From: Morganella psychrotolerans
GTDB taxonomy: Bacteria; Pseudomonadota; Gammaproteobacteria; Enterobacterales; Enterobacteriaceae
Direction of reading: 5' to 3'
DNA: 64,000 nt
Assembly: GCF_001676055.1 (NCBI RefSeq)
Contig: NZ_LZEX01000046.1
Location: 1 to 64,000 of the forward strand
The notes under the pieces are model-generated. The model saw nothing but the letters and a program-made list of their open reading frames with translations, was not told where the DNA came from and did not search any database. Below are positions 1 through 64,000 of the stretch, in pieces (the stretch's first letter is position 1; every line of letters begins with the position of its first letter). A program made the translations under genes and the position numbers.

Positions 1-32
1 TGTAAATAACGGTGTACGGAGTACACTCCTAA

Positions 33-164
33 TTACAGACAACAAAAAAGCGCCATGAAGGCGCTTTTTTGTTGTCTGTCTGATGATGAGAATGCTTTGC
101 TGTATTTAGCAATGATAGCAGCAGCACGGGTCAGATTTGAGAAGAAAGTTTTGATGCTTTTCAT
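33..164 (-). CDS. Possible 43-residue basic small protein
   Basis: A short reverse-strand reading frame begins MKSIKTFFSNLTRAAAIIAK and is preceded by a good ribosome binding site (AGGAG, six bases before the ATG). The N-terminal half is basic and amphipathic; no family was recognised. The frame reads straight through the strong terminator hairpin at 35-79 and its stop codon lies at the far base of that hairpin. A transcript ended by this hairpin on the reverse strand would lack a stop codon. It may be a real small protein or chance; the ribosome binding site is the main support. Confidence 0.35.
   Translation of the reverse strand: MKSIKTFFSNLTRAAAIIAKYSKAFSSSDRQQKSAFMALFCCL
35..79. terminator. 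Strong bidirectional intrinsic terminator
   Basis: A perfect 20-bp inverted repeat with a five-base loop. The GC core (AGCGCC/GGCGCT) is flanked by A and T tracts on both sides, so it can end transcription in either direction: for a gene lying left of the window and for the small reverse-strand frame starting at 164. Confidence 0.75.
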
Positions 165-462
165 AATGAACTCCTGCGTTTGAATTAAGGGTTAAAGCGT
201 CTTTCGCTTCGATGGAGGTATCATACCAATTATGTGATGGATGTCAAATTTTTTTATAAACTATTTTTTAAAATATCAAACTATTTTTTATTTAAAACCG
301 GCGTCATTCAAGATGCAGGCAGATGGCAGCATAGATAAACTATATGATCGGCGAGCTGAGTACAGTCGGCAAACCTGCCGTTTGAATGGATACGGCTATA
401 GCGGGACTTCTTTATTTATGCCAGTATATTTTTATATGTTGCCGGTAAGATCAGAGGAAAGT

Positions 463-1239
463 ATGGGTAAAGTAATAAAATTGGTGTTGATGCTGATTGT
501 CGCTGCTGCATTTACAGGCGCCGGTTATTATATGGGAACGCCGAAAACTAAGCCGCCGGTTTTACGGGAGTCGCTCAGTATCAACGCGGGGGAAACATCC
601 GCTACTGTAGAAAAAAAGATGATGGCGGAATCATTTCTGTTTCTTGAGTCACTGCGTAAAATCTCACCTGAAAAATATAAAGAAATAAAACGCGAGATGG
701 GTGATTACGATTCAATGACCTATGAGCAAAAACTGGCATGGGTGAATAAAATTACAGAGCTGACGGCGGTGTTATTAATCGATCGTGTTCCTTATGCTTC
801 TGACGAGGCGTTAAATGCCTTTGCAGTGGCGGTTAAAGAGCAGGCAGACGAATATCTGATAAAAGATCCGTCCGGGAAACTGTGTTTTAATAATTTTTTC
901 CCGGGACTGAATAAATTTCCGCAGGATAAACTGGCTGTTTCTTATAATGAAGCGGATATCCGGATGTTAAAAACCGTAAATCTGATCCTGACGTCATCCA
1001 CGGAAAACAGAAATAGTCATTCTGTTTCTGAGCATGATGCCTGGCAGGTATTAGGCTCAGTTTCACAGAAACTGAGTGAGAAATACGGTGATCAGGTTAA
1101 TTTGTTATCAAACCCTGAAGAAGGTGCAAAAGACCCGGCAATGACCTGTCGTATCGTCGGTGATTTTTATGAATTATTTACTCAGGTGCCGGATAAAGCC
1201 GCTTCCGCAGAAGCATTGCGACAGATTTTATCTGATTGA
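463..1239 (+). CDS. Membrane-anchored protein of unknown function
   Basis: A 258-residue protein beginning MGKVIKLVLMLIVAAAF. The start at 463 is chosen because AGAGGAAAGT precedes it at proper spacing and it opens directly into a hydrophobic segment (about residues 5-24), giving an uncleaved anchor or signal peptide; the frame is open further upstream to 241 but that part is AT-rich and not protein-like. The rest is predicted soluble, lysine/glutamate rich, with two cysteines. I do not recognise the family. It stands alone between the small reverse frame and the emrAB pair and is followed by a weak terminator. Confidence 0.7.
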   Translation: MGKVIKLVLMLIVAAAFTGAGYYMGTPKTKPPVLRESLSINAGETSATVEKKMMAESFLFLESLRKISPEKYKEIKREMGDYDSMTYEQKLAWVNKITELTAVLLIDRVPYASDEALNAFAVAVKEQADEYLIKDPSGKLCFNNFFPGLNKFPQDKLAVSYNEADIRMLKTVNLILTSSTENRNSHSVSEHDAWQVLGSVSQKLSEKYGDQVNLLSNPEEGAKDPAMTCRIVGDFYELFTQVPDKAASAEALRQILSD

Positions 1240-1256
1240 TTTTTCTGTCACACTGT

Positions 1257-1300
1257 AAAAAATCCGCCGGTATTTATTTTATCTGCGGTTTTTTTTCATT
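1257..1300 (+). terminator. Probable terminator of the unknown membrane protein gene
   Basis: The arms ATCCGC and GCGGT are separated by an AT-rich loop and followed by eight T. The stem has one mismatch, so this is a modest terminator. The remaining bases up to 1715 hold no convincing gene. Confidence 0.5.
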
Positions 1301-1715
1301 GTAAAAGTCGCTCCCGGTATGATCATTGTGCAAATTGTGCTGTTTTTTCTGAACCCTGACAAAATAAAATACGTTCGTACCCGAAAATGAACCTGCTAAT
1401 CGAATAATCGGTATGCTTTTTTCAAAATCTTATTCAGCGGGGTATTTTTTGTGAAGCTCGGACACAAAGAAATATCAAAGTGTGAAGCGGATATTACTTT
1501 CATTTCCGGACATTTCTTTATATTGCATTGCAGGGCATCATAAACCGACAAATAAATCACACAATTCATTATATCAGTCGGATATTTTGTTTTTGTTTAT
1601 TTCGTTTTCATTGATTCGCCATATTATTTCGCTTATCGTTACTTTTGCCTTTATTCAGGCTATTCTGTGCGCAATAATATTGTATTGAATTAATTTTAAT
1701 GACCGGGGTATTTTG

Positions 1716-2906
1716 ATGGACAACACGTCAACGCAGTCTTCTGCCGCCCAACCTTCCGATAAACATACATCTTCGACTCACCCTGCAAAACGAAAAGCCT
1801 GGCTTATCGGTACAACTCTGCTGTTTATTATATTGCTGGCGGGTTATCTGATTTATTGGTTTATGGTTCTGCGCTATCAGGAATATACAGATGATGCTTA
1901 TGTGGTGGGACTTCAGGTGCCGATTGTGGCGCAAACCACCGGTAATGTGACACAGGTAAATTTTGAGAATACCGATCTGGTGCGTGCCGGGGATGTACTG
2001 GTGGTGCTGGATAAAACCAATGCTGAACTGGCTTATGCACAGGCGCGGCATGACCTCGCGGCAATAGTGCGCCAGACACAGGAGCTTTACTATAACCGTG
2101 ACCAGCTCAGTGCGGTGATTGCACAGAAAAATGTGCTGCTGAATCAGGCGAAAAGTGATTATGCACGGCGGAGTGTGCTGGGGCAGCGGGGAACTATTTC
2201 CAAAGAGGATCTGCAACATTCACGTGAAGCCGTGGAAGAAGCTCAGGCCTCTCTGAATGCATCAGTGCAGCAATTTAATGCCACGAAAGCGCTGCTGAAA
2301 ACAACGGCATTGGCGGATCAACCCGCAGTATTACAGGCGGCAGATAAAGTCCGTGATGCCTGGATAACCCTTCAGCGTACACAAATCCGCAGCCCGTTTA
2401 CCGGATATGTTTCACGGCGCAATGTCCAGGTCGGTGCGCAGGTCAGTCCGAATGCGTCATTGATGGCGATTGTTCCGGCAGAGCCGGTGTGGATTGATGC
2501 TAACTTTAAAGAAACGCAACTCAGCGATGTGCGGATCGGGCAACCGGTCACGATCACCAGCGATTTCTATGGTAGTAAAGTGATATTTAACGGCACAGTC
2601 GCCGGTCTGGATATGGGCACCGGCAGCGCATTTTCACTGCTTCCGGCGCAAAACGCGACCGGCAACTGGATTAAAGTGGTGCAACGCCTGCCGGTCAGGG
2701 TGGAGTTAGATCCTCAGCAGATTGCAAAATACCCGCTGCGTATCGGGCTGTCCATGAATGTCACTATTGAAACAAAAGATACCGGTGGTCAGGTGCTGGC
2801 GAATGTTCAGCGTGATACCCCGGCGTTTAAAAGTGATGTGCTTATTCCGGATCTTGCGCCGGTGAATGTTGTGATTGCACAAATCATTACAGACAATGCC
2901 AGTTAA
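1716..2906 (+). CDS. emrA: EmrA-type membrane fusion protein of a multidrug efflux pump
   Basis: Periplasmic adaptor (HlyD/EmrA family, 396 residues) linking the inner-membrane pump encoded next to an outer-membrane TolC channel. It has a short cytoplasmic N-terminus, one membrane segment (about residues 28-50), the biotinyl-lipoyl half motif YTDDAYVVGLQVPIVAQTTG, a coiled-coil alpha hairpin (about 100-220) and the second lipoyl half with IRSPFTGYVSRRNVQVGAQV. ATG 1716 is preferred over the TTG codon directly before it. Only 17 bases separate it from emrB, so the two form an operon. No mprA/emrR regulator gene precedes it, unlike in E. coli. Confidence 0.92.
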   Translation: MDNTSTQSSAAQPSDKHTSSTHPAKRKAWLIGTTLLFIILLAGYLIYWFMVLRYQEYTDDAYVVGLQVPIVAQTTGNVTQVNFENTDLVRAGDVLVVLDKTNAELAYAQARHDLAAIVRQTQELYYNRDQLSAVIAQKNVLLNQAKSDYARRSVLGQRGTISKEDLQHSREAVEEAQASLNASVQQFNATKALLKTTALADQPAVLQAADKVRDAWITLQRTQIRSPFTGYVSRRNVQVGAQVSPNASLMAIVPAEPVWIDANFKETQLSDVRIGQPVTITSDFYGSKVIFNGTVAGLDMGTGSAFSLLPAQNATGNWIKVVQRLPVRVELDPQQIAKYPLRIGLSMNVTIETKDTGGQVLANVQRDTPAFKSDVLIPDLAPVNVVIAQIITDNAS

Positions 2907-2923
2907 GCTGTACGGGGTTTATT

Positions 2924-4441
2924 GTGGATAATCAACCGTTAACAGGAAAAAGACTGGTCTGGGCGACCATCGCACTGGCGATGGCGACCTTTATGCAGGT
3001 GCTGGACTCCACCATTGCCAACGTGGCTATTCCGACTATCTCGGGTAATCTCGGGGCGTCTGTCTCGCAGGGAACCTGGGTGATTACCTCGTTCGGGGTA
3101 TCGAATGCCATTTCTATTGCTATCACCGGGTTCCTGGCTAAACGCTTCGGTGAAGTCCGCGTGTTTATCTGGTCAGTCGGGCTGTTTACCCTGGCATCCT
3201 TGCTGTGCGGGCTGTCTGATAGCCTCGGCATGCTGATTTTTTTCCGTGTATTACAAGGCGGTGTTGCAGGACCGATTATTCCGCTGTCACAAAGCCTGTT
3301 GCTGAAAAGCTATCCTCCTGCGAAACGCAATACGGCGCTCGCATTGTGGTCGATGACCATCATTCTGGCGCCGGTGTGCGGGCCAATTATGGGTGGTTAT
3401 ATCAGTGATAATTTCCACTGGGGCTGGATTTTCTTTATCAACGTTCCGATCGGCATAGCGGTGGTGATTGTCAGCCTGATGCTGCTGCGTGGCATGGAAT
3501 CGAAAACCACAAAAGTCCCGCTCAATGTGATTGGTTTATCGTTACTGATAGTCGGTATAGGATGTCTGCAAATCCTGCTGGATAAAGGAAAAGATCTCGG
3601 CTGGCTGGAATCGGATGAAATTGTTGCACTGGCAGTTATTGCTGCGGTAGCGCTTGTGTTCCTGGTTATCTGGGAGCTGACAGATAAAAACCCGATTGTC
3701 GAATTGTCTCTGTTTAAGTCGCGAAACTTTACGGTCGGGACACTTTCAGTCAGTCTGGCGTATATGGTTTATTTCGGCGCAATTGTTCTGTTACCACAGT
3801 TGTTGCAGGAGGTATACGGCTATACGGCGGAGTGGGCAGGGCTGGCGCTGGCGCCTATCGGGCTGGTGCCGATATTGATCTCGGCATTTGTCGGTAAAAT
3901 ATCCAATGTGGTGGATTTGCGCTGGATTGTAACCTTTAGTTTCGTGATATATGCCATCTGTTTCTACTGGCGGGCATACACATTTGAGCCGCAAATGGAT
4001 TTTTATGCGTCCGTCTGGCCACAACTGGTTCAGGGGTTTGCGGTTGCCTGTTTCTTTATGCCGCTGACAACCATCACGCTTTCGGGATTGCCGCCGGAAA
4101 AGCTGGCTTCAGCTTCCGCGCTGGCGAATTTTTTCCGGACACTGGCGGGCTCGATAGGAACGTCGATCACCACAACATTGTGGAGCCGACGCGAATCGTT
4201 ACATCATTCTCAGTTAACTGAGTCAATCACAGAGTATAATCCTGAGTCGGTACAGATGTATCAGGAAATGGCGCAGCATGGTATGTCGCAGATACAGACA
4301 TCGGCGTACCTCGCAAAAGAGATAACTGCGCAGGGATTAATTATCAGCGCGAATGAAATTTTCTGGCTTTCAGGCGGGGTTTTTATCTGTCTGATTGTGC
4401 TGGTCTGGTTTGCCAAACCACCCTTTACCGCTAAGTCCTGA
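2924..4441 (+). CDS. emrB: EmrB-type multidrug efflux MFS transporter (DHA2 family)
   Basis: A 505-residue, 14-helix proton-driven drug exporter of the major facilitator superfamily. It carries the DHA2 signatures: LDSTIANVAIPTISGNLG in helix 1, GWIFFINVPIG in helix 5, and RVLQGGVAGPIIPLSQSLLL in helix 4. Similarity to E. coli EmrB appears very high along the full length. Translation starts at GTG 2924. With EmrA it forms a tripartite pump with TolC that expels hydrophobic compounds and uncouplers. It is the last gene of the pair. Confidence 0.94.
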   Translation: MDNQPLTGKRLVWATIALAMATFMQVLDSTIANVAIPTISGNLGASVSQGTWVITSFGVSNAISIAITGFLAKRFGEVRVFIWSVGLFTLASLLCGLSDSLGMLIFFRVLQGGVAGPIIPLSQSLLLKSYPPAKRNTALALWSMTIILAPVCGPIMGGYISDNFHWGWIFFINVPIGIAVVIVSLMLLRGMESKTTKVPLNVIGLSLLIVGIGCLQILLDKGKDLGWLESDEIVALAVIAAVALVFLVIWELTDKNPIVELSLFKSRNFTVGTLSVSLAYMVYFGAIVLLPQLLQEVYGYTAEWAGLALAPIGLVPILISAFVGKISNVVDLRWIVTFSFVIYAICFYWRAYTFEPQMDFYASVWPQLVQGFAVACFFMPLTTITLSGLPPEKLASASALANFFRTLAGSIGTSITTTLWSRRESLHHSQLTESITEYNPESVQMYQEMAQHGMSQIQTSAYLAKEITAQGLIISANEIFWLSGGVFICLIVLVWFAKPPFTAKS

Positions 4442-4513
4442 TAACCATTACAGTAACAAGGATGCGTAACCGGTAATGTGCCGGTTGCCGGACGCAATGA
4501 AGAGGATTTTTCC

Positions 4514-5593
4514 ATGAGATTTAAACAATTTATGCTTGCCGGTGCAATTGCGTCGGCTACATTACTGGCAGCACAGATAGCTTCTGCCTGCACACGCCTG
4601 GTGTATCTGGGGGATGACTCGCAGGTGATCACGGCACGGTCAATGGACTGGAAAAGTGATGTCGGCACTAATTTATGGATTTTCCCGCGGGGCATGGCGC
4701 GTGATGGTGCCGCAGGGCCAAACTCGGTTAAATGGGTGTCTAAATACGGCAGTGTGACCGCTTCCGGCTATGATATTTCTACCACTGACGGGATTAACGA
4801 AAAAGGGTTAGTTGCAAACCTGCTCTGGCTGGTGGAATCATCCTATCCTGACCCGGAAAATGGTAAACAGACGCTGAGCATTTCAGCATGGGCGCAGTAT
4901 GTGCTGGATAACTATGCAACGGTGGCAGAGGCAGTTGCTGCCCTGGAAAAAGAACCGTTTGATGTTATTACAGATAAAGTTCCGGGTGAAAAGCGTCTGG
5001 CGACACTGCATCTCTCTCTGTCAGATGCATCCGGTGACAGTGCAATTATTGAATACATTGATGGTAAGCAGGTTATTCATCACAACAAAAAATATCAGGT
5101 GATGACCAACTCCCCGGTATTCAGTGAGCAACTGGCGCTGGACAGTTACTGGCAGCAGATTAACGGCACAGTTATGCTGCCGGGCACCAACCGCTCTGCT
5201 GATCGTTTTGCGCGCGGCTCTTTTTATATCAATGCTATTCCTAAATTAACCACACCGAATAAAGCAGTAGCATCAGTCTTTAGTGTGATCCGCAATGTCT
5301 CTGTGCCGTTCGGGCTGAATACGGAAGAAGAGCCGAATATCTCTTCTACCCGCTGGCGCACGGTGGTCGATCATAAACGTCAGATTTATTTCTTTGAATC
5401 CGCACTGACGCCCAATATCTTCTGGGTTGACCTGAAGAAAGTGGATTTCAGCAAAGAAAACGGCAAAGTGAAGAAACTGGATTTAGGGCCTGAGCAACAA
5501 AATATTTACTCCGGCGATGTGGCAAATGACTTTGTTGAGACTAAACCTTTCGTTTTTGAAGGGATTAATAAAGTGATTGCTCAGAAGAAATAA
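4514..5593 (+). CDS. Exported choloylglycine hydrolase-family Ntn amidase (penicillin V acylase-like)
   Basis: A 359-residue linear amide C-N hydrolase of the N-terminal nucleophile fold. The start at ATG 4514 follows GAAGAGGATTTTTCC. A signal peptide ends IASA, and the next residue is Cys26, so signal peptidase cleavage itself would expose the catalytic N-terminal cysteine. Counting from that Cys, Arg17 and Asp20 (in ARSMDW) match the family active site; a later Asn (MTNSP) and Arg (ADRFARG) complete it. The substrate could be conjugated bile salts, penicillin V or acyl-homoserine lactones; sequence alone does not decide. It is monocistronic. Confidence 0.88.
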   Translation: MRFKQFMLAGAIASATLLAAQIASACTRLVYLGDDSQVITARSMDWKSDVGTNLWIFPRGMARDGAAGPNSVKWVSKYGSVTASGYDISTTDGINEKGLVANLLWLVESSYPDPENGKQTLSISAWAQYVLDNYATVAEAVAALEKEPFDVITDKVPGEKRLATLHLSLSDASGDSAIIEYIDGKQVIHHNKKYQVMTNSPVFSEQLALDSYWQQINGTVMLPGTNRSADRFARGSFYINAIPKLTTPNKAVASVFSVIRNVSVPFGLNTEEEPNISSTRWRTVVDHKRQIYFFESALTPNIFWVDLKKVDFSKENGKVKKLDLGPEQQNIYSGDVANDFVETKPFVFEGINKVIAQKK

Positions 5594-5599
5594 AAGGCA

Positions 5600-5662
5600 T
5601 TTACGCCTCACCGGAAAGGGTATAAGATGCATTTAATATGCATCTTTAAGGTGAGGCGTAAA
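5600..5662 (+). promoter_or_regulatory. Hairpin that can hide the tehB ribosome binding site
   Basis: A perfect 13-bp inverted repeat (5600-5612 and 5650-5662) surrounds the NsrR palindrome. The right arm contains AGGTGAGG, the tehB ribosome binding site. In RNA reading through from the hydrolase gene upstream, both arms are present and the site would be paired. A start of transcription inside the NsrR site (suggested -10 TATAAG at 5621) would omit the left arm and leave the site free. Confidence 0.55.
5624..5646. promoter_or_regulatory. NsrR operator of tehB
   Basis: A 23-bp near-perfect palindrome with halves AAGATGCATTT and ATATGCATCTT around one central base. It matches the 11-1-11 consensus of the nitric-oxide-sensing repressor NsrR. 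tehB is a reported NsrR target in enteric bacteria. Confidence 0.8.
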
Positions 5663-6526
5663 ATGGAAAATCTGGTCTGTTATAAAACTCTGCCGGTCTG
5701 GCAAAAAAACACTATTCCGATGGCATTTATGGAAAGGCATAATACGGCGGAAGGCACATGGGCACAATTATCCGTGTTGGCCGGAGAAATGGATTTTGTC
5801 GTTTTCGGTGAAAACGGTGAAGAGACCCGTTACCACTTTGATACTGAACATCAGCCGCCGCGTCTTGATCCGCAGGTGTGGCATAGAATTGAGTCTGTCA
5901 GTGATGATATTTCCTGTCAGCTCGCTTTTCACTGTAAACAGGAAGATGAATTTTACAAAATTCATGGTCTGACCCGTCCGCACTCCGAAGTCCGTGAACT
6001 GGTGACAATGACCAAACCCGGCAAAACCCTGGATTTAGGCTCCGGTCGCGGTCGCAACAGTTTTTTCCTGGCACAACTCGGCTATGATGTGACTGCCACA
6101 GATATTAATCCGCAGCATATTCAGGCAATTGAGGATGTAAAAGCGGTCAGCGGGATCAGTAATATCCGCACCGCAGTGTACGATATCAATCAGCATGCTT
6201 TGCAGGATGATTACGACATCATTATCTCCACTGTAGTGCTGATGTTCCTGAAAAGAGAAAATATTGCCGCGATCATCGCCGATATGCAGGCTCATACCCT
6301 TCCCGGTGGTTATAACCTGATTGTCTGTCCGGTAGAGACGGATAATATGCCGTACGATGAACTGCCGTTTGACTGTTTCCTGAAGCCCGGTGAGCTCTCC
6401 GCTGCCTACGCAGACTGGGAGATCCTGAAATACAATGAAAATCCGGGCCATTTGCACCGCACTGATGCGGCAGGTAACCGGATCTGCCTGAATTTTGCTA
6501 CTCTGATTGCCCGTAAAAAAGCCTGA
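5663..6526 (+). CDS. tehB: Tellurite-resistance SAM-dependent methyltransferase TehB
   Basis: A 287-residue two-domain TehB, similar in length to the Haemophilus form: an N-terminal DUF1971 (cupin-like) domain (about residues 1-85) followed by a class I methyltransferase domain. Motif I is DLGSGRGRNSFFLAQLGYDV and motif II ends in TATDIN. It methylates tellurite, selenite and possibly other electrophilic compounds using S-adenosylmethionine in the cytoplasm. ATG 5663 is chosen for the AGGTGAGG site; a longer frame from 5627 would start inside the operator. No tehA is adjacent. Expression is probably NsrR-repressed. Confidence 0.93.
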   Translation: MENLVCYKTLPVWQKNTIPMAFMERHNTAEGTWAQLSVLAGEMDFVVFGENGEETRYHFDTEHQPPRLDPQVWHRIESVSDDISCQLAFHCKQEDEFYKIHGLTRPHSEVRELVTMTKPGKTLDLGSGRGRNSFFLAQLGYDVTATDINPQHIQAIEDVKAVSGISNIRTAVYDINQHALQDDYDIIISTVVLMFLKRENIAAIIADMQAHTLPGGYNLIVCPVETDNMPYDELPFDCFLKPGELSAAYADWEILKYNENPGHLHRTDAAGNRICLNFATLIARKKA

Positions 6527-6549
6527 TCACCCGTAAAAACCAGACCCTC

Positions 6550-6588
6550 ACGCTGTGTTGTCGGCTTTCCGGCAGCATGGCGTTTTTT
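6550..6588 (+). terminator. Terminator of tehB
   Basis: A 15-bp stem including G-T pairs (ACGCTGTG.../...ATGGCGT) with loop CTTT, followed by six T. Confidence 0.8.
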
Positions 6589-6831
6589 CATTTCTCCGCA
6601 CAGTAAAATCCCTCATATAAATTTGAGTTATCCATCACCGGAAAAATAACGCACTATTTTAGTTCCGATTACGACGAGTGACTCCTCTCACACTATCAAA
6701 CATCCGACACGTTTTTGGCCGTTTTTTGCTCGCAGTTTATACATTTTTCGGCTTTATTAGTAAATGATAAATAAATGTTACTCATTTGTGGTGCATAAGA
6801 TAAAAATAACAGAGCCGGTCAGGAGGAATGA

Positions 6832-8211
6832 ATGGACTTAATTACAGAGTGGCTGGGGACGTTAAACGGCATTGTGTGGGGCGTACCAATGCTGGTGGGG
6901 ATACTGGGTGTGGGGTTGTTTATGCAGGTACGGCTCAGTTTTTTGCCGATCCGTAAACTGGGTACCGGGTTTAAATTACTGTTTCAGCGTAATGAATCGC
7001 GCGGGGAAGGGCAAATCTCGCCGTTCAATGCGCTGATGACCGCGCTGTCCGCAACCATCGGAACCGGTAATATTGCCGGAGTGGCAACGGCAGTCGTGAT
7101 GGGCGGGCCGGGCGCACTGTTCTGGATGTGGATGACAGCTCTGGTCGGGATGGCAACAAAATATTCAGAAACGGTTCTGGCTGTCCGCTTTCGCGAAGTC
7201 GATAAATACGGGCAATATGTCGGTGGCCCGATGTATTACATCAAAAATGGTTTGGGTTCGAAATGGATCTGGCTGGGAACACTGTTTGCTTTTTTTGGTG
7301 CCTGCGCGAGTTTTGGTATCGGAAATACGGTTCAGGCAAATTCAGTGGCGGATGTGCTGGAAAGCAACTTCGGGGTGAACAAATGGGTTACCAGTGCCGT
7401 GCTGGTAATACTGGTCGGTGCGGTACTGATTGGCGGGATCCGCCGTATTTCTGATGTTGCGGGCAAACTGGTGCCCCTGATGACCGTCGGCTATTTTGGT
7501 GCAGGGTTATTGGTACTGGCGCTGAATATCAGTGAAGTTCCGGCGGCATTTTCGCTGATTGTCACCTCTGCATTTACCCCGGTGGCGGCGCAGGGCGGTT
7601 TTGCCGGTGCCGCAGTCTGGGCGGCGATCCGTTTTGGGGTGGCGCGCGGCGTTTTCTCTAATGAAGCGGGTCTTGGCAGTGCGCCGATAGCCCATGCTGC
7701 GGCAAAAACACAAAACCCTATCCGTCAGGGATTGATCGCCATGCTGGGCACCTTCATTGATACCATTATTGTCTGTTCCGTCACCGGACTGACGATTGTG
7801 ATTATGGGTGGTTGGTTAACCAGTGAAACCGGTGCAACACTGACCGCATCATCCTTTAAAGCCGCAATTCCTGGCGGGAACTATATTGTGGCGGTTGCGC
7901 TGACCATTTTTGCATTCACCACTATCCTCGGCTGGAGTTTTTATGGTGAGAAATGTGTTCAGTATCTCTTTGGTCTGAAAGCGATCAAAGTATTCCGCGT
8001 GTTATGGATTATTGCATTACCGGTTGGTGCCACGCAGTCTCTGGATTTTGTCTGGCTGCTGGCCGATACGCTGAATGCAATGATGGCTATTCCGAACCTG
8101 ATTGCATTGATGTTACTCAGCCCTGTGGTGTACCGTCTGACGCGGGATCATATCCGTGATATTAATGCGGACAGCATTGACGTGGCAAATGAGTTATACG
8201 ACAAAAAATAG
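6832..8211 (+). CDS. AGCS-family sodium:alanine (amino acid) symporter
   Basis: A 459-residue inner-membrane carrier of the alanine/glycine:cation symporter family (AlsT, DagA, E. coli YaaJ). It has about eleven hydrophobic helices and family motifs such as ATIGTGNIAGVATAV, KYSETVLAVRFRE, GGPMYYI, GIGNTVQANSVA and FSNEAGLGSAPIAHAAA. It likely imports alanine or glycine with sodium. The start is fixed by AGGAGG five bases ahead of ATG 6832. It is monocistronic. The 300-base gap before it holds the tehB terminator and then an AT-rich leader without a recognisable riboswitch. Confidence 0.93.
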   Translation: MDLITEWLGTLNGIVWGVPMLVGILGVGLFMQVRLSFLPIRKLGTGFKLLFQRNESRGEGQISPFNALMTALSATIGTGNIAGVATAVVMGGPGALFWMWMTALVGMATKYSETVLAVRFREVDKYGQYVGGPMYYIKNGLGSKWIWLGTLFAFFGACASFGIGNTVQANSVADVLESNFGVNKWVTSAVLVILVGAVLIGGIRRISDVAGKLVPLMTVGYFGAGLLVLALNISEVPAAFSLIVTSAFTPVAAQGGFAGAAVWAAIRFGVARGVFSNEAGLGSAPIAHAAAKTQNPIRQGLIAMLGTFIDTIIVCSVTGLTIVIMGGWLTSETGATLTASSFKAAIPGGNYIVAVALTIFAFTTILGWSFYGEKCVQYLFGLKAIKVFRVLWIIALPVGATQSLDFVWLLADTLNAMMAIPNLIALMLLSPVVYRLTRDHIRDINADSIDVANELYDKK

Positions 8212-8237
8212 TCAGTCTGCGGGCAGGATATGACGAT

Positions 8238-8277
8238 AAGTACAGCCGCGTCACTGATGAATGGCGCGGCTGCACTT
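8238..8277. terminator. Hairpin between convergent genes
   Basis: A 13-bp stem with one mismatch (AAGTACAGCCGCG / CGCGGCTGCACTT). It lies between the symporter gene and the reverse-strand binding-protein gene. No T tract follows on either strand, so it may act with Rho or as an mRNA end stabiliser. Confidence 0.45.
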
Positions 8278-8291
8278 GCTGATATATAAAA

Positions 8292-9464
8292 TTAATCTGT
8301 ATCAGGCGTGAGCCAGAACAGGCCGCTGCCATCCAGTGCGGTAAAGGTTTTATGCAACATCAGGCTGTCAGCCTGCGGATCTAAATCCCGGAAAGTTTCC
8401 GGATGCAGGAAGGTTGCTATCGCTTCAACAGCAATAATATTAAACGGCGTATCATAGTATTGCTGATACAGCGCCAGTACCCGTTTTTCCTGATAAGCAC
8501 TCAGGTGTTGCAGTTTCGGACGCACCATCAGTTTTTCCAGTGCGGGAACAGCCCGGACGGCAGAGCCGGTATAGCCGAGCGGGACTGAAGCGCTGCCTTT
8601 GCGGGTGCTTTGCCAGTCTGCGACCGTCATCAGATAAAATTGCGGATCAGCGGCAATGATTTGTTCTTCGCTGACTTCCCCGCCCATCGTGTTTTTAAAC
8701 CAGTCCGCACCCAGGTTATGACCGCCTGCGGCAGTAACAAACTCCCCGAAATTACCGTTACCAAAGGTCTTGCAGCAACTGTTTTCCCCGGCAAGACCGG
8801 CTGCCCGTTCAATAAAGACAGTTGGTTGTTTATCTGCCGGTATTTGTGCAACGCGTGAACGGATAAGGGTCAGGCGCCGGTTATAAAAATCATTAAAGGC
8901 TTCTGCTTGTTTCTCCTGTCCGAATACCTGTCCCAGCAGTGTCATACTCGGTTGCGTATTTTTTAGCGGAGATTGACGAAAATCGACAAATATAACCGGA
9001 ATACCGCTTTTTTCCAGCAGATCCAATGTGCCGCTTTCCGCCACTTTACTCTGTAATCCGGTATCAAAAATGACCAGATCAGGTTGATGAGTCAGAGCCT
9101 TTTCGACACTGAAATCAGTTGTGTACGGATTTGGAAATACCGGAATATCAGCCAGTTGCGGAAATTCTTTTTCATAGGCGATGCGCAGGTCAGGCGCTTT
9201 TTTAGTCAGCGCATCATCCCACGCAACAATACCTTTGAGTGGTTCGGCGGGGTGCAGAATGTTCAGTGCAACCAGCACCCGGCTGTCAGCCAGCATAACG
9301 CGGGAGACCGGCGCATTGACAGTCACGGTGCGCCCGGCGATATCGGTGACGGTTACCGGTTGTGCCGCTGCATTGAATGACAGCATGGTCAGAAGCAAGG
9401 CTATACCGGTATTCAGAAAACGAGCCGGAAAACGCCCGGCAGCGTGAGTATGTTGATTTATCAT
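8292..9464 (-). CDS. Periplasmic iron-complex binding protein (TroA/FecB/BtuF superfamily)
   Basis: A 390-residue solute-binding protein of the helical-backbone class III type, with a signal peptide (hydrophobic core GIALLLTML, ending AAAQ) and the opening strand PVTVTDIAGRTVTV typical of ferric-siderophore, haem and cobalamin binding proteins. It contains an unusual adjacent pair of cysteines (ENSCCKTFGNG). The start is ATG 9464; a GTG at 9473 is possible. It follows the FecA-like receptor gene by less than 20 bases, so both are one operon. No permease or ATPase gene accompanies it; it must share those encoded elsewhere, or act otherwise. Confidence 0.85.
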   Translation of the reverse strand: MINQHTHAAGRFPARFLNTGIALLLTMLSFNAAAQPVTVTDIAGRTVTVNAPVSRVMLADSRVLVALNILHPAEPLKGIVAWDDALTKKAPDLRIAYEKEFPQLADIPVFPNPYTTDFSVEKALTHQPDLVIFDTGLQSKVAESGTLDLLEKSGIPVIFVDFRQSPLKNTQPSMTLLGQVFGQEKQAEAFNDFYNRRLTLIRSRVAQIPADKQPTVFIERAAGLAGENSCCKTFGNGNFGEFVTAAGGHNLGADWFKNTMGGEVSEEQIIAADPQFYLMTVADWQSTRKGSASVPLGYTGSAVRAVPALEKLMVRPKLQHLSAYQEKRVLALYQQYYDTPFNIIAVEAIATFLHPETFRDLDPQADSLMLHKTFTALDGSGLFWLTPDTD

Positions 9465-9480
9465 ATTAAACACTTATTTA

Positions 9481-11610
9481 TTAAAAAGTTACGGATGCCT
9501 GAGCAAAGAAGGTTCGCGGTTGTCCGGCATAAATACCGTAATTATTATCTGTTGAACGGGTGAAACTCGCCTGGCCAAACAGATTTTTCACCCCGGCTGA
9601 CAGTGTCAGATCTGACCACTGCGGACCGAAATGATACTCTGTGCGCGCATCCCACATCATATAGCCCGGGATTATTCCGTACCGCCCGTCAGCACTGCCT
9701 TCGGTGAGATAGTCTTTTCCGGTTCCCGGTGACTGCTGTTTTGATTGTGCGTAAGTATTGAGATTCCAGACCCAGTTGCCTGTTTCATAACGGGTTCCGG
9801 CGGTGAAGACCTGGCGGGAGTAGAACGGCAGGTCTTTATCAGCAAAATTACCGCGTTTACTGACGGCTTTGGTGTAAGTATAAGTGCTGTAAATACTTGC
9901 GCCATCGAGTGCCGGGGCCATTTCACTCAAATCATAATTTATCGCCAGCTCAATACCCTGATGTGTTGTGGCACCGAGATTTGTCCAGCCGGTGGAATTT
10001 TCGATATATTGCAGCTGATCATTAAAGTCGATATAGAAAACCGTTGCTTCAGCAGAGAGTAATCCGTCATCAAACCGGGTGCCGACTTCATAGTTATGGG
10101 CTTTTTCCGCACTTAGTCCGTTTGCCGGATCATTACCTGCACCACCGGTATTGAGCTGGAAGTATTGCAGGCTGCCGAAAGAACTTCCGGTGTTTGCGAA
10201 AATTTTCCATTGGTCATCAATATGATAGATAACTGACAGTGCCGGCAGAGGCTCACTGTAACTTTTGCTGCGATACTGATTACGGAAACCATCATCCAGA
10301 TGAATATTGATGTTTTCATAACGCAGCCCCGGGATAATAGTCCAGTTACCTGCATTGATCGTATCATCAATATAGATGGCATGCGCTTCGGTGCCGCCGG
10401 AGGTGTGCTGGTAATAATCACCGGTATCCGGGCGCGAACCCTGTGACCCGGTCTGATACCAGCCGGAGCGATAGGCTTTTTCATCAGCGGTTTCATTCAG
10501 ATAGCGGTAACCGAAAGTGATTTCATGGGACTGATTATCAAAGCGGAACAGTTGTGAATAGCTCGGTTCGATGGCATACGCGGTGTAATGACGCGGGTAG
10601 GAAATCAGGCGGCTGTTACCGGCATTTTTATCTTTTCCTTCACTCTCAATGTAGCTGCCGCGATAGCTTTTGCTGAACCAGGTCAGTAATTCAAATTGCT
10701 TATCATCTTCCTGATGGCGGTATTTGAATGACATATCCTGCCGGTTACCCTCAAAGCGGTCAAATGAGCGGACAGACTGATACGGATCCGCTTTATACTG
10801 CGCGTCGGTCAGCCCGCCCGGCATCCCTGACTGAGCATGGTAATAGTGAAAATTAGCCAGCAATTCATCCGTTTCACTCAGGGTATAACGGGTTTTCAGA
10901 ATAATATCGTCGATATCCGTATTATCATTATTTTTGCGGTATCCCTGACCGTGCAGGCCGGAGTAGAGCAGCAGTGCACCTGCCGAGCCATCCTCTTTTG
11001 AGCCACCCACCGAGGCGTCCGTCAGAGTTTTCAGCCCGCCGGTACGTGCGCCCTGTGTTTTAACTGATGCAGAGCCGCCAAAGGTTGCCGGAATGGGTTT
11101 GGTGACAAAATTAATCACACCACCCACATTTTGTGGCCCGTAGCGGACTGAGGTCGCGCCGCGCATGACATCTATACTGCTTATTGACCCTAAAGAGAGC
11201 GGGGACATTGATAACTGCGGCTGGCCATAGGGAGCGGCTGCCAGCGGAATACCGTCGAGAAGAATGGTGGAGCGCGGAGACAGTCGTGCGGGAAGCCCGC
11301 GTATCCCGACATTCAGTGAAACATCACTGCCGCCGGTGCCGTTACTGTCACGCACCTGAACACCCGGAATACCACGCAGGGCATCTGCAACGGTTTGTGC
11401 ACCGGACTCATCAATCTGTTTTTTGGTTTTGATGGTTCGCGCACCGCCGTGATTCAGCAGAGTATCACTGTTGTCAGCGTTATCCAGCCAGTTGCCGACC
11501 ACAACAATCGGCTCTTCTTTGTTTTCTGCTCCGCCAGTTCCTGCAAAGCAGACAGAGGAAAGGGAAAAAGCCAGCAGGGTAAGGCGGTGGTGTGTGTGAC
11601 GGATTGTCAT
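9481..11610 (-). CDS. FecA-like TonB-dependent outer-membrane receptor
   Basis: A 709-residue TonB-dependent receptor. After a signal peptide (AFSLSSVCFAGTGG) comes directly a TonB box (EEPIVVVGNW), then a plug domain with GIPGVQVRD, NVGIRGLPARLSPRSTILLD, GQPQLSMSP and VRYGPQNVGGVINF, strongly like the FecA plug, then a 22-strand barrel ending in aromatic TVTF-type residues (ASVTF). The signalling N-domain of true FecA (about 80 residues) is missing, so it is not a surface-signalling receptor. The likely ligand is a ferric carboxylate or other siderophore. ATG 11610 (MTIRHTHH) is preferred to the upstream start at 11676. A Fur-like box lies upstream. Confidence 0.9.
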   Translation of the reverse strand: MTIRHTHHRLTLLAFSLSSVCFAGTGGAENKEEPIVVVGNWLDNADNSDTLLNHGGARTIKTKKQIDESGAQTVADALRGIPGVQVRDSNGTGGSDVSLNVGIRGLPARLSPRSTILLDGIPLAAAPYGQPQLSMSPLSLGSISSIDVMRGATSVRYGPQNVGGVINFVTKPIPATFGGSASVKTQGARTGGLKTLTDASVGGSKEDGSAGALLLYSGLHGQGYRKNNDNTDIDDIILKTRYTLSETDELLANFHYYHAQSGMPGGLTDAQYKADPYQSVRSFDRFEGNRQDMSFKYRHQEDDKQFELLTWFSKSYRGSYIESEGKDKNAGNSRLISYPRHYTAYAIEPSYSQLFRFDNQSHEITFGYRYLNETADEKAYRSGWYQTGSQGSRPDTGDYYQHTSGGTEAHAIYIDDTINAGNWTIIPGLRYENINIHLDDGFRNQYRSKSYSEPLPALSVIYHIDDQWKIFANTGSSFGSLQYFQLNTGGAGNDPANGLSAEKAHNYEVGTRFDDGLLSAEATVFYIDFNDQLQYIENSTGWTNLGATTHQGIELAINYDLSEMAPALDGASIYSTYTYTKAVSKRGNFADKDLPFYSRQVFTAGTRYETGNWVWNLNTYAQSKQQSPGTGKDYLTEGSADGRYGIIPGYMMWDARTEYHFGPQWSDLTLSAGVKNLFGQASFTRSTDNNYGIYAGQPRTFFAQASVTF

Positions 11611-11644
11611 AATTGCGTCGTATTCCGTAAGAAAATAAGAAACG

Positions 11645-11664
11645 TAATGATAATAATAACCATT
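11645..11664. promoter_or_regulatory. Fur box of the receptor operon
   Basis: The sequence TAATGATAATAATAACCATT fits the repeated GATAAT pattern of ferric uptake regulator sites. It lies about 35 bases before the receptor start. A second Fur-like stretch (TGAGAATGTTAATCATTC) occurs at about 11741-11758. Iron repression fits the receptor's function. Confidence 0.65.
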
Positions 11665-11788
11665 ACTGACACGCAATGTTTTTTTAACAAAAGGTTACGC
11701 AGATGCTGATTTTACGCAGTTATATTGCGCCGGAAGACATTGAGAATGTTAATCATTCGTTTTATTGATGTGTTGTGATGTTTAATAT

Positions 11789-11802
11789 TTGCTTTAGATC
11801 AA
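11789..11802 (+). promoter_or_regulatory. FNR site of hcp
   Basis: TTGCTTTAGATCAA matches the FNR consensus TTGAT-N4-ATCAA with a perfect right half and four of five bases in the left half. It lies about 70 bases before the NsrR site. Anaerobic activation by FNR is the known control of hcp-hcr in E. coli. Confidence 0.55.
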
Positions 11803-11859
11803 GCAAAGTTGTGATTGCCGGTAAAACGTCTTTTCTCCGGTCTGAATTGGCGTATCCTT

Positions 11860-11882
11860 ATGTTGCATATAAAATACAACTT
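11860..11882. promoter_or_regulatory. NsrR operator of hcp-hcr
   Basis: A 23-bp imperfect palindrome with halves ATGTTGCATAT and AAATACAACTT, close to the NsrR consensus and 16 bases upstream of hcp. It probably covers the start of transcription (possible -10 TATCCT at 11853). Confidence 0.7.
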
Positions 11883-11898
11883 ATAAGGAAGCAAGAGC

Positions 11899-13554
11899 AT
11901 GTACTGTGTGCAATGTGAACAAACGATGCGTACGCCGGTGGGTAATGGCTGTGCTTATTCCCAGGGCATGTGTGGTAAAACATCAGAAACATCAGACTTA
12001 CAGGATCTGCTGGTCGCGGTACTGGAAAGTCTTTCTGCGTGGGCAGTTGCTGCACGTGAATCGGGTATCATCGATCACGACACAGACAGCTTTGCACCAC
12101 GTGCTTTTTTCTCAACGTTAACCAATGTCAACTTTGATTCAGAGCGCATTATCGGTTATGCACAGGAAGCGATTTACCTGCGCGACAGACTGATGAAGCT
12201 CTGCATGGAAAAAAATCCGGCAATGGTTCTGGATCACCCGTTAGCAAACCTGCAACTGAAGGGCACGGATATTGCGACACTGGTGAAACAGTCTGAAGAA
12301 TTTGCACTGAATAAAGATAAACAGGCAGTCGGTGATGATATTCACGGTCTGCGTATGCTTTGCCTGTACGGACTGAAAGGTGCGGCAGCGTATATGGAAC
12401 ACGCCCATGTACTGGGCAAATACAGTAATGATATCTACAGCCAGTACCATAAACTGATGGCGTGGTTGGGTACAACACCATCAGATATGAATGAATTATT
12501 AAATAATTCAATGGCAATTGGTCAGATGAACTTTGCTGTGATGGAAATTCTGGATGCGGGTGAAACTGCGTTATACGGCAACCCGTCACCAACAACTGTC
12601 AATGTGCGCCCTGTTGCGGGTAAAGCAATCTTAATTTCAGGTCACGACCTGAAAGACCTGCACATGCTGTTACAGCAGACTGAAGGTAAAGGGATCAACA
12701 TTTACACCCACGGTGAAATGTTACCTGCCCACGGTTATCCTGAACTGAATAAATACAAGCATTTAGTCGGAAACTACGGCAGCGGCTGGCAGAATCAGCA
12801 AACTGAGTTTGCTAAATTCCCGGGCCCGGTTGTGATGACATCCAACTGTATTATTGATCCGAATGTCGGCAATTATACAGACCGTATCTGGACCCGCAGT
12901 ATTGTCGGCTGGCCGGGTGCGAAGCATCTTGTGGGTGATGATTTCAGCGATATTATCGCGCAGGCTCAGGGCATGGACGGTTTCCCGTACAGCGAAATTG
13001 AACACCTGATCACCGTCGGCTTTGGTCGTGAAACACTGCTGAGTGCAACTGATGCCGTAATCGACCTTGTTGCAACGAAAAAACTGCGTCATGTTTTCCT
13101 GATCGGCGGTTGTGACGGCAGCCTGGGTGAACGTAGCTACTACACTGATTTAGCGCGTGAAGTTCCGCAGGATTGCGTCATTTTAACCCTGGGTTGTGGT
13201 AAATACCGTTTCAATAAACTGGATTTCGGCACCCTGGAAGGCGGATTACCGCGTCTGCTTGATGTCGGTCAGTGTAACGATGCGTACTCTGCGATTATGC
13301 TGGCAGTGAAACTGGCAGAAAAATTAGGTTGCAGTGTTAACGATTTACCACTGAGTCTGGTGTTATCCTGGTTTGAGCAGAAAGCGATTGTTATCCTCCT
13401 GACCCTGCTGTCATTAGGTGTGCAAAATATCTTTACCGGCCCGACCGCACCTGCATTCCTGACTGAAAATCTGCTGAATGTACTGAATGAAAAATTCGGT
13501 ATGCGCCCGATTACTACTGTTGAAAACGACTTACACGCTATTTTAGGCGCGTAA
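11899..13554 (+). CDS. hcp: Hybrid cluster protein (hydroxylamine/NO reductase)
   Basis: A 551-residue class II prismane protein, almost the same length as E. coli Hcp. The N-terminus MYCVQCEQT...[10 protein letters not shown] carries the closely spaced cysteines for the [2Fe-2S]/[4Fe-4S] cluster. Further ligands of the hybrid Fe-S-O cluster appear in [15 protein letters not shown] and [11 protein letters not shown]. It reduces nitric oxide or hydroxylamine under anaerobic nitrosative stress and can act as an S-nitrosylase. It forms an operon with hcr and is preceded by matching FNR and NsrR sites. Confidence 0.97.
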
Positions 13555-13572
13555 TCGCTGTAACTGTTATAA

Positions 13573-13601
13573 CCGGAGAGTGCCCGCGCGGCGCTCTCCG
13601 G
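13573..13601 (+). other. Intercistronic hairpin between hcp and hcr
   Basis: An 11-bp stem (CCGGAGAGTGC / GCGCTCTCCGG) lies in the gap between hcp and hcr. No T tract follows, so it is more likely an mRNA stability or differential-expression element than a terminator. Confidence 0.5.
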
Positions 13602-13621
13602 TACGGAGTCAGGAGAGCCCG

Positions 13622-14629
13622 ATGACAATGCCGACGTCTTTATGTCCGAACCGCATGCAGGTCCATTCTGTTAAGCAGGAAACCCCGGATGTGTGGACTA
13701 TCAATCTGATCAATAACGATTTCTATCAGTACAATGCAGGACAGTATGCGCTGGTCAGCATTCGTAACAGCGGCGAAACGCTGCGTGCTTATACATTATC
13801 GTCCACACCGGAACTCAGTCCGTTTCTGAGCCTGACGGTCCGCCGTCTGGATGACGGACAGGGCTCCGGCTGGCTGACACATGATGTGAAACCGGGGGAT
13901 TTTCTCTGGCTGTCTGATGCGCAGGGTGAATTTACCTGTGCATCCCGTCCGGCAGACCGCTATCTGATGCTGGCGGCAGGCTGTGGCGTGACACCGGTGA
14001 TGTCAATGACCCGCTGGATCCTCAATCGTCAGCCGGAAAGTCAGGTCACGGTGATTTTTAACGTGCGTGATAAGCAGCAGGTGATTTTTGCACAGGAATG
14101 GCAGCATTTGCTGAATACGTTCCCGGAGCGTATGCGTCTGATCCTGATGGTGGAAAACAGTGATGAAGCCGATGATTTACTGGCGGGGCGTTTGTCAGAG
14201 GAAAAATTGCTCTCATTGATCCCGGATATTGCACAGCATACGGTGATGACCTGTGGTCCTGCGCCTTATATGAAAAACGTGCAGGCATTTTGTCAGTCAC
14301 TGAATGTGGCGCCGGGCTGTTTCTTTATGGAACGTTTCGGGCCGGAGCCGGAAGCTGAAACCGGCGAAAAAACCCTCACGATGACAATTCAGTCTCCGCT
14401 GCGTCAGGTGAATGTACCGGTGGGAATGACATTGCTGGCGGCAATGGAAGCTAACAAAGTACCTGTGATGGCGGCATGTCGTGCCGGCGTTTGCGGCAGT
14501 TGTAAAACCCGGATCCGCAGTGGTGAATACACCACAACCAGCACCATGACACTGACCCCGGCAGAAATTGAGCAGGGTTATGTACTGGCGTGCAGTTGCC
14601 AGTTACAGGGGAATGTTGAATTAGCCTGA
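13622..14629 (+). CDS. hcr: NADH oxidoreductase of hybrid cluster protein
   Basis: A 335-residue flavin reductase that passes electrons from NADH to Hcp. It has an FAD-binding domain with LRAYTLSSTP, an NAD-binding domain with MLAAGCGVTPVMSM and MTCGPAPYM, and a C-terminal plant-type [2Fe-2S] ferredoxin domain with CRAGVCGSCKTR and a distant cysteine in VLACSC. ATG 13622 is chosen because TCAGGAGAGCCCG precedes it and MTMPT matches the E. coli N-terminus; the longer frame from 13580 lies in the intercistronic hairpin. Confidence 0.95.
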   Translation: MTMPTSLCPNRMQVHSVKQETPDVWTINLINNDFYQYNAGQYALVSIRNSGETLRAYTLSSTPELSPFLSLTVRRLDDGQGSGWLTHDVKPGDFLWLSDAQGEFTCASRPADRYLMLAAGCGVTPVMSMTRWILNRQPESQVTVIFNVRDKQQVIFAQEWQHLLNTFPERMRLILMVENSDEADDLLAGRLSEEKLLSLIPDIAQHTVMTCGPAPYMKNVQAFCQSLNVAPGCFFMERFGPEPEAETGEKTLTMTIQSPLRQVNVPVGMTLLAAMEANKVPVMAACRAGVCGSCKTRIRSGEYTTTSTMTLTPAEIEQGYVLACSCQLQGNVELA

Positions 14630-14658
14630 TTTTGTGTCAGACCTAATTATTTATTATT

Positions 14659-14690
14659 GAAAAAAAGTGCCGTCAGACGGCACTTTTTTC
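14659..14690 (+). terminator. Terminator of hcp-hcr
   Basis: A 13-bp perfect stem (AAAAAAGTGCCGT / ACGGCACTTTTTT) with a three-base loop. It is also usable from the other strand. Confidence 0.85.
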
Positions 14691-14761
14691 ATTTCAGGCT
14701 GCAATAAATTCATTTTATCGCTATTCTATATTGTTGATAACAATAAAAAGGATTTTGGATA

Positions 14762-15151
14762 ATGAAGAATGCAGAATTTGTCACCCGCGCACTGACTGAT
14801 GTTCTCGGTAAACATATCGGGGATGAAGTATTAGTCGATACCTATTTCTCCCGCAAATATGTTCAGGTGGTGAATGGTCAGACAATTCAGTTTCCTGAGT
14901 TTCTTGCCCATCTTAATGCCCTTAAAATGGCCACCCGGTCTATAGTTATTGAGATAAAATCTATCGCACAGGGTGAGCAGTGCGTGCATACACAACATAT
15001 TGCAAAAGCGGAAAAAATTACCGGTGAGCTGGTAGCGTTCGAAGTTTTTGCCTGCTTTCATCTGGCTGACGGAAAAATTATCCGTTGTGAAGAAGTGACC
15101 CGGCAGCTTTCCGGCGATGAGTCTGACAGTGATCTGGGCTCCCGCATCTGA
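14762..15151 (+). CDS. SnoaL/NTF2-like fold protein of unknown function
   Basis: A 129-residue soluble protein with the pattern of the SnoaL/NTF2-like superfamily: an N-terminal helix (KNAEFVTRALTDVLG), a helix with YFSRKYVQVVNG, then a run of beta strands (IVIEIKSIAQGEQCVHTQHIAKAE, AFEVFACFHLADGKIIRCEEVTRQL). Members are small enzymes or binding proteins with varied substrates, so no specific role can be assigned. It has its own TATA-like region and a GGA-containing leader (AAAAGGATTTTGGATA), and is followed by an ERIC element. Confidence 0.75.
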   Translation: MKNAEFVTRALTDVLGKHIGDEVLVDTYFSRKYVQVVNGQTIQFPEFLAHLNALKMATRSIVIEIKSIAQGEQCVHTQHIAKAEKITGELVAFEVFACFHLADGKIIRCEEVTRQLSGDESDSDLGSRI

Positions 15152-15156
15152 AACAC

Positions 15157-15282
15157 TATACCCTTATTCATTCAAACTGCAGGTGTGTTGGCTGCGCTCA
15201 GCTTGCCGGGTCACATACTGATGTATGCTCCCCGGCAATCGGAGCTTGCCGCCTTCCTGCATCTTGAATGACGTTGGGTATA
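15157..15282 (+). repeat. ERIC-type intergenic palindromic repeat, full length
   Basis: A 126-bp imperfect palindrome running from TATACCC to GGGTATA with the ERIC-like blocks GTTGGCTGCGCTCA and CTTGCCGCCTTCCTGCA. Almost the same sequence occurs at 41297-41423. It lies between the NTF2-like gene and the mgtE leader. Confidence 0.85.
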
Positions 15283-15387
15283 TTTAGTTAAATGCTTTTT
15301 AGTTAAATGCTTTCTAAACGAAAGTGGTTTAATCCTCGCCATATAATTTACGGGAGTTATAATTCGCACCGCATTTAAGGTGCAGTA

Positions 15388-15550
15388 TCTCGTTAGGCGA
15401 GGCTCCTATACAAACAGAGGTTGCTGATCTGACGACGTCGCGAGACGCCCAAGATTAGGACAGGTTATATCGAATGAAGGTATAACCCGAAGTAACTTCC
15501 TGCAAATTACGCAGGATACGTTGTATAGTGCTAAAACCGAGACGTGAGAT
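15388..15550 (+). ncRNA. M-box (ykoK) magnesium riboswitch
   Basis: The leader of mgtE holds the conserved M-box blocks in order: CGTTAGGCGAGGCTCCTATA at the 5' end, a variable middle with several pairing segments, and the 3' block TAGTGCTAAAACCGAG, corresponding to the conserved CAGUGCUAAAGCUC. A TATAAT at 15358-15363 would start transcription just upstream. M-box RNAs fold on binding magnesium and turn off magnesium transporters. No classical terminator with a T tract follows, so control may act on translation or through Rho. Confidence 0.85.
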
Positions 15551-15630
15551 AGCCTACGCATTCTCTCATCTGGTTTCGCCCCTATTGGAGTGCTGTTTGA
15601 AGTTCATAACAGACATTAGGGTCACACATC

Positions 15631-16692
15631 ATGAAATTAACTCACTATGAAAAAGCGGATGCGCTGGTCATGACCACGCCGTCCGTCAATCCGCCACATC
15701 AAACCGAACGCCAGACCCACACCGATGAAGACGCCGTCAGCGCTTACATGAGCCAGGCCTACATCCGCGTGGCAGTATCTGACACCATCGCACAGGTAAA
15801 ACACGTTCTGCGTGAAGAGCTTGAGGGCGAGCAAATCCCCACCTATTTATATGTATTGGATGAGGATAATTACCTGAATGGCATTCTGCCGGTGAAAGCC
15901 TTGCTGACGTCAGGGGAAGAGCTGTTTGTCGCAGAGGTGATGCGTCAGAATTACTTCTTTGTTTCACCGGAACAGACACGCCATGACGTGTTTGAACTGA
16001 TTAACAACAGCGGGATTGATACGGTACCGGTGGTACAGTTCGGTAAACTAGCAGGTATTCTGCGCCCGCAGGATATCGCGGAACTGATTGAGGATGAGAA
16101 TACACAGGATGCGGCATTACAGGGAGGCTCACAGCCACTGGATGAGCCGTATCTGAGTACCAGCCCGGTCACACTGTGGCGCAAGCGTGCAGTATGGCTG
16201 CTGATGCTGTTTGTGGCAGAAGCGTACACCGGAACGGTTCTCAAGGCATTTGAGGATCAGCTGGAAGCGGCTATCTCTCTGGCATTTTTTATTCCGCTGC
16301 TGATAGGCACCGGTGGTAACAGTGGTACGCAGATAACCTCAACGCTGGTGCGGGCAATGGCGCTTGGAGAAGTGGGACTGCGTAATATCGGTGCGGTACT
16401 GCGCAAAGAACTGACCACCTCACTGATGGTCGCATTTACCATGGGCTGTGCCGGGATGATCCGCGCCTGGTTCCTTGGTGTTGGTCCGGAAATCATGGTA
16501 GTGGTCAGTCTGACACTGGTCTGTATCACGGTCTGGAGTGCGGTTGTTTCATCTATCATTCCGATGGTGCTTCAGCGCCTGAAAGTTGATCCTGCGGTTG
16601 TTTCGGCTCCGTTTATTGCGACGCTGATTGATGGCACCGGGCTGATTATCTATTTCGAAATCGCCAGACACGTTATGACGGATCTGGTGTAA
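15631..16692 (+). CDS. mgtE: MgtE-type magnesium transporter lacking the N domain
   Basis: A 353-residue magnesium channel, about 100 residues shorter than the usual MgtE. The regulatory N domain is replaced by a short polar tail (about residues 1-40). A tandem CBS pair follows (about 45-160; [31 protein letters not shown]), then the five-helix pore domain with the signature [12 protein letters not shown] and a C-terminal [12 protein letters not shown]. It mediates magnesium (or cobalt) uptake under control of the M-box. Its last 20 bases overlap the 3' end of sprT on the other strand. Confidence 0.92.
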
Positions 16693-17200
16693 CACAGGCA
16701 GTATCAGCAACAAGTACACTTTTACAATGGCGGCACAGGTATTGGCTCTCCCCGCGTAACACTTTATTGTGGCGGCGGACAGTCAGTTCATGTGCCGTTT
16801 TGCATTGGCAGCGGTAAGTAAATGTCCGGCTGCGTACAGATGTCACATCAAACTGATGTGTTCTTGCCGCGGGCATGCCCAGTACGGAACTCATCATCCA
16901 CTGCCACGCCTTCCCGTGAGGCGCTACCCGCCCGAAACGACGGTAAACCAGCAGGTGCGCCAGCTCGTGCGGGATAACATCCTGAATAAACTGTTCACCA
17001 TTTTCAGTCAGCAGAACCGGATTCAGTCGGATCTCCCATTTTTGCAGACAGGCACTGCCCGCAGTAGTACCACGCTGGCGGTAATTCAGTTCAGGTTCGG
17101 GAAATGTTTCATTCAGTGCAAGATTGGCGCGGGCTAAATAGTCGCGCAGTGTTTGCATGCACGCTTGCTGTAGTGCGGTGGGAACACGGATTGGTTTCAT
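16673..17200 (-). CDS. sprT: SprT-family zinc metalloprotease
   Basis: A 175-residue SprT-like protein. The catalytic motif is [13 protein letters not shown] (HExxH plus a later His in APHGKAW). A C-terminal zinc ribbon is formed by the cysteines in RCQC and YLCRHCK. The eukaryotic relative SPRTN degrades DNA-protein crosslinks; the bacterial role is not settled. It is monocistronic and convergent with mgtE, overlapping it by 20 bases, which could allow mutual antisense interference. Confidence 0.93.
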
Positions 17201-17309
17201 GAACGCAGCTTAACGATACCCGGAAAAAGCTGCAACCGTTATCAGAGGATTGAATATATCCAAAAACAATATAATATAATTCCATATAATGTAACGGGAG
17301 ATAAATTGG

Positions 17310-17624
17310 ATGATATCCACACAGCTTACTGATATGCAGGAAGCCGCCGCAGGTGTTGCGGCATTACTGAAAACCCTGGGAAATCCTGACCGCCTGCTGC
17401 TGCTTTGCCAACTGAGTCAGGGGGAGTGTAATGTCAGTGAGCTGGAAGCGCGCTCGGGAATCAGTCAGCCGACACTGTCGCAGCAATTGACCGTATTGCG
17501 CAATGAGGGACTGGTCAGCACCCGCCGCGATGGAAAACGTATTTATTATTCAGTGGCAGATGAAAAAGTGCTGGTGTTGCTGAACACGTTATATCAGCTT
17601 TATTGCCCGAGAAAAGAGGAGTAA
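17310..17624 (+). CDS. ArsR-family (BigR/YgaV-type) sulfide-responsive repressor
   Basis: A 104-residue winged-helix regulator: KTLGNPDRLLLLCQLSQGECNVSELEARSGISQPTLSQQL contains the recognition helix, followed by the wing TRRDGKRIYYSV. Cys in GECNVSEL and the late Cys in LYCPRKEE occupy the positions of the redox pair that forms a di- or tetrasulfide in BigR, SqrR and YgaV. It is translated just ahead of two YeeE/YedE-type genes (4-base gap) and probably represses that operon until sulfide or persulfide builds up. The leader is strongly AT-rich and could hold the operator. Confidence 0.85.
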   Translation: MISTQLTDMQEAAAGVAALLKTLGNPDRLLLLCQLSQGECNVSELEARSGISQPTLSQQLTVLRNEGLVSTRRDGKRIYYSVADEKVLVLLNTLYQLYCPRKEE

Positions 17625-17628
17625 CAGG

Positions 17629-18039
17629 ATGAGCATTGATCTCGCAGCATTTACACCGGGAAGTGCGGCACTCGGCGGGCTGATTATTGGTCTTGCTGTG
17701 TCTGCACTGCTCCTGCTGAACGGACGGATTGCAGGGATCAGCGGTATTCTTGCCAATGTGTTTTCACCGCACAGCGGCTGGCGGATTGCCTTTATTGCCG
17801 GGCTGGTTATTTCCCCGTGGATTTATTTTTTGATTCAGGGACAGCCTGATGTTGTGATAGCGGCAGACTACCCGCTGCTGATTGTTGCCGGTTTGCTGGT
17901 CGGATTTGGCACGCGCCTGGGCAGCGGTTGCACCAGCGGACATGGTATCTGCGGCATGGCAAGGCTGTCGAAGCGCTCTTTTACGGCAGTTGCGGTATTT
18001 ATGGTCAGTGCATTTCTGACAGTATGGTTAATGAAATAA
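17629..18039 (+). CDS. YeeE/YedE-family sulfur transporter, first half (PmpA-like)
   Basis: A 136-residue protein with four to five hydrophobic helices and the family motif [21 protein letters not shown], whose cysteines are thought to carry sulfur (thiosulfate or sulfide-derived). It corresponds to the N-terminal half of the single-chain YeeE/YedE transporters. The regulator lies four bases upstream and the second half ten bases downstream. Confidence 0.85.
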
Positions 18040-18049
18040 GGAGGCGTCT

Positions 18050-18472
18050 GTGCCGGTTATTTTTGCATTAGTCAGCGGCGTATTATTTGGTCTGGGATTA
18101 TTGGTAGCCGGAATGGGAAACCCGCAAAAAATACGCTCATTTCTGGATATCACCGGAAATTGGGATCCCTCTTTATTAGTGACGATGGCGGTCGCCATGA
18201 GTATCAGTATGGTGGCTTTCGTTATTGCAAAGCGCCGTAAAACGTCGTTCTGTGGTGAGCCGGTGCAATTACCGTCCAATACACGAATCGATAAACCTCT
18301 GCTGACCGGCGCACTGTTGTTCGGGATTGGCTGGGGGCTCGCCGGTATTTGTCCGGGACCCGGGATATTATTGTCCGGTATGGGAAATATAAAAGGTATC
18401 GTTTTTACGTTTTCGATGATAACAGGAATGTATATATTTCATATATATACCCGCAACAAAAATCAGAATTGA
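18050..18472 (+). CDS. YeeE/YedE-family sulfur transporter, second half (PmpB-like)
   Basis: A 140-residue membrane protein starting at GTG 18050 behind AAGGAGGCG. The motif [14 protein letters not shown] carries the conserved cysteine of the C-terminal half of YeeE/YedE transporters, and [19 protein letters not shown] is typical of the same domain. It would pair with the previous protein to form a complete pore. The C-terminus is basic and polar. Confidence 0.85.
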
Positions 18473-18559
18473 TGATATTTTAAACAAAATAAGATTGGAT
18501 TAAAAATAATACCAAAATGTAATTAATGGTATGCCGGATCTGAATGAATACCTGATAAA

Positions 18560-18745
18560 AAACCGGCACGAAGGCCGGTTTCAGGCCGTTGACAAACCTG
18601 CAAGGTTTGTTGACGACCAAAAGAGGTTGTAAAATAAACCAGGAAAATCAATTTATTGATTTTCGGCTGATAACACAAAGCAGGAAAAACCACGTTTTAT
18701 CCTGCTTTGTCAGCAATCTCAAACCGGCACGAAGGCCGGTTTTTG
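18560..18745. repeat. Hairpin cluster with duplicated terminator between convergent operons
   Basis: An identical 22-bp hairpin (AAACCGGC...GCCGGTTT) occurs at 18560-18581 and 18721-18742. Between them lie further inverted repeats: ACAAACC/GGTTTGT (18591-18609), AAAATCAAT/ATTGATTTT (about 18645-18663) and ACAAAGCAGGA/TCCTGCTTTGT (about 18675-18710). The second copy is followed by five T on the forward strand and likely ends the sulfur operon and, in reverse, metK. The internal hairpins are not explained by any gene. Confidence 0.7.
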
Positions 18746-18774
18746 TCTTTCAGCAGTAAGTGTGTGGCGGAGTC

Positions 18775-19929
18775 TTATTTCAGACCGGCCGCATCACGTA
18801 ACTGTTCTGCTTTGTCGGTTTTTTCCCACGGGAACTGAGGGCGGCCGAAGTGACCGTATGCAGCCGTTTCCTGATACATAGGGTGCAGCAGATCCAGCAT
18901 CTGGATCAGACCATACGGGCGCAGGTCAAAGAATTCACGCACCAGCAGAGTCAGTTGCTGATTGCTGATTTTCCCGGTACCAAATGTTTCCACCATGATT
19001 GAAGTTGGCTCAGCCACACCAATCGCATAAGAAACCTGGATTTCACAACGGTCAGCAAGACCGGCTGCGACAATATTTTTTGCCACATAACGCGCAGCGT
19101 AAGCCGCTGAACGGTCAACTTTAGACGGATCTTTACCTGAGAATGCACCGCCGCCGTGACGGGCCATGCCGCCGTAGGTATCAACGATAATTTTACGACC
19201 GGTCAGACCACAATCACCCATTGGTCCGCCAATCACAAAGCGACCGGTCGGGTTAATGAAGTATTTGGTGGTAGGATTCAGCCACTCAACCGGCAGAACC
19301 GGTTTGATTATCTCTTCCATGACCGCTTCATGCAGGTCTTTCTGAGTAACGTCTTCAGAGTGCTGCGTTGACAGAACAACCGCATCGATACCGACGATGT
19401 TGTTGTTATCATACTGGAATGTAATCTGGCTTTTTGCATCCGGGCGCAGCCACGGCAGGATACCGCTTTTACGGACTTTAGCCTGACGCTCAACCAGACG
19501 GTGTGCGTAAGTGATTGGTGCGGGCATTAATACGTCAGTTTCGTTTGATGCATAACCGAACATTAAGCCCTGGTCGCCGGCACCCTGTGAAGCAGGGTCA
19601 GCGCGGTCAACACCCTGATTGATATCAGCAGACTGTTTACCGATGGCGCTGATTACAGCGCAGGAATCAGCATCAAAGCCCATTGATGAACTGGTGTAAC
19701 CAATTTCGCGGACAGTGCGGCGTGTTATTTCTTCAATATCAACCCAGGCTTTGGTGGTGATTTCTCCGCCCACCATGACCATGCCGGTTTTGACATAGGT
19801 TTCACAGGCAACACGCGCTTTGGGATCTTGTTCTAAAATCGCATCAAGGACTGCATCCGAAATTTGGTCGGCAATTTTATCCGGGTGTCCTTCAGATACG
19901 GACTCAGAAGTGAAAAGATGTGTGCTCAT
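18775..19929 (-). CDS. metK: S-adenosylmethionine synthase
   Basis: A 384-residue methionine adenosyltransferase, the normal length, with [20 protein letters not shown] at the N-terminus, [12 protein letters not shown] for ATP binding and [19 protein letters not shown] as the P-loop-like signature. It makes S-adenosylmethionine from methionine and ATP, also the donor for TehB and RsmH in this window and, after decarboxylation, for polyamine synthesis next to speAB. The start has AAGGTAG at good spacing. The promoter region carries tandem Met boxes. Confidence 0.98.
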
Positions 19930-19958
19930 TATTTTTCTACCTTAAGTAAACTTCCGGT

Positions 19959-19990
19959 ACATTGATGGATGTATTAACTTCTAGACGGCT
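19959..19990 (-). promoter_or_regulatory. MetJ operator (tandem Met boxes) of metK
   Basis: Read on the metK strand, four adjacent 8-mers (AGCCGTCT, AGAAGTTA, ATACATCC, ATCAATGT) resemble the MetJ consensus AGACGTCT, the first with seven matches and the following ones about five each. They lie 30-60 bases upstream of the metK start, as expected for a MetJ/SAM-repressed gene. Confidence 0.55.
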
Positions 19991-20602
19991 ATTCTAAGTT
20001 AAAATCGGCAGCGGTTCCAGAAATTTTATAGCGCTGATAAATTTTTCATCTTTTTTTCGCTGTCCGTCGAATGTATTACCGGTGTGTCTTATTTTTTTAC
20101 ACCTGTTTGTCATTTTGATTTTGCATTTTTGTGTCATTAACGGTATAAACTGCGCCCAATAGCTGTCAGTTTTCCTGCAGTTATAAATGGCAGAAACTCC
20201 GGTTTTCTGTGTGATTCTGGCGGGGGTTACAGCGAGTAACTCTGTGTGGGGGTAAATGGGTTGATAAACCATTATCTGCTGCTTGTTGACGTTCAACAGC
20301 CACATGCTGCAATGCATGTGTCCGCGTCGTTTTCCACTTCTTCTTTTCCTGTACTGTCTTCCTCTCCGGCTGACGTGTTCTCTGCGCGATATTATTCGTA
20401 TCTGCTTCATTCGGGCAGACAGGATACCGTAAGCAGACGGAGCAGCCGGTTAAATCCGTAAAATCTGTGTCCGGTTTTTCCGGATGATGTAATCCATTTT
20501 GAATTTTTACTTGTCAACAGGACAGATTTATCCCACGGTGAAGGGGGATAGGCTTATGTCAGCCATACAGGTAAGTTTCACTCCAGAATCAGGAGATGAC
20601 CA
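19991..20602. other. Long divergent metK-speA intergenic region
   Basis: About 610 bases without a supported gene. It must hold the speA promoter and a long speA leader; several weak hairpins (for example around 20190-20215) are visible. No riboswitch family was recognised. The open frames here have no convincing ribosome binding site. Confidence 0.5.
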
Positions 20603-22507
20603 ATGAATGATAATATCGCGCTGAAGATGCAGCAGACTTATAATATAGAATATTGGGGCGGCAGTTATTATGGTGTTAATGACTTAGGTCATGTCACCGT
20701 CTGCCCGAATCCGGATATGCCGCAGGCGAAAATCGATCTGGCTGAGCTGGTCAGTAAAGTACAGAAAGAACGTGAACACATCCGTTTACCGGCGCTGTTC
20801 TGCTTTCCGCAGATTTTACAGCATCGTCTGCGCTCTATTAATGCTGCATTTAAACGCGCCCGTGAATCCTACGGTTACAAGGGTGATTATTTTCTGGTTT
20901 ACCCGATTAAGGTAAATCAACAGCGCCGCGTGATTGAAACCCTGGTAAGTGCCGGGGAGCCGCTGGGGCTGGAAGCCGGTTCCAAAGCGGAACTGATGGC
21001 GGTACTGGCGCACGCCGGCATGACCCGCAGTGTTATTGTCTGTAACGGCTATAAAGACCGTGAATATATCCGCCTGGCGCTGATGGGTGAGAAACTCGGT
21101 CATAAAATGTATCTCGTTATTGAAAAAATGTCTGAAATAGCCGTGGTATTGCAGGAGGCGAAAAGCCTCGATGTTGTGCCGCGCCTGGGTGTGCGCGCAC
21201 GTCTGGCGTCTCAGGGCTCCGGTAAATGGCAGGCGAGCGGTGGTGAAAAATCCAAGTTCGGTCTGGCTGCGACTCAGGTGCTGCAACTGATCGAAATGCT
21301 CCGTCAGGCAGACAGCCTGGACAGTCTGCAATTGCTGCATTTCCACCTCGGTTCACAGATGGCAAATATCCGTGATATCGCGACAGGCGTGCGTGAATCC
21401 GCCCGTTTTTATGTGGAACTGCATAAATTAGGGGTTAATATTCAGTGCTTTGATGTCGGCGGCGGTCTGGGTGTGGATTATGAAGGTACCCGCTCGCAGT
21501 CTGACTGCTCAGTCAATTACGGGCTGAATGAATACGCCAATAATGTTATCTGGGCAATTGGTGACGCCTGCGAAGAGCACGGATTGCCGCACCCGACAGT
21601 GATTACCGAATCAGGGCGTGCGTTGACCGCGCATCACACTGTGTTGGTATCCAATGTTATCGGGGTGGAGCGCAATGAGTTTCCGCTTGCGCCACCACCG
21701 GCAGAGGATGCACCGCGTCCGGTCGCCAGCCTGTGGGAAACCTGGGAAGAGATGCAGACTAAAGGCAATGCCCGCTCACTGCGTGAGTGGCTGCATGACA
21801 GCCAGCTTGACCTGCATGATATCCACACCCAATACGCGCAGGGGATGCTTTCCCTGACAGAACGCGCCTGGGCGGAAGGGTTATACCTGAATATCTGTCG
21901 CCGTATCCAGCAGGATCTTGACCCGAGCAACCGTGCGCACCGCCCGATTATCGATGAACTCCAGGAGCGCATGGCAGATAAATTCTATGTGAATTTCTCG
22001 CTGTTTCAGTCGCTGCCGGATGCGTGGGGTATCGATCAGTTATTCCCTGTGCTGCCGATTGAAGGTCTGGATAAGCCACTGGATCGCCGTGCGGTACTGC
22101 TGGATATTACCTGTGATTCAGATGGTATTATTGATCATTATGTGGATGGTGATGGTGTCGCAACAACCATGCCGATGCCGTCTTATGACCCGGAAAATCC
22201 GCCGCTGCTGGGCTTTTTTATGATCGGCGCGTATCAGGAAATTCTCGGCAATATGCATAACCTGTTTGGTGATACCGCCGCGCTGGATGTGTATGTCGGT
22301 GAAACCGGGCAGATCCGCTATCTGGAGAGTGAAGCGGGTGATACGGTCGCCGATATGCTTCAGTATGTGAAACTGGATCCGAAAATTTTACTGGAACGTT
22401 TCCGTGATCAGGTAAAAGTGTCTGATCTGGATGAAACTGAACAGCAGGCCTTTACGGAAGAGTTCGAAAGTGGTCTTTACGGATATACGTATCTGGAAGA
22501 TGAATAA
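20603..22507 (+). CDS. speA: Biosynthetic arginine decarboxylase
   Basis: A 634-residue PLP-dependent fold III decarboxylase that turns arginine into agmatine. The PLP lysine lies in [11 protein letters not shown] (about residue 100); a glycine-rich phosphate loop is [12 protein letters not shown], and the second active-site region is [10 protein letters not shown]. It is slightly shorter at the N-terminus than the 658-residue E. coli enzyme, which has an extended leader. AGGAGATGACC precedes ATG 20603. speB follows after 99 bases, making the agmatine route to putrescine. Confidence 0.97.
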
Positions 22508-22523
22508 ATCTGTTTTTCGTTAT

Positions 22524-22587
22524 TATATACCCGACGTTATTCAGGCTGCAGCCAACGAACCTGCCGTCTGAAGGAATAAGGGGTAAA
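22524..22587 (-). repeat. Internally deleted ERIC remnant inside speAB
   Basis: About 64 bases: ATATACCCGACGTTATTCAGGC on one end and GCAGCCAACGAACCTGC...AATAAGGGGTA on the other match the two termini of the ERIC element in reverse orientation, with the central part missing. It fills most of the speA-speB gap. Confidence 0.65.
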
Positions 22588-22606
22588 ACGTGAATAAGGA
22601 AGTATT

Positions 22607-23530
22607 ATGCTTAACAGCACATTAGGTAATCAGACTGATAACTCATTAGTCTCTAATGCGTTTGGTTTTCTTCGTCTGCCACTGAATTTTCAGCCGTATA
22701 CCAGTGATGCAGACTGGGTGATAACCGGGGTTCCGTTTGATATGGCAACCTCCGGACGCGCAGGCGCCCGTCAGGGACCTTCCGCTATCCGCCAGATCTC
22801 AACGAACCTGGCATGGGAAGGTAACCGCTGGCCGTGGACGTTTGACATGCGTGAACGTCTGAATGTGGTGGATTGCGGCGACCTGGTTTTTGCATTCGGC
22901 GATGCGCAGGATATGAGCGAAAAATTGCAGGCGCATACTGAAAAAGTATTGGCATCCGGCAAAAAATGTCTCTCTTTCGGGGGCGATCACTTTGTAACGC
23001 TGCCGCTGCTGCGTGCTCATGCAAAGCATTTCGGCAAAATGGCACTGGTACATTTTGATGCACATACCGACACTTACGGTAACGGCAGCAAGTTTGACCA
23101 CGGTACCATGTTTTATCATGCACCGAATGAAGGGCTGATTGACCCGGCACACTCTGTGCAGATTGGTATCCGTACCGAACATGAAACTGATAACGGTTTT
23201 ACGGTGATTGACGCCGCACAGGTGAATGACCGTACTGTGGATGATGTTATTGCACAGGTAAAATCTATTGTCGGCGATATGCCGGTGTATCTGACGTTTG
23301 ATATCGATTGTCTGGATCCGGCCTTTGCGCCCGGCACCGGTACACCGGTTATCGGCGGGCTGACAACTGATCGCGCCCTGAAATTACTGCGTGGGTTACA
23401 GCCGCTCAATATTGTCGGGATGGATCTGGTGGAAGTCGCGCCTGCATATGACCAGTCAGATATTACCGCACTGGCGGGTGCGACTATCGCGCTGGAAATG
23501 CTCTATTTACAGGCTGCTAAAAAAGGCTGA
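22607..23530 (+). CDS. speB: Agmatinase
   Basis: A 307-residue ureohydrolase that hydrolyses agmatine to putrescine and urea with two manganese ions. The metal-binding motifs are [21 protein letters not shown] and [17 protein letters not shown]. The start follows AATAAGGAAGTATT. It forms an operon with speA and ends at a bidirectional terminator. Confidence 0.97.
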
Positions 23531-23566
23531 AGCCGGTAAATTAAACGGTCAATATATCCGGTAAAT

Positions 23567-23600
23567 AAAAAAGACCTGCATTTAATTGCGGGTCTTTTTG
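23567..23600. terminator. Bidirectional terminator of speAB and the amidase gene
   Basis: A 13-bp stem (AAAAAGACCTGCA / TGCGGGTCTTTTT, one G-T pair) with A and T tracts on both sides, between convergent genes. Confidence 0.8.
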
Positions 23601-23617
23601 TTTATCTTCCGGAAAAA

Positions 23618-24250
23618 TTAACCGGCGACATAAAGACCCGCTCCTTCTCCGGCTGTTTTATATGAAATTTTATCATGTTCATAGATATCTTTATCAGTCA
23701 GATTAAATGTTGCCTGTAATTTTTTCACCAGGTAATTAATGGCTGTTTTTTGTTGCGGTGTTGCCGGATCCCATAATTTTGTAGTGGTATTATATCCGGC
23801 AACAACTTCAATACCCAGACTGTCGGTATTAAGCGGATAACGCGCAGGGTATTTTTTTACTTTTTCATTATTATGAATTTTAGTCGGCGCCCAGCCAAAC
23901 CCTTTTATTTTTTTCGCTTCTTCCGGGCTGCATGTCCCTTCTTCCATACAACGCGCACGAATTTTCCCTATATGGTAAGCGTATTTATTGGTATTCGCGG
24001 TCTGTCTTATTGTGCCGTCTTTATCAATAATAAAGTGGGTTCCGATACCACTGTTCCGGAAAGAAGCCATAGCGGCCGATAAAGAAGAACCACCTGTCCG
24101 GTGAAGAACAATGGCATGGACTACCGGCATATTCCCTTTTTCCAGATTAGTTATAATTTCTTTTTTAATTATAATGTCAGCAGAAGGTGAGACAGGTGGC
24201 AATAAGTCAGCTTCTTTATTATTATTTTCTGACGGGGATAATAAACGCAT
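23618..24250 (-). CDS. Amidase_2/PGRP-type N-acetylmuramoyl-L-alanine amidase without signal peptide
   Basis: A 210-residue protein with the T7-lysozyme/AmpD-like amidase fold: VVHAIVLHRTGG (first zinc His), GTHFIIDKDGTIRQ, YAYHIGK, SLGIEVVAGY and a late YEHDKISYKTAGEG with the second zinc His and the catalytic Lys six residues later. The Cys or Asp usually acting as third ligand is not at its T7 position; the Glu in GEG may serve. There is no signal peptide or membrane segment, so it may be cytoplasmic, an endolysin relic or a type VI effector. The gene has AAGGAG before its start and an ERIC remnant just upstream. Confidence 0.75.
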   Translation of the reverse strand: MRLLSPSENNNKEADLLPPVSPSADIIIKKEIITNLEKGNMPVVHAIVLHRTGGSSLSAAMASFRNSGIGTHFIIDKDGTIRQTANTNKYAYHIGKIRARCMEEGTCSPEEAKKIKGFGWAPTKIHNNEKVKKYPARYPLNTDSLGIEVVAGYNTTTKLWDPATPQQKTAINYLVKKLQATFNLTDKDIYEHDKISYKTAGEGAGLYVAG

Positions 24251-24267
24251 GTTTGTTTCTCCTTATT

Positions 24268-24330
24268 TATACCCTTATTCATTCAAACAGCAGGTTTGTT
24301 GGCTGCATCCTGAATGACGTTGGGTATATA
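24268..24330 (+). repeat. Internally deleted ERIC element upstream of the amidase gene
   Basis: A 63-bp version with both ERIC ends (TATACCCTTATTCATTCAAAC and TGAATGACGTTGGGTATATA) but no central palindrome. It ends 17 bases before the amidase start codon, directly at its ribosome binding site. Confidence 0.75.
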
Positions 24331-24457
24331 TTTATTCAAGTATAATTATTTTATTATTTAAATATGCATTATTAATTATGATGAATGTCATTTTTTTTGA
24401 TGATGAATTAAATACAGAATAAATAAATAATCTTAAGTGGAATTTCGAGGTTTTATT

Positions 24458-24493
24458 ATGAGCCTTATGTGCTCCGATGCTTGCAACCTATAA
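24458..24493 (+). CDS. Possible 11-residue leader peptide upstream of budC
   Basis: An ATG preceded by CGAGG at seven bases encodes MSLMCSDACNL and stops 66 bases before budC. Two cysteines in so short a peptide are notable. It may be a chance frame. Confidence 0.25.
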   Translation: MSLMCSDACNL

Positions 24494-24507
24494 AGAAACG
24501 CGTATGG

Positions 24508-24521
24508 TTAATAATTATTAA
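24508..24521. promoter_or_regulatory. 14-bp AT palindrome upstream of budC
   Basis: TTAATAATTATTAA is a perfect palindrome 38 bases before the budC start. It could be an operator, but its low complexity leaves chance likely. Confidence 0.3.
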
Positions 24522-24559
24522 TATCATAACGAAATACCTCACTCACATAGGAGCACACA

Positions 24560-25339
24560 ATGTCACTAACGGGTAAAGTGGTTCTGGTCACCGGCGCTGC
24601 GCAGGGAATTGGTCGTGGTATTGCATTACGGTTGGCAAAAGAGGGTGCAGATATTGCCCTGGTTGACCTGAAAGAAGACAGTCTGGCAAAGGTTAAAAAA
24701 GAAGTGGAAGCGCTGGGACGTAAAGCCGTCACATTAGTCGCGGATATCAGTCAGCGTGATCAGGTTTTTGCTGCGGTTGAAAAGGCTGAAAAAGCACTGG
24801 GTGGCTTTGATGTCATGGTAAACAACGCAGGTATCGCCCAGGTGAAAGCAATTGAAGATGTGCGGCCTGAAGATATGGAACGTATTTTCCGTATTAATGT
24901 TGACGGCACTATGTGGGGCATCCAGGCTGCGGCGGCAAAATTCAAAGCACGGGGACAGAAAGGGAAAATCATTAACGCCTCATCTATTGCCGGGCATGAT
25001 GGTTTCGCCTTACTTGGTGTGTATTCAGCTACAAAATTTGCCGTGCGTGCATTGACTCAGGCAGCTGCAAAAGAGTTTGCCAGCAGTGGTATTACGGTGA
25101 ATGCGTATTGCCCGGGAATTGTCGGGACGGATATGTGGGTTGAAATTGATGAACGTTTCTCTGAGATTACCGGTGCGCCGAAAGGGGAAACCTACAAAAA
25201 ATATGTCGACGGGATAGCACTTGGTCGCGCTCAAACCCCTGATGATGTCGCAGCACTGGTATCGTTCCTGGCAAGCGATGATTCAGATTACATCACCGGC
25301 CAGGCTATTCTGACCGACGGTGGTATTGTTTACCGCTAG
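24560..25339 (+). CDS. budC: Diacetyl/acetoin reductase, meso-2,3-butanediol dehydrogenase
   Basis: A 259-residue short-chain dehydrogenase. It has the Rossmann motif [18 protein letters not shown], catalytic Ser in [10 protein letters not shown], and YSATK with Tyr and Lys. Overall it closely resembles BudC, which interconverts diacetyl, acetoin and 2,3-butanediol with NADH. No budA or budB gene is nearby, so it may act on acetoin made elsewhere. AGGAG precedes the start; a strong terminator follows. A LysR gene downstream could regulate it. Confidence 0.9.
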
Positions 25340-25378
25340 ATCTCATTGTCACATCAGTCAGTTACACTGATAATCGGG

Positions 25379-25410
25379 TCCGCTCTGTCATAAGACAGAG
25401 CGGATTTTTT
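25379..25410 (+). terminator. Terminator of budC
   Basis: A perfect 11-bp stem TCCGCTCTGTC / GACAGAGCGGA with loop ATAA and seven T. Confidence 0.9.
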
Positions 25411-25527
25411 TATACCCTTATTCATTCAAACTACAGGTTCGTTGGCCGCACTCAGCCCGCCGGGTCACATACTCCCCGGCGGTCGGAGCTTGCCGCCTGC
25501 CTGCAATCTGAATAGTGTTGGGTATAT
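25411..25527 (+). repeat. ERIC-type element between budC and the LysR gene
   Basis: A roughly 117-bp member of the repeat family, starting TATACCCTTATTCATTCAAAC immediately after the budC terminator and ending GTTGGGTATA. It is slightly shortened in the central hairpin. Confidence 0.8.
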
Positions 25528-25561
25528 ACTAAGAGACAAACAGGCAATATGGCGGAGCAGG

Positions 25562-26476
25562 ATGAAATACGATCTGAACGACCTTTATTATTATGTGAAA
25601 GTGGTGGAGCACGGTGGTTTTTCACAGGCCGGACTGGCGCTGGGGATCCCGAAATCCAAATTGAGCCGCCGGATTGCAGATTTAGAGCAAAAACTCAATA
25701 TTTCATTGATTTATCGCTCGACACGGCAATTTCATGTGACTGAAATTGGTCAGTTATTTTATCAGCAATGCAAAAATGTGGTTGATGAGGCGGAGATTGC
25801 ACAGGAGATTATCTGTTCGGCGCAGAGTCACCCGCGCGGCAGCCTGAAAATAGCCTGTCCGGTGGCTTTGCTACAAGTTTATGTTCAGGATTTATTGACT
25901 GATTTTATGGTTCTTTATCCGGATATTGATATACAAATCCTGGCGGTTAACCGCCCGGTGGATGTTATCAGTGAAGGGTTTGACCTTGCACTGCGGGTGC
26001 GCTCATTACCGCTGGATGATTCAGGACTGACGATGAAAGTGCTGGGCTATTCACGCCGTGTATTGGTGGCATCCCCGCAGCTGTTTGTCGGTAAAGCCGC
26101 CCCCGGGCATCCCGATGAATTAGCCGATTTTCCGATCCTCGCCAACAGTGAGCAAAAACACAACTATTCTCTGACACTGACTGATAACGCCGGCGGAAGC
26201 ATCACTAAGCACCTGACCGCGAGGCTTGCCACAACGGATGTAATGACACTGCACCGTGCCGCCCTGAAAGGGCTGGGAATTGCCCGGCTGCCCGAAGGTG
26301 TGGTTATCAATGACCTGGCGACAGGTAAATTGCTCAGGATGTTGCCGGACTGGCATTTCCCGGAAGATATCATTCACGCCGTTTTCCCGTCACGAAAAGG
26401 ACTGTTACCCGCCGTTCAGGCGCTGCTCAATTATCTGGCAGAACGGATCCCGCGGACGGAGCCATTTTCGGGGTGA
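25562..26476 (+). CDS. LysR-family transcriptional regulator
   Basis: A 304-residue regulator with an N-terminal winged helix (MKYDLNDLYYYVKVVEHGGFSQAG..., LGIPKSKLSRRIADLEQKL) and a C-terminal periplasmic-binding-like effector domain (from about residue 90). ATG 25562 is chosen because GGCGGAGCAGG precedes it and the family N-terminus begins there; the frame is open back into the ERIC repeat. It resembles LysR proteins of the AaeR/DhcR-like subgroup; its target is unknown, with budC the nearest candidate. Confidence 0.85.
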   Translation: MKYDLNDLYYYVKVVEHGGFSQAGLALGIPKSKLSRRIADLEQKLNISLIYRSTRQFHVTEIGQLFYQQCKNVVDEAEIAQEIICSAQSHPRGSLKIACPVALLQVYVQDLLTDFMVLYPDIDIQILAVNRPVDVISEGFDLALRVRSLPLDDSGLTMKVLGYSRRVLVASPQLFVGKAAPGHPDELADFPILANSEQKHNYSLTLTDNAGGSITKHLTARLATTDVMTLHRAALKGLGIARLPEGVVINDLATGKLLRMLPDWHFPEDIIHAVFPSRKGLLPAVQALLNYLAERIPRTEPFSG

Positions 26477-26487
26477 GTACGAACCAA

Positions 26488-26515
26488 TAAAAAAGTCACA
26501 ATAAAGTGACTTTTA
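26488..26515 (+). terminator. Weak terminator of the LysR gene
   Basis: A 9-bp stem AAAAGTCAC / GTGACTTTT with a six-base loop, A and T tracts in the arms. Confidence 0.55.
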
Positions 26516-26734
26516 AGATCAGTAATTTTTACAACTTGTCTGTTGGGGAATGTCGCTGCCATTCTCCTGATGATTACTTTGCTCTTATAGTCCGGACCAT
26601 CATCACGGTGCCTGCACGAACCCGTATCTCTGACGAAATACTTCATATTTTCAGAGCCGGGGGCGTATGCCGGCTCCTGAACAAAAATACTGCTCTGCCC
26701 GACTATATCTTACTCCCCGGCGGACATCAAGCAG

Positions 26735-27473
26735 TCAGAGATTACTCAGCAGACATATTGCAAGAGAACAGGTCAGACCGGTGCGCTGTAATTCCCCGGC
26801 GGCGGAGATGAGAGTTGTACCGGTTGAAAGTAAATCATCAACTAAAATAATTTCTGAGCTATTAAGTTGGTTATAATTGAAGTCAGGATTTAATTTCCAG
26901 GGAGAAAAATAATGTCTTATCTTGTTCGGAACCCGTTTCATTGAAAAAATAGTATTTACCGGTAATCTCTGTAATTCAGATAATGTCCGGTGTATTGCTT
27001 TTTTATGAGCAGGTTTTACATCTGGTGCATAGGTGTGATAGTGCGTAATAACTTCACTTACCGTTTGTTTTATAAAACAGTTTGTATACATGAGAATGCC
27101 AAATCGGCGGGCGATTTTTTTTAGTGAATTGCACTGAAACTGCAGACGATGATGGCATAGCAATTAAAAAATAATTTGAATCTGGTATTGTTTGTTTGAT
27201 TTTATTCAAAATAATGATGAATGAAGATTTAAATTTATAAAATTCTTTATTTGTAATGGTGTAGTTATTGATACCTTTTAATGAGTAAATCAGTGGGTTA
27301 CCATCACGATCGGTATCGCCGAATTTAGTTCTTTGGTAAATACTGTAAACGGTTATTCTCGGATGGGTACCAATTACGGTTATTTTGGGATTTTTTCTGA
27401 CAGCTGTGATTATTCTGCGTTCATGATCCGCATTAAATCTGATCTCCCTTTCTTCTGAAATGTCGATTCCCAA
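26735..27473 (-). pseudogene. Phosphoribosyltransferase-like gene split by a frameshift in an A8 run
   Basis: Two overlapping reverse frames make one protein of about 245 residues if one A is removed. The first (27473 down to about 27118) begins MGIDISEEREIRFNADHERR and ends AMPSSSAVSVQFTKK; the second continues IARRFGILMYTNCF and contains the PRPP-binding loop EIILVDDLLSTGTTLISA typical of ComF-like phosphoribosyltransferases. The junction is eight A on the coding strand (27115-27122), where seven would restore the frame. The region is much more AT-rich than its neighbours, suggesting transfer. It may be a decayed gene, a slippage-expressed gene or an indel error. The substrate is unknown. 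Confidence 0.7.
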
Positions 27474-27589
27474 TGTATATCATCCTTATGATATTATTGA
27501 GTTTATAGGCTATCATATTTTATGTATATGCAACGTAAACGGGCATAGTTCTGCCGGGGTGCAGATATGGTTTTACCGGGCATGAGGCA

Positions 27590-27633
27590 AATAACCCGGC
27601 TATTCGCCTCACAAGGTGAGTAGAATAGCCCGG
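27590..27633. other. Hairpin downstream of the pirin gene
   Basis: GGCTATTC and GAATAGCC form the outer stem (27598-27633 region) with an inner CTCAC/GTGAG stem. There is no long T tract, so termination efficiency is unclear. Confidence 0.45.
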
Positions 27634-27636
27634 CTA

Positions 27637-27685
27637 TTTGCCTAATTTGCCTAATTTGCCTAATTTGCCTAATTTGCCTAATTTG
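27637..27685. repeat. 9-bp tandem repeat covering the pirin stop codon
   Basis: TTTGCCTAA is repeated five times plus a partial copy. On the pirin coding strand the unit reads AATTAGGCA and supplies the TAG stop codon again in every copy. Confidence 0.9.
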
Positions 27686-28568
27686 TATTATGCAGCAGGG
27701 CAGCAGGTATTTTCCCGAAACTGCCGTTATTAAAATCATCAACGGCATCGCGGATTTCCTGTTCGCTGTTCATCACGAACGGCCCGTAACCGACAACCGG
27801 CTCATCAATAGGCTCACCGCTGAGGAACAGCACGACCGCATCTTCCGTGGCGTCGAGCACAATAGTCGTGTCTGTCCCGTCGAGGATCATCAGCTCACCG
27901 GTATTCAGCGGAGCGTGGCTGTCGACATAAATGCTGCCGTGCAGAACGACCAGTCCTGCGTTGCGGTTTGCTTTGGCAACCAGTCCGAGGGTTTTCCCGG
28001 CACGCAGGCGCAGATCCCACACATCCATTTCCGTAAAGGTTCGCGCCGGCCCGTGCTGTCCGGCGTAATCACCGGCGATCACCCGCAGCGTCCCGGCATC
28101 ATTCGGCAGATTGACCGTCGGGATCGTGCTGTTTTCCAGTAACTGATACCCCGGCGCGGATGATTTTGCCGTCGCCGGCAGATTTACCCACAACTGCACC
28201 ATATCCAGCGTTCCGCCTTCCTGCATAAAACGATCAGAATGGTATTCCTGATGCAGTATCCCGGACGCTGCTGTCATCCACTGCACATCACCGGGACCTA
28301 TCACGCCGCCTTTTCCGGTGGAATCGTGATGTGCCACGCCGCCGTCATAGACAATAGTGACGGTTTCAAACCCTCTGTGCGGGTGCTCGCCAACACCGCG
28401 GTTTGCACCTTGTGAAGGCGGGAAATCTGCCGGCCCGGCACGGTCGAGCAGTAAAAACGGATTCAGGTGTTTCCCGTGGTTACTGTAGGAAAACATCTGG
28501 CTGACAGGAAAGCCATCCCCGACCCAGTGCCCTTTAGGAGCGCGGTATGTACCAATAATATTTCTCAT
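27678..28568 (-). CDS. Pirin-family protein (possible quercetin dioxygenase)
   Basis: A 296-residue bicupin. The N-terminal cupin has the metal ligands in GEHPHRGFETVTIVYDGGVAHHDSTG and a Glu in ILHQEYHS; the second cupin (about 170-280) lacks obvious ligands. E. coli YhhW of this family shows quercetinase activity in vitro, but the cellular role is unknown. It is divergent from yceI across a 250-base gap that contains an inverted repeat CACTGTT/AACAGTG (28646-28669), a possible operator. The stop codon lies in a 9-bp tandem repeat. Confidence 0.88.
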   Translation of the reverse strand: MRNIIGTYRAPKGHWVGDGFPVSQMFSYSNHGKHLNPFLLLDRAGPADFPPSQGANRGVGEHPHRGFETVTIVYDGGVAHHDSTGKGGVIGPGDVQWMTAASGILHQEYHSDRFMQEGGTLDMVQLWVNLPATAKSSAPGYQLLENSTIPTVNLPNDAGTLRVIAGDYAGQHGPARTFTEMDVWDLRLRAGKTLGLVAKANRNAGLVVLHGSIYVDSHAPLNTGELMILDGTDTTIVLDATEDAVVLFLSGEPIDEPVVGYGPFVMNSEQEIRDAVDDFNNGSFGKIPAALLHNTN

Positions 28569-28817
28569 GATTTATCTCCCGATAATTATGTATGGCTTAA
28601 TAATAGGGGTGGAGATTATGAGTGAGTAGTCACGGATCCGGGTTTCACTGTTGCACAAACAGAACAGTGCCGGGCATTCGGATTATCCTGTTTTCAGAAC
28701 AGTGTTTATCAATATCCGCACTACTGTCCGGGTGAACAGATCCGTATTATTTATCCCATGCAGGCACTGCGCATAATGCGTTGCTGCCATTGCCGATAAA
28801 TAAGTCAGGAATAAATA

Positions 28818-29408
28818 ATGAAAAAAATCAGGTTATCATGTTTTGCATCACTCTTTGCATCACTCTTTGCATCACTGTTTTTATTTAATGCCGCACAGGC
28901 GGCTGATTATCAGTTAGATCCGGCACACACTAAAGCTGTGTTTTATATCGATCACTTTAATACCTCAACTAACAGCGGTGGTTTTTATGAAATTACCGGT
29001 GATATGTCATATTCACCTGAAAAACAGCGCGGCAGTATTGATGTATCCATTCCTGTTTCTGCATTAAATACAGGTCTTACCGCATTTGATAACCATATTC
29101 AGAGTGCAGATATCCTTGATGCGGGAAAATATCCGGCTATTACCTTTAAATCCACCAAATGGAATTTTAAAGATAACAAGGTGGTTTCTGTTGATGGTGA
29201 ATTAACCATGAAAGGAAAAACACATCCGGTGACATTACAAACCACTAAGTTTGGCTGTTATTTCAGCCCGGTCCTGAAAGCCGATGTCTGCGGCGGTGAT
29301 TTTGAAACCACAATTGACCGGACTCAATGGGGTGTTGATTACCTTGTAAAAGAAGGAATGGCGGCTTCTGTGAAACTGAACATTCAGGCTGAAGCGGTTA
29401 AAAAATAA
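28818..29408 (+). CDS. YceI-family periplasmic lipocalin-like protein
   Basis: A 196-residue exported protein: signal peptide ending AQA, mature start ADYQLDPAHTKAVFYIDHF, and the YceI block FDNHIQSADILDAGKYPAITFKS. YceI proteins form an extended beta barrel that binds polyisoprenoid lipids or quinone-like molecules. The signal peptide core contains FASL three times, encoded by a 12-bp tandem repeat. Two cysteines (FGCYF and DVCGG) could form a disulfide. A lactate-oxidase-like gene follows after 27 bases, indicating an operon. Confidence 0.9.
   Translation: MKKIRLSCFASLFASLFASLFLFNAAQAADYQLDPAHTKAVFYIDHFNTSTNSGGFYEITGDMSYSPEKQRGSIDVSIPVSALNTGLTAFDNHIQSADILDAGKYPAITFKSTKWNFKDNKVVSVDGELTMKGKTHPVTLQTTKFGCYFSPVLKADVCGGDFETTIDRTQWGVDYLVKEGMAASVKLNIQAEAVKK
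28842..28877 (+). repeat. 12-bp tandem repeat in the YceI signal peptide
   Basis: TTTGCATCACTC occurs three times in a row (last copy with one change), each encoding Phe-Ala-Ser-Leu in the hydrophobic core of the signal peptide. Confidence 0.9.
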
Positions 29409-29435
29409 AAGTGTAAAGGATCCGGAGATTATTCA

Positions 29436-30638
29436 ATGAAAAAAGTAAAAGCAGGTTTTTTTGCCGCCACCGTTTTAGGACTGGCAATGACGATGACCAC
29501 CGCATACGCGGCAGAATATAAAGCCAGTATCAAAGAAGGCCCGTTAAAAATAGTGAACCTGAATGACCTGGAATCACAGGTGAAAGCCAATATGGATAAA
29601 GGTGCTTTTGGCTATATACGTGGCGGGGCTGAAGATGAAAAAAATATGCGGGATAATACCGCCAGCTTTGATCGAAAATATATAATGCCCCGGGTCATGC
29701 AGGGAATTGAATTAAAAGATATCAATATCTCCACCTCACTTTTAGGTATTCCGCTGGATACCCCGGTTATTCAGGCACCGATGGCCGCCCAGGGATTAGC
29801 ACACCGTGACGGGGAAATCGCGACGGCAAGAGGGATGGCACAAGCAGGATCTATTTTTACACTAAGCACTTACGGTAATAAAACCATTGAAGAGGTTGCG
29901 GCGGTATCAGACGGACATCCATTCTTTTTCCAGCTTTATATGAGTAAGAATGATGCCTTCAATGAATTTACCCTGAAACGGGCAAAAGAGAGCGGCGCCA
30001 AAGCCATTATCCTGACAGTTGATTCTCCGGTTGGTGGCTGGCGTGAAGATGATTTACGCAATAATTTTCAATTTCCGTTAGGATTTGCAAACCTTGAATT
30101 GTTCGCCAAACAGAACAATGATGGTGCTAAAACCGGAAAAGGGGCGGGGATCAGTGAGATTTATGCGCAGGCAAAACAGGCATTCACCCCGTCTGATATT
30201 CAATATGTGAAAAAAATGTCCGGCTTGCCGGTGATCGTCAAAGGTATTCAATCTCCTGAAGATGCTGATCGTGTAATTGAAGCAGGCGCTGATGCTATTT
30301 GGGTGTCTAACCACGGCGGACGTCAGCTGGACAGCGGTCCGGCATCCTTTGATGTACTGCCGGCGATTGCAAAAACGGTTAATAAACGTGTACCTGTGGT
30401 GTTTGACAGTGGTGTACGCCGTGGCTCGCATGTTTTCAAAGCATTGGCGTCAGGGGCGGATATTGTGGCAGTCGGTCGTCCTGTTCTCTATGGTCTGAAT
30501 CTGGGCGGCGCGCAAGGTGTAAATTCAGTTATTCAGCAACTGAATAAAGAATTGCGTATCAATATGATGCTGGGTGGCGCAAAAGATATCAATGCGGTTA
30601 AACAGACTAAATTGTATACGGACAGTGAGTTGCAGTAA
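29436..30638 (+). CDS. Exported FMN-dependent alpha-hydroxy-acid oxidase (lactate oxidase-like)
   Basis: A 400-residue member of the LctO/LldD/glycolate oxidase family. After a Sec-type signal peptide (KAGFFAATVLGLAMTMTTAYA) come the family motifs: FGYIRGGAEDE, TPVIQAPMAAQGLAH, FFFQLYM, ILTVDSPVGGWRE, LPVIVKGIQSPEDA, and the catalytic WVSNHGGRQLD with the active-site His followed by FDSGVRRGSHVFKALASGADIVAVGRP. It probably oxidises L-lactate or another 2-hydroxy acid. The signal peptide is unusual because most relatives are cytoplasmic or membrane-bound. It pairs with the YceI gene. Confidence 0.88.
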   Translation: MKKVKAGFFAATVLGLAMTMTTAYAAEYKASIKEGPLKIVNLNDLESQVKANMDKGAFGYIRGGAEDEKNMRDNTASFDRKYIMPRVMQGIELKDINISTSLLGIPLDTPVIQAPMAAQGLAHRDGEIATARGMAQAGSIFTLSTYGNKTIEEVAAVSDGHPFFFQLYMSKNDAFNEFTLKRAKESGAKAIILTVDSPVGGWREDDLRNNFQFPLGFANLELFAKQNNDGAKTGKGAGISEIYAQAKQAFTPSDIQYVKKMSGLPVIVKGIQSPEDADRVIEAGADAIWVSNHGGRQLDSGPASFDVLPAIAKTVNKRVPVVFDSGVRRGSHVFKALASGADIVAVGRPVLYGLNLGGAQGVNSVIQQLNKELRINMMLGGAKDINAVKQTKLYTDSELQ

Positions 30639-30658
30639 TTTATATATCGTATTTACTA

Positions 30659-32101
30659 TCAGCCCGCCACCGGCGGGCTTTTCTGTGCCGGTAACGATCC
30701 CCGGCACCACTGCGCCAACTGCATGATGGCCGTTTCCACTTCTGTATCACAGCCAAATCCTGCATTAAGCCGGAAACTACGGTCATAGCGGCTGTCCGTC
30801 GCAAAAATATGACCGGGTGCAATACCTATCCCTTCTGCCCGCGCGTTGAGAAACAGGGTCCGGACATTCAGGCTGCCTTCCGGCATTGTCACCCACAGGA
30901 CATAGCCACCCTCCGGTTCAGTCACGGTTGTGCCCGGCGGAAATGTCCGCAGAACAAGATTGCGGATTTTTTGTATCTGCACTGCCAGTTCACGGCGCAG
31001 GCGGCGCAGATGTGCATCATAGCCGCCGTTACTCAGCAGTTCACTGATGGCGGCCTGCGGCAGAATCTGAGAGCCCATTGATGACGTGTATTTCAGCGAG
31101 GTGATTTTCCGCATGTAGTGCAGGCTGTGAACCCAGCCTATCCGTACCCCGGGCGCGATGGTTTTGGAAAATCCGCTGCACAGGATCACATTTCGGCTGA
31201 ATGCCCGCATCGGAAACGGGCGCTGCTCACCAAATGCGGCATCACCGAAAGTATCATCCTCAATGATGATAATGCCGTTTTCATCGGCCTGCCGGGTGAT
31301 ATCCGCTTTGATTTCATCAGGGATCGTCTTGCCCAGCGGATTATTTACATTTGCCAGCGTAACAAATGCTTTTACCGCTTTGCGGCGGAACAGAGCGGTG
31401 AGTTTGTCACAATCCACATACCCTTCGGGGCAGGCGTCCACTTCGGTCAGCCGGAGATCCAGATTGCGCAGCATCTGTAACAGGACAAAATAGCAGGGAG
31501 ACTCCACGGCGACTGCATCCCCGGGCTCAAGGGTTGCGCGCAGCGCGAGGGAGAGCGCTTCAATACAGCCGTTGGTGATAAGCAGCGTGTCCGGGGTAAT
31601 ATTGCAGCCGTAACTGACCGCACGCCGTGCTATTTCTTCTTTCAGCGGCGGGTAACCTGTTCCTTTTACACAATCGCCCAGCAGAAAGGGCTTGCTGTAG
31701 CTGAGCTGGCGCATAATCTGGCTCAGTTTTCTTACCGGATACAGCTCCCGCCTGCCGTTCGCCAGATCCAACGGGACACGGCAGGCTTCACCGACCATCG
31801 ACATATGCAGTTCTGTTTGTTCATCGAGCGGTGCAAAATCAGCAGGCAGTATCTCTGATCTTACCGGTTCGCGTGACAGGGGCAGAATCGGCGCGACAAA
31901 AAAACCGGACTTCGGCCTGGCAACCGCGACGTGTTCATCCTCCAGTGTGCGCAGGGCTTTCAGTGCTGTGGTCAGGCTGACATTATACTGCGCCGCCAGT
32001 GTTCTGACAGACGGCAGCCGGGTATCAGGCGGCAGCACACCTTCCTGAACCGCTCGTTTTATCTGTTCTGTTATCTGCCGGTAGCGGGAAAGGGACGCCA
32101 T
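30659..32101 (-). CDS. MocR-type GntR/aminotransferase fusion regulator
   Basis: A 480-residue fusion: an N-terminal GntR winged helix (YRQITEQIKRAVQEGVLPPDTRLPSVRTLAAQYNVS) and a fold I aminotransferase domain (from about residue 110) with NANNPLG-like VNNPLGKTIP, IIEDDTFGD and the PLP-lysine motif SGFSKTIAPGVRIGW. Such proteins sense PLP or amino compounds (PdxR, GabR, DdlR). The target is unknown; the YbaK-type gene lies divergently across an ERIC element. Confidence 0.9.
   Translation of the reverse strand: MASLSRYRQITEQIKRAVQEGVLPPDTRLPSVRTLAAQYNVSLTTALKALRTLEDEHVAVARPKSGFFVAPILPLSREPVRSEILPADFAPLDEQTELHMSMVGEACRVPLDLANGRRELYPVRKLSQIMRQLSYSKPFLLGDCVKGTGYPPLKEEIARRAVSYGCNITPDTLLITNGCIEALSLALRATLEPGDAVAVESPCYFVLLQMLRNLDLRLTEVDACPEGYVDCDKLTALFRRKAVKAFVTLANVNNPLGKTIPDEIKADITRQADENGIIIIEDDTFGDAAFGEQRPFPMRAFSRNVILCSGFSKTIAPGVRIGWVHSLHYMRKITSLKYTSSMGSQILPQAAISELLSNGGYDAHLRRLRRELAVQIQKIRNLVLRTFPPGTTVTEPEGGYVLWVTMPEGSLNVRTLFLNARAEGIGIAPGHIFATDSRYDRSFRLNAGFGCDTEVETAIMQLAQWCRGSLPAQKSPPVAG
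30660..30683. terminator. Terminator after the hydroxy-acid oxidase gene
   Basis: An 8-bp GC stem AGCCCGCC / GGCGGGCT with loop ACC and four T. It overlaps the last codons of the MocR gene on the other strand. Confidence 0.75.
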
Positions 32102-32197
32102 CTGTACTGCCTTATTCTTCAGGGTTCTGTGTGTATCAGAAAGAGTATGCTGAGAGTAAATTATGAATCAAGGAGTTCCCCGGCTTACTGTGAGGTT

Positions 32198-32326
32198 TAT
32201 ACCCTTATTCATTCAAACCGCAGGTTCGTTGGCTGCGGTCAGTCAGCCGGGTCACATAGTTTATCTATGCTCCCCGTCTGGCTTTCCTTGCCGCCTTCCT
32301 GCAACTTGAATGACGTTGGGTATATA
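32198..32326 (+). repeat. Full-length ERIC element abutting the next start codon
   Basis: About 129 bp from TATACCC to GGGTATATA with the central palindrome intact. Its last base is part of, or directly before, the ATG at 32326. Confidence 0.85.
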
Positions 32327-32820
32327 TGACAACATTTGACAAAATCACGCATTTATTAAATACACATCAGGTTCCTTTTGAGGTGATTGAGCACCCGAAG
32401 GAGGGGCGTTCAGAGGCGATAAGTGCTATCCGGGGAAATAAGCTGAGTCAGGCCGCCAAGGCAATGGTGCTGGAAGTGACGATACCGTCTCAGGATCCGG
32501 TTTATGTACTGGCGATTGTGCCCGGAGACTGTAAAGTCAATTTCAAAAATGTCGCCCGGCTGGCGGGCGGTAAAAAATCATCCTTTGCATCACCGGAAAA
32601 AGCACAGGCGCTGACCGGATGTCAGATGGGGGCGGTGCCGCCGTTCAGTTTTAGTGACGCACTGACACTGTATGTTGATAAACGTCTGACCGGTGCCGGC
32701 CGGGTGTATTTCAATGCAGGGGAACTGGTGCGCTCAATGTCTCTGGCAGCAGAGGACTATTTCAATGTGATAGGCGCGGATCGCATTGCGGATATAGCGG
32801 TTTCACCTGACGGTGAATAA
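32326..32820 (+). CDS. YbaK/EbsC-family aminoacyl-tRNA deacylase-like protein
   Basis: A 164-residue protein of the YbaK/ProX superfamily, which hydrolyses mischarged aminoacyl-tRNAs. Recognisable blocks are VPFEVIEHPKEGRSEAIS, QAAKAMVLEV, YVLAIVPGDCKVNFKNVARL, a lysine-rich KKSSFASPEKAQALTGCQMGAVPPF and IYFNAGE-like VYFNAGELVRSM. It most resembles the YeaK-type stand-alone editing proteins. The start codon is at the very end of an ERIC element, with no proper ribosome binding site other than GTTGGG from the repeat. Confidence 0.85.
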   Translation: MTTFDKITHLLNTHQVPFEVIEHPKEGRSEAISAIRGNKLSQAAKAMVLEVTIPSQDPVYVLAIVPGDCKVNFKNVARLAGGKKSSFASPEKAQALTGCQMGAVPPFSFSDALTLYVDKRLTGAGRVYFNAGELVRSMSLAAEDYFNVIGADRIADIAVSPDGE

Positions 32821-32858
32821 ATAACACAAAATAAAAAAGCGAAGAATGGAGAATCAAG

Positions 32859-33407
32859 ATGGAATATTGCACAGCCACACTGGCGGATATGGATCAGGTT
32901 AAAGCATTACTGACACGTTATCATCTGACGACGATCAGTGCGGAAGATAAACCGGACGGATTTGTTACCACACAGATGAGTGATGAACAAATGGCTGATT
33001 TAATTGAGAATGAGCAAGGTTTATTTATTGCAAAGCAGGACGGTAAAGTCGTGGCATTTGTGATGGCTGCATCCTGGCAGTACTGGTCACCCTGGCCGTT
33101 ATTTGCTCACATGATTGATAAACTCGGTGAGCATTCGTTCGCAGGACAGACCCTCAGCATGGAAAATTCCTATCAGTACGGCCCGGTTTGCATTGATACA
33201 GCGGTGCGTGGAAAAGGTGTTCTGGAAGAATTATTCGCCTATGCGCTGGAAAAAATGTCGCAGCGTTTTGATATCCTTGTGACATTCATTAATAAAGTAA
33301 ACCCGCGCTCTTATGCGGCACACACCCGGAAACTGGGCCTGACAGTGCTGGATGAATTCGGATTTAATAATAACCATTATTACTGGCTGGTATGTGAAAC
33401 ACGTTGA
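32859..33407 (+). CDS. GNAT-family acetyltransferase
   Basis: A 182-residue protein with the GNAT pattern: beta strands around GLFIAKQDGKVVAFVMAAS, the cofactor region YGPVCIDTAVRGKGVLEELFAYALEKM (Q/RxxGxG/A-like RGKGV) and a C-terminal INKVNPRSYAAHTRKLGLTVLDEF. The substrate is unknown. It is 38 bases downstream of the YbaK-type gene with its own AGAATGGAGAATCAAG leader, so the two may be cotranscribed. Confidence 0.85.
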   Translation: MEYCTATLADMDQVKALLTRYHLTTISAEDKPDGFVTTQMSDEQMADLIENEQGLFIAKQDGKVVAFVMAASWQYWSPWPLFAHMIDKLGEHSFAGQTLSMENSYQYGPVCIDTAVRGKGVLEELFAYALEKMSQRFDILVTFINKVNPRSYAAHTRKLGLTVLDEFGFNNNHYYWLVCETR

Positions 33408-33428
33408 TTTCCGGCAGATCAACGGACT

Positions 33429-33452
33429 AAACCCGCTTTAGGCGGGTTTTTT
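33429..33452 (+). terminator. Terminator of the GNAT gene
   Basis: A 7-bp stem AACCCGC / GCGGGTT with loop TTTAG and six T. Confidence 0.8.
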
Positions 33453-33547
33453 GTATCTGAGACTGATGAGTCACCTCTGATTGAGCGTTTACCCACTTAA
33501 CCACGCGCCGCTACCGGCGATCGGGATCATCAGGCTGTTTATTGTTT

Positions 33548-34006
33548 TTATCTGTCACAAGCGAGGGAAAAACCGTTCTTACATGACTTTTCAAAGAAAT
33601 CTTTAGCTAAAGCATTATCCTGCTTAACCCCTCTTCCGTCAAAATACAACTGTCCGAGATTATATTGCGCCACAGCATTATTTTGCTTTGCCGCCAGTTC
33701 CCAGTATTTTCTGGCCTGGTCATTATCCTGCGTCCCGAGAATCCCTGAGGCATACAGTATTCCGAGATTAAGTTGCGCTTCTGCATTCCCCTGATTGGCA
33801 GAAAGGTCATACCAGTATTTAGCCTTATTATAATCCTTATCAGCATAATCCAACTTAGCATCGACATACGACTCCCCGAGCTTAAGTTGCGCAATAGCAT
33901 CGCCATTCGTAGCTTTCTGACACAATGCTATATCCTTATCTTTGCAATCAACAGAATCAGCGTATGCCGGTGAAAACAAAAAAAGCAATATTAATAATTT
34001 TTTCAT
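33548..34006 (-). CDS. Exported Sel1-repeat protein
   Basis: A 152-residue protein with signal peptide MKKLLILLFLFSPAYA and about three to four Sel1-like (TPR-related) helical repeats, each with the pattern A-Q-L-x-L-G-x-x-Y and A-x-x-Y/F-W/F (AIAQLKLGESYVDAK, AEAQLNLGILYASG, AVAQYNLGQLYFDGRGVKQDNALAKDFFEKS). Four cysteines near the ends of the mature protein could form disulfides. Such proteins are periplasmic adaptors. It is monocistronic, with AT-rich flanks. Confidence 0.8.
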   Translation of the reverse strand: MKKLLILLFLFSPAYADSVDCKDKDIALCQKATNGDAIAQLKLGESYVDAKLDYADKDYNKAKYWYDLSANQGNAEAQLNLGILYASGILGTQDNDQARKYWELAAKQNNAVAQYNLGQLYFDGRGVKQDNALAKDFFEKSCKNGFSLACDR

Positions 34007-34735
34007 TTTTTAATTAATCCATATAAATAATAAATTTGGCTAATTGATTTTTATGTTGAACGGGCAGGCTGGTTAGTGAAAATAATTTGTTCATCTTCAC
34101 AAGTGCCCCTAAAAACGATTTTAAAGCATGATTACATTATCAAACACCCAAATAGTTTACAACGTTTTCTGTGTCGTTCTTATTCTATTTTAACAACCGG
34201 ATAAAACCGGGGGATAGTTTTTTTATTTTAATAACCCGCAGAGTTGATGTTATTAAGGGTAATTATTAAATAAAGCGTAAATATACAAGATGATGCCGGA
34301 ATGTATACAACACCAACCCACCTGTTTGATGTTTTACTTTTTATCCGGAGACCAAAAGGAGACCAAAAAAAGACATATTAAAAACAGAAGGGCTATATTA
34401 CGTTTATGTTAATTCTGCGTCAAAATGTATGATCCCTGTATTTTTATACTTGCGGATAAAAAAACATAAAGTGATATGTGAACGGTTATATATAAAACTC
34501 ACGCTGAATTATGCTCCCCTGATGTGAAACAAGTTCACGCCTTGCGGCGGGCATTGCCTGTTTGTTGTTTTTTTCTTGAGAATTTGCAAAGATAACCCGC
34601 ACGCGATTTCAGACCAGGCATGCAATCAGGGATCGGATTGGTTTTCCACGCACATGACCTGACAGCAACGTAATTACATTGCAATAACGATGTTGCAATA
34701 TCGATGTCGGCGGGTTCTGCTTTGAGGATTTTAAT
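34007..34735. other. AT-rich gap between the Sel1 gene and btuE
   Basis: About 730 bases with no convincing gene, markedly AT-rich from 34020 to 34500. Near its end a direct repeat (TTGCAATAACGATG at 34679-34692 and TTGCAATATCGATG at 34693-34706) stands 29 bases before the btuE start. Confidence 0.5.
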
Positions 34736-35218
34736 ATGACCACCTTTCATCAATTGACGGCTACAAGTCTTAGCGGGAAGCTCATCTCTATGGCTGACTA
34801 CGCTGGTAAGGTGGTTCTGGTCGTTAATACAGCCAGTCATTGTGGCTTTACGCCACAATACAGCGGTCTTGAAGCACTCTACAAAAAATATGCAGCTCAG
34901 GGCTTTGTGGTGCTTGGTTTCCCCTGCAATCAGTTCGGGAAACAAGAACCCGGCGGCGCTGAGGAGATCGCGCAGACCTGTTACATTAACTACGGTGTGA
35001 GCTTTCCGATGTCCGGGAAAGTCGACGTTAACGGAACCTCAGCACACCCGATATTCTGTTATCTGAAAAATGAGCTGCCCGGTCTGCCGGGTGGGCGGAT
35101 CAAGTGGAATTTTACTAAGTTCCTGATCGGACGTGACGGTGAACCGCTCAAGCGTTTTGCACCGTTCACCACCCCGGAGAAAATGGAAGCTGCAATTCTT
35201 GCTGCACTTAAAATTTAA
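34736..35218 (+). CDS. btuE: Glutathione peroxidase (BtuE family)
   Basis: A 160-residue thiol peroxidase. The peroxidatic Cys is in NTASHCGFTPQY (about residue 36), the Gln in FPCNQFGKQEPG and the Trp/Asn in KWNFTKFLIGRDG complete the active site. It reduces hydroperoxides in the cytoplasm using thioredoxin or glutathione. GAGGA precedes the ATG. A small membrane-protein gene follows after 57 bases. Confidence 0.93.
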   Translation: MTTFHQLTATSLSGKLISMADYAGKVVLVVNTASHCGFTPQYSGLEALYKKYAAQGFVVLGFPCNQFGKQEPGGAEEIAQTCYINYGVSFPMSGKVDVNGTSAHPIFCYLKNELPGLPGGRIKWNFTKFLIGRDGEPLKRFAPFTTPEKMEAAILAALKI

Positions 35219-35242
35219 GTGAGATAAGAGTCTCAGGTCTGA

Positions 35243-35638
<396 letters not shown>

Positions 35639-35698
35639 AAATCAGCCCTTTTATTGATGACAATAAAAGCTGATAATGTTTCATTTCTTATAAAATAG

Positions 35699-36701
35699 TC
35701 AGAACGGGTTATTCAGTACCGGGATTGAAATATCCGCATTCGGCAGACTGACTGACGGCGCTTTGACATCAATACTCGGCGCTGACGTTACCGGAACAGA
35801 AATACCGACCTCCGGTGCCGAAATAGTCGGTTTTCCGATATCCACTGATGGCATGGATGGGTTTCTGCCGGAGGATACATCTGACGGCACAGAAGGAACG
35901 CGTCCGTTATTTGCCGGTTTTTGCGCTGACGGAATACGCCCGCTGTCAGCCGGTGCTTTCTGCATATCCGTATAAACCGGTGCATTTTGCGGTGCGGTAC
36001 GCCGTCCTAACGGGGCTTTTTGTCCGTTTGCGCCGTTTTGTGCCGGTACTGCCTGCGTTTCCGGTTTACGCATTTGCCCGCCTACCGGCTGGCGCGGCGG
36101 TTGTTCTGCACTCACTTCTTTACCGGCCAGCAGCGGACCGTTTTCATTGATTATAGTGCCATCGGTCGGTGAACCGGAAACCATGGCAGGATCGGTCTGT
36201 CTGTGCGCGACATTCTGCCGGTTGAGCAGTTTTCCCTGCTTGCGATCGGTGCTCTCTTCTTCTGTAACCAGGGTGTCAGTGTCTCTGACAGCAAAGGATT
36301 TTCCGCGGTAAGGCAGCAGCAGATAGGGCTTACAGGCTTGCGTATCACAACCGCGGTAGCGAACCATACCGTCGATGCTTAATGTGATGATCCCGCCGCC
36401 GTTAAGCAGATAATCCCATGTTTTTCCGTTGATGGTCACAGTGCCGCTCATATTACACGGCGTCTGACTGTATTCACCGTAAGGCAGCGCTTCATAAGGT
36501 TTGCTCAGGGAAATCGCTTTTCTGATTTGGTCATCTTTCAGCGACCATTTTTCACAGGCACCTAATAATACGCCGTCACCGGAGGGATACATAATTTTCT
36601 CACCGGGTTTAATATCATAGTTTTTTTTTGCTGCAACCTGAACTTATTAAGGCGAGCGCTATGATAATTAAGGGCGCCGGTAATGCTTTTAAGTATTTCA
36701 T
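35699..36701 (-). pseudogene. Lipoprotein gene split by a frameshift in an A9 run
   Basis: The open frame at 35699-36592 (297 residues) has no sensible start. Upstream on the same strand, ATG 36701 opens MKYLKALPAPLIIIALALIS followed by SGCSKKK, a textbook lipoprotein signal, and then stops at 36615. The join is a run of nine A (36621-36629) directly after the Cys codon; eight would give CSKKNYDIKPGEKIMYPSG and one continuous protein of about 330 residues. The middle has two cysteine pairs; the C-terminal 100 residues are Pro/Ser-rich with a repeating SAPxVxISVP pattern. The function is unknown. Confidence 0.75.
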
Positions 36702-36834
36702 CGTATTTATAATATTCCTGTCTTCAGGCCGGTGTTATTACGGTAATGACGGACATGATTTTTAGCCCATAGAATATTAGCGGCTTGTCGGTTCGATATC
36801 TATCAGTGTTATCCGAAGCGTGGGAGCGATAATA

Positions 36835-36863
36835 ATAAAAAACCGGCAGAGTAGTCTGCCGGG
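36835..36863 (-). terminator. Terminator of agp
   Basis: On the agp strand a CCGGCAGA / TCTGCCGG stem with loop CTAC is followed by six T. Confidence 0.8.
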
Positions 36864-36885
36864 CTTAAATATGAAAATAAAATGC

Positions 36886-38136
36886 TTATTGTGTCAGTGA
36901 ATCATTCATTACTTTTTGGAACGTTTCCCACCCGCAATAACCATTTTTATCAACCGGGCAATTTTTCAGTTCCAGGGTGACATTTTTCGGCGGTGTTTTT
37001 AAGGAGAGGTAACTGGTATTTCGCAATTGATCAGATGACTGATAAATATAGTTAATTTTAGCGTAGGATTTATTATCTTTTTTGTCTGTCCAGCGCTGGA
37101 AAACCAGTTTTCCGCCGATAGGCGTGTGCTCATATTGTTCCGGTAACTGATACGGTTTAAAGTCCAGAGCAGAGAGCAGTGAGGCAATATTGGAATCATG
37201 TCCGGCAAGGAAGGTAAATTTCGCTTCATTTTCCGGGGTTGCCGCGGCAAAGTGCTGATTAATATAGCTCAGTAGCGGATGTGCGACATTTTTTGCGATA
37301 ATGCGCGGTGTGAATAAGCTCTCCTGATAACCGTTCTTTAAGGTATTCAGTGTTTTCCATTGTTCAGGCGTGGTTATTTCACCCCAGGCAACATCATCAG
37401 CCGGGAAGCCTTCATAATATTGTAAATCGATAGCATCTACAGCGGAGTTGGCCATTTTCAGCGGCCCTTTAACGCCCGGCTCTTTACCTGCTTCAATAAT
37501 AAAGCTGTTTTTTCCGTCAGCCAGGGAGCAGAGTTTATTTGTTTTGCACTGCTCTGAATTTTTAATATTGAGCAGGGTATTCAGCGCATTATAGCCCGGG
37601 GCCAGATCCTGACTTTTATAATGTTCTTCCATTGCGGCCAGCGCCGTGGTTTTAAATTCAGCACTGTCATTGGTCACTATCGGGTTAAATACCGGGTCCA
37701 TAGTGCCGATTTCCGGCTGATGCTTAACGGTGACCGCGCAACCAGGGAATGCCCCTGCGGTAAAGAACTGCGCGGTGGCAATGGTACGTTGCAGACTGTT
37801 GGCGTACACACTCAGTGTTTTTGCATCTGTCGGGCACAGGGTATCCGGCAGTAATTTGTTCTCATCCAGCCATTCACGGAAATAGTGCCCCATATAGACT
37901 TCCAGCGCGCCCCCTTTAGTGGTCAGGTAGCCGCTCTGTGCATCCCACGCAGGCCAGGTTTTATCCGTTATTTCAGTCAGGATCCCGGTGTTTACAATCG
38001 GGGTGCGCAGGTTATGGCGGCTCATCACCAGCACCTGTTCCAGTGTCATTGTATCTGCTGAGGTATCGGCAAAAGCGGGAAGGGCGGGGGTCAGTAACGC
38101 GGCGGCAAGGGAGATAGTCAGTAACGTCTGTTTCAT
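36886..38136 (-). CDS. agp: Periplasmic glucose-1-phosphatase (histidine acid phosphatase)
   Basis: A 416-residue enzyme, like the 413-residue E. coli Agp. Signal peptide ends PAFA; the catalytic motif is VMSRHNLRTP with the phosphorylated His, and the proton donor is FLAGHDSNIASLL. It releases glucose from glucose-1-phosphate in the periplasm and may also act on phytate. ATG 38136 is chosen for AGGAG eight bases upstream; the frame is open to 38214. It is monocistronic with its own terminator. Confidence 0.94.
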   Translation of the reverse strand: MKQTLLTISLAAALLTPALPAFADTSADTMTLEQVLVMSRHNLRTPIVNTGILTEITDKTWPAWDAQSGYLTTKGGALEVYMGHYFREWLDENKLLPDTLCPTDAKTLSVYANSLQRTIATAQFFTAGAFPGCAVTVKHQPEIGTMDPVFNPIVTNDSAEFKTTALAAMEEHYKSQDLAPGYNALNTLLNIKNSEQCKTNKLCSLADGKNSFIIEAGKEPGVKGPLKMANSAVDAIDLQYYEGFPADDVAWGEITTPEQWKTLNTLKNGYQESLFTPRIIAKNVAHPLLSYINQHFAAATPENEAKFTFLAGHDSNIASLLSALDFKPYQLPEQYEHTPIGGKLVFQRWTDKKDNKSYAKINYIYQSSDQLRNTSYLSLKTPPKNVTLELKNCPVDKNGYCGWETFQKVMNDSLTQ

Positions 38137-38238
38137 CCGTAACACTCCTGAAGAATGATTAGTGAACCAGTGATAATGAATGAAAAGAATATTATTTACT
38201 GCGCTGAACCCCACAAATATATCGATTGCTGGTGGTGT

Positions 38239-38928
38239 TTAACACTGAAAATAGCGCTTAAGAAGTGGCGCGGTGAAGTTTTTCTTCAGATAAAATCCAC
38301 GGGGCAGCGTTTGTATCGGCTGACCCTGCGGGCCGATGGCGTCTGTCAGCGCCCGGCTGTTTGCCGCTTTCGGGCGGATTTGCATCACTTGCCCGTGACG
38401 GGCGGTGATCTGTTCCACTTTTCCCAGCACTATCATATCCATCAGCTCTTCCCAGTCTGATTGCAACAGCCGTTCTTCCTCTTCTGATGGTGACCAGAGC
38501 AGCGGTGAGCCGACCCTGCGCTGTGCCAGAGGGATATCACGCGAACCTTCCACCGGCACCCACAAGACACGGGACAGCTTATGGCGCACATGGCACTGTG
38601 CCCAGGTAACACCACTGTTGCCGGTCAGCGGTGCAACACAGACAAAGGTGGTTTCCAGCGGCGTGCCGTGTCCGTCAACAGGGATGGTTTTCAGCTCCAC
38701 GCCGATGCGGGTAAAATCCTGCTCCGCTTTACTGCCCGCTTCCGCGCCCAGCCAGTATTCCAGCAGCATGCCGACCCAGCCTTTATCACGGCGCAAATCA
38801 GGCGGCACGGGTATTCCTGCGACGGCGGCAAGCTCACCGAAGGTGGCTCCCGCCAGGGACCGGGCACGGGAAAGCAGCGCGGTTTCGCTGTCAGGGGGTA
38901 ACGGTGGCTGAAAGGGGCGTGTCATCAT
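38239..38928 (-). CDS. mutH: DNA mismatch repair endonuclease MutH
   Basis: A 229-residue MutH, identical in length to that of E. coli. The type II restriction-like active site is visible as Asp in [17 protein letters not shown] with Glu and Lys (D-E-x-K). It nicks the unmethylated strand at hemimethylated GATC sites when activated by MutL. Its presence implies Dam-directed mismatch repair. The start is ATG 38928, with a second ATG one codon later also possible. Confidence 0.96.
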
Positions 38929-39502
38929 TTATAGCTGCTTAAAATTTGAACAGTGGTATCCGGTAAAATAATACATGGATATGAATGAAAAATAAATGCT
39001 ATCTAATTTATTGATATATAGCTATTAATTTTAATTTTTCGCCGATGTGTACAGAGCTGGTTTGGCGGGTTGTGCACGGGCATCTTCAAACAATGTACAG
39101 GATCACACACCAAGTTATCCACAGCTTTATGGGATAAGTGGAAAACCACTGTACTACTGGTTCGATTTACAGCCTTGACTTACGGTCTCCTTCGCGTCTG
39201 AGACGCAATTTTGCTTATTGATAAGCCACAATCTGTGGATAACTATAGTGATGGTTATTTTTTGTTCTCCGTGAGTTTGTGAAAATCACCGGGAGTGAAT
39301 AATTCAGATAATTCTCTTTTTTATTGCGATTATATTATTGATTATTAACGAATTGATTGTTGCATTGTTTTTTGTCAACCGAGGGGTAATAAAAACTATA
39401 CCCCCATTACCCTTGCGTTCTTCACAACTATATCCACAGAAAACGTGAATAAAAGCCATTTTTTTGTTGATGGGTGTTTATAACTTTGCCATTTTCTGTG
39501 AA
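38929..39502. other. Non-coding gap with consensus DnaA boxes
   Basis: A 574-base AT-rich gap between mutH and sgrR without a supported gene. It contains TTATCCACA at 39115-39123, its reverse complement TGTGGATAA at 39234-39242 and a one-mismatch box ATATCCACA at 39430-39438, plus short inverted repeats around each. This fits a DnaA-binding locus, but function is unproven. Confidence 0.5.
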
Positions 39503-41167
39503 TTAACTCTCCGGCGGGATAAACCAGGCTGATTTAAAATCAAACCAGCCAAAGGTGTTCATTTTGACACCGCGCATACTGCGTTGTCCCTGTAACTCCA
39601 GCCAGTGATGGAACAGCGGGTAAAGCATCTGTTCATCCACCATCTTTTCACACCACTGTGCCAGTGACAGTGTGTTCTGACGCCACTGTTTCAGCGGCGT
39701 GCGCAAATCATCAGCCAGACAGTGGTGCAGCAGAGGAAGTTCATAAAGGGTGGCAAAGATGGAAAATTCCAGCGGTTTATAGAAGTTGGCGGTGGCAAGC
39801 CAGAAATCACTCTCACTGTTGCCGTGAAACCAGGTGTCGTAATCAGTGATAACAATGTGCAGAGTGACGCCGTACTCAGCCAGCAGTTTTTGCAGTAACT
39901 TGCCGATTGCATGGTATTCATGGTGATCGTGATAATAAGTCAGTGTCAGTTCGGTGAGATCCGCCGGTTTTTCACAGGGTGCGATCAGTTTGCTGTGATG
40001 CCAGCGCAGCAGCAGACCGTATGCGGGTCGCCAGTGGCGCTGATAGAGCGGGTCGCAATGATACAGCAGATTGACGGGTGTCATCAGGCTGTTGAGCCAG
40101 CAGCGGATATCTTCCCGTTTTCCTTTCTCTGAACGTTTGTCATGAAGGAGAAAGTAACAGCCCTCTTCCATGCGGCTGTCGAGGGAATCGCTCTGCGTTC
40201 TGTCGTTGCCGATGTGCAGCGTGGTGCAGATCATTTTCTCTTCCAGTTCCGGCACGACGATGACAGACACTTCATCCAGAAGCGCGCGGTAGCCATAATA
40301 ATGGTCAAAGGCACGGATAGTCAGTTTTTTGTCATTATTACAGACGACCTGATAAGGTCCTGTACCGACCGGGTGGCGGGAAAAATCCGGCAGTTCCTGC
40401 CATTCATGCGGCAGGATAGCGGCATGCGGGCTGCCGGTGAGTACCGGAAACCACTGATCTTCATCACTCAGCGTGATATCAATGATATGAGGGCTATCTG
40501 AGCGGACCGTCCGGATATGGCTGAAGAGCGGATGCCGGTCTCGCAGGCGTTCAAAGGAGGAGATAATATCCACCATCTGCAATTCCCGCCCGTGGTGGAA
40601 AAAGACCGCAGGGCGCAGCCAGAAACGCCATTGTTTATCGCCGATTTGTTGCCAGTGATGCGCCAGCGCAGGAATAACTTCCCCGTTTTCCTCATTTATG
40701 GCGGTCAGACCATTAAAAATCTGGCTGAGCAGATGCACTTCCGAGCGGCGCAGCGGCGAGCCGGGCAGTAAATTATAAAACGGCCGGTAATAGACAATGC
40801 GCAGCAGACTTTTTCCCTGCCGGAAGCTGCGTTCTAACTGAGACAACACCATTTGGCGCATGGCATCCTTGTCATTGACCATCTCAACCAGTTTTTCGAT
40901 ATTATCCTGTTCAATCAATAGTTCGGCGCGGGCGTGCTGTAACTCACGTCCGCTTTGCAGAAAGCTGAGATGTGAGCGCTTACCCCGTCCTGCTTCCGCC
41001 TGCCAGTGAAGCCAGCCTGCGCTCTGCATATTATTGAGCAGTGAGCGGACATGGCGGCGTGAGCAGTGCAGGATCGCAGCAAGTTCCTGAAGGGTGATGT
41101 CGGTATTTTGTCCCTGATGGTGTTGCCACAGGCGGATGAATTGATATTGCAGGCGGGGTGTGCTCAT
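39503..41167 (-). CDS. sgrR: Glucose-phosphate stress regulator SgrR
   Basis: A 554-residue protein like the 551-residue E. coli SgrR. An N-terminal winged helix (LQYQFIRLWQHH..., LAAILHCSRRHVRSLLNNMQ) is followed by an SBP_bac_5-type solute-binding domain (SGAGPY-like HPVGTGPYQV, YYHDHHEYHAIGKLLQKLL) and the conserved tail GQRSMRGVKMNTFGWFDFKSAW. It senses sugar-phosphate stress and activates transcription of the divergent small RNA SgrS. A region like sgrS is found directly upstream on the other strand. Confidence 0.95.
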   Translation of the reverse strand: MSTPRLQYQFIRLWQHHQGQNTDITLQELAAILHCSRRHVRSLLNNMQSAGWLHWQAEAGRGKRSHLSFLQSGRELQHARAELLIEQDNIEKLVEMVNDKDAMRQMVLSQLERSFRQGKSLLRIVYYRPFYNLLPGSPLRRSEVHLLSQIFNGLTAINEENGEVIPALAHHWQQIGDKQWRFWLRPAVFFHHGRELQMVDIISSFERLRDRHPLFSHIRTVRSDSPHIIDITLSDEDQWFPVLTGSPHAAILPHEWQELPDFSRHPVGTGPYQVVCNNDKKLTIRAFDHYYGYRALLDEVSVIVVPELEEKMICTTLHIGNDRTQSDSLDSRMEEGCYFLLHDKRSEKGKREDIRCWLNSLMTPVNLLYHCDPLYQRHWRPAYGLLLRWHHSKLIAPCEKPADLTELTLTYYHDHHEYHAIGKLLQKLLAEYGVTLHIVITDYDTWFHGNSESDFWLATANFYKPLEFSIFATLYELPLLHHCLADDLRTPLKQWRQNTLSLAQWCEKMVDEQMLYPLFHHWLELQGQRSMRGVKMNTFGWFDFKSAWFIPPES

Positions 41168-41239
41168 AAAAGGGGAACTCCGGGTTTTTTTTCATCCATT
41201 TATATTTCCTTATATTAGATCCATACTTCTTATCATTAA

Positions 41240-41455
41240 AGCAGCTCATGATGTCAGTGTGATACCTGACTCACTCCCTTATTCTTGAGTAATGGTTATA
41301 CCCTTATTCATTCAAACTGCAGGTGTGTTGGCTGCGCTCAGCTTGCCGGGTCACATACTGATGTATGCTCCCCGGCAATCGGAGCTTGCCGCCTTCCTGC
41401 ATCTTGAATGACGTCGGGTATATATTAACCGCCAGCCGTAAGGCTGGTTTTTTTT
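41240..41455 (+). ncRNA. sgrS: sgrS-like small RNA interrupted by an ERIC element
   Basis: Divergent from sgrR, as in E. coli. GAGTAATGGT (41287-41296 region) and ACCGCCAGC plus the terminator GGCTGGTTTTTTTT (to 41455) match the E. coli SgrS end as I recall it (GAGTATTGGT...ACCCGCCAGC...GCTGGTTTTTTTT). Between them sits a complete ERIC at 41297-41423. Removing it leaves GGTTA-TAT-TAACC, a five-bp hairpin at the place of the E. coli GGTG...CACC hairpin. Upstream AGTGTGATACCTGA could pair with a ptsG-type UCAGGAGCACU site. The 5' end is a guess; no sgrT frame is seen. Confidence 0.65.
41297..41423 (+). repeat. Full-length ERIC element inside sgrS
   Basis: A 127-bp element nearly identical to the copy at 15157-15282, with TATACCC and GGGTATA ends and TA dinucleotides at the borders as expected for insertion at TA. 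Confidence 0.85.
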
Positions 41456-41506
41456 ATGTCTGAATTACAGGGTATAAAGGCAGGTATAAAAGTAGGTTAA
41501 ACAGGG

Positions 41507-41539
41507 AAAAAGCTGCCATTACAAAAGGGGTAATGGCAG
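41507..41539 (-). terminator. Terminator of leuABCD
   Basis: On the leu strand a 10-bp stem CTGCCATTAC / GTAATGGCAG is followed by CTTTTT. Confidence 0.8.
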
Positions 41540-41556
41540 GGGTTCAATGGTGGAGA

Positions 41557-42159
41557 TTAACGCAAGAACTCAGGTTGCTGTGATTCAAAACGGGAAATCA
41601 TACTGTCGTGTTGCAAGGTCAGCCCGATGCTGTCCAGTCCGTTCATCATGCAGTGGCGGCGGAAAGTATCCACAGAGAACGGATAGGCTTTGCCGTTGGC
41701 AAAAACCGTCTCTTTTTCCAGATCAACGGTTATTTCTGCGCCTTCTGTAGACTGCACCCAGGCAAACAGTTCATTTATTGCGGCTTCAGGTAATTTTACC
41801 GGCAACAATTGGTTGTTAAATGAATTGCCGTAAAAGATATCGGCAAAGCTTGGTGCTATCACGACGTTGAAGCCGTAATCGGTTAACGCCCACGGCGCGT
41901 GCTCACGGGAAGAGCCGCAGCCGAAATTTTCCCGTGCCAGCAAAATCGATGCGCCCTGATAACGCGGAAAATTAAGGACAAAATCCGGGTTTGGTATTTG
42001 TCCGTCATCATCGAGAAAACGCCAGTCATTAAACAAATGCTGCCCGAACCCTGTGCGGGTGACTTTTTGCAGAAATTGTTTAGGGATGATGGCATCCGTA
42101 TCCACATTTGCCGTATCCAGCGGGGCGACAATGCCCCGGTGTACAATAAATTTTTCCAT
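41557..42159 (-). CDS. leuD: 3-isopropylmalate dehydratase small subunit
   Basis: A 200-residue aconitase-swivel domain protein ([44 protein letters not shown]). With LeuC it isomerises 2-isopropylmalate to 3-isopropylmalate. It is the last gene of the leu operon, 14 bases after leuC. Confidence 0.97.
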
Positions 42160-42173
42160 TATTTTCTCCCCGC

Positions 42174-43586
42174 TCAGTGCGTTTCAATGGTGCGGATATC
42201 GGCAAAGTTGCCGGTGACAGCCGCAGCGGCAGCCATTGCCGGGCTGACTAAATGAGTCCGTCCGCCGCGCCCCTGGCGTCCTTCAAAGTTACGGTTGCTG
42301 GTGGAGGCACAGCGCTCACCCGGCTCCAGACGATCGTTATTCATCGCCAGACACATGGAGCAGCCCGGCAAGCGCCACTCAAAGCCGGCTTCGGTAAATA
42401 TTTTGTCCAGACCTTCCGCTTCCGCCTGTGATTTCACCGGACCGGAGCCCGGCACCACTATCGCCTGCACGCCCTGAGCCACTTTCCGGCCTTTGGCAAT
42501 GGCAGCGGCTGCACGTAAATCTTCAATCCGTGAATTGGTGCAGGAGCCGATAAATACTTTGTCAATTTTCACATCGGTTAATTTTTCGCCGGGTGTCAGG
42601 TTCATATAAGCCAGCGCTTTTTCAGCTGATGCCCGCTCGACAGGATCTGTGAAACTGTCCGGTGCCGGTATCGCCTGGTCGATCGCAATGACCTGACCCG
42701 GATTGGTGCCCCAGGTGACCTGCGGGGCAATATCGGCGGCCTCAATAATAATTTCAGCATCAAATTGAGCGTCCGCATCTGTTTTCAGGGTTGCCCAGTA
42801 AGCAACGGCGGCATCCCAGTCAGATTCTGTCGGTGCAAACTGACGACCTTTTATATAATCAAATGTGGTTTGATCCGGGGCAATCATCCCGGCTTTCGCG
42901 CCCATTTCAATCGCCATATTACAGACGGTCATACGGCCTTCCATGGAGAGCGCTTCGATGGCATCACCACAAAATTCTGCGATATAGCCTGTTCCGCCTG
43001 CGCTGCCGGTACGTCCGATGATTGCCAGCACTATGTCTTTTGCCGTAACACCGGGCGCCACCTGACCACGCACTTCTATTTTCAGGGTTTTCGCCCGCGC
43101 CTGTTTCAATGTCTGGGTTGCTAATACATGTTCAACTTCTGATGTGCCGATCCCGAATGCCAGGGAGCCGAACGCGCCGTGGGTGGCGGTGTGGGAATCG
43201 CCGCAGACAATGGTCATGCCCGGCAGGGTAATACCCTGTTCCGGTCCCATCACATGGACAATGCCCTGAAACGGATGGTTTAAGTCATAGAGACGGACAC
43301 CAAATGCGTCGCAGTTTTTCATCAGTTCCTGCATCTGAATACGTGCCATATCGCCGCAGGCATTAATATCTTTGGTCTGCGTTGACACATTGTGATCCAT
43401 GGTGGCAAAGGTTTTTTCCGGGCGGCGCACCACGCGGTTTTTTGCCCGTAATCCGTCAAATGCCTGCGGGGAAGTCACTTCATGCACCAGATGGCGGTCG
43501 ATGTACAGGATCGGGGTTTCGTTTTCTGCTTCACGAACCACATGGGCATCATATAATTTCTGGTATAAGGTTTTGCCTGTGCGCAT
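42174..43586 (-). CDS. leuC: 3-isopropylmalate dehydratase large subunit
   Basis: A 470-residue aconitase-family subunit. Substrate and [4Fe-4S] cluster motifs include [27 protein letters not shown] and [11 protein letters not shown], with the three cluster cysteines. It pairs with LeuD. The gene starts one base after the leuB stop codon. Confidence 0.97.
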
Positions 43587-43587
43587 T

Positions 43588-46291
<2,704 letters not shown>

Positions 46292-46341
46292 GTTGTGATC
46301 CTCTTTATTCTTATTTGTTCTGTTTTCCGGTTTGCAGGTAT

Positions 46342-46370
46342 AAAAAAAACCCGCGACATTTGCGCGGGTT
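46342..46370 (-). terminator. leu operon attenuator terminator
   Basis: On the leu strand AACCCGCG / CGCGGGTT with a seven-base loop is followed by eight T. It lies between leuL and leuA and would end transcription when leucine is plentiful. Confidence 0.85.
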
Positions 46371-46392
46371 CTTCAGCTCTCAGGGAGAAAGT

Positions 46393-46476
46393 TTACCTCA
46401 TACTTTCAGCCACCAGCCCGCCACGCGCAGTTAAGGCGATAATTAGCAGACGGTTTAGGCGGAAAGTGGATGACAT
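46393..46476 (-). CDS. leuL: leu operon leader peptide
   Basis: A 27-residue peptide (MSSTFRLNRLLIIALTARGG and then LVAESMR) with AAGAAGGT seven bases before its ATG. It lies directly upstream of the attenuator. Leucine occurs at positions 7, 10, 11, 15 and 21, two of them encoded by the rare codon CTA. There is no run of four leucines as in the E. coli leader, so the control codons are more dispersed. Confidence 0.8.
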   Translation of the reverse strand: MSSTFRLNRLLIIALTARGGLVAESMR

Positions 46477-46479
46477 AAT

Positions 46480-47168
46480 AATGACCTTCTTTGTTGATAT
46501 CTGATGAGTGATGAGCACTATCCGGTGTGATGCCGTGTCGTGCGATGTATTATTGATACTGAATATGAAAAGGGATGTCAACACCGGCCTTTCGCAGGAG
46601 ATATCTGCAAACGGAGAAGAAAAAGGCAAAATTCAGCGGTATCGACTAATTTATAAAAATTAATCAGCGTTTTCATCTATAAGCCTGCTCAATGATTGGG
46701 TTAATATTTCAGCACGATTTTTTTGCAGATAATCTGAATCAATTGAGTAAGCAGGGGATACGGGTAACCGGCAGTGCTTTTGTTACCGGGTGCCGCAGGC
46801 GATATCCATAAAACGGTTTATTTTTTAATTACGTTAACATGCAAAATTGAATTTTTTATGCTGATAAAAGACAATTTTATTATGAATAAACACAATCTTT
46901 GCTTTATTATCTCACTGCGTGAAAATTAAATGAATAAAGCAGTAGTAGTTTATTACCAATATGAATAAGTTACTGGCTTTAAATATTTAAATAGTATGCA
47001 TCGTGATGATGATACGCATCAGCGTATTCAGAACCGTACAAGGAAGAGACTCAATTATTAAATTAATAATCAATTGAGATAATAGATTTCAATTTATAAT
47101 TCATTGGCTGTTTTTATTAATGGCATGAGTCATATTGAAATCATTATAATCATTTATTGGAGTTTAAG
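46480..47168. other. Long AT-rich leuL-leuO intergenic region
   Basis: About 690 bases, very AT-rich, between the divergent leuL and leuO, the same arrangement as in E. coli, where this region binds H-NS and LeuO. It must hold the leu promoter near leuL. No additional gene is supported. Confidence 0.6.
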
Positions 47169-48116
47169 ATGACTGAATACACCTCAGTGGCAGATGTAAA
47201 AGAAGAATCCGGTGAAACAAACCTGCGTAATGTAGACCTTAATCTATTGACCGTGTTTGATGCGGTGATGCAAATGCAGAATGTCACCCGTGCTGCTGAA
47301 CTATTAGGGATGTCACAACCTGCTGTCAGTAATGCTGTGTCAAGGCTTAAGGTTATGTTTAATGACGAGTTATTTGTCCGTTACGGGCGGGGGATCCAGC
47401 CGACTGCCAGAGCAAAACAGTTATTCGGTCCGGTAAGACAAGCGTTGCAACTGGTGCACAATGAGTTACCCGGCGCCGGATTTGACCCGGCAACCAGTGA
47501 GCGGACATTTAACCTGTCAATATCCAGCCCGTTAGATATTCGCTTAACAGATAAAATCATTGAACAGGTTAAACAGCACAGTAAAAAAATTGATATCAAT
47601 ATTCAGTCATATATGAGTAAAAATATTGAGCATGATCTGAAATATCAGGAAACAGATTTTGCCATTAGTTATAATCGCTTCGACAAACAAAATTATAATC
47701 ACCACTTATTGTTTAACGATCAACTATCATTGGTTGCTGCCCGTCATCATCCCCGTGTGCAATATTCTATTTCTGAGAAGCAAATATTTACAGAGCAGCA
47801 TGCGGTTGTCGCTCTTGATTTAATTGATTCATTCAGCGCCCCCTATTATGAAAACAATGAATTGCTGCGGGCTATTGTTTATCAGGGCACAAATTTAATC
47901 AGTGTGCTGAATATTGTCTCTAAAACAGAATTGGTTGCGATTGCACCAAAATGGCTTATCCAGCTTTATTCGTCTCTGCTGCCGATTCAGGAAGTGCAGC
48001 TGCCGTGGGATAAAGTCAGCCGCCCGGCATTTCTTATCTGGCATGAAGCCTGTACGCGGGATAAAGGTCACCAATGGATGAAAGCGCTGCTGAGCCAGTT
48101 CACACATAGTATTTAA
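47169..48116 (+). CDS. leuO: LysR-family global regulator LeuO
   Basis: A 315-residue protein, like the 314-residue E. coli LeuO. The DNA-binding domain reads LRNVDLNLLTVFDAVMQMQN..., ELLGMSQPAVSNAVSRLKVMF; the effector domain is conserved to the end. LeuO is an H-NS antagonist that controls stress, bgl-type and CRISPR genes. ATG 47169 (TTGGAGTTTAAG before it) is preferred to the in-frame TTG at 47157. Confidence 0.95.
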   Translation: MTEYTSVADVKEESGETNLRNVDLNLLTVFDAVMQMQNVTRAAELLGMSQPAVSNAVSRLKVMFNDELFVRYGRGIQPTARAKQLFGPVRQALQLVHNELPGAGFDPATSERTFNLSISSPLDIRLTDKIIEQVKQHSKKIDINIQSYMSKNIEHDLKYQETDFAISYNRFDKQNYNHHLLFNDQLSLVAARHHPRVQYSISEKQIFTEQHAVVALDLIDSFSAPYYENNELLRAIVYQGTNLISVLNIVSKTELVAIAPKWLIQLYSSLLPIQEVQLPWDKVSRPAFLIWHEACTRDKGHQWMKALLSQFTHSI

Positions 48117-48138
48117 TCATTCATTTAAGTCACATAAT

Positions 48139-48177
48139 CCTCCCGGCGGGCCGGTTTTCCTGCCGGGAGATTTTTTT
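48139..48177 (+). terminator. Terminator of leuO
   Basis: CTCCCGGC / GCCGGGAG stem followed by seven T. Confidence 0.85.
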
Positions 48178-48329
48178 GTGATCCCGCTATTGCAAAGATA
48201 ACTAAATTTGCTTTTGTTCCCGCAGACAACAGGCTACACTTGCTGAAAATCTCAGCTTACAGCTGTAAGCTGAAAGTAATTCCATAACGTGGAACCGCGC
48301 AGTATGGCGGCACAGTAAAGGAAACGCGT

Positions 48330-50138
48330 GTGACAACTACAAATTTGCATCACTATCATTTAGTGACGCGGCTGCACCAGCAGAAACAACAACGGGGCGA
48401 CAAAATTGCACTGCGTCAGTGGTGTGAGCAGGGACCGAATACAGATTATACCTGGCAGCAGGTTGGCGCGTTCAGTGAAAATCTGGCACAAGCGCTGCTG
48501 GCAGAAGGTGTGACTATACAGGAAAATATTGCCATATTTTCACACAACAGCGCTCTGTGGACGTTAGTTGATCTGGCAGTGCTACAGTGCCGCGCCATTG
48601 TTGTGCCGCTGTATGCCACCAGCAGTGATGACCAGGCTGCTTATATTATTAATGATGCGCAGACGCGTATTCTGTTCGTTGACGGACAAAAACAGGCGGA
48701 AATCGCGCTGTCACTCCTGGAACAGTGCCCGACATTGGCAAAAATCATTATTATGGACCCGGAAACGGCCGCCATACCGTCACATCCGGCTGTCTGTACC
48801 CTGCGCCAGTTTATGGACAGAGATGTCAGTGCATCCGCAGAGGAACTGAGTCAGCGGATTGCCGATTGTTCACTCGACGACCTTTTCACCCTTATTTATA
48901 CCTCCGGCACCACCGGCGAGCCGAAAGGCGTGATGCTGGATTACCGCAATGTTGCAGCTCAGCTCTATCTCCATGATGAGCGCCTGACACTGAATGAAAA
49001 TGATACCTCGCTCAGTTTTCTGCCGCTGACCCATGTATTCGAGCGGGCCTGGAGCTTTTATGTGATGCACACCGGGGCGCTCAATGTTTACCTCAGCGAC
49101 ACCAACTTAGTCCGTGAAGCCCTGATTTCAGTGAAGCCAACCGTGATGTGTGCCGTTCCCCGTTTCTATGAAAAAGTCTTCAGCGGCATCTGTAAAAAAG
49201 TGGCACAGGCACCCTGGTATAAGCGGGCACTGTTCCACTGGGCGGTGCGTACCGGTAAGAAAACACTGGATGCACAACAGCGCGGTGAGCCATTGTCATG
49301 GCTGGCAGCGCGCTGTGATAATGTTGCCCGTCAGCTGGTACTGAGCAAATTACGCGATGTTCTGGGCGGCAATGTCCGTTTTTTACCGGCGGCAGGCGCA
49401 CGGCTGGATGATGAAATTATCCGTTTTTTCCTGGCCATCGGTATTAATATTAAATACGGCTACGGCATGACTGAAACCTGCGCCACCGTCTCCTGCTGGG
49501 AAAATACCGGCTACCGTCTCGGCTCGATTGGTGTGCCGCTGCCGGATGTGGACGTGCGCATCGGTGAGAAAAATGAGATTCAGGTTCGCGGACCGGTCGT
49601 GATGCGCGGTTATTACAATAAACCGGAAGAGACGCGTCAGGCCTTTACGGAAGATGGCTGGCTGCGTACCGGAGATGCCGGTGAACTGGATGAGCAGGGC
49701 AATCTGTTTATCACTGAGCGCCTCAAAGATCTGATGAAAACCTCCAACGGCAAATACATTGCACCGCAGATGCTGGAAGGCACATTAGGTCAGGATCGTT
49801 TTATCGAGCACATTGCGATTGTGGCGGATGCGCGCAAGTTTGTGTCGGCGCTGATTGTCCCGTGTTTTGATACCCTGGAAGAGCACGCCCGTGCGCTGAA
49901 CCTGAAGTATCTTGATCGCATGGAGTTACTGAAAAACAGCCAGATTGTGGCACTGTTTGAGAGCCGCCTGAAAGAGCTGCAAAAAAATATTGCCGCATTC
50001 CATCAGGTAAAACGCTTTACACTGTTGCCGCAGAACTTCTCTATGGAGCTTGGCGAACTCACGCCGACCCTGAAATTACGCCGCAAAGTGATTGCGCAGC
50101 GTTATCATCAGGAAATTGAATCCATGTATACCGAGTAA
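48330..50138 (+). CDS. Long-chain fatty-acid-CoA ligase (FAA1-type AMP-binding protein)
   Basis: A 602-residue adenylate-forming enzyme of the long-chain acyl-CoA synthetase type (FAA1/FadD15). The P-loop is TLIYTSGTTGEPKGVML, followed by LPLTHVFERAWSFY, GYGMTETCATVS, the adenylate motif GWLRTGDAGELDEQGNLFITERLKDLMKTSNGKYIAP split by a short hinge, and the terminal LTPTLKLRRKVI. It activates fatty acids with ATP and CoA, and is a different lineage from E. coli FadD. It starts at GTG 48330 behind AAAGGAAACGC and is monocistronic. Confidence 0.92.
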   Translation: MTTTNLHHYHLVTRLHQQKQQRGDKIALRQWCEQGPNTDYTWQQVGAFSENLAQALLAEGVTIQENIAIFSHNSALWTLVDLAVLQCRAIVVPLYATSSDDQAAYIINDAQTRILFVDGQKQAEIALSLLEQCPTLAKIIIMDPETAAIPSHPAVCTLRQFMDRDVSASAEELSQRIADCSLDDLFTLIYTSGTTGEPKGVMLDYRNVAAQLYLHDERLTLNENDTSLSFLPLTHVFERAWSFYVMHTGALNVYLSDTNLVREALISVKPTVMCAVPRFYEKVFSGICKKVAQAPWYKRALFHWAVRTGKKTLDAQQRGEPLSWLAARCDNVARQLVLSKLRDVLGGNVRFLPAAGARLDDEIIRFFLAIGINIKYGYGMTETCATVSCWENTGYRLGSIGVPLPDVDVRIGEKNEIQVRGPVVMRGYYNKPEETRQAFTEDGWLRTGDAGELDEQGNLFITERLKDLMKTSNGKYIAPQMLEGTLGQDRFIEHIAIVADARKFVSALIVPCFDTLEEHARALNLKYLDRMELLKNSQIVALFESRLKELQKNIAAFHQVKRFTLLPQNFSMELGELTPTLKLRRKVIAQRYHQEIESMYTE

Positions 50139-50147
50139 TTCTCTCAG

Positions 50148-50182
50148 ACGGCACCGCATGTTTCGTGTGCGGTGCCGTTTTT
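50148..50182 (+). terminator. Terminator of the acyl-CoA ligase gene
   Basis: ACGGCACCGCA / TGCGGTGCCGT stem followed by five T. Confidence 0.85.
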
Positions 50183-50414
50183 ATATCCCGTTGCTTTTTC
50201 CTCTCCTCTCAGTGAACTCTGCTTTGCAGTTCTGTCCTCTCCGGCATGATCGTCTGCGGATCACAACATTTACCTTGTTCCTCTTTCCGGGCTGTATTGG
50301 CGGCGGAAAAAACGCATTTGCCAGCACTGTCAGTTTGTCGTTATGTTAATCCTCAGATAACTAAAAAACACACACTTGCAGCTATAACCCGCAATCACGG
50401 GCAGGAGAGCATTT

Positions 50415-52136
50415 ATGGAGAGGTTGACAGGCGCTGAGATGATCGTGCGCTCACTCATTGATGAAGGAGTGACGCATGTTTTCGGCTATCCGGGCGGCGC
50501 GGTACTGGATATTTATGACGCACTGCACACGGTGGGCGGCATCGGACATATTCTTGTCCGCCACGAGCAGGCGGCAGTTCACATGGCTGACGGTTATGCC
50601 CGCGCAACGGGTAAAACCGGCGTGGTGCTGGTGACATCCGGTCCAGGTGCGACCAATGCGATTACCGGTATTGCTACTGCGTATATGGATTCTGTGCCGC
50701 TGGTGGTGCTGTCCGGGCAGGTTGCGAGTGCGCTTATCGGCAACGATGCTTTTCAGGAAGTCGATATGGTGGGGATCTCCCGGCCGGTGGTGAAACACAG
50801 CTATCTTATCCACGATGTGGCCGATATTCCCGCCACCATCAAAAAAGCCTTTTATCTGGCACAAACCGGACGACCGGGACCGGTGGTGATTGATTTCCCC
50901 AAAGATATCGTCCAGCAAAAACATGAATACAGCTATCCTGCCCGGGTCAGCCTGCGTTCTTATAACCCGACAGGCGCGGGGCATAAAGGGCAGATAAAAC
51001 GCGCCCTTATCACACTGATGCAGGCGAAACGCCCGGTCATGTATGTCGGCGGCGGGGTTGTCAGTGCAGAGTGCAGCCCGGAAATTTTCACCCTGGCAGA
51101 AAAACTGCGGCTGCCGGTCGCGCTCTCCCTGATGGGGCTGGGCGCATTTCCCGGTACTCACCCGCAATGTGTCGGCATGTTAGGTATGCACGGGACATAT
51201 GAAGCAAATAATACCATGCATCACAGTGATGTGATTTTTGCGGTCGGCGTGCGCTTTGATGACCGGACAACCAATAATCTGGAAAAATATTGCCCGCAGG
51301 CAACCATTATTCATATTGATGTCGATCCGGCATCCATTTCCAAAACGGTGGCCGCCGATATCCCGATTGTCGGGGATGCAAAGCTGTGTCTGGCGCAGAT
51401 GCTGTTACAACTGGAATCGCTTGAGGATGGTCAGGATCCGGATGCACTGTGTGACTGGTGGCGGCGTATTGATCACTGGAAAGAAAAACAGTGCCTGGCG
51501 ATAGATGAAAAAGGTGACAAAATTAAGCCGCAGACCGTGATCCGCACCTTGTGGGAACTGACGGAAGGCAAAGCGTATGTGACCTCAGATGTCGGGCAGC
51601 ACCAGATGTTTGCCGCGCTCTATTACCCGTTTGATGAACCCCGGCACTGGATAAATTCCGGCGGGCTGGGCACGATGGGGTTCGGTTTACCGGCGGCACT
51701 GGGTGTCCGGTTGGCAAAACCGGACGATATGGTTGTCTGCGTGACGGGTGACGGCAGCATTCAGATGAATATCCAGGAGCTCTCCACTGCGCTGCAATTT
51801 AATCTGCCGGTGCTGGTGCTCAATCTGAACAACCGTTTCCTCGGCATGGTCAAACAGTGGCAGGACATGGTGTATGACGGACGTCATTCACACTCGTATA
51901 TGGACTCACTACCGGATTTTGTGAAACTGGCGCAAGCCTACGGACACAAAGGTATCGCAATCAGCGACAAAGCCACATTGCGCGAACAGCTCACAGAGGC
52001 ATTACGTATTGTCCGTGAAGAAAAACGGCTGGTCTTCGTTGATGTGCAGGTGGATGAAAAAGAACATGTTTATCCGATGCAAATCCGCAACGGCGGCATG
52101 GATGAAATGTGGTTAAGCAAAACGGAGAGGACCTGA
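50415..52136 (+). CDS. ilvI: Acetolactate synthase III large subunit
   Basis: A 573-residue thiamine-diphosphate enzyme (E. coli IlvI is 574). It has the catalytic Glu in [20 protein letters not shown], the TPP-binding [29 protein letters not shown] split region and an FAD-binding middle domain. It condenses pyruvate to acetolactate or with 2-oxobutyrate for valine, leucine and isoleucine. CAGGAGAG precedes the ATG. In E. coli the operon is activated by Lrp; the 230-base leader may hold such sites but none is distinct. Confidence 0.97.
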
Positions 52137-52138
52137 TT

Positions 52139-52630
52139 ATGCGGCGGATTCTGTCAATCTTATTAGAAAACGAAACGGGAGCCTTATCTCGTGTGGCAGG
52201 GCTTTTTTCCCAGCGCGGTTATAATATCGAAAGTATCACCGCCGCCCCGACGGACGACCCGTCACTGTTTCGTCTGACTATCCAGACCAAAGGGGATGCC
52301 CGTGTACTGGAGCAGATAGAAAAGCAGCTCAACAAGCTGGTGGATGTGTTCCGTGTGACGGAACTGAGTGCGGCAACACATATTGAGCGCGAAGTGATGC
52401 TGGTGAAATTACAGGCAAGCGGTTATGCGCGCGATGAAATCAAACGAAGCACGGATATTTTCCGCGGGCAGATTGTGGATGTCACCGCTACACTCTATAC
52501 CGTGCAACTGACCGGGACGAGTGAAAAGCTGGACGCCTTCCTGGATGCAGTGCGCGGCTTTGCTGAAATTGTTGAAATCGCCCGTTCCGGCATCGTCGGA
52601 ATGTCGCGGGGTGATAAAATAATGCGATGA
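52139..52630 (+). CDS. ilvH: Acetolactate synthase III small (regulatory) subunit
   Basis: A 163-residue ACT-domain regulator of IlvI giving valine feedback inhibition ([40 protein letters not shown]). ATG 52139 is chosen because it matches the known N-terminus and lies two bases after the ilvI stop; the frame is open further into ilvI. Translational coupling is likely. Confidence 0.97.
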
Positions 52631-52713
52631 AATATTCGTGGTGAAAGGGTAAACTACGGGTTCTTCTTGTTGGCCCTCTTTTCAGGGCCGTTCCTGATTT
52701 GTAAGGGGTTAAC

Positions 52714-53718
52714 GTGAAACTGGATGAAATCGCCCGACTTGCCGGTGTGTCGCGCACGACGGCCAGTTATGTCATCAACGGAAAAGCAAAACAATATCGT
52801 GTGAGTGACAAAACTGTCGAAAAAGTGATGGCGGTGGTTCGTGAGCATAATTACCATCCGAATGCGGTTGCCGCCGGTCTGCGTGCCGGTCGTACGCGCT
52901 CTATCGGGCTGGTTATTCCTGATTTGGAAAATACCAGTTATACCCGTATCGCTAATTATCTCGAACGCCAGGCACGGAGCCGCGGTTATCAGCTGCTGAT
53001 AGCCTGTTCGGAAGATCAGCCGGATAACGAAATCCGTTGTGTGGAACATCTGTTACAGCGTCAGGTGGATGCGATAATTGTTTCCACGGCACTGCCGCCG
53101 GAGCATCCGTTCTATCAGCGCTGGGCAAACCGTTCACTGCCGATTGTCGCGCTTGACCGTGCGCTGGAAAACGAACATTTTATCAGTGTGGTCGGGGATG
53201 ACTTTGAAGATGCCAAAATGCTGGCATCTGAATTACGCCAGTTCCCGGCAGAATCTGTGGTGTATCTGGGTGCGCTGCCTGAGCTCTCTGTCAGCTTTCT
53301 GCGTGAGCAGGGTTTCCGTGAGGCCTGGGAAGGTGATGCACGGAATGTGAATTTCCTGTACGCAGGCAGCTATGAGCGGGAAGCCTCAGCGAAAGCATTC
53401 AACGCCTGGCTGGAAGACAATCCGATGCCGGATGCGCTGTTTACCACCTCTTTTGCGTTATTGCAGGGTGTGATGGATGCAACGCTTGCGCGCAGCGGTC
53501 GTCTGCCGAATCAGCTGGTTATCGCGACCTTCGGTGATCATGAACTGCTGGATTTCCTGGAGTGTCCGGTTCTGTCTGTGGCTCAGCGCCACCGCGATAT
53601 TGCTGAACGCGTTCTGGAACTGGTGCTGGCGAGTCTTGATGAAAAACAAAAACCCGCTGCCGGAATTACCCGGATCCGTCGTGACCTTTGCCGCCGCGGA
53701 AGCTTAAGCCGCCGGTAA
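52714..53718 (+). CDS. cra: Catabolite repressor/activator Cra (FruR)
   Basis: A 334-residue LacI-family regulator of central carbon flow, the same length as E. coli Cra, starting at GTG 52714 behind AAGGGG. The N-terminal helix-turn-helix is [20 protein letters not shown], the hinge includes the distinctive [16 protein letters not shown], and the sugar-binding domain senses fructose-1-phosphate or fructose-1,6-bisphosphate. A terminator with a perfect stem follows. Confidence 0.97.
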
Positions 53719-53750
53719 TTTTTTTGCCCGCTAATTTATGGTTTAACCTG

Positions 53751-53781
53751 ATACCTATACGAAAACGTATAGGTATTTTTA
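53751..53781 (+). terminator. Terminator of cra
   Basis: A perfect 11-bp stem ATACCTATACG / CGTATAGGTAT with loop AAAA and five T. Confidence 0.9.
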
Positions 53782-54062
53782 TTTAATCCTCAGAAAAATA
53801 GCCGAAAAGCACTTTTTGAGAGGAATCCTAAGATTTTTTTTTCATTTTTGCTGATTGACAGAAATTGACAAATTTTATTACCGGCTATTCCTCATCAGTA
53901 AATACACTTATTTAAGGTAAGGTAATTTACTGGGTGACCAATTTCCCGCATTAAAACAATGCATATATAATTGATTTGATGAACATTTAATTTTCAATAA
54001 TTGAATAATTACATAGTGTAACAAATAACAGCAAGGTAACTTTCCGGAGTACAAGTCCGGAG

Positions 54063-54071
54063 TGGTATAAT
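54063..54071 (+). promoter_or_regulatory. Possible extended -10 promoter in the cra-mraZ gap
   Basis: TGGTATAAT is an extended -10 element. Just upstream, TCCGGAGT is directly repeated with a five-base spacer (54043-54063), which may be an activator site. It could add to transcription of the mra cluster. Confidence 0.35.
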
Positions 54072-54298
54072 ACAACGGTGAATTTTTATCCTGAAAGTGA
54101 GTAGTGGCTCGCAAAAATGCATCTTTCTTTCATCATATTCGGTATAATTTACCCCTGTTAGCTGAGTGTGTATTATGTGATTTTTTTTCTGATTTGAATC
54201 AGTGTGTTACCTGAATTCTGTTCCCTGAAGCTAAAAATACCATATTTTCTCACCCCCCTGTTCCCCGACGATAGATCCGAAACCTTGTCAGCTCTGGC

Positions 54299-54328
54299 TT
54301 GACAAGCTTTTCGTACCATTCGTAAACT
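54299..54328 (+). promoter_or_regulatory. Main mra (division and cell wall) promoter
   Basis: A consensus -35 TTGACA at 54299-54304 and a -10 TAAACT at 54323-54328, 18 bases apart, directly upstream of the MraZ operator. It corresponds to the E. coli Pmra promoter. Confidence 0.75.
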
Positions 54329-54335
54329 CTGTCAG

Positions 54336-54360
54336 TGGGGAATTGTGGGTGAATGTGGTA
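54336..54360 (+). promoter_or_regulatory. MraZ operator (three TGGGN repeats)
   Basis: TGGGG, TGGGT and TGGTA occur with exact five-base spacers, the arrangement bound by the MraZ ring. It lies between the promoter and the mraZ start, so MraZ represses its own cluster. Confidence 0.8.
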
Positions 54361-54389
54361 ATTACGGGAAAAACAGGGCGGAGAAACGA

Positions 54390-54848
54390 ATGTTTCGTGG
54401 TGCAACACTGGTGAGTCTTGATGGTAAAGGGCGGATTACTGTACCGACACGGTACCGGTCGCTGCTTGCCGAAAAGTCAGAGGGAAAGATGATATGCACC
54501 ATCGATCTCCACCAGCCGTGTTTGTTGCTTTATACCTTACCGGAGTGGGAACTGATCGAACTGAAACTGGCACAGCTATCCTCGATGATCCCTGCGGAGC
54601 GCCGGGTTCAGCGGTTGCTGCTCGGGCACGCCTCGGAATGCCAGATGGACAGCGCAGGACGTCTTTTGTTAGCCGGTACGTTACGTACCCATGCGCGGCT
54701 AACCAAAGAGGTTATGTTAGTCGGACAGTTCAATAAGTTTGAATTGTGGGATGAACAAACCTGGTATCAGCAGGTGCAGGATGACATTTCCGCCGAACAG
54801 ACGGCATCTGAACCTTTATCAGCCCGGTTACAGGATTTATCACTTTAA
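54390..54848 (+). CDS. mraZ: Transcriptional regulator MraZ
   Basis: A 152-residue, two-lobe AbrB-like protein ([22 protein letters not shown] and [20 protein letters not shown], each with the DNA-binding DxxGR loop). It forms a ring that binds TGGGN repeats and represses the division and wall cluster. ATG 54390 is preferred because GCGGAGAAACGA precedes it and the length equals that of E. coli MraZ. Confidence 0.96.
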
Positions 54849-55799
54849 ATGACAGAGAGTCAGTTTCAGCATACCAGTGTCTTACTGGATGAGGCCGTCA
54901 ACGGATTAAATATCCGCAAAGACGGAATTTATATCGACGGTACATTTGGCCGTGGCGGGCATTCCCGTCTGATTTTATCGCAGCTTGGCGAACAGGGTCG
55001 TCTGATAGCAATAGACCGTGATCCGCAGGCGATTGCCGCCGCAGCACTGATTGATGACCCGCGTTTTTCCATCGTTCACGGTCCGTTTTCCGGTATTGCC
55101 GGGTATGTGAATGACCTGGGGCTGAATGGTCAGATTGACGGCGTGCTGCTGGACTTAGGCGTGTCTTCCCCGCAACTGGATGACCCGGAGCGCGGATTTT
55201 CGTTTATGCGTGACGGGCCGCTGGACATGCGGATGGATCCGACCCGCGGTATTTCTGCGGCGCAATGGCTGACAGAAGCGAAAGAAGAGGATATTGCGTG
55301 GGTACTGAAAAACTTCGGAGAAGAGCGTTTTTCCAAACGTATTGCCCGCGCCATTGTTGAGCGTAATCAGACCGAAGAGCCGCTGACAAGAACAAAACAC
55401 CTTGCGTCACTGATCGCCGCGGTTTCTCCGGTGACAGAAAAACATAAGCATCCGGCGACACGCAGCTTCCAGGCTATCCGTATTTATGTGAACAGCGAAC
55501 TGGATGAAATTCGCCAGGCACTTACGGGCGCATTAAGTATTCTGGCACCCGGCGGGCGTTTATCGGTAATCAGCTTCCATTCACTGGAAGACCGGATTGT
55601 TAAGCAGTTTATGCGTAACGAGAGCCGGGGTCCGCAGGTTCCGCGCGGGTTACCGCTGACTGAAGCACAATTAAAAGCGCACGGCGCACCATCGCTGAAA
55701 CTGGCCGGAAAAATGAAACCGTCTGAGCAGGAAATTAGTGTTAACCCGCGCGCGCGCAGTTCTGTTCTGCGTTTTGCTGAGAAAGTAGATAACGAATGA
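54849..55799 (+). CDS. rsmH: 16S rRNA (cytosine-1402-N4)-methyltransferase
   Basis: A 316-residue SAM-dependent methyltransferase (MraW). Motif [15 protein letters not shown] binds [22 protein letters not shown] and [15 protein letters not shown] are family blocks. It modifies C1402 in the ribosomal P site. The ATG directly follows the mraZ stop codon, and the 3' end overlaps ftsL by four bases. Confidence 0.97.
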
Positions 55800-56113
55800 C
55801 AACGGAACGGCACAATTTAGCCCGCGTTATCTGCCGTGACATGTTGCGCCACGGGTTTATCCCCGCGATTTTATTCGTCGCCGTGATAATCAGTGCCATT
55901 TTTGTTGTGATCACGGCACATAAAACGCGTCTGCTGACCGCGGAGCGGGAACACCTTGTGCTGGAACGTAATTCATTGGATATCGAGTGGCGTAATCTGA
56001 TTCTGGAAGAGAACGCGTTAGGGGATCACAGTCGTGTGGAGCGAATGTCTGTTGAGCGTCTCAGCATGCAGCATGTGGATCCTGCAAATGAACAAATTGT
56101 CGTAACAAAATGA
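55796..56113 (+). CDS. ftsL: Cell division protein FtsL
   Basis: A 105-residue bitopic protein: a short cytoplasmic part, one membrane helix (about residues 20-41, [20 protein letters not shown]) and a periplasmic coiled coil ([21 protein letters not shown]). With FtsB and FtsQ it activates FtsWI at midcell. It starts in an ATGA overlap with rsmH. Confidence 0.94.
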
Positions 56114-56120
56114 CGAAGGC

Positions 56121-57914
56121 ATGAAGAGCAAAAAAACAGCAGGCAAAACACAGGGTGGCGCCCGCATCAAGCGCCCGGAAGAAAAAGCCAGTTTTATAAG
56201 CTGGCGTTTTGCGTTGTTATGCGGCGGAATCGGTATCGCGTTAGCCGCACTGCTGATACGGGTGGCGTATTTACAGATTATCAACCCGGACATGCTGGTA
56301 AAAGAAGGGGATATGCGCTCCCTGCGGGTTCAGGAAATTCCGACGGCACGCGGCATGGTAAGCGACCGCATGGGGCGACCGCTGGCTGTCAGTGTGCCGG
56401 TAAATGCGGTCTGGGCCGATCCGAAAGAGTTAGCGGACAAAGGCGGGGTAGGGGATGACACCCGTTGGCGGGCGCTGTCTGAAGCGCTCAATATTCCGCT
56501 GGATCAGGTTAAGCGCAAAGTCACGGCGAATCCGAAAGGCCGCTTTGTGTATCTTGCCCGTCAGGTGAATCCGACCATCGGCGATTATGTGAAAAAACTG
56601 AATCTGCCGGGCATTTACCTTCAGGCGGAATCAAAACGTTACTATCCGGCAGGCTCGGTGACGGCTCATATCATTGGTGTCACAAATATCGATGACCAGG
56701 GTATTGAAGGGGTCGAGAAAAGTTTCGACCGCTGGCTGACCGGGGTACCGGGACAGCGTACTGTCCGTAAAGATCGCAGCGGACGGGTGATTGAAGATAC
56801 GATTTCACAGGAAAGCCAGGCAGGTCATAACCTGACGCTCAGTATTGATGAGCGTTTACAGGCGCTGGTGTATCGCGAAATCAGCAGTGCGGTGGCGCTC
56901 AATAAAGCCGAATCCGGTACTGCGATTCTGGTGGATGTGAATACCGGGGAAATTCTGGCGATGGCAAACAGCCCGTCATATAACCCGAACAATCTCCAGG
57001 GTACGCCGAAGGATTCGATGCGCAACCGCGCTATTACCGATATTTTTGAACCGGGCTCGACGGTAAAACCGATGGTAGTCATGAGTGCTCTGCACAATAA
57101 CATCATCAAACCTAACAGCGTGGTGAATACCTATCCGTACCGGATCAGTGGTCATGAAATCAAGGATGTCGGGCGTTATGCCGAACTGACTATCACCGGT
57201 ATTTTACAGAAATCGAGTAACGTAGGGGTTTCACGACTTGCGTTAGCGATGCCCGCTCAGGAACTCGTGGACGTCTATTCGCGTTTCGGGCTGGGAAAAC
57301 CGACCAATCTGGGGCTGGTCGGGGAAAGCAGTGGCATATATCCAAGTAAAAAAACACGGTGGTCAGAACTTGAAAGGGCCACCTTTTCTTTTGGCTACGG
57401 GCTGATGGTAACACCGTTACAGTTAGCGCGGGCTTACGCAACAATAGGCAGTTTCGGGATTTACCGCCCGCTCTCCATCACAAAAGTCGATCCGCCGGTG
57501 CCGGGCACCCGCGTCTTCCCTGAGCCGGTGATGAAAACCGTGGTTCAGATGATGGAAAGTGTGGCATTACCCGGCGGCGGCGGAACGCGCGCGGCTATCA
57601 AAGGGTATCGTGTGGCGATTAAAACCGGTACGGCGAAAAAAGTGGGCGACGACGGGAAATATGTTAACCGTTATATCGCGTATACCGCCGGTGTCGCACC
57701 GGCGAGTCGTCCGCGCTTTGCGCTGGTTGTGATTATCAATGACCCGCAGGGCGGCAAGTATTACGGGGGTGCGATCTCCGCACCGGTATTCGGTGCCATC
57801 ATGGGCGGTGTTCTGCGCACAATGAATGTGGAACCCGACGCGTTGCCGCCGGAAGAACAAACTAACGACGTGGTTACTACAAAACCAAAAGAGGGTACAA
57901 GTGGCAGATCGTAA
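56121..57914 (+). CDS. ftsI: Peptidoglycan D,D-transpeptidase FtsI (PBP3)
   Basis: A 597-residue class B penicillin-binding protein: one N-terminal membrane anchor (about 29-50), the pedestal domain, and the transpeptidase domain with the active-site serine in EPGSTVKPM (about residue 313), KSSNVG and IKTGTAKK. It crosslinks septal peptidoglycan together with FtsW. The PBP3 region around the SxN and KTG motifs looks normal, without insertions. It overlaps murE by 14 bases. Confidence 0.97.
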
Positions 57915-59388
57915 TTTGCGCGATTTACTCGCGCCGCTCGGTGTTGATGCACCGGCGAAGGCGTTACGTGATATGACATTAGACAGTCGCAAAGCGGCTG
58001 CCGGTGATCTGTTCCTGGCGGTAAAAGGTCATCAGTCGGACGGACGTCACTATATTCCTCAGGCGATAGCACAGGGTGTGGCGGCGGTTGTGGCAGAAGC
58101 TGAAGGTACGGCAGAAGATGGCAGTGTACAAATCCTGCACGGCGTACCGGTTGTGTATCTGAGCCACCTCAATGAAAAATTATCCCGCCTGGCCGGTGAG
58201 TTTTATCACCACCCGGCGCAGCGCCTGAAACTGATAGGTGTTACCGGTACTAACGGTAAAACCACCACCACGCAACTGCTTGCACAGTGGACACAGGCAA
58301 TGGGTGAAACCAGTGCGGTGATGGGAACAGTCGGTAACGGGCTGCTCGGGCATGTTATCCCGACAGAAAATACCACAGGTTCTGCGGTTGATATTCAGCT
58401 TGAGCTGGACAAACTGGCGGCAAAAGGCGCTACCGTTGCGGCAATGGAAGTCTCCTCCCACGGTCTGGTGCAGAGCCGTGTTGCCGCGTTGGCGTTCCGG
58501 GCGGCTGTTTTCACGAATTTAAGCCGCGATCACCTTGATTATCACGGTGATATGGCCAATTACGAAGCCGCCAAATGGCTGCTCTTCTCAACCCATCACA
58601 GCGAACAAAAAATTATTAATGCGGATGATGAGACAGGGCAAAAATGGCTGGCAAATCTGCCTGAGGCAGTTGCAGTCACTATGGAAGACCGTCTGCCGGC
58701 AAACTGGCAGGGGCGTTTCCTGAAAGCGACTGCGGTGGATTATCACGACAGCGGTGCACATATCACCTTTACCTCAAGCTGGGGTGACGGCGAACTGGAC
58801 AGCCCGTTAATGGGCGCATTTAACGTCAGTAACCTGTTAGTCGCGGCAGCAACATTGCTGGCACTGGGTTATGAACTGAACAGCCTGCTGAGCAGCGCAA
58901 CGTCCTTAGCCCCGGTTTGCGGACGCATGGAAGTGTTCAGCGCTGAAAACCGCCCGACGGTTGTGGTTGATTACGCTCACACCCCGGATGCCCTGGAAAA
59001 AGCGCTGAGTGCGGCGCGCCTGCATACCAAAGGTAAACTCTGGTGTGTCTTTGGCTGCGGCGGTGATCGCGATAAAGGCAAACGCCCGCTGATGGGGGCA
59101 ATTGCTGAGCAGGAGTCTGATGTGGTGGTTATCACAGATGACAATCCGCGCAGTGAAGAGCCGCAGGCAATTATCAATGACATCATGTCCGGCCTGGTTG
59201 ATACCTCGCGCGCACTGCCTATCCCGGGGCGTGCTGAAGCTGTCACCTTTGCGGTGATGCAGGCAAAAGCTGACGACGTGGTGCTGGTGGCAGGGAAAGG
59301 TCATGAAGATTATCAACTGGTCGGCAGCCGCCGTCTGGATTACTCAGATCGTCTGACGGTCGCCCGGTTGCTGGGAGTGCTCGCATGA
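57901..59388 (+). CDS. murE: UDP-MurNAc-L-Ala-D-Glu:meso-diaminopimelate ligase
   Basis: A 495-residue Mur ligase with the ATP loop [18 protein letters not shown], the DAP-specific motif DNPRSEEP and [17 protein letters not shown]. It adds meso-diaminopimelate to the cytoplasmic precursor. GTG 57901 is chosen because [13 protein letters not shown] matches the E. coli N-terminus; a longer frame from 57826 lies within ftsI. Confidence 0.97.
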
Positions 59389-60758
59389 TACCCGTCTCTC
59401 TTGCTGATATCGCACAACTGACCGGCGGGGAGCTTATCCTCAGCGGTCATGCGGCATCAGAACAGGTTGAAAGCGTCACAACAGACAGTCGTACTATCGG
59501 CAGCAAGGCCCTGTTTATCGCCCTGGCAGGCGAGCATTTTGATGCACACGATTTTATTCAGGATGTGGCAACGAAAGGCGTCACAGCCGTTGTGGTTAAC
59601 CGCCGCACGGATGTTAACTGCCCGCAGATTATTGTGGATGATACCCGTATTGCGCTGGGCGCAATTGCAAAAGGTAACCGTCTGCGCAGTCAGGCAAAAG
59701 TGGTTGCGCTGACCGGTTCATCGGGTAAAACGTCCGTCAAAGAAATGACAGCGGCTATTTTACAGCACACAGGGAAAACCCTGTTTACTGCCGGCAATTT
59801 CAATAATGATATTGGTGTACCTCTGACGTTATTGCGTCTGACGGAAAAACATCAGTTTGCGGTTATTGAGCTGGGCGCCAATCATATTGGTGAGATTGCG
59901 TATACAGTTGCTATGACCTGCCCGCAGACGGCGCTGGTTAATAATCTGTTTGCCGCGCACATTGGTGAGTTCGGCTCTGCAGACGCGATAGCACAGGCAA
60001 AAGGCGAAATTTTTGCCGGTCTGACTGATGAGGGCACTGCAATCATCAATCTGGAGAGCAACGACCTTGCTCACTGGCAGTCACATCTGACATCCCGCCA
60101 GATCCGCTGGTGTTTTTCTGTTGATCCGCACCCGCAGGCGGATTTTTACGCCACAGAGGTGGTGATTAACCCGCTGACGACTGATTTTACACTTCACACA
60201 CCGGCAGGCAGTACAGCTGTCACATTGGCGTTACCCGGCCGCCATAATATTGCTAATGCCCTCGCTGCTGCTGCGCTGACATTGTCAGCAGGCGCGACAC
60301 TGACTGATATCCGTAACGGATTGGCACAGGTCAGTGCTGTACCGGGGCGTTTATATCCGATAGCACTGGCACCGGGCAAACTGTTGGTGGATGACACTTA
60401 CAATGCTAATGACGGTTCACTGATTGCTGCTATCCGCGTGCTGGCGCAGTTACCGGGCTACCGTATCCTGGTCACCGGCGATATTGCAGAGTTAGGTGAA
60501 TACGCACAGGCGAATCACCGCAAAGTCGGGCAGGCAGCCCGCGATGCGGGACTGGACGCCGTCTTTAGTGTCGGTAAGTTCAGTCACTTCATCAGCGACG
60601 AATGTCAGGGACATCATTTTGCTGATAAATCAACGTTAATCGCTGAGCTGACCCCGTTGTTAGCTCAGCATCCGTCCATTTCAATTTTAGTTAAAGGTTC
60701 ACGCAGCTCCGCAATGGAAGAAGTTGTGCACGCCTTGCAGGAGACTATCCCATGCTGA
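59385..60758 (+). CDS. murF: UDP-MurNAc-tripeptide:D-Ala-D-Ala ligase
   Basis: A 457-residue Mur ligase (ATP loop [41 protein letters not shown]). It adds D-Ala-D-Ala to complete the pentapeptide. Four-base overlap with murE and seven-base overlap with mraY. Confidence 0.97.
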
Positions 60759-61834
60759 CCTGGCTGGCTGAATATCTGGTGCAGTTTCATACCGCGTTTA
60801 ACGTCTTTTCCTATCTGACGTTCCGCGCCATTGTCGGTCTGCTGACCTCACTGATCATCGCATTATGGATGGGACCGCATGTGATTGCGTATCTCCAGAG
60901 AATGCAGATTGGTCAGGTTGTCCGCAGCGAAGGACCTGAATCGCACTTCAGTAAGCGCGGCACGCCGACCATGGGCGGCATGATGATCCTCTTCTCTATC
61001 GTTATCTCCGTGCTGTTATGGGCGCGACTGGATAACCCGTATGTCTGGTGTGTGCTGTTGGTACTTATCGGCTATGGCGTGGTTGGTTTTGTGGATGACT
61101 ACCGCAAAGTGGTGCGCAAAGACACCAAAGGGTTGATTGCGCGCTGGAAATATTTCTGGCAGTCCGTGCTGGCGCTGGCTGTCGCATTCAGTATGTATGC
61201 CATCGGTAAAGATACCGCGGCGACACAGTTAGTTGTGCCGTTCCTGAAAGATGTGATGCCGCAACTGGGTGTGCTGTATATCCTGCTGGCTTATTTTGTG
61301 ATTGTCGGCACCAGCAACGCGGTGAATTTAACCGATGGTCTGGACGGTCTGGCAATTATGCCGACGGTCTTTGTTGCCGCCGGATTTGCACTGGTGGCCT
61401 GGGCGACCGGTAATGTCAATTTTGCACACTATCTGAGCATTCCGTATCTGCCGTATGCCGGGGAACTGGTGATTGTCTGCACCGCGATTGTCGGGGCGGG
61501 GCTCGGTTTCCTCTGGTTTAACACCTATCCGGCACAGGTTTTCATGGGCGATGTCGGCTCGCTGGCACTCGGCGGGGCGCTTGGAACTATTGCTGTGCTG
61601 CTGCGTCAGGAATTCCTGCTGCTGATTATGGGCGGCGTGTTTGTGGCAGAAACACTATCGGTGATTTTACAGGTTGGATCCTTCAAGTTACGCGGTCAGC
61701 GTATCTTCCGGATGGCACCTATTCATCACCATTATGAATTAAAAGGCTGGCCTGAACCGCGGGTGATTGTCCGTTTCTGGATTATCTCCCTGATGTTAGT
61801 GCTTATTGGTCTGGCGACACTCAAGGTACGTTAA
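60752..61834 (+). CDS. mraY: Phospho-MurNAc-pentapeptide transferase
   Basis: A 360-residue integral membrane enzyme with ten helices that forms lipid I on undecaprenyl phosphate. Catalytic aspartates lie in GFVDDYRKV and [11 protein letters not shown]; the His motif is [12 protein letters not shown]. It has the same length as in E. coli. Confidence 0.97.
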
Positions 61835-61836
61835 TC

Positions 61837-63153
61837 ATGACGAATTATCAGGGGAAAGACATCGTAATTGTCGGGCTCGGTTTAACCGGGCTTTCCTGTG
61901 TGGATTTTTTTATGTCGCGCGGCGTCACGCCACGGGTCATGGACAGCCGCACGTCCCCGCCCGGCATGGATAAACTGCCGGACGGCATTGAGTGTCACTG
62001 CGGAGGTTTTGAGCCGCAATGGTTGCTGGATGCAGATTTGATTGTCGCAAGTCCCGGTGTGGCAGTCAGCACCCCTGAACTGTATGCGGCGGCGCAGGCG
62101 GGTGTCGAAATTATCGGTGATATTGAATTATTCGCCCGCGAAGTAACTGTGCCGGTAGTGGCTATTACCGGCTCTAACGGCAAAAGTACTGTCACCTCAC
62201 TGGTTGGTGAGATGGGACGCTGTGCCGGGTTACGCACCGGTGTCGGCGGTAATATCGGTTTACCGGCACCTGAATTGATGAAAGAAGAGTATGACCTGTG
62301 TGTGCTTGAGTTATCCAGCTTTCAGCTGGAAACCACATTCAGCCTGAAAGCGGCTGCCGCCACTGTGCTGAATGTGACAGAAGACCATATGGATCGCTAC
62401 CCGCAGGGACTGGAACAGTATCGCGCGGCAAAACTGCGCGTCTACCATAATGCAGCAGTATGCGTGTATAACGCAGAAGATGCACTGACACAGCCGGGCT
62501 GTGATTGTAACTCAGCCGACTATGTCAGTTTCGGCAGCGATACCGGTGATTACTGGCTGGATACTGAAGAGCAGGCGCTTTATTTTCACGGTGAAAAACT
62601 GCTCGATTGTAGTGAAATGATCCTGCACGGTCAGCACAATTATTGTAATGCCCTGGCTGCCCTGGCGCTGGCTGATGCGGTAAACATCCCGCGTGAAGGG
62701 GCGCTACAGGCACTGCGCACCTACAGCGGGCTGGCGCACCGTTTTCAGCTGGTGCATGAAGCGGCAGGTGTGCGCTGGATTAATGACTCCAAAGCGACCA
62801 ACGTCGGCAGTACAGAAGCGGCACTGAACGGATTACGGGTGGATGGCTGTCTGCATCTGCTGCTGGGCGGTGACGGTAAATCGGCTGATTTCTCGCCGCT
62901 GCTGCCGTATCTGGGCGGGGATAATATCCGTTTATATTGCTTTGGTCGTGACGGTGCACAACTGGCGCAACTGCGCCCGGATGTGTCTGTACTGACTGAC
63001 ACAATGGAGCAGGCGATGCGGGCATTAGCGCCTGTGCTGGCGACGGGTGACATGGTGTTGTTATCACCGGCCTGTGCCAGTCTGGATCAGTTTCGTAACT
63101 TTGAAGTGCGCGGGCACGAATTTACCCGTCTTGCGCAGGAGCTGAGCGCATGA
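61837..63153 (+). CDS. murD: UDP-MurNAc-L-Ala:D-glutamate ligase
   Basis: A 438-residue Mur ligase with [30 protein letters not shown] and [13 protein letters not shown]. It adds D-glutamate to UDP-MurNAc-L-Ala in the cytoplasm. It starts two bases after mraY and ends in an ATGA overlap with ftsW. Confidence 0.97.
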
Positions 63154-64000
63154 AATTTCCCGGATCACAGCGTCTGAAAAACTGGCTTATCGGTGAACGA
63201 AACGGTGAGTTCAGCACGGTCGTAATGTATGACCGGACATTGCTGTGGTTTGCTCTGGGGCTGGCGGCGGTCGGTTTTGTGATGGTGACATCCGCCTCCA
63301 TGCCGGTCGGACAGCGCCTGGCGGAAGATCCGTTTTATTTTGCCAAACGTGACGGCGGCTTTTTGATTTTTGCCTTTATTATCGCGACCGTGGTGATGCG
63401 CTTTCCGCTGGAAATGTGGCAGCGCTACAGCACATTGCTGCTGATTGGTACAGTTGCCGGGCTGATTATTGTGCTCGGCGTGGGCAGCTCAGTTAACGGG
63501 GCATCACGCTGGATTGCTATCGGGCCGATGCGTATTCAGCCTGCGGAAGTATCCAAACTGGCGCTGTTTGTCTATCTGGCAAGCTATCTGGTGCGCAAAG
63601 TGGAAGAGGTCAGAAATAATTTCTGGGGATTCTGCAAGCCGATGGGCGTGATGTTTATACTGGCGGTATTACTGCTGTTACAGCCTGACTTAGGTACGGT
63701 GGTGGTGCTGTTTGTTACCACACTGGCGCTGCTGTTTCTGGCGGGCGCAAAGATGTGGCAGTTTATCGCCATTATCGGCGGCGGGGTTGCGGCAGTTGTA
63801 CTGCTGATTATCGCCGAGCCTTACCGTATGCGCCGTGTAACCTCTTTTCTTGACCCGTGGGAAGATCCGTTCGGCAGCGGTTATCAGTTAACACAGTCAC
63901 TGATGGCGTTCGGACGCGGTGATTATCTCGGGCAGGGGTTGGGTAACTCGATCCAGAAAATGGAATACCTGCCGGAAGCACATACTGACTTTATTTTTGC
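63150..64000 (+). CDS. ftsW: Peptidoglycan glycosyltransferase FtsW (cut by the window end)
   Basis: The first 283 residues of a SEDS-family polymerase, starting [20 protein letters not shown]. At least seven membrane helices and the conserved [41 protein letters not shown] and [16 protein letters not shown] are present. It polymerises septal glycan with FtsI. The gene continues past base 64000. Confidence 0.95.

Follow-up and report, generated by a model that had tools for sequence, protein, structure and literature searches.

Divergent from sgrR in the window (the whole stretch of 64,000 nucleotides analysed here) lies a putative small RNA of the SgrS type, with a complete ERIC-type repeat inserted into the loop of the penultimate hairpin. 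Read directly on the plus strand, the order is GAGTAATGGT, 127 bp (41297-41423), ATTAACC, the terminator stem GCCAGCC-GTAA-GGCTGGT, and a T run. The locus consists of the following parts:

39503..41167, minus strand: sgrR, an intact frame of 554 amino acids divergent from the small RNA (NCBIfam NF010149, 899.8 bits; cut-off 476 bits)
41222..41227, plus strand: CATACT, a tentative -10 element of the small RNA promoter, the same in 6/6 Morganella
41232..41455, plus strand: putative SgrS-type small RNA including the ERIC, from conservation blocks, folds, and an SgrS model of other genera applied to relatives with an empty site
41262..41278, plus strand: AUACCUGACUCACUCCC, predicted nagE-pairing site (16 pairs with the nagE start region in 6/6 genomes)
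41285..41295, plus strand: UUGAGUAAUGG, ancestral SgrS seed, identical in 6/6 Morganella and aligned with the core of 43 SgrS 3' ends
41294..41298, plus strand: GGTTA, 5' arm of the penultimate hairpin, from the alignment with empty-site relatives
41297..41423, plus strand: ERIC-type repeat in the hairpin loop (148.7 bits; net gain about 124 nt; absent in 4/6 genomes)
41426..41430, plus strand: TAACC, 3' arm of the penultimate hairpin, from the alignment with relatives and from folds
41431..41455, plus strand: intrinsic terminator (7-bp stem and T run), from terminator prediction, aligned in 6/6 Morganella
41557-42159, strand opposite to the small RNA: leuD-like frame beyond the terminator, named by eye

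A first-pass annotation of the window had called sgrR intact, and its frame is indeed unbroken. The small RNA appears to start near 41232. From about this position to 41296 the six Morganella genomes are nearly identical, and the spacer past the terminator has diverged. The output of a consensus promoter scan did not contain CATACT at 41222-41227; it gave 41189-41216 instead, with a count that equalled the chance expectation.

A profile of eight other copies, which excluded both sgrS copies, matched the repeat at 41297-41423 over its full length (148.7 bits, E 3.8e-45), as expected from the earlier claim of a complete 127-bp element between the hairpin arms. With a ten-copy profile that included them (five copies from the window's genome, the sgrS copy among them, and five from the genome G004), the score was 149.6 bits. 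We take the repeat to be an ERIC; it is about 127 bp long, self-complementary and present in many copies per genome. With 40 of 334 candidates scored, a 393-base query gave at least 55 matches in the window's genome, most of which fall in the query's ERIC portion, and relatives in E. coli show 72% identity across the whole length. Four long copies lie on the plus strand of the window. The first-pass annotation had further stated that excision of the ERIC leaves a perfect small hairpin. A hairpin is left, but exact removal of 41297-41423 yields 10 nt, not 13; the 13-nt GGTTATATTAACC, which has the length of the hairpin in relatives, is obtained by removing 124 nt. Because TATATA lies at its edge, the boundary of the ERIC is ambiguous.

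Other full or partial copies in the window are found at 292-400, 24268-24329, 25411-25527, and 32198-32324. One more, at 15157-15283, precedes an M-box (magnesium) riboswitch (15382-15555) by about 100 bp. It is 99% identical to the sgrS copy, which is 91% identical to its orthologue in G004; ERIC copies may thus have been gene-converted by one another. In G004, an ERIC also lies directly upstream of a malX-like PTS gene (L086 1318-1443; 134.2 bits), and the malX-like region of the five other Morganella genomes has none by eye. On the minus strand of the stretch, opposite to the small RNA, the Rfam families Ysr49 and V_AS5 scored 14.6 and 26.3 bits (cut-offs 95 and 96). The V_AS5 match is confined to the ERIC and that of Ysr49 runs from the ERIC into part of the flank, which hints at ERIC-like sequence in annotated sRNAs.

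All six Morganella genomes of the sample were searched for the locus. The ERIC sits at the same point in two of them, the window's genome and G004 (M. psychrotolerans DSM 17886). The other four carry the hairpin uninterrupted, as GGTGACTTTTACC or GGTGACTGTTACC (13 nt); among the five genomes other than the window's, these four read GAGTAATGGTGACTTTTACC or ...GACTGTTACC at the empty site, with no interruption. Comparison of the locus in other Morganella, proposed in the first-pass annotation, therefore yielded natural empty hairpins in four genomes and conserved sequence on both sides of the insertion. The interrupted hairpin is also the one that had been named, since the arms GGTTA and TAACC flank the ERIC directly before the terminator of the sgrS-like gene. 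The fourth arm pair is U-A in the ERIC carriers (GGTTA/TAACC) and G-U in the empty relatives, so that both sides have changed. A single insertion, in a common ancestor of the two ERIC-bearing Morganella species, is the simplest account.

Whether the RNA is an SgrS was assessed with covariance models. The Rfam model RF00534 (cut-off 37 bits) remained below threshold with and without the ERIC, natural empty sites included, and this check from the first-pass annotation failed. The same model also misses other SgrS genes linked to sgrR (G019, 36.8 bits; G030, 31.6 bits; G027, 29.8 bits). Our own model was built from 43 distinct SgrS 3' ends, none of which came from Morganella or from the genera of G166, G119, and G156. 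These three genera are called related here because their SgrR is 64-70% identical to that of the window, the closest listed outside the genus (a ranking by identity, not by tree). The hairpin-plus-terminator structure of the 43 sequences covaries more than shuffled controls do: seven pairs have changed on both sides (1/500 shuffles as high; covariation score 0/500), although six of the seven lie in the terminator. The model gave 31.7, 31.7, 31.7, and 29.3 bits for the four empty Morganella sites (E 1.2e-4 to 3.2e-5, from a rough calibration) and 43.5, 44.8, and 37.4 bits for G166, G119, and G156. The two ERIC-bearing loci scored 15.1 and 14.7 bits, over the 3' half only and within the noise; the best unrelated match in the window, with 13.6 bits, was scarcely lower. 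The contrast predicted between the sequence with and without the ERIC was hence observed with the 43-sequence model rather than with that of Rfam.

Other features of the locus point in the same direction. Upstream of sgrR, the signature changes stepwise in other genera from CTGAGTATTGGTG...CACC to CTGAGTAATGGTG...CACC and TTGAGTAATGGTGATTTTACC (G156), and then to the Morganella form. The core aligned to the seed UUGAGUAAUGG is of the type CUGAG(U/A)A(U/A)UGG in the 43 SgrS 3' ends, and the pairing core reads TTGAGTAATGG in 6/6 Morganella versus CTGAGTATTGG in E. coli-type sequences. The gene is adjacent to and divergent from sgrR, and a hairpin, interrupted by the ERIC in 2/6 genomes, is followed by an intrinsic terminator with a long T run. 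No sgrT reading frame was found. The empty form of the RNA is about 96 nt long including the pairing and 3' regions, which leaves no room for a frame of about 40 codons. A review describes sgrT as not universal and as absent in Yersinia (PMC4021124).

With E. coli SgrS (RF00534), the Morganella RNA shares the divergent position next to sgrR, a TGAGTAWTGG-type seed, the GGT...ACC hairpin, and a GCCAGC-type terminator with U tail. It differs in its length (about 96 nt without the insert, taking the start as placed above), the lack of sgrT, a score below the Rfam cut-off, the ERIC in the hairpin loop, the predicted pairing with nagE, and a lineage without PtsG. An unrelated small RNA, or a leader or terminator remnant beside sgrR, would account for the sub-threshold Rfam score even without the ERIC and for the lack of a PtsG over the cut-off to regulate. 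Such an origin is highly improbable, however, given that a covariance model from other genera matches the empty sites, that graded intermediates lie beside sgrR in related genera, and that position and orientation are those of SgrS. The sgrS-like identity proposed at first pass is thus supported by the adjacency to sgrR, the intermediates, and a model free of Morganella sequences. These data support the view that the Morganella RNA is a divergent, short, sgrT-less SgrS, a homologue rather than a canonical SgrS. We class it as divergent because there is no PtsG above the cut-off for it to pair with, and pairing with nagE is predicted instead.

PtsG (NF008301) was above the cut-off in 0/12 genomes of Morganella and the three related genera, and TIGR02002 in 0/6 Morganella; PtsG was detected in G006, G019, and 1/14 control genomes. 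NagE, on the other hand, was above the cut-off in 12/12 genomes of Morganella and the three related genera. The start region of nagE, GGGAGTGAGTGGGTAT, spans the ribosome-binding site and the likely GTG start. In 6/6 Morganella, it forms 16 pairs (one U-G) with AUACCUGACUCACUCCC, with one bulged G, at -25.4 kcal/mol. As a background, the best of 38 window genes reached -16.7 kcal/mol, and 0/1000 mononucleotide shuffles were as good (best -23.2). When a wider region and dinucleotide shuffles were used, shuffles as good numbered 0/300 in four Morganella, 2/300 in the window's genome, and 27/300 in G004, where the pairing is not special. The same test gave 3/300 each for G119 and G166, which have their own differing sequences on both sides, and 268/300 for the related genus G156, which lends the pairing no support; it covered genomes with an SgrS sequence available for pairing, which did not include G231, G260, and G327. 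We relied on energies because the longest perfect complement alone is weak: one of the 38 window genes also reached 10 nt. On these grounds, nagE is predicted to be a new target of the Morganella RNA.

Sequences complementary to the ancestral seed (14 bases, at most two mismatches) occurred in the six Morganella genomes about as often as matches to a reversed-pattern control. Six of the matching loci (four different matches) were read. They look like coding DNA by eye, no frame of more than 60 codons starts within 40 nt downstream, and a target of the ancestral seed was not found among them. In 12 start regions of malX-/nagE-type genes, the longest exact seed complement was 7 nt. A comparable case in function is VcdRP of Vibrio cholerae. 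As described in PMC8672173, this CRP-controlled small RNA represses nagE through a run of C, four in number, that pairs with the translation starts of PTS transporter mRNAs, nagE included. Among the literature titles listed, none dealt with a link between SgrS and nagE or with an ERIC insertion in SgrS, although a title search does not prove either of them unpublished.

To judge the effect of the insertion, forms with and without the ERIC were compared. The stretch folds better than 200/200 shuffles (z -6.4), much of this signal being due to the ERIC's own self-pairing. The predicted GGU/ACC pairing across the ERIC has a probability of about 0.85; in the empty forms, it is 0.98 in three and 0.53 in G005. 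The predicted mean accessibility of the nagE site is 0.53-0.58 with versus 0.52-0.62 without the ERIC, and that of the seed 0.36-0.37 versus 0.36-0.39. Both forms are predicted to retain the terminator and the helix that surrounds the pairing region. Between the two carriers, 2/97 sites changed in the RNA's own parts (two single-base gaps uncounted) and 12/127 in the ERIC (Fisher p 0.026), a contrast that is weak and based on few sites, given 5/103 changed columns in the nearby spacer and 4/64 in the leader, as well as the possible gene conversion between ERIC copies. At fourfold sites of sgrR, 38/223 differ.

The penultimate hairpin was surveyed in the upstream regions of 83 genomes (79 of 95 with an SgrR match, 16 weak or fragment matches being left out, plus four Morganella). 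In 62 of the 83, a seed with a terminator after it could be recognised; the other 21 may carry SgrS forms missed by the motif. The distance from seed to terminator stem was 12-18 nt, corresponding to a plain hairpin, in 51/62 genomes. It was 27-28 nt, with a short hairpin added, in four (G122, G074, G071, and G070), 76 nt in two (G090 and G006), and 138 nt in the two Morganella ERIC carriers. In three (G103, G014, and G170) it was 1 nt: the hairpin is lost and the seed abuts the terminator upstream of sgrR. The hairpin insert of G090 (L110) is a long palindrome present in a single copy in its genome. Gapped pattern searches of 392 genomes gave more short hairpin extensions among the matches listed, e.g., in G380, a further genus; many matches look like chance, and none was used unless it ended in a hairpin and GCCAG. 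A candidate third lineage with an ERIC in SgrS, Photorhabdus, was rejected: no sgrS-type terminator follows the match, and the neighbouring frame is by eye a pyruvate kinase, not sgrR. In another genus (G024, L035 1376-1499; 65.1 bits), a full ERIC lies right after the SgrS terminator.

A seed search of the genus of G006, Klebsiella, with one genome per species, showed that the loop of the penultimate hairpin is likewise occupied by an insert in 20/20 genomes; five of the sequences are identical to the records of K. grimontii, K. spallanzanii, K. pneumoniae, K. oxytoca, and K. michiganensis. In 7/20, the whole length of the insert is matched by the ERIC profile (E 7e-19 to 1.4e-16) and is oriented as it is in Morganella. 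The remaining 13 gave weak partial matches (E 0.0019 to 2.9); their position and ends suggest that they descend from the same ERIC. Unlike the Morganella RNA, Klebsiella SgrS belongs to a separate lineage, carries the insert in all 20 genomes, and has a long 5' part (Rfam match from position 1), with PtsG present in G006. In the type strain K. pneumoniae ATCC 13883, SgrS scores 156.4 bits with Rfam over 411 nt. According to a review (PMC4021124, citing papers of 2009 and 2011), K. pneumoniae SgrS regulates ptsG and manX; the RNA reported as functional presumably held the insert. Two separate insertions are the simplest account, because most of the surveyed genera have a plain hairpin. Since Klebsiella acquired its insert in this loop separately, this spot in SgrS seems able to take in mobile DNA.

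The seed, outer hairpin arms, and terminator pairs are invariant in the 20 Klebsiella rows, and so is the insert's 3' arm GAGTAT, while the interior varies widely in length and sequence. Of the cells in the two insert helices, 95% and 87% are paired, yet the insert stem did not covary above controls in the 20 rows. The presence of the insert in all 20 genomes with an invariant 3' arm, together with the short extensions in four other genera and the long single-copy palindrome of G090 at the same place, would fit a domesticated insert, whose added stem is beneficial (through stability, Hfq or ProQ binding, or control of processing) and not merely tolerated. Set against the variable interior, the missing covariation signal, and the loss of the whole hairpin in three surveyed genera, we regard domestication as distinctly unlikely.

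The first-pass annotation had left open whether the ERIC spares or breaks the function of the RNA. Breakage or weakening could come about if RNase III cut the long duplex, or if the duplex exposed an RNase E site, and the Hfq-binding 3' end thereby lost its link to the pairing region; the response would then be lost or reduced in the two species while sgrR persists. According to a review, an RNase E site makes Yersinia transcripts that contain an ERIC less stable. In addition, nagE is in split frames in the window's genome (a change of frame within the IIB part, L250, contig 12, which is a real lesion or an assembly error), and the circuit could be decaying there. However, nagE is one open frame in the other carrier G004, the sgrR frame is intact, and the seed, nagE site, and terminator are kept in both carriers. 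Moreover, an insert occupies this position in all 20 Klebsiella species, and a working RNA has been reported for K. pneumoniae. We therefore consider a broken SgrS unlikely and favour spared function, on the basis of the retained pairing regions and terminator, the predicted GGU/ACC pairing, and the Klebsiella inserts.

Our preferred reading, which we hold to be probable on sequence evidence, is that a working, short, sgrT-less SgrS, chiefly aimed at nagE, tolerates the ERIC as an extension of a stem. The palindrome would have entered the loop of the penultimate hairpin at a TA. Because the ERIC folds on itself, it would lengthen the stem and leave the upstream pairing regions and the downstream terminator and U tail unaltered. 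The RNA would be made once SgrR senses sugar-phosphate stress, and Hfq would bind it via the two 3' hairpins and the U tail. The RNA's chief partner in this lineage without PtsG would be nagE, the mRNA of a PTS transporter: pairing with its start codon and ribosome-binding site would stop translation. The stem-loop upstream of the SgrS terminator is described as important for Hfq binding (PMC4021124), and a longer terminator stem as shortening the U tail and impairing Hfq binding (PMC5558911). This U-tail problem should not arise in Morganella, as the insert extends the other hairpin and not the terminator.

A broader interpretation is possible, though we rate it somewhat below an even chance: the penultimate hairpin of SgrS would be a recurrent, tolerant entry site for mobile and self-pairing DNA. 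Morganella and the Klebsiella ancestor would each have acquired an ERIC there independently, the latter's being kept throughout the genus in a working RNA, and the Morganella RNA would have been re-aimed from ptsG to nagE. If this is true, a mobile element has been built into a regulatory RNA, and the main target of that RNA has been switched. At the Morganella locus, natural empty sites make for a clean example of a mobile palindrome within the 3' hairpin module of a regulatory RNA that has been studied well; a second, separate case is found in every Klebsiella species examined. With two cases and natural empty sites, the limits to hairpin growth in sRNAs that keep their function and the shaping of regulatory RNAs by mobile repeats become directly testable. 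The predicted pairing with nagE would explain what role SgrS has in bacteria without PtsG.
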